DNA of 35,521 bases from an uncultured Verrucomicrobiota bacterium (lineage in GTDB: Bacteria > Verrucomicrobiota > Kiritimatiellia > RFP12 > UBA3636). The notes under the pieces were generated by a model that saw nothing but the letters and a program-made list of their open reading frames with translations, was not told the origin of the DNA and made no database searches. Shown in pieces: positions 1-35,521 of this stretch. Both the position numbers and the translations under genes were made by a program. The stretch is from the NCBI GenBank assembly GCA_949295265.1, contig CASFKR010000027.1, forward strand, positions 1-35,521, written 5' to 3'. How positions within the stretch are numbered: the first letter of the stretch is position 1; the number at the start of each line of letters is the position of its first letter.

Positions 1-87
1 CCACGCCTGACGCCTCCGGCGCTTCCGGCGTGCCGGGTCCGGGCGCTGCTCTGCAGTTGCCGCACCTTTCTCTGACCTTGCACGATT

Positions 88-1170
88 ATGAATGATTCTT
101 CTCCATCCGCGGAACACCTGCAAGCCATCTTTGCCCGTTTTGTTCCCGAAGCCCGGGAGGCCGTGTTTGAACGCCTCCACGGCGGACACATCAACCTGAC
201 CTACGCCGTGACCGCACCCGGAGCGGGGCGGTACATCCTGCAGGCCGTGAACCGCAATGTGTTCCGGGATGCGGAAAACCTGATGGAAAACGTGCTTCGC
301 GTTTCCGAACATCTGGGACGCAAATACGCCGCCCTTCCGGATGCGGACCGGGCGCGCAGCTATCTCCATTTCCTGCGCACGGCGGACGGCGCCTCCGGCT
401 GCGGCGATGCCTTCGGCTACTGGCGCGTCTACCACTACATCGACGGCGTCGAAACGCGGCTGACGGCGACCACGACGGCGGAAGCGCACGCCGCGGCGGC
501 GGCCTTCGGGCGCTTCCAGGCGATGCTCTCGGACATGCCGGGCCCGCGCCTCGTGGAGACGATTCCGCAGTTCCACGACACGCGCAACCGCTTCGCCAAA
601 CTGGAGGCGGCGGTCGCCGCCGATCCGCTGCACCGCGCGGCGGGCGCCGCGGATACGCTCGCCGGGCTGCGCGACCTGCGCGAGAGCGCGCTCGAGCTGC
701 AGTGCGCCTTCGAGGCGGGCAAAATCCCCGAGCGCATCGTTCACAACGACGCGAAATACTCGAACATCCTGCTCGACAGCCGGGACAATCACGCCGTGTG
801 CATCATCGACCTGGATACGTGCATGCCGGGACTCTCGCTCCACGATTTCGGCGATCTGGTGCGCTCGATGGTCTGCCCGGCGCCGGAAGACGAGCCGGAC
901 GTCTCCCGCGTGCGGGTCAACCCCGCGATGTATGCGGCGCTCTGCGAAGGCTTCCTCTCGACCGCTTCGGGCATGCTCAACCCGGTGGAGCGCAAACTCC
1001 TGCGCGCGGGTGCGGTGAGCATGACCAGCGAAGTGGCGGTGCGCTTCTTCACCGACTATCTGGAAGGCGACCACTATTTCCACACCGCCTACCCGGGGCA
1101 CAACCTCGTGCGGGCAAAATCGCAGCTGGCGCTGGCGCGCTCGATCCTCGACGAGCTGCCCGCCGAATAG
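88..1170 (+). CDS. Aminoglycoside-phosphotransferase-fold sugar kinase (NahK-like)
   Basis: A 360-residue kinase of the APH/choline-kinase fold. Visible signatures are a GGHINLTY loop near residue 32, the catalytic-loop motif VHNDAKYSN (H219, D221) and the metal-binding IDLDT motif (D241, D243) followed by MPGLSLHDFGD. The phrases YILQAVN and LMENVLRV in the N-lobe, and DLDTCMPGLSLHDFGD in the C-lobe, resemble N-acetylhexosamine 1-kinase (NahK) relatives, so the substrate is probably a small sugar or amino sugar that becomes phosphorylated in the cytoplasm. The exact substrate cannot be read from the sequence. The length matches the family. It lies upstream of the VWA gene on the same strand with a 117 bp gap, and no functional link is evident. 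The 87 bp before it show no clear promoter. Confidence 0.88.
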   Translation: MNDSSPSAEHLQAIFARFVPEAREAVFERLHGGHINLTYAVTAPGAGRYILQAVNRNVFRDAENLMENVLRVSEHLGRKYAALPDADRARSYLHFLRTADGASGCGDAFGYWRVYHYIDGVETRLTATTTAEAHAAAAAFGRFQAMLSDMPGPRLVETIPQFHDTRNRFAKLEAAVAADPLHRAAGAADTLAGLRDLRESALELQCAFEAGKIPERIVHNDAKYSNILLDSRDNHAVCIIDLDTCMPGLSLHDFGDLVRSMVCPAPEDEPDVSRVRVNPAMYAALCEGFLSTASGMLNPVERKLLRAGAVSMTSEVAVRFFTDYLEGDHYFHTAYPGHNLVRAKSQLALARSILDELPAE

Positions 1171-1287
1171 CCGCCGCCCCGCCGAATAGCCGCCCCGCGC
1201 CGCCCCATGCCGCGGTCCGCAGCAGCCGGACGCGCGGCGGGCAGAAACTTTTATGATTTTTCCGCTCTCTTTCGGGACCCCTGTTCC

Positions 1288-4200
1288 ATGGACCAAAATC
1301 TCCTTCGACCGGATTTGCTTCCGCCGGCCGTACCGACGGCAGCGCTTTGGGCGTTGACGTTGCTGACGCTCGCCGTCTGGATTCTTGTTCACACCGCCGT
1401 TGCGCGGCGCGGGCTGCGCGCCCGCATCCGGTTTGCGCTCTGCATCCCGGCGGGCACGGTCGCCTGCTGGTCGCTCTTCCAGCTGCTGGCGCGGCACCTG
1501 TTCCTCTCGACGCGCTGGCATCTGCTCTTTGCGGCGCTGCTGACGGCGTGCGCGATGGAGGCGGTCTCGGCGCTCTACCGGCGCGAAGCGGGAACCGTGC
1601 ACCGGGCGTGGCACCGGCGTGGCATCGTGGCGTGCCGCATGGGCGCGGTGGGCATTGTGCTGTTCATGCTGCTGCAGCCCATCCTGGTGGGTGAAAAGAC
1701 GCGCACCATCCGCCGCCGCGTCGTCGTTCTCGCCGACGACTCGGCTTCGATGCATTTCCGCGACCGGTACTGGACGGATGCCGAGCGCTTCGATGTGGCG
1801 CAGGCGCTGGGACTGATGGCGACGGGGGGACGCCCCGCGCGGCTTTCCACGCTGGTGGAGGACCTCGCCGCGTGGCGCAAGCGCATGGCAACGCTCCGCC
1901 AGGTGGCGCAGGAGCGGCCCGCCGAAGTGCCGCGGGCGGACATCCGCAAAGCCGGTGAACAGGCGCGCGAGGCCTGGACCCGCATCGCCGACGACATGGA
2001 GGCGATCGCCAAAACGCTGGACGCCTCCCATACCGACCTCATTTCGATGCTGCCGCGCGTGGCCGCGTTCATCCGGCAGCGCCTGCTCACGGACTGCGCC
2101 GCCGTCGCGGAAACCGCAGGGCGCGACAACGCCTCCGCGCAGGATATCGCCGGGACGCTCGCGCGCATCGACGGCGATTTCGCCTATCTGGAACCCATTT
2201 CACCGCAGTTGCAGCAGGCGGGCACGCTCGAACTGCTCGATGCGTTCACACCGGAAAAGCGCGACCTCGTCCTGAAGGCGTCCGACGACACCCGCGCCGC
2301 CATCAGCCGCAAACTCCTGAGCGACAAACTCTGGCACGGGAAATCCGCGCTCCAGCTCCTCTCCGACGATTACGACGTCAGCGTCTACCGCTTCGGCGCC
2401 AAGGCGGAGCCCGACCCGGAGCTGCGCCATTGGGGCAGCGGCGTGGCAGCGGACGCGACGTCCGCGGAAGCAGCCGTCGGCGGCGACGGCGACGCTGGCG
2501 ACGCCGACGGTGCCTCCGCGGCTCTGGCGGCTTTCCGCGCGGAAACGGACTTCACCACGGCGCTCGAACAGGCGCTCAAGGACGTCCCGTTCGAAGAACT
2601 GGCGGGCTTCCTGATTCTCACCGACGGCCGCCACAACGGCGATGCCGGCACGGACGCCGTGGCTCGGCGGCTCGGCGGCTCGAACATCCCGGTCCACACC
2701 ATCGTGGTCGGCGGTTCGCGCCCGCCCAGCGACATCGCCGTCGCGAATGCCGCCGCGCCGGAATCGCTCTTCCTCGGCGACAAACTCCGCATCTCCGGCT
2801 CCGTCTCGGCGACCGGCTTCTTCAACCGCTCCGCCAAACTCTCGCTCTATCTCGGCGAGGAACTCATCGAAGAAGAAACGGTGCTCGTGAAGTCGGAGGA
2901 TTTCGTGCAGGAATTCCGTTTCACGCACGTCCCGGCGGAAAAGGGCGTGCTGCGCTACCGCATCGTCATTGAAACGCTCGACGGCGATGAATTCCCTGAC
3001 AACAACGAGTGGCCGCTCGATGTTTCCGTGATGGACGACCGCACGAACGTGCTGCTCGTCGATTCGCGCCCCCGCTGGGAATTCCGCTACCTGCGCAACC
3101 TGTTCTACGGCCGCGACAAGTCGGTCCACCTCCAGGAATACCTGATCCATCCGGACCGCGTGGCGGGTCAGCCGACGGACCCGCTGCCGCCCGCCGACAC
3201 GGCGCGCAAATTCGGCGATTCCGAAAGCGGCTCCTTCCCGGTGGACCGCGCGGCGTGGAGCAAATTCGACGTCATCATCCTCGGCGACCTGAGCGAGGAG
3301 GTGCTGACGCCGGAGGTCGTCTCCTCCCTTCGCTACTGCGTGGAGCAGCGCGGCGCCCTCCTCGTCTCCATTGCCGGGCCGCAGAACTTCCCGCACGCCA
3401 TCCGCAATCCGGAGCTGCTCTCGCTCCTGCCCATCGAATGCGAAGCGTCGGATGCGGGCGATCTGGAGAGTCCCGAAAGCGCCTTCCATTTCCGCCTGGC
3501 GCCGTCCGGCCGTACGCACCCGGCGATGCTGCAGTCGACCAGTTCCTACGAAAACGACCAGATCTGGAACGATCTGCCGGAGATGTACTGGCGCCACTCC
3601 GTGACGGGGGTGAAACCCGGCAGCGAAGTGCTCGCCTATGCGGAACCGGCGGATGCGCCGGAAATGTCGCTCATGGCGCGCGACACGGCGCGGCTCCTTG
3701 ACGAGGATCCCGAGTCGGCTCTTGCGCTGATGCGCCAGCTGCGCGAGATGCAGCAGAACAACGCGCTCATCGCGGTGCGCAACCTCGGCCGCGGCAAGGT
3801 GCTCCAGCTCATGACGGACAACACCTGGCGCTTGCGCTACCGCATCGGCGATACGCGCCACCACCGCTTCTGGGGGCAGGTGCTGCGCTGGGGCGCCGGG
3901 GAAAAACTCCGCGCCGGCAACCTGTTTGCGCGCATCGGCACGGATCAGCTGCGGTACACGCCGAGCGACCCCGTAGTCGTGCAGGCGCGCTTCCAGGACC
4001 TCGAGTTCCAGGCGCTCAATTCGCTTTCGCCCGAGGTGTACATCACCGACGAAACGGGGCGCGAAATCCGCTCCATCCGCCTGAAGTACCGCGAGGATTC
4101 CAACGGCTTCTACGAGGGCGAACTGCCCCCGATTCCGGAGCCGGGCACCTACGTCGCGCATCTGCGCTGCCCGGAAGCCGGGCGCATCCTCGGCGATGAG

Positions 4201-4491
4201 TGGCCGGAAGTGAGCGAAGCCCAGTTTATCGTGGTGACCTCGCGCCGGCCCGCGGAATTTGTCCAGATTGCCGCCTCGTGGGATACGCCGCGCCGCATGG
4301 CATCCGTTTCCGGCGGCTCCGCGCTGCCGCCTTCGCGCATGGAAGAGGCGCTCAACGGCTTCGGGCAGGGCAACCGCATCCTGCACGAACGCACGGAGAC
4401 GTACCTCTGGGACCACTGGCTCCTGTTTACGCTCCTGATTGCGCTGCTGACGACCGAGTGGCTGCTCCGCAAGAAGGTCACGCTTCCCTGA
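1288..4491 (+). CDS. Giant VWA-domain inner-membrane protein with glutamine-amidotransferase-like region
   Basis: A 1067-residue protein. I chose the ATG at 1288, giving MDQNLLRP; an upstream in-frame ATG at 1207 would add 27 low-quality residues. Four hydrophobic segments occupy roughly residues 18-137. A VWA domain follows with a MIDAS motif DDSASM (D150, S152, S154) and a TDG at 445-447. About 295 residues separate these two motifs, far more than in a usual VWA, and the insert is helical and charged. From about residue 580 comes a region (NVLLVDSRPRWEFRYLRN) typical of the glutamine-amidotransferase-like domain in large BatA/VWA proteins. A C-terminal membrane helix (LLFTLLIALLTTEWLL) ends the chain. 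Related proteins are encoded with MoxR ATPases and DUF58 proteins and are thought to serve envelope protein assembly. The DUF4175-like gene follows after 158 bp. Confidence 0.9.
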   Translation: MDQNLLRPDLLPPAVPTAALWALTLLTLAVWILVHTAVARRGLRARIRFALCIPAGTVACWSLFQLLARHLFLSTRWHLLFAALLTACAMEAVSALYRREAGTVHRAWHRRGIVACRMGAVGIVLFMLLQPILVGEKTRTIRRRVVVLADDSASMHFRDRYWTDAERFDVAQALGLMATGGRPARLSTLVEDLAAWRKRMATLRQVAQERPAEVPRADIRKAGEQAREAWTRIADDMEAIAKTLDASHTDLISMLPRVAAFIRQRLLTDCAAVAETAGRDNASAQDIAGTLARIDGDFAYLEPISPQLQQAGTLELLDAFTPEKRDLVLKASDDTRAAISRKLLSDKLWHGKSALQLLSDDYDVSVYRFGAKAEPDPELRHWGSGVAADATSAEAAVGGDGDAGDADGASAALAAFRAETDFTTALEQALKDVPFEELAGFLILTDGRHNGDAGTDAVARRLGGSNIPVHTIVVGGSRPPSDIAVANAAAPESLFLGDKLRISGSVSATGFFNRSAKLSLYLGEELIEEETVLVKSEDFVQEFRFTHVPAEKGVLRYRIVIETLDGDEFPDNNEWPLDVSVMDDRTNVLLVDSRPRWEFRYLRNLFYGRDKSVHLQEYLIHPDRVAGQPTDPLPPADTARKFGDSESGSFPVDRAAWSKFDVIILGDLSEEVLTPEVVSSLRYCVEQRGALLVSIAGPQNFPHAIRNPELLSLLPIECEASDAGDLESPESAFHFRLAPSGRTHPAMLQSTSSYENDQIWNDLPEMYWRHSVTGVKPGSEVLAYAEPADAPEMSLMARDTARLLDEDPESALALMRQLREMQQNNALIAVRNLGRGKVLQLMTDNTWRLRYRIGDTRHHRFWGQVLRWGAGEKLRAGNLFARIGTDQLRYTPSDPVVVQARFQDLEFQALNSLSPEVYITDETGREIRSIRLKYREDSNGFYEGELPPIPEPGTYVAHLRCPEAGRILGDEWPEVSEAQFIVVTSRRPAEFVQIAASWDTPRRMASVSGGSALPPSRMEEALNGFGQGNRILHERTETYLWDHWLLFTLLIALLTTEWLLRKKVTLP

Positions 4492-4649
4492 CGCTACCAC
4501 CGCGCGTTTCCGCCCCCACCCGCCGGCATTCCCGCCCTCCGCACTCCGGGCAGCCCTGCTTCTGCCGCCACGCCGCCGCCACGCCGACGCCCGGTTTCCC
4601 CTGATTCTTTCCGCCCTCCGGCACTGACCGGACAGACCCCTGTGTCCGT

Positions 4650-7600
4650 ATGAAGAGCACTCTTTTCCGCCAAAAAGGCAAACTCCCGAAACCGACGGGC
4701 GCCACGCCCCGCCGCGAGCCCTCGTTTTCGGATCTGCCGCCCGTCATCGCCAGGAAACTGCGCGCCGCCGACCGCCGCATCGTAACGGTGCTGTTCTGGC
4801 GCGGCTTTTTCACGACGCTGTGCGCGGCGCTCATCGCCATGTCCGCCATCATGGCCATCGATGCGATGGTCGTCATCTTTTCCCCGGCGGTGCGCTGGCT
4901 GCTGACGCTCAGCGGCGCGGCGGCCGTCCTGCTGACCGCCGCGCTGAGTCTCGTGCGCCCGCTCTGCGTGAAGCGCACGCCGTCGCGCCTGGCGCGGCTG
5001 CTCGAGCGCGGGCATCCCGAGATGGAGGAGCGGCTTTCGACGGTTGTGGAGCTGCTCGCCGACCCGGATGGCGTGGCGGAGGGCAGCAGGGAGCTGCTCG
5101 AGGTCGTGACGCAGGCCGCCGTCCTCGACGCCGGCGCGTTGTCGCCGCACCGCGAATTCACGATGAAGACCGTGCGCCCGAAGCTCCTCATCGCCGCGTC
5201 GATTCTCGCGCTGCTGGGCGTGCTGTACCTCTGCTGGCCGGAGTCGGTCGGCCGCCTCGTGCTGCGCGCCGTCGCGCCGCACATGGAGGTCGACAACCTG
5301 TATGCGGACAGTCTGCAGGTCGCCCCCGGCGACGCCGTCGTCCTGCAGGGGCAGCCCTTCGAGGTGGAGCTCGCCGTTCTGGGCGGCTTCCCCGGGCAGA
5401 CGTATATCCACATGCAGAGGGAAGGGCGCTCCGGCGAGAGTTCCGAGCGCATGCGCCAGATTTCCGATGAAGAAGAGGGCAAGACCTCCGTCCGCAATTT
5501 CCGCCACGGCATCGGCTCGGTCGACCACTCGTTCCGCTACCGCATTTCGTGCGGTTCCGCGCTGACCCGCGCCTACACCGTGACATGCGTGCCGGAGCCC
5601 GCGTACACCAACCTGAGCGTCTCGCTGACGTACCCGGAATACACCCGGCTCGGGACGAAGGAACTGCCGCCCGAAACCGGCGATATCTCCGCGCTGCCCG
5701 GGACGACCGCTTCGATTTCGATGCTGCCCAACCGCACCATGGCGGAGGCGGTGCTCGTGACCGACAAGCGGGAACGCGCGCCGGATACCGTAGCGCCGGA
5801 CGGCACGCTGACGTGGAACCTCGCGCTCACTGCGGAGAGCGCCGGCACGTGGTCGTTCCGCCTCGTGGACAGCCATTCGTTCACGAACAAGCCCGCCTAT
5901 TACGCCATCGAGCTGGTGCCCGACCTCGCGCCCGTCGTGAAGCTCACCGAACCCGAAAAGCGCGAATACAAGTTGCGGCCCTACGCCGCGATTCCGTTCA
6001 CATGGACCGCAACCGACGATTTCGGCATCGAACAGCCGACGCTCCAGGTGCGCGTCTCCGGCGAAGGCTGGCGCGATCTGCGGCCCGTCGCCGAGTGGAC
6101 CGAGGTGCGCCCCGGGCAGTGGGTCGGCTCCGATACGTTCCGCCTTTCGGAAGTCACGATGGGCTTCAACCGTTCGGTCCGCTTCCGCGTGAGTGCGCTC
6201 GACCGCTGTCCGGAGGAGGCGGAGGGTCCGCACCGCGGCACGTCCGAGGCCGTGGTGATTCACCTCGATGAAACCGCGCTCAGCTACCTGACCCAACAGG
6301 CGCTGGAAGAGCAGAAAGCCGTCAACAGCAGCCTCGACGGGGCGGCCATGGAGCTGCAGCGCGCTCTCGACCGCGCAAACGAAGCGCGCCAGGCGGCCCA
6401 GCAGCGTCACGAGCAGCCGACGCTCGACCGCGTTGCCGACAGCAAGAAGCACATCGGGCGCGCCGAGAAGATTGTCCGCGACATGCTCCAGTCGATGAGC
6501 GGCACGCCGCTCGAATCGCTCTCCGATGAGGCGCGCGCCCTGCTGCGCGACAAAATCGCGCCCGCTTCGGATGCCGCCGACGCCGTCGTCTTTTCCGACC
6601 CCGAGGCGCGCATTCCCGCCATCGACCGGCTGATTGACATCCTGCGCGACGCCAGGTCCGCGCTCGACGAATTCAAGGCCGAAGTGCAGGACACCGTCGA
6701 AGAAATCCAGGAGGCGGAAAAGCTCGAGGACATGGCCAACCGCGAGGAGGACCTCGCCAGGCGGCTCGAGCAGCAGATGTCGCAGGAAGACTGGAAGAAG
6801 TGGATGGAAGAGCAGCAGAAACTTCTCCAGGAAATGGACGCCATGACGGGCATGGAAGAAAACCCGCTGACCCAAACGCAGGAGGCCGCCGAGCAGCTTT
6901 CCAAGGCGGCTGAAAACCTCGCGGACCGGCAGGAAAAACTAGCCGATCTGGCGCAGCAACTGCAGGAGAATCCGCAGAGTCAGCAGGCAACCGACCAGCT
7001 CAAGGCGCAGACGCCCGGCATGAATGAGCAGGCAACGCCGCAGGACCGTCTGGCACAGGCGCAGAATCAGCTCGCGCAGGATACGGCAGCCTTCGAACAG
7101 GAGGTCGCGAACCTCCAGCAGGACCTTAATAACATGGGCGACTACCAGACCATGGCAGACGCCGCGCAGAAGTCGGATCAGGCCGCCGACATGGCACAGC
7201 AGGCTGCGCAACAGGCGCAGCAGGATGCGCAAGGCCAACCGGATGCGCAAGGCCAGCCGGACGCGCAGGGCCAGCCGGACGCGCAGCAAGGTCAGCCGGA
7301 GGCGCAGGGTCAGCAGGAGGCGCAAGGCCAGCCGGAGGCGCAAGGTCAGCCGGAGGCGCAGGGTCAGCCGGAGGCGCAAGGCCAGCCGGATGCGCAGCCG
7401 GGAGAACCGTCGCCCACGGAATCCATGATGCGCGATACCGCTCAGGCACTTCAGGATGCCGCTGCCGCGCTCCAGTCGGCCGGACAGAAACTGGGCGAAA
7501 TGGCGCAGCAGCAGCAGCAGGAGCAAAAACAGCAGCTGGCCGACGTCAAGCAGGCCATGCAGGACGCTCTCGACGCCGCACAGCAGCAGTCCGGGAATCA

Positions 7601-8018
7601 GATTCCGCCTGAAGGCATGTTCCAGGACGGCCAGCCCGACCCGAACGCCGAGCCGAAATCCGGCGATTACCAGCTGCCGCAGGGGCAGCAGACCGCCCAG
7701 CAAAAGGCGCAGGAAGCAGCCAATGCCATGAACCAGATGGCCCAGCAGCAGCGCCAGCGGGCCATGCCGCAGCAACAGCAGCCGAATCAGCAGCCCTCGC
7801 AGCAGGCCTCAGCGGAGGAAGCGATGCGCGTCGGCGATGGTGCCGCCACGACCGGAGAAGTCGATCCCACGCTGGCGGGCCGCGACCTGAACAGCGACTG
7901 GCTCAAGTCCGACTCCCATGGCGGTGCCGATCTCCTCGAAGATGCTTCCGATGACACCCCGGAAGAATACCGCGGTATCGTCAAAGATTACTTCGAATCC
8001 CTCTCCAACCAGAAGTAG
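4650..8018 (+). CDS. DUF4175-like membrane protein with coiled coil and Gln-rich tail
   Basis: A 1122-residue protein. Two membrane segments lie at about residues 48-102 and one near 174-193 (LLIAASILALLGVLYLCW). An extracytoplasmic beta-rich region follows to about residue 540. Then comes a long helical, coiled-coil-prone stretch rich in E, K, Q and A, with many QQ runs. Residues about 855-917 are a hexapeptide repeat of the type QGQPDA/QGQPEA. The C-terminus ends with an acidic patch and RGIVKDYFESL, a short motif often seen at the end of such proteins. The arrangement fits the DUF4175-like proteins encoded after VWA/BatA genes in Planctomycetes and Verrucomicrobia. Its molecular function is unknown. 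It presumably works with the VWA protein upstream. No Shine-Dalgarno is visible before the ATG; the leader is pyrimidine-rich. Confidence 0.88.
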   Translation: MKSTLFRQKGKLPKPTGATPRREPSFSDLPPVIARKLRAADRRIVTVLFWRGFFTTLCAALIAMSAIMAIDAMVVIFSPAVRWLLTLSGAAAVLLTAALSLVRPLCVKRTPSRLARLLERGHPEMEERLSTVVELLADPDGVAEGSRELLEVVTQAAVLDAGALSPHREFTMKTVRPKLLIAASILALLGVLYLCWPESVGRLVLRAVAPHMEVDNLYADSLQVAPGDAVVLQGQPFEVELAVLGGFPGQTYIHMQREGRSGESSERMRQISDEEEGKTSVRNFRHGIGSVDHSFRYRISCGSALTRAYTVTCVPEPAYTNLSVSLTYPEYTRLGTKELPPETGDISALPGTTASISMLPNRTMAEAVLVTDKRERAPDTVAPDGTLTWNLALTAESAGTWSFRLVDSHSFTNKPAYYAIELVPDLAPVVKLTEPEKREYKLRPYAAIPFTWTATDDFGIEQPTLQVRVSGEGWRDLRPVAEWTEVRPGQWVGSDTFRLSEVTMGFNRSVRFRVSALDRCPEEAEGPHRGTSEAVVIHLDETALSYLTQQALEEQKAVNSSLDGAAMELQRALDRANEARQAAQQRHEQPTLDRVADSKKHIGRAEKIVRDMLQSMSGTPLESLSDEARALLRDKIAPASDAADAVVFSDPEARIPAIDRLIDILRDARSALDEFKAEVQDTVEEIQEAEKLEDMANREEDLARRLEQQMSQEDWKKWMEEQQKLLQEMDAMTGMEENPLTQTQEAAEQLSKAAENLADRQEKLADLAQQLQENPQSQQATDQLKAQTPGMNEQATPQDRLAQAQNQLAQDTAAFEQEVANLQQDLNNMGDYQTMADAAQKSDQAADMAQQAAQQAQQDAQGQPDAQGQPDAQGQPDAQQGQPEAQGQQEAQGQPEAQGQPEAQGQPEAQGQPDAQPGEPSPTESMMRDTAQALQDAAAALQSAGQKLGEMAQQQQQEQKQQLADVKQAMQDALDAAQQQSGNQIPPEGMFQDGQPDPNAEPKSGDYQLPQGQQTAQQKAQEAANAMNQMAQQQRQRAMPQQQQPNQQPSQQASAEEAMRVGDGAATTGEVDPTLAGRDLNSDWLKSDSHGGADLLEDASDDTPEEYRGIVKDYFESLSNQK
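7222..7398 (+). repeat. In-frame 18-bp tandem repeat encoding QGQPDA/QGQPEA
   Basis: About ten imperfect copies of an 18-bp unit (CAAGGCCAGCCGGATGCG and variants) lie within the DUF4175-like gene, with one 3-bp slip (extra CAG near 7285). All changes keep the frame. The product is a flexible Gln/Pro/Ala linker. Such tracts vary in length by slippage. Confidence 0.9.
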
Positions 8019-8029
8019 CCCCTTGTGGT

Positions 8030-8145
8030 TCCGGGCGGCGTACCTCAGGCGGTGGACGGCAATCTGCCGCCTGAGATACCGCCGACCGGCCATGGGCTCT
8101 GGCTCATGAGTCGCCCCGCCCACTCAGAGGGCGGGGCGGGTGCGC
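8030..8145 (+). repeat. Module A copy 1 (hairpin chain) downstream of the DUF4175-like gene
   Basis: Begins 12 bp after the stop codon. It contains a stem with perfect 9-bp arms CTCAGGCGG (8044-8052) and CCGCCTGAG (8067-8075), then GACCGGCC, the palindrome CTCATGAG, and a GC hairpin CCCCGCCC...GGGCGGGG (8116-8138). The same order of elements recurs at four other loci in the window. It could act as a transcript end in the convergent space between this gene and araD, but no T-tract is present. Confidence 0.85.
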
Positions 8146-8164
8146 GCTGGCTCAGCCGACGCAG

Positions 8165-8281
8165 ACAGGACGTACAGGACGTACAGGACGGACAGGATGA
8201 ACAGGATGAACAGGATGAACAGGACGGACAGGACGTACAGGACGTACAGGACAAACAGGACAAACAGGACAAACAGGACAG
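8165..8281 (+). repeat. Module C array 1: thirteen 9-bp ACAGGACNN units
   Basis: Thirteen head-to-tail 9-mers with no spacers. The unit variants occur in blocks: GT, GT, GG, then three ACAGGATGA, then GG, GT, GT, then three ending AA, then AG. All six frames are open by composition, giving spurious peptides such as repeated SCxSC or QDx. It is preceded by CGCAG and followed by TTTGACGCCAC, flanks shared with arrays 2 and 3. Confidence 0.95.
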
Positions 8282-8288
8282 TTTGACG

Positions 8289-8324
8289 CCACTGGGGCCA
8301 CTGGGGCTACCTGGGGCTGCTGGG
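8289..8324 (+). repeat. Module D short run (CACTGGGGC units)
   Basis: About four degenerate copies of the 9-bp ACTGGGGCN unit lie between module C array 1 and the inverted module A copy. They are related to the longer arrays at 24135 and 29390. Confidence 0.7.
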
Positions 8325-8440
8325 CGTGTGGCGCGGCTTCGCCGCCCTCGGAGTGGGCGGCCGACTCATGAGCGGCTGGCTTAGGCCGGTCGGTCTAACG
8401 CCGCCCGGCAGAAGAGGCGGCTTCGCCGCCCCGCTGGCCG
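8325..8440 (-). repeat. Module A copy 2, inverted, overlapping the 3' end of araD
   Basis: On the minus strand it reads GGGGCGGCGAAGCCGCCTC, TTCTGCCGG, then GACCGGCCTAAGCC, CTCATGAG and CCGCCCACTCCGAGGGCGGC. It has the same element order as the copy at 18232 but the opposite orientation. It extends into araD and forms that gene's last ~12 codons and its stop. Confidence 0.85.
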
Positions 8441-9126
8441 TAGTAGGCGGAGGGACCGTGTTTGCGCCCATAGTGTTTTTCGAGGATATGGGCGGGAATG
8501 GGGGAGAGGGCGGGGGAGAGCTGCCGGCTGAGCAGGGCCATGCGCGCAATTTCTTCGAGGGCGGCGGCATGTTCGACCGCCTGTTGCGGCGTTGTGCCCC
8601 AGGTGAAGGGACCATGATGGCGGCACAGGACGCCGGGAAAACAGAGCGGGTCGAAATGGCGCGCCCGGAAAGTCTCCACGATGACGCGGCCCGTGTTCAG
8701 CTCGTAGTCGGTTCGGGTCTCTTCCGGGGTGAGGGCACGGGCGCAGGGAACGGCGCCGTGGAAAAGATCGGCATGCGTCGTCCCGTAGCAGGGAATATCG
8801 AGCCCAGCCTGTGCCCAGGCGGTGGCATAGGTGCTGTGGGTGTGGACGATGCCGCCCAGTTCCGGGAAGGACCGGTAGAGCGCCAGATGCGTCGGTGTAT
8901 CGGAGGAGGGACGCAGCGGACCGGAAAGCGGCTCGCCGGTGGAAAGCCGCACCACGGCCATGCATTCCGGCGTGAGCGCCTCCGCCGGAACGCCGGAAGG
9001 CTTGATGATGACCCGGTCCTGTGCGCGGTCGACGGCGGATACATTGCCCCAGGTGAGAATGACGAGGCCCAGCCGGTGAAGCTGGAGATTCGCCTCGCAG
9101 ACGAGGGCTTGCAGCGATGCGTCCAT
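8395..9126 (-). CDS. araD: L-ribulose-5-phosphate 4-epimerase
   Basis: A 243-residue class II aldolase-family epimerase that converts L-ribulose 5-phosphate to D-xylulose 5-phosphate, the last step of L-arabinose entry into the pentose phosphate pathway. The zinc ligands sit where they do in the E. coli enzyme: H95 and H97 in VHTHS, and H171 in RHHGPFTWG. D76 in SSDTPTH is also conserved. The family normally ends with the motif seen here, KHGPSAYYGQ. A further twelve residues (RGGEAASSAGRR) follow, and their DNA belongs to dispersed module A. A GGAGA Shine-Dalgarno precedes the ATG. It is the last gene of araB-araA-araD, 27 bp after araA. Confidence 0.96.
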   Translation of the reverse strand: MDASLQALVCEANLQLHRLGLVILTWGNVSAVDRAQDRVIIKPSGVPAEALTPECMAVVRLSTGEPLSGPLRPSSDTPTHLALYRSFPELGGIVHTHSTYATAWAQAGLDIPCYGTTHADLFHGAVPCARALTPEETRTDYELNTGRVIVETFRARHFDPLCFPGVLCRHHGPFTWGTTPQQAVEHAAALEEIARMALLSRQLSPALSPIPAHILEKHYGRKHGPSAYYGQRGGEAASSAGRR

Positions 9127-9153
9127 AGTGTGGTCTCCGGCGGGCGGGACAGC

Positions 9154-10629
9154 TCAGCGCAGCCCGCGCAGCTGCCAGCAGATATCGTTGAGGAAGAGTT
9201 TCTGCTCGAAGTCCTCCGGATTCGAGCGGGCGTCGATGCGGACGAACTCGATGCCGGCCATGCGCGCCCAGTCCGCCAGCATGGCGGCGTCCGCATCGTA
9301 CGAGAGAATCGTATGGTGGGAACCGCCGGACATAATCCAGAGCTTGGCGGCGGTCTGCAGATCGGGCAGCGGCTTCCAGAGAACGCGCGCCACGGGCAGC
9401 TGCGGCATGGCGGAGAAGGGTTTGACGCATTCGACCTCCTGACAGATCATGCGGAGGCGCCCGCCCATATCGATGAGGCAGGTGGCAGTGGCGTGGCCGG
9501 GGTGACCCTCGAAAACCAGCCGCGCCGGCGGATTCTTGCCGCCGATGCCGAGCGGATGCACCTCAATCCGGGGTATGGCGGCGGCAATGGTCGGACACAC
9601 CTCGAGCATATGGGCGCCGAGAACCGCCTCCTCGCCGGGGACGAGGTGGTAGGTGTAGTCTTCCATGAAAGAAGTGCCGCCCGGCATGCCGGCGGTCATC
9701 GTCTTGATGACGTGTCCGAGAGCCGCGAGCTTCCAGTCGCCCTCGGCACCGAAGCCGTAGCCGTCGCGGAGCAGACACTGCGTAGCCAGTCCGGGCAGCT
9801 GCTCGAGACCGCACAGATCCTCGAACGTATTGGTGAAGGCGGCGGCGCGTTCGCGTTCCAGCGTGGCGCGGATGGCGAGTTCCAGCCGCGCCTGATAGCG
9901 GACGGACGCCTCGTCGTCCGTCGCGATTTCGTACTGTTGGGCGTATTCGCGGCAGCGGCGGGTGACGTCCGCCTCCGGGACGGCGGCGACGGCGGCGGCC
10001 AGTTCGCCGACCGGCCAGGTGTTGCACTGCCAGCCGAGTCGCAGCTGCGCCTCGATTTTATCGCCTTCGGTGACGGCCACATTGCGCATGTTGTCGCCGA
10101 AGCGGACGATGCGCAGGTCGCGCCCGGCGGCAAACCCGACCGCCGCGCGCATCCAGCGGCCGATTTCGGCGCGGATTTCGGGGGCGCGCCAGTTGCCCAT
10201 GATGATCTTCTGCGGTTTGCGCAGCCGCGCCAGGATGAAGCCGTGCTCCCGGTCGCCGTGCGCAGCCTGATTGAGGTTCATGAAGTCCATGTCGATGGAC
10301 TCCGGAATGGCCTCATGGTATTGCGTGGCAAAGTGGCAAAGGGGCTTTTGCAGGAGGTCGAAAGCCTGGATCCACATCTTGCTGGGCGAGAAGGTATGCG
10401 TCCAGGTGACGACGCCGGCGCAGGCTTCCGAGCGGTTGGCGTCCTTGACGACGGCAACGGCTTCTTCGGGCGTTTTGACGATGCCTTTGCAGAGAAACGA
10501 GCAGGGGACGGCCGGGTCGGCGTTGATGGCGGCGGCCATTTCCGCAGCGCGGGCGGCGACGATATCCAGCACATCAGGTCCGTAGAGAAACTGACTGCCG
10601 ACGACAAACCAGAATTCGTGTTTTTTCAT
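9154..10629 (-). CDS. araA: L-arabinose isomerase
   Basis: A 491-residue isomerase that interconverts L-arabinose and L-ribulose in the cytoplasm using a divalent metal. The N-terminus FWFVVGSQFLYG and the motifs GYGFGAEGDWK, SFMEDYTYHL, HMLEVCP and SGGSHHTILS carry the metal-binding Glu and His residues expected from the E. coli enzyme. The length matches the family. It lies between araB (86 bp upstream) and araD (27 bp downstream), which supports one transcript. The ATG is preceded by a pyrimidine-rich leader (CTTCCCCGTCC) rather than a Shine-Dalgarno. Confidence 0.97.
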   Translation of the reverse strand: MKKHEFWFVVGSQFLYGPDVLDIVAARAAEMAAAINADPAVPCSFLCKGIVKTPEEAVAVVKDANRSEACAGVVTWTHTFSPSKMWIQAFDLLQKPLCHFATQYHEAIPESIDMDFMNLNQAAHGDREHGFILARLRKPQKIIMGNWRAPEIRAEIGRWMRAAVGFAAGRDLRIVRFGDNMRNVAVTEGDKIEAQLRLGWQCNTWPVGELAAAVAAVPEADVTRRCREYAQQYEIATDDEASVRYQARLELAIRATLERERAAAFTNTFEDLCGLEQLPGLATQCLLRDGYGFGAEGDWKLAALGHVIKTMTAGMPGGTSFMEDYTYHLVPGEEAVLGAHMLEVCPTIAAAIPRIEVHPLGIGGKNPPARLVFEGHPGHATATCLIDMGGRLRMICQEVECVKPFSAMPQLPVARVLWKPLPDLQTAAKLWIMSGGSHHTILSYDADAAMLADWARMAGIEFVRIDARSNPEDFEQKLFLNDICWQLRGLR

Positions 10630-10715
10630 GGACGGGGAAGAAAACTGCAGGAGACGGGCGGGGAATGAGGGGACGCGAGGTGGCAGGGGTGTGGCCGCGG
10701 CGGGAGGGGCGCGTG

Positions 10716-12335
10716 TTACGGCGCGGTGGCGGGGAATTGCGCGACGGCGGACCGCTCCACCGCCAGCGCCTTGCGGTATCGCGCGAGGAAACGCTCGAAC
10801 CCCTCGATTTCTTCGGGTTGCGGCGCGAGCGTGGAGACCGGTGCGGAGGCGAAGACGGCGCGCGTCAGGAAGGCGGGCAGGGTTTCGGTGAGCCCTGCCG
10901 CGCGCTCGCGCCGGTAGGCGGCGAGGAGCGCCATGCCGTAGGGCCCGCCTTCTCCGGCGGTCTGGAGCACGGAGACGGGCGTCCGCATGGCGGCGGCGAG
11001 GAAGCGCTGCGCCACGCCGCGCGTCTTGAAGATGCCGCCATGGCCGCAGAGGCGCTCGAGCCGGATGTTTTCCGGAGCCAGGACGTCGAGGCCCATGCGG
11101 AGCGTCGCCAGGAGCGAATAGAGCGAGGCGCGCATGAAGTCAGCGAGCGAGCCGGGGACGGAGAAATCGCGCATCAGCAGGGGTACGCCCGCGTCGAAGT
11201 GGGTGACGCCTTCTCCGGCGCAGTAATTGACGGGCGTGTAGCCCGGACAATCCGGCTCCGCAAAGAGCGCCTGCCGGTACAGCCGGTCGTAGAGCAGACT
11301 CGGATCGGCGTTCACGCCCATGGTGCTGAGCACCTCGCCGAAGAGGCGGATCCACGCATCCAGGTCGCCGGTGCAGTTGTTGCAGTGCACCATGGCGACC
11401 GGTGCGCCGTCCGGCGTGGCGACGATGTCGATTTCCGGGTAGACGGCGCGGAGCGGATGCTCGAGCACGACCATGGCGAAAATGCTCGTTCCGGCGCTGA
11501 CGTTGCCGGTGCGCGGCGCAACGCTGTCGGTGGCGACCATGCCCGTACCGGCGTCGCCTTCGGGCGGACAGAACGGAATGCCGGGCTGGAGCGTGCCGGT
11601 GGGGTCGAGCAGCCGTGCGCCCTGCGGTGTGAGGGTGCCCGCTTCGGCGCCGGCGGGCAGGGGTTCCGGCAGCAGCTGCGCCAGCGGAAAGGCGGGCCGC
11701 GCCGCGCCCGCCGGGATGGGCAGCGTCTCCCAGCGCGCGAGCATATCGGCGTGGTAGGTGCCCGACGTCATGTCCACCGGGAACATGCCGGAGGCGTCCC
11801 CGATGCCGAGGACGCGGCGGCCGGTCAACCACCCGTGCACCGTACCCGCCAGCGTATTGATGGAGGCGAGCTGCGCAATGTGGGGTTCGCCGTTGAGAAT
11901 GGCCTGGCGCAGATGCGCGACGGACCAGCGTTGCGGAATGTTGAACCCGAAGGCTTTCGTGAGTTCCGCCGCCGCTTCCGCCGTTGTGGTGTCGCGCCAC
12001 GTCCGGAAGGGCACGAGGAGCCGCCCCTGCGCATCGAAAGCGAGGTAGCCGTGCATCATCGCGGAAATGCCGATGCACCCGATGCTCTCCAGCCGCGAGC
12101 CGTACCGCGTAAACACCTCGGACGCCAATTGCGCGTACGCCGTCTGCATGCCCAGGACCGTTTCCTCCATGGAGTAGGTCCAGTGTCCGTTTTCCCAACG
12201 GCTTTCCCACGTGTAGGCCCCCTGCGCAACCGGATTGTCGGCTGCATCCAGCAGAACCAGTTTGATGCGGGTTGATCCGAATTCAATGCCCAGGGCCGTC
12301 TGGCCGGTGCGAATCGCTGTCGATACAGAAATCAT
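10716..12335 (-). CDS. araB: Ribulokinase, FGGY family (Bacteroides type)
   Basis: A 539-residue carbohydrate kinase that phosphorylates L-ribulose. I start it at 12335 (MISVSTAIRT), which has an AGAGGA Shine-Dalgarno 6-8 bp upstream; the frame stays open to 12962 only because it runs through dispersed repeats. Visible elements are the N-terminal phosphate loop LGIEFGSTRIK, WTYSMEETV, IGDASGMFPVD, NVSAGTSIFA and the C-terminal CGHGGIFKT with QTAGEGGPYG. These closely resemble the FGGY ATPase found with araA/araD in Bacteroides rather than E. coli AraB. Its position at the head of araB-araA-araD makes L-ribulose the likely substrate. No arabinose regulator or transporter is in the window. Confidence 0.93.
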   Translation of the reverse strand: MISVSTAIRTGQTALGIEFGSTRIKLVLLDAADNPVAQGAYTWESRWENGHWTYSMEETVLGMQTAYAQLASEVFTRYGSRLESIGCIGISAMMHGYLAFDAQGRLLVPFRTWRDTTTAEAAAELTKAFGFNIPQRWSVAHLRQAILNGEPHIAQLASINTLAGTVHGWLTGRRVLGIGDASGMFPVDMTSGTYHADMLARWETLPIPAGAARPAFPLAQLLPEPLPAGAEAGTLTPQGARLLDPTGTLQPGIPFCPPEGDAGTGMVATDSVAPRTGNVSAGTSIFAMVVLEHPLRAVYPEIDIVATPDGAPVAMVHCNNCTGDLDAWIRLFGEVLSTMGVNADPSLLYDRLYRQALFAEPDCPGYTPVNYCAGEGVTHFDAGVPLLMRDFSVPGSLADFMRASLYSLLATLRMGLDVLAPENIRLERLCGHGGIFKTRGVAQRFLAAAMRTPVSVLQTAGEGGPYGMALLAAYRRERAAGLTETLPAFLTRAVFASAPVSTLAPQPEEIEGFERFLARYRKALAVERSAVAQFPATAP

Positions 12336-12362
12336 GACAAGTCCTCTTTTGTCTCTGTATCG
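12321..12362 (-). promoter_or_regulatory. 9-bp inverted repeat enclosing the araB start
   Basis: Perfect arms CGATACAGA (12321-12329) and TCTGTATCG (12354-12362) are separated by 24 bp that hold the Shine-Dalgarno and ATG of araB. It could be an operator for a dimeric regulator, or an mRNA stem whose loop presents the ribosome-binding site. Confidence 0.45.
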
Positions 12363-12388
12363 TATCGCATCCGGGGGCTGAACTGCAA
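12359..12388 (-). promoter_or_regulatory. Candidate sigma-70-type promoter of araBAD
   Basis: On the minus strand, TTGCAG (12388-12383) is followed after 18 bp by TACGAT (12364-12359), 24 bp upstream of the araB ATG. The match is moderate and based on pattern only. The -10 box overlaps one arm of the inverted repeat at 12321-12362. Confidence 0.4.
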
Positions 12389-12439
12389 AGGAAAAATCAG
12401 CAACCCCGCGTTTCTCTTTACGGGTTCCGCCGCCGCGCC

Positions 12440-12480
12440 AGTGCCACGTTGGCCACTGGGGCAACTGGGATTGGGGCGGT
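12440..12480 (+). repeat. Module D fragment upstream of araB
   Basis: Contains GTGCCACGTTGGCCACTGGGGCAACTGGGATTGG in pieces: a module C right-flank-like GCCAGTGCCACG followed by three degenerate ACTGGGGCN units. From 12336 to 12786 I see no gene, only the araB promoter region and repeat modules D, C and B. Confidence 0.6.
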
Positions 12481-12569
12481 GTGGCGGCTACCGAGAACAT
12501 GATGGTGAGAGAATCGGAATTATCGGAATAATCGGAAGTATCGGGAGCGCGTGGGCTCGGGCAGCGCAG

Positions 12570-12623
12570 ACAGGACGGACAGGACGGACACGACGAACAC
12601 GACGAACAGGACGAACAGGACGG
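12570..12623 (+). repeat. Module C array 2: six 9-bp units
   Basis: Six units (ACAGGACGG twice, ACACGACGA twice, ACAGGACGA, ACAGGACGG). The left flank CGCAG and right flank GGCTTGACGCCACACC match the other arrays, so the array sits in a conserved frame whose internal copy number differs (13, 6 and 5). Confidence 0.92.
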
Positions 12624-12667
12624 CTTGACGCCACACCAGTGCCACGCTGCTGAGCCTCCGTGGCTAC

Positions 12668-12818
12668 GCTGCGCTGGCTTGTCCAGGCGGCTATGCCGCC
12701 GAGAAAAAGTCCTTATTTGACACCTTGGTCGGAACGTTAGTGGAGACTTCAGAAGGGGGCTTCGCCCCTCCGTGTGGCTCAAATCATCATTCTGCGCTGG
12801 CTGAGCCTCCGTGTGGCT
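12668..12818 (+). repeat. Module B copy 1
   Basis: Runs from GCTGCGCTGGCTT through the hairpin GGCGGCTATGCCGCC, GAAAAAGTCCTTATTTGACA, CCTTGGTCGGAACG, TAGTGGAGAC and a second hairpin (AGGGGGCTTCGCCCCT) to TCCGTGTGGCTC, then AATCATCATTCTGCGCTGG and another CTCCGTGTGGCT. The core is nearly identical to copies at 16571-16683 (inverted) and 24261-24392. It overlaps the stop codon of rsmI. Confidence 0.9.
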
Positions 12819-13533
12819 GCTGGGAGTGGGGCGCGGCTTCGCCGCCCCCGCTTCGTTCGGCGCGCGGGCAGCCGCCGATGACGATGACGAATTCGCCTTT
12901 GGGGGTGCCGGAGGCGTAGCGCGCGGCCAGTTCGGGCAGGGTGCCGCGGTCGACGCGCTCATGGAGCTTGGTCAGTTCGGCGCAGACGGCGGCGGGCCGT
13001 TCTCCGAGGGCTTCCGCGGCGGCGGCGAGGGTCTTGCCAACCCGGTAGGGGGATTCGTAAAAGACGAGCGTATGGGGCGCCAGACGCTCCGCGGTGAAAA
13101 AGCGGAGCAGGGCGCCGGGTTTGCGCGGCGGGAAGCCCAGAAAAGTCCAGGAGGAGGTCGGCAGCCCGGAGAGGACCAGGGCGCAGAGCACGGCGGAGGC
13201 GCCCGGGAGGCACGTTACGGCGAGTCCCTCTGCGGCGGCGGCGCGCACGAGCCGGAAGCCGGGATCGCTGATGCCCGGATAGCCGGCATCGGAGCAGAGC
13301 GCGACGTCGCGCCCGGCGCGCAGTTCGGTGAGAATCTGCTCTCCGGCATAGTCCTCGTTGCCTTCGTGGTAGGAGAGCATGCGGGCGGGATGCGGAATCC
13401 CGAAATGCGTCAGAAGCTGGCGTGTGCGGCGCGTATCTTCGCAGGCCAGCACGGGCACGGCGCGCAGGATGTCGAGCGCGCGGGGCGTCATGTCGCCGAG
13501 ATTGCCGATGGGGGTTGCAACGAGATAGAGCAT
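12787..13533 (-). CDS. rsmI: 16S rRNA (cytidine1402-2'-O)-methyltransferase
   Basis: A 248-residue SAM-dependent tetrapyrrole-methylase-fold enzyme that 2'-O-methylates C1402 of 16S rRNA. The start at 13533 gives the family N-terminus MLYLVATPIGNLGD. Further motifs are ACEDTRRTRQLL, SYHEGNE, ALCSDAGYPGISDPG and LPGASAVLCAL. The catalytic domain ends near GEFVIVIGG. The remaining ~25 residues (ending PHGGSASAE) and the TGA stop are encoded by dispersed repeat DNA, so the short C-terminal domain of longer homologues such as the 286-residue E. coli protein is absent. It lies 16 bp after alr, in the same run of genes. Confidence 0.94.
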   Translation of the reverse strand: MLYLVATPIGNLGDMTPRALDILRAVPVLACEDTRRTRQLLTHFGIPHPARMLSYHEGNEDYAGEQILTELRAGRDVALCSDAGYPGISDPGFRLVRAAAAEGLAVTCLPGASAVLCALVLSGLPTSSWTFLGFPPRKPGALLRFFTAERLAPHTLVFYESPYRVGKTLAAAAEALGERPAAVCAELTKLHERVDRGTLPELAARYASGTPKGEFVIVIGGCPRAERSGGGEAAPHSQQPHGGSASAE

Positions 13534-13549
13534 GGTGCGGCGGGGGCGG

Positions 13550-14683
13550 CTAGACGTAGCGGCGGCGGACACGCGAGCCGATGGAGCAGAGAATTTCGTA
13601 GGCATGCGTCCCCTTGAGGGAAGCCCACGTGTCGATGGGGATGGCGGCATCGCCCTGCCGCCCGAGGCAGACGACCTCATCGCCGGGCGCGGCATCGGGC
13701 ACCTGATCGAGAGCGACCGTGGTGTAGTCCATGCAGATGCGGCCGATGACGGGGCAGTGGCGGCCGCGGATCAGGAGGGTGCCGCGGTTGGAAAGCGCCA
13801 GGGGGAGCCCGTCGGCATAGCCGGCGGCCACGGTGCCGACGAGCATATCGCGCGGGCAGGTGTAGGTGCGCCCGTAGCCGATGGTGGCACCGGCTTTGAC
13901 TTGGCGCACTTGCGCAAGGGAGGCACGCAGGGTCAGGACGGGCTGCACCTGGAGGCGGCGGTTGCCCAGCGGGTCGAACGACCCGTAGAGATTGATGCCG
14001 GTGCGCACGTGGGTGAAGGGTGCGGCGCAGGCGGCGGCGACGTTGTTGATGCCGTCGCTGTTGGCGATGTGGACCATCGGGAAGCGGAGACCGCGCGCGG
14101 CAATCTGCCCGAGGAGGGCGCGGAAGACGTCCAGTTGGGCGGCGGTCGGTTCATCGCCCGGCAGGTTGGCGGTGGGGAAATGCGAGTAGATGCCCTCGCA
14201 GCGGATGCGGGGAAGGCGGGCGATTTCCGGGAGCGCGGCGGCGGCCTCTTCGGGGAGAAAGCCGACGCGGCTCATGCCGGTGTCGATGGCGAAATGGCAG
14301 ATGGCATCGGTGCCGAGGCGCGTGGCGGCGTCGGAAATGGCGCGGGCTTCTGCGGGACTGGCGACGGGGATGCGGAACCCCGCGCGGAGGGCAGGCTCGA
14401 TTTCCGAGGGGAGGAGCGAGCCGAGAATCAGCACGGGGATGCGGCCGCCCGTGGCCTCCTGCGCGGAGAGCGCCTCGGAGAGCTCCGCCACGGCGATGGC
14501 GGCGGCGCCGCCGCGCCCGAGCGCCTCGGCAATGCGCGGCATGCCCAGTCCGTAGGCGTTGGCTTTGAGGACGACGATGACCCCCAGCGGGGCTACGGCA
14601 TCCTGGATTTTGCGAAAGTTGCCGAAAAGCGTATCCAGCGAGACGTCCAGCGTGACGCGGCTGGGAGCTTGATCTGCATTCAT
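13550..14683 (-). CDS. alr: Alanine racemase
   Basis: A 377-residue fold-type III PLP enzyme that interconverts L- and D-alanine for peptidoglycan. The start at 14683 (MNADQAPSRVTLDV) gives the usual length; an upstream ATG at 14857 would add 58 residues overlapping the preceding transporter gene. PLP lysine K40 lies in VVLKANAYGLG. Other signatures are YSHFPTAN, HIANSDGI, RTGINLYGS, the catalytic-Tyr region IGYGRTY and IGRICMDYTTV. The leader is a pyrimidine tract (GCTTTTCTTCTTTCC) with no Shine-Dalgarno. It follows the AEC transporter by 76 bp and is followed closely by rsmI. Confidence 0.96.
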   Translation of the reverse strand: MNADQAPSRVTLDVSLDTLFGNFRKIQDAVAPLGVIVVLKANAYGLGMPRIAEALGRGGAAAIAVAELSEALSAQEATGGRIPVLILGSLLPSEIEPALRAGFRIPVASPAEARAISDAATRLGTDAICHFAIDTGMSRVGFLPEEAAAALPEIARLPRIRCEGIYSHFPTANLPGDEPTAAQLDVFRALLGQIAARGLRFPMVHIANSDGINNVAAACAAPFTHVRTGINLYGSFDPLGNRRLQVQPVLTLRASLAQVRQVKAGATIGYGRTYTCPRDMLVGTVAAGYADGLPLALSNRGTLLIRGRHCPVIGRICMDYTTVALDQVPDAAPGDEVVCLGRQGDAAIPIDTWASLKGTHAYEILCSIGSRVRRRYV

Positions 14684-14759
14684 GGAAAGAAGAAAAGCAA
14701 AAAGGGCGGAGCCATGCGCGGACGGACGCCGCGGAAACAGGGGCCGGGAGCGGGCGGGG

Positions 14760-15728
14760 CTAGGGGAGCGGCGGCATGGCAAACGCCAGCATGATGGAGA
14801 GGGAGAAGACGGAATAGACCGTGGAAAGGGCGACCGAGGCACCGGCCAGATCCGCATCGCCTTTCATTGCCTGCGCCATGATGAAAGAGGCGACGGCGCA
14901 CGGACACGCCAGAAACGTCAGCACCACAAACCGGCTCAGCGGGGAAAGTCCGAACAGCAGACACCAGACAAGCCCGCACAGCGGGCAGACAATGAGCTTG
15001 AGCGAGGCGGCCCAGTGCCCGGGGCCCAGCGCCGCCCGGAAGCGCGTGCCGGAGAGCGAGGCGCCCAGCGCAATCAGCGAGCCGGGCGTCGCCATCTGGC
15101 CGAGCAGCGTCATCGTCCGGTTGACCGGGCGGGGAAGCTCGATGGAGAGCTGCGTGCGCAGCAGGAGCAGCACGACGCCTGCGAGGCACGCGAGAATCAG
15201 CGGATTTTTCAGAATGCCGTGCATAACCTTGAACAGGCGCGTTGCGAAGGAGCCGCCTTCGCCTTTCGGGGTCAGGAGAATGACGGCGAGCAGATTGTAG
15301 GTAATCAGACACGGCGCCAGCGTCAGCGTGGCCAGTGCCGAGAGGTCCTGGAAATCGGGGCGTCCGGAAAAGGCGAGGAACATCACCGGCAGCCCGACGT
15401 AGGCATTGTTGCTGCGGAAGACGGACTGGCAGAAGGAGGGGCGCGAAAAGGAGGAAATACCCAGCAGGGGCGCCAGCAGCCACGCCAGCAGCGCAATCGT
15501 CAGCGTCGCGAGAATCAGCACGAGCGAGACGTGGAACCAGTCGCCGTCAAAATTCGCCTTCGAAATGGAGTCGGCGATCAGGCAGGGCAGGGCTACCCAG
15601 AACATGAGGCTGTTGAGCCCTTTGGCCACATTTTCGTTGAGAAAGTGCGAGCGGCGGAGGGCGGCGCCCAGTGCGAGCGTTGCGTAAATCGGAAAGAGGG
15701 TGCCAAAAACAAATGCCAGGGTATGCAT
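14760..15728 (-). CDS. AEC-family (auxin efflux carrier-like) transporter
   Basis: A 322-residue polytopic membrane protein with about ten hydrophobic segments arranged as two halves around a hydrophilic loop near residues 160-170. It resembles the AEC/MleP family of secondary carriers: FRSNNAYVGLP in the first half and GSLIALGASLSG and FLACPCAVASF in the second are characteristic positions. The substrate is unknown; related proteins move organic acids or malonate. It starts only 9 bp after the tmk stop, so the two are probably co-transcribed. Confidence 0.9.
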   Translation of the reverse strand: MHTLAFVFGTLFPIYATLALGAALRRSHFLNENVAKGLNSLMFWVALPCLIADSISKANFDGDWFHVSLVLILATLTIALLAWLLAPLLGISSFSRPSFCQSVFRSNNAYVGLPVMFLAFSGRPDFQDLSALATLTLAPCLITYNLLAVILLTPKGEGGSFATRLFKVMHGILKNPLILACLAGVVLLLLRTQLSIELPRPVNRTMTLLGQMATPGSLIALGASLSGTRFRAALGPGHWAASLKLIVCPLCGLVWCLLFGLSPLSRFVVLTFLACPCAVASFIMAQAMKGDADLAGASVALSTVYSVFSLSIMLAFAMPPLP

Positions 15729-15737
15729 GGTTTTCCG

Positions 15738-16379
15738 TCAGGCCTCAAAAAGTTCCGGCAGCCGCTCTTCCAGAACCCGGAACAAATCCTGCGTCACGCG
15801 TTCCACCGGTTGCGAGGCGTCGAGCACGGCGAAGCGCTCCGGCTCGCGGGCCGCCATTTCGAGGTAACCTTGGCGGAGGCGCTCATGGAAGGCGATGGGT
15901 GCGCGCTCGATACGGTCTTTGTTGCCGGACCGGGCGACGGCGCGTTGGAGGCCGTCCAGCACCGGAATATCCAGCAGAAAGGTGACGGCGGGGGAAACGG
16001 GACCGGTTGCGAAGGCATTGAGCTGGCGCAGGGTTTCGACGTCGAAGCCGCGACCGTATCCCTGATAGGCGAGGGTGGAGTCGGTGAAGCGGTCGAGCAC
16101 GATCCAGTCCCCGCGTTCGAGTGCGGGCCCGAGCACGTTGGTGCAGAGCTGGGCGCGGGAGGCGCAGAAGAGCAGGGCTTCCGCAGCATCGCAGAGCGGC
16201 TCTTTTGCCAGGTCGTTTTGCAGGATGTCGCGGATGATTTCACCGGTCGGGGTGCCGCCGGGTTCGCGGGATGTCAGGACGCGAATGTTTTTGTTCCGGA
16301 GAAATTCCGTGAGCAGGCGGGCTTGTGTCGATTTTCCTCCGCCTTCGGGCCCCTCGAATGTGATGAGTTTTCCGGTCAT
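15738..16379 (-). CDS. tmk: Thymidylate kinase
   Basis: A 213-residue dTMP kinase that makes dTDP for DNA synthesis. The P-loop FEGPEGGGKST is at residues 8-18. The substrate-binding TSREPGGTPTGE and the DRFTDSTLAYQGYGR signature are intact, and the length is typical. It is the first gene of the minus-strand run tmk-AEC-alr-rsmI. Immediately upstream is a 546 bp gap with repeats. Confidence 0.97.
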   Translation of the reverse strand: MTGKLITFEGPEGGGKSTQARLLTEFLRNKNIRVLTSREPGGTPTGEIIRDILQNDLAKEPLCDAAEALLFCASRAQLCTNVLGPALERGDWIVLDRFTDSTLAYQGYGRGFDVETLRQLNAFATGPVSPAVTFLLDIPVLDGLQRAVARSGNKDRIERAPIAFHERLRQGYLEMAAREPERFAVLDASQPVERVTQDLFRVLEERLPELFEA

Positions 16380-16477
16380 TGTCTCGTGAACGATAGCTGT
16401 CGAATGAACTGTTTCACGATACTATCACAACCGCCCTTGTCACGCCACATGCGAGAACCGCGCGTGTGGTTCAAACC

Positions 16478-16518
16478 CCGGGGGATAAACCAGCGAAAAG
16501 GGCTTATCCCGGATTTTT
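16478..16518. other. Hairpin GGGATAA/TTATCCC followed by ATTTTT
   Basis: Arms GGGATAA (16482-16488) and TTATCCC (16504-16510) with flanking CC/GG (a two-base bulge) and a 15-base loop, followed on the plus strand by ATTTTT. It looks like a weak intrinsic terminator on the plus strand, but no plus-strand gene ends here. It lies between tmk and module B copy 2. Confidence 0.4.
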
Positions 16519-16570
16519 GAGCCACACGGAGGAAGGCCGTGAAACTCGGCCTCGCGAAGAGTTAAGAAAA

Positions 16571-16683
16571 TTGAGCCACACGGAGTAGCCCCCCTCTGAA
16601 GTCTCCACTACCGTTCCGACCAAGGTGTCAAATAAGGACTTTTTCTCGGCGGCAGAGCCGCCTGAACGAAGTCAGCGCAGCCA
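16571..16683 (-). repeat. Module B copy 2, inverted
   Basis: Reverse complement of the core seen at 12668 and 24261. The 64-bp block 16601-16664 (GTCTCCACTA through GGCGGCAGAGCCGCC) is the best conserved part. It is bordered by GAGCCACACGGA, which also occurs alone at 16520-16531. The second hairpin is degraded here. Confidence 0.9.
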
Positions 16684-16727
16684 TTGGAGCGACGGCAAAG
16701 TTATTTTACTGAAGGTTACTTGACAAA

Positions 16728-16756
16728 GTAAATGCGACTAGGGTAGTCGCATTTAC
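16728..16756. promoter_or_regulatory. Perfect 13-bp palindrome upstream of the CorC-like gene
   Basis: Arms GTAAATGCGACTA (16728-16740) and TAGTCGCATTTAC (16744-16756) with a GGG centre. It is preceded by a smaller inverted repeat TTACTTGACAAAGTAA. The AT content is unlike the neighbouring GC-rich repeats. It may be an operator, or the residue of a mobile element or of a lost regulated gene. There is no following T-tract, so a terminator is unlikely. Confidence 0.7.
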
Positions 16757-16794
16757 GATGAGAAGTTACAACATAAACCGGTGAAAAGGGCCGG

Positions 16795-16822
16795 TTGAAA
16801 CGGAATGGGGATTTGATACACT
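16795..16822 (+). promoter_or_regulatory. Candidate promoter of the CorC-like gene
   Basis: TTGAAA (16795-16800), 16 bp, TACACT (16817-16822), about 100 bp before the ATG. A small inverted repeat AACCGG/CCGGTT (16776-16781, 16791-16796) touches the -35 box. Pattern match only. The rest of 16823-16925 shows an 11-base T-rich tract and no gene. Confidence 0.3.
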
Positions 16823-16925
16823 ATCATTGGTTTCTTTTTTTTTCAGCATCCGGTGGCCTGCCGTCAAACGACGGAATTTTGAAAGCGGCCGACCGCGGAT
16901 CACAACGAATTCTGTACCGAAATAA

Positions 16926-18245
16926 ATGAGCGATGGCCTAATTCTTGTCTTCTTCCTGCAAATTGTTCTCATTGCCCTCAATGCCGTGTTCGCCAGTGCG
17001 GAAATTGCCGTTCTTTCGCTGAATGCGACAAAACTCGAGCGCATGGCCGGAGACGGGGATAAGCGCGCAATCCGCTTGCAACGGCTCATGAAGGAGCCCG
17101 CGCGCTTTCTGGCGACCATTCAGGTGGCGATTACGCTGTCCGGCTTTCTCGGAAGTGCCTTCGCCGCCGATAACTTTTCCGATCCGCTGGTGGATTGGGT
17201 TCTGAGCCTCGGTGTTCATCTGCCGCGCGCCACGCTGGACACCATCGCGGTGATTCTCATCACGCTGATTCTTTCGTACGTGACGCTGATTTTCGGCGAG
17301 CTGGTGCCCAAGCGCATCGCCATGCGCCGCTCCGAGGCGATCGCCATGGGCATTTCCGGTATTGTCAGCGGGATTTCCATCGTTTTCAAGCCGCTGGTCT
17401 GGCTCCTGTCGGTGTCGACCAATCTGGTGCTGCGCCTCTTCGGCATCCGTCCCGATGAGGCGGAGGAAAAGGTCACGGAGGAGGAAATCCGCATGCTCGT
17501 GGATGCCGGCAGCGAAAAGGGCGCCATCAACCGGCAGGAAAAGGAATTCATTCAGAACGTGTTTGAATTCAACGACACGACCGCCGGAGAACTGGCTACG
17601 CACCGGACCGAAGTCGAGATTCTCTGGATGAAGGACGATGAGGCGGCATGGGAAAAGACCATCCTCGACAGTCCGCATGCCCTGTACCCGGTGTGCGACG
17701 GTTCGCCGGACGACGTCGTGGGCGTTCTCAATGCAAAGGAGTATTTCCGGCTGCCGGACAAATCGCGTGCGTCGGTGCTTTCCGCTGCCGTGCATCCTGC
17801 GTATTTTGTGCCGAAAACGCTCAAGGCGGACGTCCTGTTCCGCAATCTGAAGAGCCACCACACCTCTATGGCCATCGTACTGGATGATTTTGCGGGGATG
17901 GTCGGCGTGGTCACGATGAACGACCTGCTGGAAGAACTGGTGGGCGATCTGGGTGATGTTTTTCCGGATCAGAACAACACGCGCATCGAGCCGCGGGGCG
18001 AAAATCAGTGGGCCGTTTTCGGTAATGTGGACCTGGAGACGCTCTCGGAAGCCATTCAGCACCCGATTGCCTCGGAGGAAGACGTGCATTACTTCTCCGG
18101 CTATGTTTTTCATGAGTGGGGGCAGATTCCGGACGACGGTCTGTACCCGGATGAAGTCCGGTGTGGGAATCTCCTGATTCGCAATATCCGCATCGAGAAT
18201 CACCAGATCGTCGCCGCCGATTTACGCTGGGACGGGGCGGCGTAG
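16926..18245 (+). CDS. CNNM/CorC (HlyC)-type transporter with DUF21, CBS and CorC domains
   Basis: A 439-residue membrane protein. The DUF21/CNNM domain spans about residues 1-190 with four hydrophobic segments and the motifs ASAEIAVLSLN, TLSGFLGSA and FGELVPKRIAM. A CBS pair follows at about 200-335 (INRQEKEFIQNVFEF, SMAIVLDDFAGMVGVVT) and a CorC_HlyC domain lies at about 350-435. Relatives are linked to Mg2+/Co2+ export or cation homeostasis; the 'haemolysin' label of some homologues is historical. The stop codon at 18243-18245 lies inside the first bases of module A, so the last residues (WDGAA) come from repeat DNA. Confidence 0.93.
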   Translation: MSDGLILVFFLQIVLIALNAVFASAEIAVLSLNATKLERMAGDGDKRAIRLQRLMKEPARFLATIQVAITLSGFLGSAFAADNFSDPLVDWVLSLGVHLPRATLDTIAVILITLILSYVTLIFGELVPKRIAMRRSEAIAMGISGIVSGISIVFKPLVWLLSVSTNLVLRLFGIRPDEAEEKVTEEEIRMLVDAGSEKGAINRQEKEFIQNVFEFNDTTAGELATHRTEVEILWMKDDEAAWEKTILDSPHALYPVCDGSPDDVVGVLNAKEYFRLPDKSRASVLSAAVHPAYFVPKTLKADVLFRNLKSHHTSMAIVLDDFAGMVGVVTMNDLLEELVGDLGDVFPDQNNTRIEPRGENQWAVFGNVDLETLSEAIQHPIASEEDVHYFSGYVFHEWGQIPDDGLYPDEVRCGNLLIRNIRIENHQIVAADLRWDGAA

Positions 18246-18388
18246 CCGCCTCTTCTGCCGGTCGGGGCGGGCGGCAAACTGCCGCCTGTGGTGCCGGTCG
18301 GCGTTCTCAGGCGGTGGATCACCGCCGACCGGCCTCGGCCAGCGGCTCATGAGTCGGCCCGCCCACTCCGAGGGCGGGGCGGGTGTGC
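18232..18388 (+). repeat. Module A copy 3, starting inside the CorC-like gene
   Basis: Starts at GGGGCGGCGTAGCCGCCTC, continues TTCTGCCGGTCGG, then the stem CAGGCGGTG...CACCGCC, GACCGGCCTCGGCC, CTCATGAG, and CCCGCCCACTCCGAGGGCGG. Its first 28 bp match the inverted copy at the end of araD at nearly every position. The gap 18246-18614 holds only modules A, C and short flanks. Confidence 0.88.
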
Positions 18389-18449
18389 CGCACACCCGTG
18401 CCCCCAGTTGCCCCAGAAGCGCAGCGTGGCACAGGTGTGGCGGCAAGCC

Positions 18450-18494
18450 GTCCTGTTCGTCCTGTCCGTCTTGTTCGTCCTGTACGTCCTGTCT
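18450..18494 (-). repeat. Module C array 3, inverted: five 9-bp units
   Basis: Five GTCCTGTNC-type units (reverse of ACAGGACNN). The flanks, read on the minus strand, are CGCAGACAGGAC on one side and GGCTTGCCGCCACACC on the other, as in arrays 1 and 2 but in the opposite orientation. Confidence 0.92.
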
Positions 18495-18614
18495 GCGCCG
18501 GCTCCGCTCCCACCGCTGGCTTTGCGTCGGCTTGCGGGTTGCAAACTTTGGCGGAGTGTAGGAAACTGGACGCGTTGCCGGTCAAACCGGATCGGCGTTT
18601 TCTGAAGGGCAAAC

Positions 18615-20252
18615 ATGAGCGAATCTCCCGAGAAACGTTGTGCGCGATGGGATGCGGACTGGGATGAATGCGCGGGCCTCCTGTCCGGGGCCGCGTATTC
18701 CATCGGCTACCACAGCCGTCTGAACCATCAGGAACGGGTGCACCCGACGCGCGAATCCGCGGCGTATGCACGGGCGCTGGTGGAGTCCGGCGACTCTGCG
18801 CGGTATGCGCGGGCGCTGCGCTGCATCCGCACCGTTCTCGCGCTGCAGGATCCCGATCCGTATTCGCCGACCTACGGCATCTGGCCCTGGTATGCGGAAG
18901 AACCGCTTTCCGAAATGGCTCCGCCCGACTGGAACTGGGCGGATTTTGTCGGCACTTCGCTCTGCCATCTGCACGAAGCCCTGCCGCCGGCGTTCCCGGA
19001 GGCGGACGCGCTCCGGGCGGAACTGCGCGAAGCCCTGCTGTGCGCCGCCTATTCGATTTTCCGGCGCAATGTGCGGCCCGATTACACGAATATTGCGCTG
19101 ATGGGCACGGTCGTCACGGGATACGCCGGTGAGACGTTCGCCCAGCCGTTGCTGCTTGCGTATGCGCGCTCCCGGATTCGGACGTTCCGGACGCTGTTGG
19201 AGGAAACGGGCGGCGTGGCGGAGTACAACAGTCCCACCTATTCGTGGGTTGCCGTCGAAGAATGCGAGCGCCTCCTCGCGCTGGTGCGCGATGACGCGGT
19301 GCGCCGCGATACGGAGCACGTCCTGCGCTTTCTCTGGACCGATCTCGCGCGCCACTTCCACCCGGCGACGCGGCAGCTGGCCGGTCCCCACAGCCGCGCC
19401 TATCAGCTCTACACGCCCGAGTCGCTTCTGCAGCAGCTGCCGCTCCCGGGAAACAGCGCACCGTGCTCGTGTCCGGCGGATTTGCGCGAGCGGTTCGCGA
19501 AGTTGCCGCTCAAGCCGCCCGCGACCGGGCTCGAGGTGCGCTGCCGGCATATTCGCCGGGAGCCGGACAGCGCGTCGACGCGAAGCGTCACGTGGATGTC
19601 CGAGGCGGCATGTTTCGGCACGGTTTCGCGCGGCAATCTGTGGGTTCAGCAGCATCCGGTTCTGGCGTATTGGACCTGCGGCGGGGGATGCCACCCGGCC
19701 GCGTTTCAGGTGCGTTTCCTGCGGGACGGAAATCCCTGCGCCTCGATGGGGGTGCGCTCGGTTCAGCGGGAAAATACGGCGCTGACCGGCTTTTTCATCG
19801 CCAAAAATCTCGGCGATTACCATGTGTCGCTCGACCGTCCGCCGAACGGCATTTTCCAGGCGGAGCGTCTCGTTGTCCGGTTCGAACTGACGGTACCCGG
19901 CGCCGCGGTGCGCGCCTGCGGGGATGCGGCGGCGGTCTTTTCGGCAGGGCAGACCGCGCTGCGGGTCGCGTGGGACCCGGGGGCCGCCTTTGACGGGCGT
20001 CCGGTCCGCACGGCATTCGGGCGCGGCGAGGCGTGTGTGTGGGTCGATTTTGTGCTGGCGGAGGGGCCTGCCCGCGCCTACGACTTCGCTACCGGGCTGG
20101 CGCTCCGGCTTGCCGCCGCCTTCGAGGTGCTGCCCGCGGCTGCGGCGGATTTGCCGCCGGATTCGCCCGTGCTGACGGCGTCTTCCACGGTCTGGACGGC
20201 CCGGTGGCGTAATCTGGAACTCGAAATTCCGGCGCAGGGTGACAATGCCTGA
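18615..20252 (+). CDS. Uncharacterised 545-residue protein, predicted helical-toroid plus beta-sandwich
   Basis: I do not recognise a named family with certainty. The first ~300 residues are helix-rich with aromatic patches (YGIWPWYAEEPL, PDWNWADFVGT, EYNSPTYSWVA, AGPHSRAYQLY) that recall the (alpha/alpha)-toroid of heparinase II/III-like and other polysaccharide lyase or hydrolase relatives. The last ~200 residues look like a beta-sandwich. There is no signal peptide, so the protein is probably cytoplasmic. Start 18615 has a GAAGGG Shine-Dalgarno at 18604-18609. Alternatives include a catalytically inactive toroid protein. The coding call is secure; the function is open. Confidence 0.88.
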   Translation: MSESPEKRCARWDADWDECAGLLSGAAYSIGYHSRLNHQERVHPTRESAAYARALVESGDSARYARALRCIRTVLALQDPDPYSPTYGIWPWYAEEPLSEMAPPDWNWADFVGTSLCHLHEALPPAFPEADALRAELREALLCAAYSIFRRNVRPDYTNIALMGTVVTGYAGETFAQPLLLAYARSRIRTFRTLLEETGGVAEYNSPTYSWVAVEECERLLALVRDDAVRRDTEHVLRFLWTDLARHFHPATRQLAGPHSRAYQLYTPESLLQQLPLPGNSAPCSCPADLRERFAKLPLKPPATGLEVRCRHIRREPDSASTRSVTWMSEAACFGTVSRGNLWVQQHPVLAYWTCGGGCHPAAFQVRFLRDGNPCASMGVRSVQRENTALTGFFIAKNLGDYHVSLDRPPNGIFQAERLVVRFELTVPGAAVRACGDAAAVFSAGQTALRVAWDPGAAFDGRPVRTAFGRGEACVWVDFVLAEGPARAYDFATGLALRLAAAFEVLPAAAADLPPDSPVLTASSTVWTARWRNLELEIPAQGDNA

Positions 20253-20327
20253 CGACGTACGCGAAGGGAATTTGTTTCCCGCAGAGATGCGGAGAAAAAA
20301 CCGGTATCAGTTTGGAATATCAGAAAC

Positions 20328-21035
20328 ATGGTTGAGAACATTCAGCAGCGGTTGCGCGACATCGAGGCGCAGGAGCAGGTGCGGATCATCGCCGCCGTGG
20401 AATCCGGCAGCCGGGCGTGGGGATTCGCTTCGCCGGACAGCGATTACGATGTGCGTTTCATCTACGTCCGGCGCGAAGCGGATTATCTGCGGCTCAAGCC
20501 GTTCCGGGATGTGCTGGAGTGGTGCACGTCGCCCATTGTTTACCGGGACAGTGACGCGTTCGATGAATTGCGGTCGCTGGCGCGGACGTGCTACATCCCG
20601 AAAAAGAGTCTGGGGCACTATCTTTCGATGGCGCAGAACAACTGGCACCACCATTTCGAGAAACCGAGTGCCGACCGCAGACTGAAACGCTACTTTTACG
20701 TGTTGCGTCCGGTCCTCGCCGCCCGCTGGGTCGTTGCACACGAATCGCAGCCGCCCATGCTGTTCGGCGAATTGATGGAGGCGGAACTGGAACCCGCGCT
20801 ACGTCCCGTTGTGCAGAAGCTGCTTGCCGTCAAGCAGGAAGCGCCGGAAACGGAAATGATTTCGCCGGTTCATGTGCTGGAAGACTATCTTCAGGAAGAA
20901 CTGGACACGCTGGGGAAGGTGCTTCCGCAGTTGCCGGACCGGGACGTGGACTGGGCGCCGCTCGACCGGTTCTTCTGCAACGTCGTCTGCGGGAACGAAC
21001 CCGACTGCGTGCCTTCGCAGTCCGGGAACCGGTAA
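20328..21035 (+). CDS. YcgL/RlaP-like DNA-polymerase-beta-superfamily nucleotidyltransferase, internally shortened
   Basis: A 235-residue protein beginning with the nucleotidyltransferase signature ESGSRAWGFASPDSDYDV (G27-S28, D39, D41), typical of the COG3541 family. In family members I recall, the segment after RDVxE contains LDINGWDLRKALxLLRKSNP before LLEWLxSPIVY. Here RDVLE (60-64) runs straight into WCTSPIVYR, so about 25-30 residues, probably including a third catalytic carboxylate, are missing without a frameshift. The remainder (YFYVLRPVLAARWV, a helical C-terminus) is normal. The cellular role of the family is poorly known. It follows the 545-residue gene by 75 bp. Confidence 0.85.
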   Translation: MVENIQQRLRDIEAQEQVRIIAAVESGSRAWGFASPDSDYDVRFIYVRREADYLRLKPFRDVLEWCTSPIVYRDSDAFDELRSLARTCYIPKKSLGHYLSMAQNNWHHHFEKPSADRRLKRYFYVLRPVLAARWVVAHESQPPMLFGELMEAELEPALRPVVQKLLAVKQEAPETEMISPVHVLEDYLQEELDTLGKVLPQLPDRDVDWAPLDRFFCNVVCGNEPDCVPSQSGNR

Positions 21036-21094
21036 GGGCCCGGGCTGAGCGGTGCCGGGGCGCCTTGCCGTGCTTCTTCCCGGTCCGGAAGCGG

Positions 21095-21114
21095 AAAAAT
21101 CGGGTCGTTTTTTT
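21095..21114 (+). terminator. Weak T-tract terminator candidate after the nucleotidyltransferase gene
   Basis: AAAAATCG, GGT, CGTTTTTTT: a short, imperfect stem with one mismatch, ending in seven T, 60 bp after the stop codon. Apart from this and the promoter candidate at 21260, I see nothing in 21036-21347. Confidence 0.3.
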
Positions 21115-21259
21115 AGCGTGGTGCGGGGCGGCGTGCGGCTGTCCGTCTGCTTGATGGCGAGATAACGCGCGCTTTTGCAGATAGTTATCCATCATCAGCA
21201 GACCATTCTACGCCTGTTGTATTTTCTTTGCGATTTCGGCTGGATTTCCGATGGGGCAT

Positions 21260-21287
21260 TTGCTAAACTGTTCGGGACATCTATTTT
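21260..21287 (+). promoter_or_regulatory. Candidate promoter of the FHA-MoxR/DUF58 operon
   Basis: TTGCTA (21260-21265), 16 bp, TATTTT (21282-21287), about 60 bp before the ATG at 21348. The surrounding DNA is clearly more AT-rich than the average for the window. Pattern match only. Confidence 0.3.
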
Positions 21288-21347
21288 CATCCGAGATTAC
21301 TATTCATATTTGACGGGCCCGCCCGTCTCTCTGGAGAAAGTTTATTT

Positions 21348-22894
<1,547 letters not shown>

Positions 22895-22895
<1 letters not shown>

Positions 22896-23830
22896 TGGCC
22901 GCCTCTTCTCTTCCCACGTTCATGCGGTGGCTCCCTCCCCGGACCACCGCGACCATCAACCGTTGCGAATTCGTTTGCCACGGCCGGATGGATGGTTTTA
23001 TTGCCGGACGCCACCGGAGCGCCAAAAAGGGCGCATCGGTCGAATTTACGGATTACCGCCAATATCTCCCGGGCGACGACATCAAGCACATCGACTGGAA
23101 GGTGTACGGCCGGAAAGACCGCTATTACATCAAGCAGACCATGGCGGAGACGAATGTCCGCTTCATGATCTGCCTGGATTGCTCGGGTTCCATGGCGTAC
23201 CGGGGCGAATCCGCCGTCGAGTTCGAGGGGCGGCGTCTTTCCAAGATGGAGTACGCCAAGTATCTGGCGGCTGGGCTCGCCTCGCTCTTTCTCAGTCAGC
23301 AGGATGCCGTCGGGCTCGCCCTGTTCGATACGCACGTCCGGGAGTTTCTCCCCGCGAAATCGGGTAAAGGGCAGCTCTTTAACGTGCTCCGTTTCATCGA
23401 GGATGCGCGCACGGGCGGCGAGACGGAGCTCGCGCCCATTTTCGACGAAATCGCCGAGCGTCTTCCCAAGCGCAGCGTCGTGATCATCATCAGCGATCTG
23501 TTTGGTGACACGCGGAATCTGCTCAAATCCTTCCAGCATATCAACTACCGGCACCACGAAATGGTCGTCCTTCACACGATGGCGGAGGAGGAACTCCATT
23601 TTCCGTTCGAATCCTTCGTCCATTTCAAGGATCTCGAATCGCCGCTGGAACTGGAGCTCAGTCCGGAATCGGTGCGCGCGGATTACCTTTCCCGCGTCCA
23701 GGCGTTCATCAAAATGCTCACAGACGGATGCGGCAGCATGCGCGCCGATTACGTTCCCCTGAGTACAGCCAAACCCTTCGAAAAGAGTTTGACCGAGTAT
23801 CTCGCCCGCCGCGCCACCGGCATCGGCTAA
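22895..23830 (+). CDS. DUF58 domain protein with VWA-like fold
   Basis: A 311-residue protein. The DUF58 signature GASVEFTDYRQYLPGDD, IKHIDWKVYGR, DRYYIKQ occupies about residues 46-80. It is followed by a VWA-like region with an intact MIDAS-type motif CLDCSGSM (about residues 94-101). No membrane helix is obvious, unlike longer DUF58 proteins. The start overlaps the stop of the FHA-MoxR gene (TGATG), implying translational coupling and a working pair. The usual third and fourth partners (VWA and DUF4175-like) lie at 1288-8018 instead of directly downstream. Confidence 0.94.
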
Positions 23831-23832
23831 CT

Positions 23833-24010
23833 GGGCGGGGCGGCGGTGCCGCCTTTCTGCCGGTCGGCGTTAACCGACCGGCCTTGGCCAGCGGCTGATG
23901 AGTCGACCCGCCCACTCCGAGGGCGGGGCGGGGCGGCGGTGCCGCCTTTCTGCCGGTCGGCATCTCAGGCGGTGGATCACCGCCCGACCGGCCTTGGCCA
24001 GCGGCGGGAC
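23833..24010 (+). repeat. Module A copies 4 and 5 in tandem after the DUF58 gene
   Basis: Two units begin 2 bp after the DUF58 stop. Unit 1 has the short centre CCGGTCGGCGTTAACCGACC (8-bp stem). Unit 2 has the long centre, in which GGCGGTG-GAT-CACCGCC is inserted within the outer CCGGTCGG/CGACCGG stem. Each carries GGCCTTGGCC; unit 1 ends with CCCGCCCACTCCGAGGGCGG. The gap 23831-24452 contains only modules A, C, D and B. Confidence 0.9.
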
Positions 24011-24059
24011 GGGTGCGCCGAATCGGAAACATCGAGGCAACAGGAGGCGTTTATAAGCT

Positions 24060-24095
24060 CTCCTGTACGTCCTGTTCGTCCTGTTCGTCCTGTAC
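24060..24095 (-). repeat. Module C array 4, inverted: four 9-bp units
   Basis: CTCCTGTAC, GTCCTGTTC twice, GTCCTGTAC. Unlike arrays 1-3, the GGCTTGACGCCAC flank is missing here, so this may be a truncated copy. Confidence 0.85.
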
Positions 24096-24134
24096 CGCTG
24101 GCTTCGCCGCAACTGGGGCTACTGGGAGTGGGCA

Positions 24135-24251
24135 GATGGGGCCACTGGGGCCACTGGGGCTACTGGGGCCACTGGGGTCACTGAGGCTGCTGGGGCTACT
24201 GGGGCCACTGGGGGCACTGGGGCCACTGGGGTCACTGAGGTTGCTGGGAGT
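24135..24251 (+). repeat. Module D array: thirteen 9-bp ACTGGGGCN units with a 54-bp higher-order repeat
   Basis: After one diverged unit, 24144-24197 and 24198-24251 are two six-unit blocks with matching order (GGCC, GGCT or GGGC, GGCC, GGTC, GAGG, GCTGGG). G-runs recur every 9 bp with 5-base loops, which gives G-quadruplex potential on the plus strand. Translation gives collagen-like GPLGPL or GPSGPS strings, which I regard as spurious. Confidence 0.93.
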
Positions 24252-24260
24252 GCTGTTCAC

Positions 24261-24392
24261 TGCGCTGGCTTGTCCAGGCGGCTGTGCCGCCGTGAAAAAG
24301 TACTTATTTAACACCTTGGTCGGAACGTAGTGGAGACAAAGTCCGTGTGGCTCAAATAATCATTCTGCGCTGGCTGAGCCTCCGTGTGGCTC
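24261..24392 (+). repeat. Module B copy 3
   Basis: Same order as copy 1: TGCGCTGGCTTGTCCAGG, hairpin GGCGGCTGTGCCGCC, GAAAAAGTACTTATTTAACA, CCTTGGTCGGAACG, TAGTGGAGAC, TCCGTGTGGCTC, AATAATCATTCTGCGCTGG, CTCCGTGTGGCTC. The second hairpin of copy 1 is deleted (about 18 bp). Confidence 0.9.
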
Positions 24393-24452
24393 GACTGCGC
24401 TGGCTTCCGGGGCCACTGGGAGTGCTGCGGTGGCTGCGCTGCACCGGTTTCG

Positions 24453-27400
24453 CTACCGGAAGCGCAGGAGCGGAGCCGTGTTTTTCTCGTATCTGGAGAG
24501 CCCGAAGCCGGAGGCATTGCGCATAAAGCATTTGCGGACGGTTCCATCGTTGTCGTTGACGAGGATGTGGCAGTAGAGACCGCCTATATTCAAGCGTCCC
24601 AAACCTTCGAATCTGAGTTTGAAGGTATAGCGGGTTTCCCGGCCTGTGCGCTCAATGCTCACGTCGACGCTGTCCGGGCGGATGCGCCCACGCGACGGGG
24701 TTTCCCGGAACGACTGGAGGATCGTGCCGTCATCGCGGAGGGCAGCCCCGATTTCGTACCGTTTTTCGTCTGTCCGGTCAGGCCCGTCAAAGCAGAGTTG
24801 AACGCTGTCGCCGCGCCAGAGATTGTCGGTGTCGTACGGCTGGCTGTGCCGGTCATCCTGCACAACCACATGGACATACAGTGCGCCCTGTTCAGATTCA
24901 CTCCAGAGCCAGGCGCGGGCGCTGAGGTCCTCCGGGCCGCGCCACGCCTGCGCCGCCAGATTGGGGTCGGCGGCGCAGAAGTCGTGCAGATTCGCGCGGG
25001 ACGCGAGCGTGAAATCGGGCGTGCGAAACACGCCGTTTGCGGACGGCGGGTCTTTGCTGAGGATTCGCGTGACGGGCAGGATGGCGGAAATGGTGTCCTT
25101 CCAGGGGGTTCCGACGGCCTCGTAATGCAGACGCAGATTGTATGTGTCGGCATCCGGACGGGGCGTCTCAAAGGCAAGGCTGCAGGCGGCACTTGACCGG
25201 GCTTTGAGGTGCAGGGTGTGCAGTTCATTGGTTCCGGCTGGACCCCGCGCCGTCAGGCGCATGGTCATCGGTTTGGACAGCGGATTGCGGACCCGGACCT
25301 TGAGCTGCACGGGTTCTCCGCCCACAACGGTTTCCGGCGTTTGGAAATCGACCAGTGTCGTTGCGTACTGCGGAAAGTCCCGGCCGAGTTTCCAGAAGGT
25401 CGGCTCCTTGCTGTAGGTCAGCAGGAACAGGCGCTCTTCCTGGGGCACCCGTTCGGACACGCCCTGACAATCGGTTTTATAAACGCGCGTGTTTCTTTCC
25501 ACCCGGTACAGGTGCGGCATGACGGGTGCGCTGTCTCCTTCCAGCCAGGTTACCGCAACGCAGCTGCCCGGCGCCTGATGGAAGGAGTTGACGCCGTCGG
25601 TGCCCTCGGTGGATATGCTTGAAATCTCTCCGTGCCCGCGCAGATGGCGGATGCATTCGCGGTAGGCGGCAAAGGCGGCTTTCGGCGAAAAATCTTGGCG
25701 CAGCAAGCCGTAATTGTGCTCCATGTCGGCGCCGTCCGTGCCGTCGTTGCGCAGATCATACCAGGTGTAGCCGATGGCGGTGCGTCTGCCCTTGACGATT
25801 TTCTTGACGAGCGTGACGGCCTGCGCCATTTCGCCGATGTGGGCGGAACTGATGGCGGTTTCGTTGAAGTAGAGCGGTTTTTCCGCGATGCGGCCATACA
25901 GGATGCGGCTGCGTATTTCCCGGCATGCATCCTCAAATTCAGGATAGAGGCCATGCTGATGGTGTGCATGCACATCGAAGGCGTCGGCGGCTTCTTTCAG
26001 GACGCGCATCTGCAAATCGGGATTCCTGGCGTGCCCCGCATGCTCGAAGACGGTGGCGAATCCGCCCGTGAGAATCCGCGCACCGGGGTCGGCCGCGCGG
26101 ATTTCTTCGGCGGCAATCCGGAGCAGCTGAATATACTGCTCCGTGGTTCCGCGCCAGAAGTCCAGATCGGGCTCATTCCAGATTTCGTACAGACGGATTT
26201 TCCCGCGGTAGCGCGTGGCAAAGGCGCGCACATAGGCGCGCCAGGCATCTTCGCGCGGCGGACCGAACAGCAGGATTTTCCAGGCGTCACGCGCACCCTT
26301 GCGAACGGCTTCCTGATACGCCTCCAGCGTTTCCGGGCGCGCGGCATGGGACGGACAGAATCCGAGAATGGGCTGGAGTTCAAGTCCGTGCGCGGCCGCC
26401 TGTTCGACGAGGTCGTCCTGCAGCGACCAGTCGAACCTGCCGGGCTGCGGCTCAATCTGCTGCCAGTAGGCGCCGGCGCGCAGGACGCGGGCTCCGGCGG
26501 CGGCTGCGGCGGCGAATTCGCGCGCGCGGACGGCCGTCGGCCAGCGTTCCGTGTGGCTGCAGATGCCGTACAGGAAGGGATCCTCCGATTTTCCCGGCGG
26601 AACCGCATTGGTCAGTGCGGGCTCAAACATGCGGGAGAGCGCATCCACAAGTTTATCCGGGATCAAAGCAATGCTGTCCAGCGTGTCCAGAAAGGAAGGA
26701 TTCAGGTCTTCCGGTCTGCCCGGAAAGTGATGCGTCGTTGCGAAGAAGATTTCTTCTTTTTTCGGGGGCGGGAAGAAAATGTCCGTGAAGGGGTCATTTT
26801 CCGGTGGCGGCGGGAGCGGTTCGCTGATGAGAAACGAGGTGTCGACGGGGGTGTCGAACCCGGCAACGGTCAGGCTGCCACGCAGATACCGCACGCCGGG
26901 GCGCACATCCGGGAGCGGCAGGGGGATGCGGATTTCCGCGCCGGGCGCGAGCGAGAGGGAAAGCGAGAGCGGATGCGAGGCGCCGCGGACATCGGAGAGG
27001 GTGCCGGTGAAGGAGCCCGTCAGGGCGATGGGGCAGGGATTGGTGACGGTCAGCTCGCAGGTGCGCGGGGCTTTGGCATGGACGATGTTGGGGAATTCAT
27101 CGGTCGCCAAACCCCCGAAGGACGGGTAGGGGAGGATGCGGACGGACCGGATGCGGATGTGTCCGGCGGGGGCGGCGGGGGCGTTGAAGACGAAGGCATA
27201 GCCGCCGAGGCGCAGCGGTAGGTCCACGGAGCCGTCGTTGGTGCCGCCCCAATGTGCGGCGGGGCGGTCGGTGCGGACCGGGATGAGGATGGTCTGCCAG
27301 CCTGCCTTCAGCGGTTTGGGCAGACGCGTTTGCCACTGGAAGGTTTCGTTGCCGCGGTCGAAGAGACGGATGGAGGCGTGGGTGAGCGGTGTGTCCGCTT

Positions 27401-27731
27401 CGGCATACAGGTCGAACGCAATGGCGCACGAATCAGGGAAAACCGCTTCCGGGAGGGGCGGGGTTGTCCGGTACGCGAACTCCATCCAGGCGCCGTGTTT
27501 CTCCGCCCATTCGACGGTAAGGACGGCGGGGCCGTCCGCTGCAGGTGCAATCGAGAGCGTGAGTTCCGGCGGTACATGGAACCCGGGTGTCTCCCGCTGG
27601 AAATCATCGATAAGCACGGCGCCCGGAATTTCCGGCGCATCGGCGGAGCCGGGCGCCGTCTGTGCGGAAAGCGCGGGCGCGCGGGTAAACAGGAGCGCGG
27701 CGATGAGCGCAAACAGGGGCAGTGTCTTCAT
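24453..27731 (-). CDS. Exported clan GH-A glycoside hydrolase with C-terminal CBM9-like domain
   Basis: A 1092-residue protein with a signal peptide (residues 1-24, ending ALSAQ). An N-terminal beta-sandwich (about 35-190) and further beta-rich domains lead to a (beta/alpha)8 domain at about 390-700. Its start is GICSHTERWP...GARVLRAGAYWQQIEP. The acid/base Glu lies in YEIWNEPDLDFWRG (about residue 518) and the likely nucleophile Glu in PLYFNETAIS (about 623), as in GH39/GH5-like members of clan GH-A. Residues ~920-1092 resemble a CBM9-type carbohydrate-binding domain (DNLWRGDSVQLCFDG). The substrate cannot be named. It starts 3 bp after the stop of the upstream beta-strand-repeat gene. Confidence 0.92.
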   Translation of the reverse strand: MKTLPLFALIAALLFTRAPALSAQTAPGSADAPEIPGAVLIDDFQRETPGFHVPPELTLSIAPAADGPAVLTVEWAEKHGAWMEFAYRTTPPLPEAVFPDSCAIAFDLYAEADTPLTHASIRLFDRGNETFQWQTRLPKPLKAGWQTILIPVRTDRPAAHWGGTNDGSVDLPLRLGGYAFVFNAPAAPAGHIRIRSVRILPYPSFGGLATDEFPNIVHAKAPRTCELTVTNPCPIALTGSFTGTLSDVRGASHPLSLSLSLAPGAEIRIPLPLPDVRPGVRYLRGSLTVAGFDTPVDTSFLISEPLPPPPENDPFTDIFFPPPKKEEIFFATTHHFPGRPEDLNPSFLDTLDSIALIPDKLVDALSRMFEPALTNAVPPGKSEDPFLYGICSHTERWPTAVRAREFAAAAAAGARVLRAGAYWQQIEPQPGRFDWSLQDDLVEQAAAHGLELQPILGFCPSHAARPETLEAYQEAVRKGARDAWKILLFGPPREDAWRAYVRAFATRYRGKIRLYEIWNEPDLDFWRGTTEQYIQLLRIAAEEIRAADPGARILTGGFATVFEHAGHARNPDLQMRVLKEAADAFDVHAHHQHGLYPEFEDACREIRSRILYGRIAEKPLYFNETAISSAHIGEMAQAVTLVKKIVKGRRTAIGYTWYDLRNDGTDGADMEHNYGLLRQDFSPKAAFAAYRECIRHLRGHGEISSISTEGTDGVNSFHQAPGSCVAVTWLEGDSAPVMPHLYRVERNTRVYKTDCQGVSERVPQEERLFLLTYSKEPTFWKLGRDFPQYATTLVDFQTPETVVGGEPVQLKVRVRNPLSKPMTMRLTARGPAGTNELHTLHLKARSSAACSLAFETPRPDADTYNLRLHYEAVGTPWKDTISAILPVTRILSKDPPSANGVFRTPDFTLASRANLHDFCAADPNLAAQAWRGPEDLSARAWLWSESEQGALYVHVVVQDDRHSQPYDTDNLWRGDSVQLCFDGPDRTDEKRYEIGAALRDDGTILQSFRETPSRGRIRPDSVDVSIERTGRETRYTFKLRFEGLGRLNIGGLYCHILVNDNDGTVRKCFMRNASGFGLSRYEKNTAPLLRFR

Positions 27732-27734
27732 GGA

Positions 27735-28937
27735 TCAGTGGAGGATGAAGAGGGAGGCGAGCGGGATTTTGCGCAGCATTCCGGTTTCCGGCGTGAAGCG
27801 CCATTGCGGCGTGGCGCAGGTGCCGTCTTCGAGACTTTCCAGCCGGGTACCGTCGGTCAGCGCCACGGAAAAGGTCGTGCTTTCGTACACAACCTGAAGC
27901 GTCTCGGGATCGAACAGCTGCCATTCGCCCGCATGCCCGGCGGCGGCCGGGTCGATGCGGAGGCATCCTTCAAACCGTACGGTGCCGCTGCCCGAGATTC
28001 TGTTCGGGAGCGGCAGGCCTTCCTGCGGTGCAAAGCGCATTTCGCTTCCGGCGGGGAGCCGTAGGGTTCCGCCTTCGAGGATGGTGGCGCCGGTCCAGGT
28101 GTTCGTGCCCATCAGTGTGAGGGTTCCGGCACCTGTTTTCCGCAGACCTCCATCGATGGCGGGGTCGCCTTCGAGGGTGCTGTGCTCGAGTCCGCATTGA
28201 ATAACCGCCGTGCGGTTGGCTGCCGGTACATCGATGACGGCACCGCCCGCGCGGATGAGGGCGGGCTGGGCATTGAAGGCGTAATTGGCCATGCTCTGCT
28301 GGCTGTACGGCCAGTTGCCGCCCGCCCGGAGGGTGCCGCCGTTGAAGCAGACGAGATTGGTGCCGACGCCGGTCTCGGTCGGTTGCAGCACGTTCATGAC
28401 GCCGCCGTTGAGGTGCATCTCGGCAACGGCGCCGCGCGTGCCGCCGCGCAGGGAGTAGCGGAAGAATTCAATGGTGCCGTCATTGAGGATGAGTTTCGCG
28501 GAACTGGGACCGTTTTCACTGACGTAGAGCGAATCCCATTGCGCGAAAACAAGGCGCCCGCCGTTGACGGTCATGGTGCCGCCATGATTGAAGCCGCCGA
28601 TGCGCGAGACCGTTTGCGCGGAATTGGTGACGATGACGGTTCCCGCATCCATGATCAGGTGGCCGTTCTGCACCTGAAAGGTGTCGAGCCAGAGGACTTC
28701 ATCCGCCCGGTTGAACCGGAGCGGATGGTTTTCTCCATTGGCAATGGTGATGGTATTGGTGCGGCCGTTGTCGGCGTCGAGCGCAGGAACGAGTCCGTTT
28801 TCCCAGTTGGCCGCATCGTGCCAGTCATCATTTTCGCTTCCCAGCCACCGGAAGGTCGCTCCGGAGGTCCGGCCGGCAACGGCAATGAGCAACAGAAACA
28901 GCGGCAGTACTGCAGAAACAAGGAATCTGGCCTTCAT
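27735..28937 (-). CDS. Exported protein with autotransporter-associated beta-strand repeats
   Basis: A 400-residue protein with a signal peptide (about residues 1-26, VSAVLPLFLLLIAVAGRTSGA). It opens with a TFRWLGSENDDWHDAANW motif common in such proteins. The chain is dominated by short GG-containing beta strands (GGTMTVNGGRLVF, GGVMNVLQ, GGTLRAGG). At about residue 267 is the canonical autotransporter-associated motif, GGLRKTGAGTLTLMG followed by NTWTGATILEGGTLRL. No C-terminal barrel is visible and no clear PEP-CTERM; the chain ends SLFILH. It is probably a secreted or surface beta-helix. It is tightly coupled to the GH-A gene, suggesting shared use on a polysaccharide. Confidence 0.9.
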   Translation of the reverse strand: MKARFLVSAVLPLFLLLIAVAGRTSGATFRWLGSENDDWHDAANWENGLVPALDADNGRTNTITIANGENHPLRFNRADEVLWLDTFQVQNGHLIMDAGTVIVTNSAQTVSRIGGFNHGGTMTVNGGRLVFAQWDSLYVSENGPSSAKLILNDGTIEFFRYSLRGGTRGAVAEMHLNGGVMNVLQPTETGVGTNLVCFNGGTLRAGGNWPYSQQSMANYAFNAQPALIRAGGAVIDVPAANRTAVIQCGLEHSTLEGDPAIDGGLRKTGAGTLTLMGTNTWTGATILEGGTLRLPAGSEMRFAPQEGLPLPNRISGSGTVRFEGCLRIDPAAAGHAGEWQLFDPETLQVVYESTTFSVALTDGTRLESLEDGTCATPQWRFTPETGMLRKIPLASLFILH

Positions 28938-28975
28938 CGGAACGCGGAGAATGGGTGCAGGGCTTTGTTTTCTCT

Positions 28976-29005
28976 ATGGTACCATCTTGCGATGCAGACC
29001 CACAA
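28976..29005 (-). promoter_or_regulatory. Candidate promoter of the beta-strand-repeat/GH-A pair
   Basis: On the minus strand, TTGTGG (29005-29000), 18 bp, TACCAT (28981-28976), about 40 bp before the ATG. A weak match. Between it and module A (29056) there is no other feature; 28938-29540 is otherwise repeats. Confidence 0.25.
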
Positions 29006-29055
29006 TCCTCTGCCGGCTTCCATACCCCGAAAATCGCCCTGAAAAAATCCCTTTT

Positions 29056-29365
29056 TGCGGGCGGCAAACTGCCGCCTGTGGTGCCGGTCGGCATCTCAGG
29101 CGGTGGATCACCGCCCGACAGGCCTTAGCCAGCGGCTCATGAGTCGGCCCGCCCACTCCGAGGGCGGGGCGGGGCGGCGGTGCCGCCTTTCTGCCGGTCG
29201 GCATCTCAGGCGGTGGATCACCGCCCGACCGGCCTTGGCCAGCGGCTCGACCCGCCCACTCCGAGGGCGGGGCGGCGGTGCCACCTTTCTGCCGGTCGGC
29301 GTTAACCGACCGGCCTTGGCCAGCGGCTGATGAGTCGGCCCGCCCACTCCGAGGGCGGGGCGGGC
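29056..29365 (+). repeat. Module A: three tandem units
   Basis: Units at about 29056-29175, 29176-29278 and 29279-29365. The first two have the long centre with the GGCGGTG/CACCGCC inner hairpin. The third has the short GCGTTAACC centre. Each ends with CCCGCCCACTCCGAGGGCGG. The middle unit lacks CTCATGAG, and the third has CTGATGAG instead. This is the longest array of the family here and the best place to define its unit. Confidence 0.92.
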
Positions 29366-29389
29366 GGGGGCGGCGAAGCGCTGGCGTCG

Positions 29390-29480
29390 CCGCCACTGGG
29401 CTACTGGGGCCACTGGGGCTACTGGGGGAACGGGTGTGCCTTTTGATGGGGCCACTGGGCAACTGGGGCTATTGGGAGTG
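29390..29480 (+). repeat. Module D array 2
   Basis: Two short runs of ACTGGGGCN units (29393-29430 and 29447-29480) split by GGAACGGGTGTGCCTTTTG. Several GGGG runs have 5-base spacing. From 29486 to 29536 small hairpins follow (CCGG..CCGG, GGCC..GGCC, CGGGG..CCCCG) up to the dehydrogenase stop. Confidence 0.8.
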
Positions 29481-29540
29481 CGGCGCTACCGGGCTTTGCC
29501 GGGCCGTTCCGGCCGGCGGGGTGGGCACGCCCCGTGCGGT

Positions 29541-30497
29541 TCAGCGGACGACGTTTTGCGGGGTTCCGTTGAGGAAGGCGCGTACGTTTTCGATGGCGAT
29601 GCGGAGAAGCCGGGTCCGGGCCTCGAGGGACGCCCAGGCGATATGGGGCGTCACAAAGCAATGCGGTGCGGAAAGCAGCGGATTGTCGGGGCGGGGCGGC
29701 TCTTCGGAGAGGACATCCATGCCGGCGGCGAGCAGCTTTCCGCTGCGCAGGGCATCGGCAACGGCGGTTTCATCGAGGATGGGCCCCCGCGCCGTGTTGA
29801 GCAGGATGGCGCCATCTTTCATGCGGGCGATGGTATCTGCGTTGATGAGGTGGCGGGTCTGCTCCGAGAGCGGACAATGGAGCGACACCACATCGGATTC
29901 GGCAAGGAGCGTCTCCAAGGGCACGCTGCGCATCCCGAGCAGCGCCCATTCGGGATGGGGGCGCGGACCGTACACGAGCACGTTCATGCCGAACGCCTGT
30001 GCCGCGGCGGCCACGCGCTTGCCGATGGCGCCGCCACCGATCAGTCCCATGGTCTTTCCGGCGAGTTCCAGCTGTTGCGTCTTCCAGTAGCAGAAGCAGG
30101 GAGAGGCCGACCAGTCCCCGGCATGAACAGAGGCGGAGTGGAGACCGACCTCATGGCAGATTTCCAGCAGCAGCGCCATGGTCAGTTGCGCCACCGAATC
30201 GGTGCTGTAGTCGGGCACATTGCACACGGTGATTCCGAGCCGGTGCGCGGCCTCCAGATCGACCACATTGACGCCGGTGGAAAAGACGCCGATGTAGCGC
30301 AGCCCGGGCAGCGCTTCGAGCAGTCCGGCGGACAGCATGACTTTGTTGATGAACAGCAGTTCCGCCCCGGCGGCCCGTTCAGGCACCTCCTCAGGTGACG
30401 AAAACTCGTACACGGTCAAATCGCCGAGTGCGGCCAAGCCCTCCCAGGAGAGATCGCCCGGGTTCAGTGCATGTCCATCCAGAATCACCATTTTCAT
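29541..30497 (-). CDS. D-2-hydroxyacid dehydrogenase (glycerate/hydroxypyruvate reductase type)
   Basis: A 318-residue NAD(P)-dependent dehydrogenase. The Rossmann motif GGGAIG is at 154-159 in GLIGGGAIGKRV. The catalytic triad is visible as R237 (NTARGPILDE), E266 (DVLSEEPP) and H285 (VTPHIAWAS). The TPHIAWAS ending, YIGVFSTGVNVVD at 68-80 and the PDYSTDSVAQ segment resemble glycerate dehydrogenases (HprA type), so hydroxypyruvate/glycerate is a likely but unproven substrate pair. A strong AAGGAGA Shine-Dalgarno precedes the ATG, unlike several neighbours. It lies downstream of prfB on the same strand, separated by about 105 bp with a hairpin. Confidence 0.92.
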   Translation of the reverse strand: MKMVILDGHALNPGDLSWEGLAALGDLTVYEFSSPEEVPERAAGAELLFINKVMLSAGLLEALPGLRYIGVFSTGVNVVDLEAAHRLGITVCNVPDYSTDSVAQLTMALLLEICHEVGLHSASVHAGDWSASPCFCYWKTQQLELAGKTMGLIGGGAIGKRVAAAAQAFGMNVLVYGPRPHPEWALLGMRSVPLETLLAESDVVSLHCPLSEQTRHLINADTIARMKDGAILLNTARGPILDETAVADALRSGKLLAAGMDVLSEEPPRPDNPLLSAPHCFVTPHIAWASLEARTRLLRIAIENVRAFLNGTPQNVVR

Positions 30498-30566
30498 CGA
30501 GAATCTCCTTCCGCTGCTGTCTGAGCCGGTGGGGCCACTGGGCCCCCGGGGCTGCCGGGAGCGGGG

Positions 30567-30591
30567 CGCGGCTCCGTTGCGCGGAGCCGCG
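30567..30591 (-). terminator. Strong GC hairpin just after prfB
   Basis: Perfect 9-bp arms CGCGGCTCC and GGAGCCGCG with a 7-base loop, 11 bp downstream of the prfB stop. There is no T-tract, so it is either a Rho-independent-like pause or an mRNA 3' stabiliser. Its core resembles the GGCGCGGCTTCGCCGCC piece seen next to modules at 8330 and 12830. Confidence 0.5.
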
Positions 30592-30602
30592 AGGGCGCGC
30601 GG

Positions 30603-31748
30603 TTACTCGGCGTCTTCGACGGCGCGGGCGACACCGCCTGCAGACTTCCACTTGAGGTAGGCGGCGATAAAGGGGGCGAGATTGCCATCGAGCACGCCCT
30701 GCACGTTGGCGGTCTGCTGACCGGTGCGCAGGTCTTTGGCCATGGTGTAGGGCTGCAGGACGTAGGAGCGGATCTGATTGCCCCACGAAATGGAGCCTTT
30801 TTCTCCGTAGAACCGCTCGAGCGCCGTCCGTTTTTTATCCTGCTCGTATTCGTAAATTTTCGCCTTCAGCATGGCCATGGCTTTCTGGCGGTTGGCATGC
30901 TGGGAGCGCTCGGCGTCGCAGGAAACCACGATGTTCGTGGGAATGTGGCGGATGCGGATGGCGGAGTCGGTTTTGTTGACGTGCTGACCGCCGGCGCCGC
31001 CGGAGCGGAAGGTGTCGATTTCGAGGTCTTCGGGCTTGATTTCCACCTTGATATCATCTTCGAGTTCCGCGACCACATCGAGCGAAGCGAACGACGTGTG
31101 GCGGCGCGCATTGGCATCGAAGGGGGAGATGCGCACGAGCCGGTGGACGCCGCGTTCGGATTTGAGGTAGCCGTAGGCGTTGAGCCCCTTGACGGCAAAG
31201 GTGCAGGCGGCAATTCCGGCTTCATCGCCGGGCGTGGAATCCATGAGTTCGAAGGTGAACCCGGCGCGTTCGCAGTAGCGCATGAACATCCGCTGGAGCA
31301 TGGACGCCCAGTCGCAGGCCTCGGTGCCGCCCGCGCCGGCATGGATGGTAAGGAACGCATTGCAGCGGTCGAGCGGACCCGTCAGCAGCGATTGGGTGCG
31401 CAGCGTTTCGAACGCTTCTTCGGTATGCTCGAGCAGGGTTCCGACCTCCTCGTAGGCGGCATCGCGTCCCGGTCCCTCAGGCTCTTCACGGGCGAGTTCG
31501 AACATCGTCTCGGCATCGCTGAGCTGCGCGACGATATCATCGTAGGGCTTGAGAAGCGCCTTGTGCGCATTGGCTTTGGCGATGGTTTCCTGGGCCGTTT
31601 TCTGGTTGTTCCAGAAATCGGGCGCGGCGGCGCGCTCCTCGAGTTCGGCAACGATTTTACGCTGGTTGTCGATATCGAGGTAACCGTGCATCTCGGAAAT
31701 TTCTTTCCGGAGGCGTTCGAGGGCGGGTTCGAGTTCTTCGGGGAGCAT
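30603..31748 (-). CDS. prfB: Peptide chain release factor 2
   Basis: A 381-residue class I release factor that reads UGA and UAA. The tripeptide anticodon SPF is present in RLVRISPFDANARRHTSF (about residue 207), which separates it from RF1. The catalytic GGQ lies in SGGAGGQHVNKTDSA (about residue 251). The region around MHGYLDID corresponds to the place where many bacteria carry an in-frame UGA and a +1 programmed frameshift. Here the codons are CTC GAT and the frame is continuous, so no frameshift control exists. The start is preceded by a pyrimidine-rich leader (TTTTTCTCCCCTCCCCC) and no Shine-Dalgarno. Confidence 0.97.
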   Translation of the reverse strand: MLPEELEPALERLRKEISEMHGYLDIDNQRKIVAELEERAAAPDFWNNQKTAQETIAKANAHKALLKPYDDIVAQLSDAETMFELAREEPEGPGRDAAYEEVGTLLEHTEEAFETLRTQSLLTGPLDRCNAFLTIHAGAGGTEACDWASMLQRMFMRYCERAGFTFELMDSTPGDEAGIAACTFAVKGLNAYGYLKSERGVHRLVRISPFDANARRHTSFASLDVVAELEDDIKVEIKPEDLEIDTFRSGGAGGQHVNKTDSAIRIRHIPTNIVVSCDAERSQHANRQKAMAMLKAKIYEYEQDKKRTALERFYGEKGSISWGNQIRSYVLQPYTMAKDLRTGQQTANVQGVLDGNLAPFIAAYLKWKSAGGVARAVEDAE

Positions 31749-31807
31749 GGGGGAGGGGAGAAAAAGCGGAGGAAAACAATGCGGGGGAGGGAAAACGGGG
31801 CGCGGCC

Positions 31808-32977
31808 TCAGGAGAGGCGGAGCGTGTCGAAGGCGCGCAGCGTCGAGAAGGTGTCGGTGCCCTGCGCATCGGCCTGTACGGTCACATCGGCAACGGATTT
31901 ACCCGCCTGGCGAAGCTGGAGGCGCGCTTTGGCGACTTTGCGGAGCACGAGCGTGGGGGCGCCGGGCGCCTGATCTTTCTCGAGGTCGCGGCGGAAATTC
32001 CGGATGATGAAGCCGCGGCCGCCGGGATTGGACTCGAGCGCCATGAGCGTGGAGGTGTCCGGACGCGTCGCATGGCATGAAAAGCCGTCGAACACCACAT
32101 TTTCGATGCAGCCGACGCCGGTGGGTCTTTCCGCATCGGTGAAGAGCGGCGTGCGGCAGTAGCGGGCGCCGTCGGCATTGATGGCATAGCAGCGGCAGCC
32201 GGCGGAGAAATTGCGGATCCGGATGTTGCGGATGGGCGAAACCACCGAGAGAATGCGCACGCCCGTGTGGCAATCCTCGGCGGAGACGTTTTCGAAGGTG
32301 ATGTCCTCGATGGGACCGCACTCGAGATCGAGATTTTCGAGGCGTACCAGCGAGTCATCCGCATTGAGCGCGATGAGGTCGTCGTTGGTCTGTCCCTTGG
32401 AGATGGCGGAAACGTTGCGGACGCGCCCTTTGCGGCAGTAGCCCGCAAAGTGGAGCCCGTCCTGATTGAAGGCGATTTTATCGCTCTGGAAGCGGATATC
32501 CCGGAAATCGAAGTTTTCGATGCGGCACATCCGGATGTTGTAGGTGACGGAGTTGGCAACGGTCAGGTCGCGCAGCGTGAGTTTTTTGACCTTGTAGAAA
32601 TTGAGGACGGAGCCGCTCCAGGCCTCGGGGTCGAAGAGGTCTTCCGGCTTGGTGTTGCAGGGGCCCTGATTATTGCCGTCCCAGATGCCGCCCTGAATCG
32701 TGATGTTGGCGTTTCCGTTGACGAGGTCGGCGTTGGTGAGAAGGAAATCGCCGCGTTTCTTGGGGGTGTTCCCGTCGGCGAAAATGCGCGCCTGGGCATC
32801 GGCCTTGATGGTGATGTCGGAGGGGACGCGGAGCGTCGCGGTCATCCGGTAGGAGCCGGCGGGGATGCGGACCCGGCGGGCGCCGGCGTCGAGGGCTTTT
32901 TGGAAAGCGGGCGTATCGTCGGCTTGTCCGTCACCGACGGCACCGAAGGACTTTACATTCACGGTAGGGCAGAACAT
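31808..32977 (-). CDS. GH28/pectate-lyase-3-like right-handed beta-helix protein
   Basis: A 389-residue protein starting at 32977 (MFCPTVNVKSFGAVGDG). The N-terminal FGAVGDGQADDTPAFQKALD is the classic opening of pectate_lyase_3/GH28-type beta-helix proteins. Parallel-beta coils follow (NITIQGGIWDGN, VKKLTLRDLTVANS, IENFDFRDIRF, IEDITFENVSAED). TNDDLIALNADD corresponds to the acidic motif in the GH28-related active cleft. No signal peptide is seen, so the protein appears cytoplasmic or exported by another route. It could act on a galacturonide or another uronic-acid oligosaccharide; this is inferred from fold only. Its leader is pyrimidine-rich. It lies 59 bp upstream of prfB. Confidence 0.88.
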   Translation of the reverse strand: MFCPTVNVKSFGAVGDGQADDTPAFQKALDAGARRVRIPAGSYRMTATLRVPSDITIKADAQARIFADGNTPKKRGDFLLTNADLVNGNANITIQGGIWDGNNQGPCNTKPEDLFDPEAWSGSVLNFYKVKKLTLRDLTVANSVTYNIRMCRIENFDFRDIRFQSDKIAFNQDGLHFAGYCRKGRVRNVSAISKGQTNDDLIALNADDSLVRLENLDLECGPIEDITFENVSAEDCHTGVRILSVVSPIRNIRIRNFSAGCRCYAINADGARYCRTPLFTDAERPTGVGCIENVVFDGFSCHATRPDTSTLMALESNPGGRGFIIRNFRRDLEKDQAPGAPTLVLRKVAKARLQLRQAGKSVADVTVQADAQGTDTFSTLRAFDTLRLS

Positions 32978-33067
32978 GGCAGGCAGGGGGCAGGAGGGGG
33001 GAGGAACACGTTGGCAACGCGCCAGAGTATAGCGAAATTGGTGCAAAGTGAAACCCGGGAGCGGGTT

Positions 33068-33523
33068 TTATTCGGCGGCGGGCTCGGGCGGCAGGACGCG
33101 GTCGAGGAAGTCGCAGGCTTCCGCGACCAGGTCGTGGCAGGGGCGTTTTTTGGGGATGGCAACGCCGGCCGGGGGCGGTGTAATGCCGAGAAGAACGCCG
33201 CAGATTATCGAGCCGTTGCGCGCCTGAAATTCTTTGGCGAAAGCCTTGGTGAGTTCAAAGACGCGGCCGGGCGCCTCGCGTTTTGCTTCGGCGGTGCCGA
33301 AGGCGAGGCCGAGGATGACGGAGACGCCGAGGATGGTGCCGCACATTTCGTTCATGCCCGCGACGCCGCGGCCGAGGCCGGTCGAGAGGGCCAGTGCGGT
33401 ATCGGGATCGGAGATGCCGAAGCGGGGGGCGTAGGCGGCGACGATGGCCTGGGCGCAGTTGGCTTTGGAGGGATGGATTTCGAGGGCGCGCTGCTTGCTG
33501 CGGGAGGGGGTGGTGTTTTCCAT
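33068..33523 (-). CDS. C_GCAxxG_C_C family (putative redox) protein
   Basis: A 151-residue protein starting at 33523 (MENTTPSRSK). It has the family pattern NCAQAIVAAYAPRFGI (C23), GLGRGVAGMNEMCGTILG (C61), SIICGVLLG (C108) and PCHDLVAEACDFL (C129, C137). In the name-giving motif GCAxxG the cysteine is replaced by valine (GVAGMN, V54). The family is thought to take part in redox chemistry and is often found near oxidoreductases, but its function is not established. The longer open frame upstream (to 34084) overlaps the helicase-nuclease gene and is not supported. The leader is pyrimidine-rich with no Shine-Dalgarno. Confidence 0.88.
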   Translation of the reverse strand: MENTTPSRSKQRALEIHPSKANCAQAIVAAYAPRFGISDPDTALALSTGLGRGVAGMNEMCGTILGVSVILGLAFGTAEAKREAPGRVFELTKAFAKEFQARNGSIICGVLLGITPPPAGVAIPKKRPCHDLVAEACDFLDRVLPPEPAAE

Positions 33524-33596
33524 GGAGAAGGGGCGTGGAAAAAGGAGGGTGAAAAGGAAAGGGAACGGGGCGCGGCGGGGGCGGTCCGGGCGCGGG

Positions 33597-35521
33597 CTAG
33601 GCGGAAGGCTGCTTCTGCGCGTCCGCCGCGGCTTCCTGGAGCGCGGTGAGCAGGTCGTTGCAGGTGCGGAGCGAGTCGTAGAGCCAGTCGATGGCGGCGA
33701 TGCGGAAGATGCGCCAGCCGAGCGAGCGCAGGACGCCGGGGCGCACCGTTTCGCGGTCGCGCGCCATGGGCTGCGCCGCATAGAACGGGCCGTCGCATTC
33801 GATGCCGAGAATCGCGCGGTCGGGATGCGCCGGATCGAGCACGGCGACGTCGATTTTGCAGTCGGAAAGCCCGATGTTGCGGCGCGTTTTCCAGCCGCGC
33901 TCCTGCAGGAAGCGTTCGATGGCGTTGGCAATGCCGTCGGTGGAGGCCTCCGTCTGACCGGCGCGCGCCGGAAAGGCGCCGCCGGATTCCGCATAGGCGA
34001 GGAAGTCGCGCAGATGCGCGGCACCGACCGCCTGCGTGCGGGAGAGGTCGATCTGGTTTGCGTGGATGGAGGAAAAGACGACAACGCGCCGCCGGGCGCG
34101 GGTGACCGCCACGTTGAGGCGCCGTTCGCCGCCCAGCAGATTGAGCGGTCCGAAGTTCATCAGGAAGCGTCCCTTCGCATCGGGCGCGTAGCAGATGGAG
34201 AAGAGCAGAATGTCCCGCTCGTCGCCCTGCACATTTTCGAGATTTTTGACGAAAACGGGTTCCTCCGCCTGATCGTCGAAGAAGGGCTCCAGGTCCGGAT
34301 TTTCCGCCCGCTTTTTCTCGAGGATGTCTTCAATGACGCGCTGCTGCGCAATGGAGAACGTGACGATGCCGAAGGTATGGTCGCGGCCGGTGCGGCGCAG
34401 TTCCTCGAAGAGGTATGCGACGATGGCCTCGGCCTCGGCGCGATTGGCGCGGGCGGCGCCGATGCCGTACACGCCGTCTGGAACGAAACGGAAATGGACG
34501 CCCAGCGTCTCGTCGCCGCGTGCCGCAGGGAAGGTGTGGAGGCGGCCGCCGTAGTATTTCTCGTTGGAAAAGGCGATGAGCGATTCGTGGCGCGAGCGGT
34601 AGTGCCAGTTGAGCGAGGCGGAGGGGAGTCCGGCGGCGAGGCACTCATCGAGGATGCTCTCGAGGTCGGCTTCCGTGGCTTCGGCGGCGGCACCGTCCTC
34701 CTCTTCGTCGACGTCATCCTCGAGGATAGTGCGCGTAAAGAAGCTGGTGGGCGGCATCTGGCGGGGATCGCCGACGACGATGGTCTGCCGCGCGCGGGAA
34801 ATGACGCCGACTGCGTCCCACGTCGGGATTTGCGAGGCTTCATCGAAGACGAGCAGGTCGAACGGCTCCATGTCCGCCGGCAGATACTGCGCGACGGAGA
34901 GCGGAGACATAAGGAAGCAGGGTTTGAGGCGCGGCAGCAAGTTGGGGCACTGCGTGAGGAGGGTGCGCACGGGTTTGTGGCGCATCTTTTTCTCGCATTC
35001 GCGGCGGAGGAGGCCCAGTTCCTTTGCGGGGGCTTCCTCGCGCGCTTTTGCCACGGCGCCGGAGATGGCGGCGACCGCCGCCTGCTGCGAGAGTTCGGCG
35101 CAGCGTGTTTCGTGCGCACGAAACGCCTCGATGCGCGCCGCCTGCCCGGCGCCGGAGAAGCGCACGAGCTCGGGGGCGGCGGCGAGGATGGCCTCGAGCC
35201 GCATGGCGTGGTATTCGAGCGTGAAGACGCCGTCGAGCGCCGTTGCGGGGATTTCCCCGGCTTCGAAGGCGTCGGCAAGGCTGGCGAGCCCCAGTGCGTC
35301 GGCCTGTCGCCGCGCGTCTCCGTAGCGGAGCGCGTCGCGGAGTCGGCCGCCCATGGTGCTGAGCTGCTGCATCGTGTCGCGGAAGGGTTCCAGCGCGGCA
35401 AAGGCTGCGGCCTCTTCCGTGAGGGTGCCGGAGCCGGTGAGCTCCGTCTCGAGGGCGGCGTGCGCTTCGAGGAGGCGGCCGACCGCGCCGCGTGCGGGGG
35501 TTCCCGCCGCGAGCAGTGTGT
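33597..35521 (-). CDS. Superfamily 1 helicase with C-terminal MTES_1575/Vsr-like nuclease domain (5' part beyond window)
   Basis: At least 641 residues are in view. The frame stays open to the window edge with no convincing start, so the N-terminus is missing. Helicase motifs are DLLVFDEASQIPTWDAV (Walker B, DEAS), VVGDPRQMPPTSFF, LNWHYRSRHESLI, and NVQGDERDILLFS, then GGERRLNVAVTRARRRV (motif VI). The Walker A motif must lie upstream. The last ~110 residues, beginning near ERFLQERGWKTRRNIG, contain DCKIDVAVLDP and LGIECDGPFY, followed by LRSLGWRIFRI. This is the restriction-endonuclease-like fold of the MTES_1575/Vsr type. Proteins of this architecture (DUF4011-helicase-nuclease) include anti-phage candidates such as Hhe. 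The role here is not proven. Confidence 0.92.
   Translation of the reverse strand, partial: TLLAAGTPARGAVGRLLEAHAALETELTGSGTLTEEAAAFAALEPFRDTMQQLSTMGGRLRDALRYGDARRQADALGLASLADAFEAGEIPATALDGVFTLEYHAMRLEAILAAAPELVRFSGAGQAARIEAFRAHETRCAELSQQAAVAAISGAVAKAREEAPAKELGLLRRECEKKMRHKPVRTLLTQCPNLLPRLKPCFLMSPLSVAQYLPADMEPFDLLVFDEASQIPTWDAVGVISRARQTIVVGDPRQMPPTSFFTRTILEDDVDEEEDGAAAEATEADLESILDECLAAGLPSASLNWHYRSRHESLIAFSNEKYYGGRLHTFPAARGDETLGVHFRFVPDGVYGIGAARANRAEAEAIVAYLFEELRRTGRDHTFGIVTFSIAQQRVIEDILEKKRAENPDLEPFFDDQAEEPVFVKNLENVQGDERDILLFSICYAPDAKGRFLMNFGPLNLLGGERRLNVAVTRARRRVVVFSSIHANQIDLSRTQAVGAAHLRDFLAYAESGGAFPARAGQTEASTDGIANAIERFLQERGWKTRRNIGLSDCKIDVAVLDPAHPDRAILGIECDGPFYAAQPMARDRETVRPGVLRSLGWRIFRIAAIDWLYDSLRTCNDLLTALQEAAADAQKQPSA

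Follow-up and report, generated by a model that had tools for sequence, protein, structure and literature searches.

A conserved repeat core in a Kiritimatiellae genome is probably a passenger of promoter-directed miniature inverted-repeat elements

Introduction

What kind of sequence is a ~110-bp repeat that occurs three times in a single contig, and what has spread it? The repeat, here called Module B, lies in a stretch of DNA of 35,521 nucleotides (the window, contig C27) that belongs to a genome of 2.82 Mb in 199 contigs. The best named relatives of the release factor 2 encoded by this genome are Verrucomicrobia/Kiritimatiellae metagenome genomes, several of them from the ruminant gut, at 73-76% identity, and the host is thus probably a ruminant-gut member of the Kiritimatiellae. 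A sequence-only reading of the window had taken the ~110-bp module as the element itself, with a nearly invariant core, and had offered three guesses as to its nature—a MITE-like element, a family of small RNAs, or an integration site. The features of the window to which we refer are these:

12668..12818, plus strand: core-only (array-type) Module B copy without terminal repeats and with a CATTCTGCGCTGG tail, between two minus-strand genes
15738-16379, minus strand: thymidylate kinase (Pfam PF02223), the next gene to the right of element 16501..16713, pointing away from it
16501..16713, minus strand: truncated miniature transposon with the copy at 16571, comprising part of the left segment, the Module B core and the right segment
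16573..16664, minus strand: Module B core of the 16571 copy, from the GGCGGC hairpin through TCCGTGTGGCTC
16714..16757, minus strand: GTAAATGCGAC...GTCGCATTTAC hairpin repeat, which adjoins element 16501..16713 and replaces its left part
24259..24392, plus strand: core-only (array-type) copy with the variant core AAAGTACTTATTTAACACC and a CATTCTGCGCTGG tail, between convergent genes

The Module B Core

The three copies were found in the window in the order and orientation first described, the middle one inverted. Positions 12669-12737 and 24260-24328 are 94% identical; CCTTGGTCGGAACG is the same in all three copies, while GAAAAAGTCCTTATTTGACA carries two changes in the third, which reads GAAAAAGTACTTATTTAACA. 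A tail shared by two copies had also been reported, and it is indeed the copies at 12668 and 24261 alone that run on into CATTCTGCGCTGG. These same two copies are core-only and have no terminal repeats.

Across its own genome the pattern ACACCTTGGTCGGAACG, at no more than two mismatches, gave 162 matches against 2 for a reversed-pattern control, so the Module B repeat stands far above chance. Most stretches had been chosen by a perfect 17-mer, among the best 100 of the 162 matches (all perfect), and conservation was therefore recomputed on 44 copies retrieved by means of a 131-bp query. The description of the core as nearly invariant was correct: of 120 windows compared across these 44 copies, the 17-mer diverges least, with 0.4% in the 17-bp centre and 4.5% elsewhere. 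A protein-binding or recombination role may be inferred for this centre.

Such a conserved centre might also mark a small-RNA gene family or a structured regulatory RNA, and the 17-bp core is both the most conserved part and common to transposon-type and array-type copies. We consider this reading very improbable, given that the sequence matches no Rfam family, does not fold better than dinucleotide-shuffled controls (z -0.31 and -1.38), and occurs in array-type copies in either orientation to genes.

The 131-bp query had no match in 58 relatives, and the core pattern had none in a viral contig collection or in a genome contig collection from which the own and near genomes are perhaps absent. 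Diverged relatives of the core (TTTGCACCTTGACCGGAAC) occur at L101:848-866 and L084:2735-2753, and their sequence suggests an older core family.

The window holds other repeats as well. Tandem arrays of a 9-bp unit of the CCTGTTCGT type lie on both strands, at 8173-8278, 12570-12620, 18445-18503 and 24055-24104, and two units of it gave 67 matches over the examined stretches of the own genome; a second 9-bp array type, GGGGCCACT, occupies 24130-24255, 29389-29436 and 8277-8330. Five copies of a ~100-bp repeat that contains CGACCGGC and CCCGCCC hairpins lie in the window (8041-8140, 18284-18383, 23833-23932, 29074-29173 and 29265-29364), and others elsewhere in the genome.

Anatomy of the Full Element

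Alignment of 116-120 copies revised the extent of the element. In 70 of the 116 copies examined (~60%) the core lies inside something longer, flanked by the left segment, the right one or both; the other 46 are core-only and are set in short GC-rich arrays. The GGCGGC hairpin and TCCGTGTGGCTC, which had been read as borders, are both internal and are not the element ends. The full element measures ~336-344 bp and has the form CAGGCTTATCCCGG-(~310 bp)-CCGGGATAAGCCTG, with terminal inverted repeats of ~20 bp at both ends; its parts run in the order CAGGCTTATCCCGG, subterminal hairpin, left segment, Module B, right segment with a second TCCGTGTGGCTC, and AAAAATCCGGGATAAGCCTG. An A-rich tract is carried at the right end. 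Nineteen near-full-length copies (300-340 bp) gave a 339-bp consensus, with a mean pairwise identity of 91%.

The terminal repeat is more widespread than the core that it encloses—CAGGCTTATCCCGG at no more than one mismatch has 191 matches in its own genome, against 0 for the control. It also bounds other interiors, for example of 39, 48, 120 and ~303 bp, and Module B is therefore one passenger of a wider family. The minimal 39-bp and 48-bp elements, at L260:691-729 and L262:753-800, are hardly more than two terminal repeats placed back to back.

The window element at 16501..16713 retains an intact right terminal repeat (AAAAATCCGGGATAAGCC); its left terminus is gone, with another repeat in its place. 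This GTAAATGCGAC...GTCGCATTTAC hairpin repeat adjoins one further copy, at locus L034, which makes two such places in the stretches examined.

Target Duplications and Mobility

When the element end is placed at CAGG/CCTG, flush target duplications of 4-7 bp flank 24 of the 35 two-ended elements (4 bp in 1, 5 bp in 11, 6 bp in 10 and 7 bp in 2), and the other 11 have no exact duplication. In a permutation test on 32 elements, flank matching scored 5.66, compared with 1.70 (sd 0.28) for re-paired or shuffled flanks. The search for target-site duplications that had been proposed as a check thus found them, mostly of 5-6 bp, in about two thirds of the elements with two ends. An integration site has no support, as the copies are scattered over many unrelated loci and their duplications differ. 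The MITE-like guess gains support, though for the larger family, from the terminal inverted repeats, the target duplications and the high copy number, and it is further backed by a relative, G030, whose multi-copy insertion sequence shares these ends. Typical miniature elements measure ~340 bp; a candidate autonomous partner is seen in G030, by its ends, and none was found in the own genome.

Position Relative to Genes and Promoters

None of the 116 copies lies inside a predicted gene (our own gene caller); all are intergenic. Where a copy has both flanking segments and its neighbouring gene on the right is known, that gene points away in 20 of 21 cases, whereas the 46 core-only copies show no bias in gene orientation (20 vs 20).

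Promoters, all of them predicted, were located relative to the element end. The -35 TTG peaks at +14/+15 and the -10 TAnnnT at +37/+38, counted after CCTG; this corresponds to 13-14 bp from the end to the -35 box, or to 15-16 bp if the end is placed at GCC. The distance to the predicted start codon, measured after GCC, varies widely (median 127, quartiles 80-156, n=41). Of the core-selected right ends, 22 of 64 carry both boxes at the fixed spacing (shuffle mean 1.0, max 4); the count for left ends is 7 of 53 (shuffle mean 0.4, max 3). Either end can thus face a promoter, which is commoner for the right end. Ends chosen by the terminal repeat alone gave 11 of 26 (shuffle mean 0.5, max 4); these come from 20 stretches, taken from the 21 listed terminal-repeat places outside the earlier set, with C77:16684 left out. 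The shuffles preserve base composition and not dinucleotides, and more than half of the right ends fail the strict two-box criterion. The many copies at a fixed distance before predicted promoters suggest that the element recognises promoters on insertion.

Among elements that have a promoter at one end only, the ratio of right to left was 12/3 in full-length copies and 2/6 in partial ones (p 0.02, from small numbers and post hoc), a slight hint that intact copies might face gene starts and deleted copies the opposite way.

The window element departs from this pattern. Its promoter-like -10 lies at +80 (GCC-based count) and not at about +39, because ~41 bp of other sequence intervene between its right end and the promoter-like sequence upstream of the thymidylate kinase gene; with the standard spacing lost, this copy is a family member by its sequence and no clean example of the spacing rule.

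A different explanation is that insertion has no promoter preference, and that selection keeps copies just upstream of promoters, where they are harmless or serve as upstream activating DNA. All copies are intergenic, as this would predict, and the A-rich tract at the right end is of a kind often found in upstream promoter DNA. Harmlessness, however, predicts a broad zone, yet the peaks for both boxes are 1-2 bp wide, and the same spacing holds at left ends and at a differently built end in the relative. We regard selection without targeting as unlikely.

A Probable Same-Ended Insertion Sequence in a Relative

G030, from the same order and another family, has 19 matches to CAGGCTTATCCCGG (0 for the control), mostly at contig breaks and of two end types, in one of which a reading frame has its C-terminus. 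Four left and four right ends pair by flush duplications of 6-7 bp, where 0.05 would be expected at lengths of at least 5 bp over 42 pairings. Of the left ends, 5 of 6 have both promoter boxes at the fixed spacing (shuffle mean 0.1, max 3), and of the right ends 0 of 7 do. The relative's multi-copy element thus shares both the ends and the spacing of the family, and from the assembled ends and the C-terminal frame we infer that it behaves like an autonomous member of the same group.

The assembly lacks the interior of the insertion sequence, with its transposase; the six smallest G030 contigs do not contain it either. The element's 88-aa fragment, too short to classify, has no match in Pfam or NCBIfam. 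The viral collection contains no relative of it, and its two plasmid matches are at chance level; the G030-like end pattern likewise has no match in the viral contig collection. A match in another genome, G079, lay on an unrelated frame and was discarded as spurious.

Candidate Transposases in the Own Genome

Pfam family searches of the own genome found no transposase with these ends: PF00872, PF12762 and PF01610 (Transposase_mut, IS1595 and ISL3) gave 0 matches, and PF00665 (rve) gave one weak match, on contig C93. This match is a frameshifted ISNCY/ISBj12-like transposase gene, cut by the contig start (L166:3-1227), that immediately adjoins a right end of the family. This gene was rejected as the partner, as it sits outside the element end and nothing shows these ends on it.

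The single Y1 (IS200-like/REP-type) transposase gene detected, C12:28390 (L101:1399-1854), raises the idea that the elements are a REP-type repeat family spread by that enzyme. The gene matches a REP-associated model weakly and the elements do contain hairpins; its flanks, however, carry other hairpin repeats, with no core or terminal repeat nearby. The elements also have target duplications, and Y1 transposition is not known to produce any. The idea is strongly disfavoured and has next to no likelihood in our judgement. The repeats around the Y1 gene are CCTCGGGATTCGCT...AGCGCTCATCCCGAGG and CGACTCCTCCGGAGTCG hairpins, and the gene is possibly the own transposase of the CCTCGGGATTCGCT...AGCGCTCATCCCGAGG family; the stretches examined also contain 12 occurrences of a related CGGGATTCGCT..CTCATCCCG hairpin.

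Comparison with Known Systems

Bacterial MITEs and mosaic repeats, such as Correia, RUP and BIME, are small, non-coding, intergenic and high in copy number, with inverted ends and mosaic interiors. The family described here is like them in all of these properties; a non-exhaustive literature search turned up no bacterial MITE with promoter boxes at a constant distance. It is unlike the IS200/IS605-REP (RAYT) repeats in having target duplications and in having none of its ends near the Y1 gene.

The closest parallel in behaviour is with Mutator-like elements. In the portion of PMC3942029 consulted, TnGBS/ISLre2 (p-MULT 3) and ISKra4-group (p-MULT 4) elements insert 15-17 bp upstream of sigma-A -35 boxes, usually with one inverted repeat facing the promoter; they have a terminal C, their inverted repeats measure 18-39 bp, and their direct repeats are 8 or 9 bp long. 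The spacing rule (13-14 bp here, or 15-16 bp from GCC, to predicted promoters), the oriented end, the terminal C and the ~20 bp inverted repeats all resemble what that portion describes, and by analogy our family would work like these promoter-targeting elements. In contrast, the duplications here are of 4-7 bp (24 of 24 exact cases), or 6-7 bp in the four G030 pairs, and the genome has no Transposase_mut gene (PF00872). Because of the duplication length we do not file the family with TnGBS/ISLre2/ISKra4; it differs further in that its elements are non-autonomous, lie in Kiritimatiellae and have a greatly variable interior.

In duplication length and terminal C the family resembles IS1634 (5-6 bp, ends C-----YT) and ISH3 (4-5 bp, ends CRGT), as given in the part of PMC2266710 consulted, which describes no promoter targeting for either. 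The IS1634 end consensus fits in part, position 8 being A here, and CRGT fails at position 4. The IS1202 family, considered on account of the 5 bp duplications, was set aside, since its TGT ends and dif targeting, as outlined in the section of PMC10132070 consulted, do not fit.

Proposed Mechanism and Significance

Alongside the observed terminal repeats, duplications, copy number and fixed spacing from promoter-like sequence, we consider it likely that Module B is a passenger segment of a promoter-directed MITE family, probably moved in trans by an insertion sequence with the same ends. Module B would then be an internal segment of miniature inverted-repeat elements in a ruminant-gut Kiritimatiellae genome, and the DDE-type transposase of the same-ended insertion sequence would probably mobilise them. 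Insertion would duplicate mostly 5-6 bp and be directed to the upstream edge of promoters, leaving the element end ~13 bp before the -35 box, at about -49 from the likely start site, with full-length copies usually turning their right end to the promoter. The transposase may read RNA polymerase or sigma factor bound at the promoter, or else the shape that this binding gives to the DNA; the core-only copies in short GC-rich arrays may have arisen later by local recombination.

A bolder proposal, which we put forward tentatively and think somewhat doubtful, is that a non-Mutator transposase independently gained RNA-polymerase-guided insertion and thereby placed ~100 miniature elements at about -49 of promoters in Kiritimatiellae. 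If true, the upstream region of many genes would have been replaced, and the elements would form a natural genome-wide promoter map. The promoter-directed bacterial transposition known from the consulted portion of PMC3942029 is that of Mutator-like elements with 8-9 bp duplications; the same spacing rule with 5-6 bp duplications, in another phylum and in a miniature swarm, would mean that promoter targeting is broader or convergent. The family offers many natural insertion sites for asking what a transposase reads, and its elements would mark promoter positions in an uncultured lineage where many genes may have had their upstream region moved by such insertions.

Follow-up and report, generated by a model that had tools for sequence, protein, structure and literature searches.

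A repeat of nested hairpins beside stop codons that looks like a new REP/BIME-like family in an uncultured Verrucomicrobiota bacterium

The stretch of DNA analysed here (35,521 nucleotides, hereafter the window) is contig C27 of a 2.82-Mb genome that is assembled in 199 contigs and 91.5% complete. It carries eight copies of a short repeat, which we call Module A (Table 1), all of them at or near the positions at which the initial annotation had placed them. The unit is about 100 bases long, with its parts in this order: a first hairpin (H1), a linker, a second hairpin (H2), a middle segment and a third hairpin (H3). H1 is a GC hairpin of variable sequence, with stems GGCGGC, GGGGGC, GCGGGG or GGCAGC and loops of 3-5 nt; it is followed by TTTC or TTTTC at best, often by TGTGG or TGGTGA, and the linker ends in TG upstream of H2. 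In some copies the H2 stem, CCGGTCGG...CCGACCGG, encloses no more than a short loop, CGTTAGA or CGTTAAC; in others it holds a cassette hairpin (CTTCTCAGGCGGTGGATCACCGC), which may also be reversed, or a longer nested form. The middle segment is centred on GCTGATGAGTCGG and runs into H3 through (G)TCGG, this pre-H3 segment reading GAGTCGG in most copies and GCGTCGG in a minority. H3 (for example CCGCCC-ACTCCGA-GGGCGG) always has the loop ACTCCGA, which together with GATGAGTC in the middle segment forms the constant part of the unit. The motifs by which the repeat had been recognised, CCGGTCGG/CGACCGG, GGCGGTG/CACCGCC and CCCGCCC-ACTCCGA-GGGCGGG, are all present, the last in five exact copies. 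The hairpins had thus been seen, but the variable H1 and the linker upstream of the outer stem had been missed, and GGCCTTGGCC and CTCATGAG, which had been counted as parts of the unit, occur in four copies each only.

Units in arrays mostly stand in direct, not alternating, orientation, and clusters of several units with linkers include the triple of the window, an array on contig C28 and chains of half-units. At L093:2253-2539, four 72-nt units are arrayed that carry an H1-type hairpin instead of H3 in all but the last. Two nine-base minisatellites are also found in the neighbourhood of Module A. One, CAGGACGNA, lies at window positions 8165-8279, 12569-12623, 18449-18492 and 24061-24095, often directly 3' of Module A, and has 198 pattern matches in 314 kb; the other, ACTGGGGCN, is intergenic and adjoins Module A at 24137-24237 and 29392-29427, with 107 pattern matches in the same length.

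Table 1. Module A copies and their parts in the window, and loci of Module R
Position	Strand	Feature	Basis
8028..8135	+	Unit with nested (double) inner hairpin in H2; begins 9 nt past the TAG stop (8016-8018) of gene 4650-8018 (+)	CM match, 63.4 bits; position
8341..8411	-	Unit, H2 loop empty (CGTTAGA); its TAG (8395-8397) serves as stop codon for the Aldolase_II gene 8395-9126 (-)	CM match, 89.1 bits; ortholog comparison
8416..8430	-	H1 hairpin GGCGGC-GAA-GCCGCC of the 8341-8411 copy, translated within the C-terminal tail GGEAASSAGRR	Sequence read directly
18236..18286	+	Two H1-type hairpins: GGCGGC-GTA-GCCGCC (18236-18250) and GGCGGC-AAACT-GCCGCC (18270-18286)	Sequence read directly
18291..18378	+	H2 with inner cassette (CGTTCTCAGGCGGTGGATCACCGC), middle segment, H3	CM match, 80.2 bits
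23857..23927	+	Unit with empty H2 loop CGTTAAC, 26 nt past a TAA stop (23828-23830), H1 between	CM match, 90.8 bits
23950..24027	+	H1-linker, then H2 with inner cassette (23950..24005); without H3 (3'-truncated copy)	BLAST, 100% over 55 nt; CM match weak (34.2 bits)
29081..29168	+	Triple, first unit: H2 with inner cassette, middle CTCATGAG, H3; H1 GGCGGCAAACTGCCGCC adjoins upstream	CM match, 78.5 bits
29191..29271	+	Triple, second unit: H2 with inner cassette, shortened middle segment, H3	CM match, 65.5 bits
29289..29359	+	Triple, third unit: H2 with empty loop CGTTAAC, middle CTGATGAG, H3	CM match, 92.0 bits
L042:13030-13230		Module R	
L042:13970-14340		Module R	
L085:2892-4130		Module R	

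Module A is abundant in its own genome and appears to be confined to it. A covariance model (CM) covering H2, the middle segment and H3 (71 positions, 14 pairs) gave 71 matches in the 485 kb of the genome that were scanned, and BLAST with a 110-base query gave 60 matches in this genome and short H1-type matches only in relatives. Repeating the CM search with strict filters and 46 candidates scored per genome returned no match in 94 relatives; under the same filters the own genome yields 45, which is a lower bound. The cassette pattern, present here, was found in 0 of the 161 other genomes of the order that were searched, and two exact patterns found no match in viral contigs. The initial annotation had named scarcity elsewhere in the genome and membership of an already described family as arguments against its proposal; the counts above speak against the former, and an Rfam search of the window returned no family above the gathering threshold. 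The flanks of dispersed copies are unrelated to one another, and among the flanks of all copies listed we saw neither shared termini (TIRs) nor target duplications. Several copies lie at or near contig ends (L094:1-56, L097:1-64, L056:86-157 and L096:10989-11059). Given that the assembly breaks at the repeat, the true copy number is probably higher.

The placement of the copies is far from random. Using our own gene calls, which come from a codon/hexamer model seeded on Pfam-supported genes and are not an annotation, we found a stop codon on the same strand, -65 to +60 nt from H2, in 28 of 55 clusters, with H1 then beginning at the stop or a few bases from it; random intergenic placement puts 3.5 ± 1.8 clusters at such a stop, with a maximum of 11 in 1000 trials. 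The 5' side of the element faces the stop 26 times and the 3' side 4 times, and only 5 of the 68 copies analysed overlap a gene by more than 20 nt. To the earlier statement that most copies lie within tens of bases of a stop, the triple at 29056-29365 is an exception: it is antisense, 188 nt from the start of one gene and 181 nt from the stop of the next. The stops themselves are biased as well. TAG is used at 18 of 26 sense copies compared with 37 of 275 other genes (13%; p = 2e-9), and at 13 of 21 (p = 1.5e-6) once the five stops that are supplied by, or lie within, the element are dropped. The window stops involved are 8016-8018, 8395-8397 and 18243-18245; the last belongs to the gene at 16926-18245 and overlaps the loop of the H1-type hairpin at 18236-18250. 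Copies away from stops have no TAG preceding H1, and TAG is thus not simply part of the element, which rules out a GTAG tag that the element itself supplies. Our favoured guess is that the TAG bias reflects a target preference.

Whether elements have arrived at these sites can be judged by comparing the ends of orthologous proteins. In 12 relatives, Aldolase_II orthologs mostly stop after ...AYYGQ(K/R), at or a few residues from position 233, whereas the protein of the window reads ...AYYGQR GGEAASSAGRR before its stop. H1, the linker and the left H2 arm encode the additional tail, and translation ends at the TAG in the H2 loop; this copy, then, overlaps the 3' end of the gene and supplies its stop codon, contrary to the initial claim that copies are always intergenic. 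Similarly, orthologs of an RluD-type gene (L058 7938-9029) usually end in ...LLAALR.. and a stop, whereas here the protein continues with element-encoded residues (AAAATSSAGRLPQ...; up to the stop, AAAATSSAGRLPQAVNHRRPAPVGGT). A third gene (L049 2317-3864) bears the tail GGEAPFSAGRR, and C-terminal tail peptides of this kind are predicted here (for example ...AYYGQRGGEAASSAGRR). For the CNNM/CorC gene at 16926-18245, the orthologs are too divergent to place the ancestral end. At the level of genes, the two ortholog comparisons are evidence that the element arrived at, and overwrote, existing stop codons. The earlier proposal of a mobilised element thus gains from two sides, the unrelated flanks and the two genes in which the element begins exactly at the ancestral protein end.

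Taken together, we consider it probable that Module A belongs to the REP/BIME kind of mobile repeat, forms hairpins and, being non-autonomous, is dispersed as single-stranded DNA by a Y1 transposase acting in trans. Units would disperse singly, as single-stranded hairpins recognised by a Y1 (HUH) transposase, and would then multiply by tandem duplication. That we found no GTAG tag or target-site signature counts against this explanation. Once settled, sense copies are expected to form a very stable mRNA structure some 0-15 nt from the stop codon, and by analogy with REPs of E. coli, this hairpin would most likely slow termination and protect the 3' end. Within about 15 nt of the stop, E. coli REPs are reported to cause ribosome stalling and lower translation (PMC12306157), and the same may hold here.

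The best candidate for the transposase is the product of the only Y1 (HUH) transposase gene that we found (G000:C12:28291-28743; P0001), a protein of 151 aa that scores above the cut-off for PF01797. It is of the IS200 type (NF033573, 64 bits against a cut-off of 55; HUH motif MPDHVH), resembles the solved IS200-type transposase 2xm3, is 53% identical to a protein of Oligosphaera ethanolica, and reaches only 24 bits against REP_Tyr_transpos (cut-off 80). The initial annotation had proposed looking for a TnpA-REP-like gene; the search turned up no RAYT or RAYT fragment in this 91.5% complete genome, the best NF047646 score being 23.9 bits against a cut-off of 80 and PF01797 detecting nothing besides the IS200-type gene. 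Three cassette-type hairpins of like orientation accompany tnpA: one ~20 nt past its stop, one ~123 nt upstream of its start and one more within 610 nt. One of the flanking hairpins is nearly identical to the window cassette and one is decayed; the upstream hairpin and the window cassette have TCGGCATCTCAGGCGGT..ACCGCCCG in common and differ in a compensatory change of a G-C to an A-T pair. These relatives of the cassette on both sides of the gene make TnpA the best, if unproven, mobiliser. Since tnpA is single-copy, the ends of the IS cannot be defined.

Two features of the same neighbourhood count against a role for TnpA. A full Module A unit is absent from the part of the tnpA contig that was examined, and the nearest repeats belong to a different three-hairpin family, Module R (CGACTCCGGAGGAGTCG / CCTCGGGAT..ATCCCGAGG / CGACCCTGAAGGGGTCG, with linker TATGCTTAA), which lies on both sides of the gene. 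In Oligosphaera ethanolica, a repeat built on the same plan, but with different stems and the linker TATGCATAA, flanks the homologous tnpA, so that Module R, and not Module A, may be the natural partner of TnpA; the two possibly form a second transposase-repeat pair conserved across distant bacteria. There is somewhat less than an even chance that Module A is the same kind of element but owes its mobility to a true RAYT that was lost or is missing from the assembly (91.5%, 199 contigs), TnpA being unrelated to it. Y1_Tnp proteins occur in 38 of 59 relatives, many of them long and RAYT-like and several encoded within hairpin chains, which argues for such a history, whereas the lack of any RAYT fragment in the own genome, and the position of the closest non-Module-A relatives of the cassette around the IS200-type gene, argue against it. 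TnpA may act on both Module R and the cassette and carry Module A along as a passenger through the latter, or the true RAYT may be lost or unassembled. In the relatives L123, L127, L132, L135 and L037, the RAYT-like Y1 genes lie within lineage-specific chains of GC hairpins (for example GAAGCGACAAGAGTGTCGCTTC...GAAGCGGCGCTCCCGCCGCTTC), and each relative seems to own a separate hairpin-chain family. A bolder form of the preferred reading, in which a family of nested hairpins targets TAG stops, inserts over the stop and replaces it with the TAG of its own loop, leaving short stereotyped tails (GGEAASSAGRR, for instance) on proteins of the host, while the lone IS200-type TnpA acts in trans on a cassette able to jump in and out of a larger hairpin, we regard as doubtful.

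Base pairing is well kept in Module A. Among 41 aligned copies, 98.3% of the cells in the two stems are paired, and double changes number 11 compared with 1.2 in shuffles and 0-3 in slid controls; the compensatory changes for which the initial annotation had suggested a test are thus present. In a larger set of copies, whole H3 stems swap around the constant loop (CCGCCC/GGGCGG, CCGGGC/GCCCGG, CCGGCC/GGCCGG and GCCGTC/GACGGC), and H1 stems swap likewise, although for H1 this is descriptive only, perfect pairing having been a selection criterion. The 310-base stretch with the triple folds better than every dinucleotide shuffle (z of -5.3 as RNA and -6.5 as DNA). Two further structures were considered and rejected. 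CTGATGAG resembles a hammerhead, but the strands preceding CUGAUGA and following GAA pair with each other and the three-way topology is absent; a pseudoknot that would join GAGU of the middle segment to ACUC of the H3 loop is unsupported, as GAGTC becomes GCGTC in many copies and the loop stays constant.

The kept pairing may reflect selection on structure, or template switching within DNA hairpins that needs neither selection nor a transposase. The latter has to be taken seriously because cassettes occur reversed and the middle loop is found flipped (CCAGCGG and CCGCTGG). In H2, the empty loop (C)GTTAG(A) is replaced by a 22-nt cassette, which also occurs reversed within the same outer stem. 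Given that the reversed state equals an inversion of the whole H2 but for one base, one inversion would account for it no less well than a second insertion. The idea of a cassette inserted in a stem holds in so far as the cassette is polymorphic, present in some H2 stems and absent from others; the junctions, in contrast, show a replaced loop and possibly an inverted H2 hairpin, and no clean insertion. A relative of the cassette (D-type) outside Module A, at L095:5023-5090, consists of tandem GGCGGTGGTTCACCCATCACA repeats that close into a hairpin.

These rearrangements also bear on an origin without any transposase, the repeats spreading through slippage, template switching and gene conversion among GC-rich hairpins, with the location at stops due to purifying selection that removed insertions elsewhere. 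Tandem chains with partial units look slippage-like (the C28 array, the triples and half-stems repeated without a closing arm), and hairpin template switching predicts the observed presence of cassettes and of the middle GCC-AGC-GGC/GCC-GCT-GGC loop in either orientation. Nevertheless, a 100-base unit at tens of loci with unrelated flanks is beyond slippage, and selection alone leaves the few-base distance of the first hairpin from the stop and the orientation bias unaccounted for; we consider this origin unlikely. It is distinctly unlikely that Module A is a conserved functional RNA, a 3'-UTR terminator or regulator multiplied by selection and not mobile: sense copies do lie at gene ends, TTTC/TTTTC often follows the GC hairpin H1, and the H3 loop ACTCCGA and GATGAGTC of the middle segment are constant, but about half of the clusters, including the triple of the window, lie off same-strand gene ends, the T-runs are short, the family is absent from the searched genomes of relatives, and protein extension by the elements looks like a by-product of insertion and not like terminator design. 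A promoter and terminator scan stayed at background and listed none of the Module A hairpins, and an intrinsic terminator calls for a strong U-tract after its GC hairpin, of which the H1 linkers offer TTTC/TTTTC at best.

A mobile repeat of the REP/BIME kind, our preferred reading, can be set against several known systems. BOX elements of Streptococcus pneumoniae are modular composite repeats with an optional inner module and conserved secondary structure, and Module A is similarly modular with an optional inner module; no sequence relation is claimed. Like the REP/BIME elements of E. coli, Pseudomonas and Stenotrophomonas, Module A consists of short palindromic units in many, mostly intergenic, copies, often just 3' of stop codons and in mosaic multi-unit arrays, and RAYT-like genes lie inside hairpin chains in relatives of its host. 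REPs are defined by a GTAG/GTGG tetranucleotide 0-2 nt 5' of the hairpin (PMC6006769, PMC3733652), and the cognate RAYT/TnpA-REP gene is flanked by its REP repeat (PMC2817692). Module A, in contrast, has no GTAG/GTGG by its hairpins, (N)TAG preceding H1 only as the stop of a gene; its unit unites three unlike hairpins and a cassette that is nested and can be swapped, a search for a RAYT in its genome found none, and the stops at its insertion sites are strongly TAG-biased. The initial judgement that the repeat resembles REP/BIME in position and not in sequence is supported. Palindromic and dispersed repeats tagged with GTAG or CGTC, to which Module A is alike in these two respects, have been described by Di Nocera, including in members of the PVC superphylum (PMC3733652); unlike in the CGTC-tagged repeats, CGTC precedes H3 in a minority of Module A copies (AGTC in most) and there is no family-wide tag. 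As in non-autonomous derivatives of IS200/IS605 (PATE-type, stem-loop remnants), a single tnpA is flanked by hairpins of the cassette family in direct orientation, but full Module A has no recognisable left and right IS ends and the cassette is one component only. Without the GTAG tag and a repeat-flanked RAYT, Module A is set apart from the described families despite its likeness to REP/BIME, and it appears to be a new family marked by unusual nesting and by its targeting of stop codons.

Few bacterial repeats are commoner than those of the REP type, whose choice of sites is poorly understood. A tagless family that sits a few bases from stops, prefers TAG and has visibly rewritten C-termini makes both site choice and its cost directly testable. 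Similarly, nested hairpins that flip and yet keep their pairing provide a natural test of whether covariation arises from selection or from hairpin repair at the level of DNA. If the lone IS200-type TnpA does move the cassette, the system would occupy an intermediate place, with ordinary IS200 elements on one side and domesticated RAYT-REP systems on the other.
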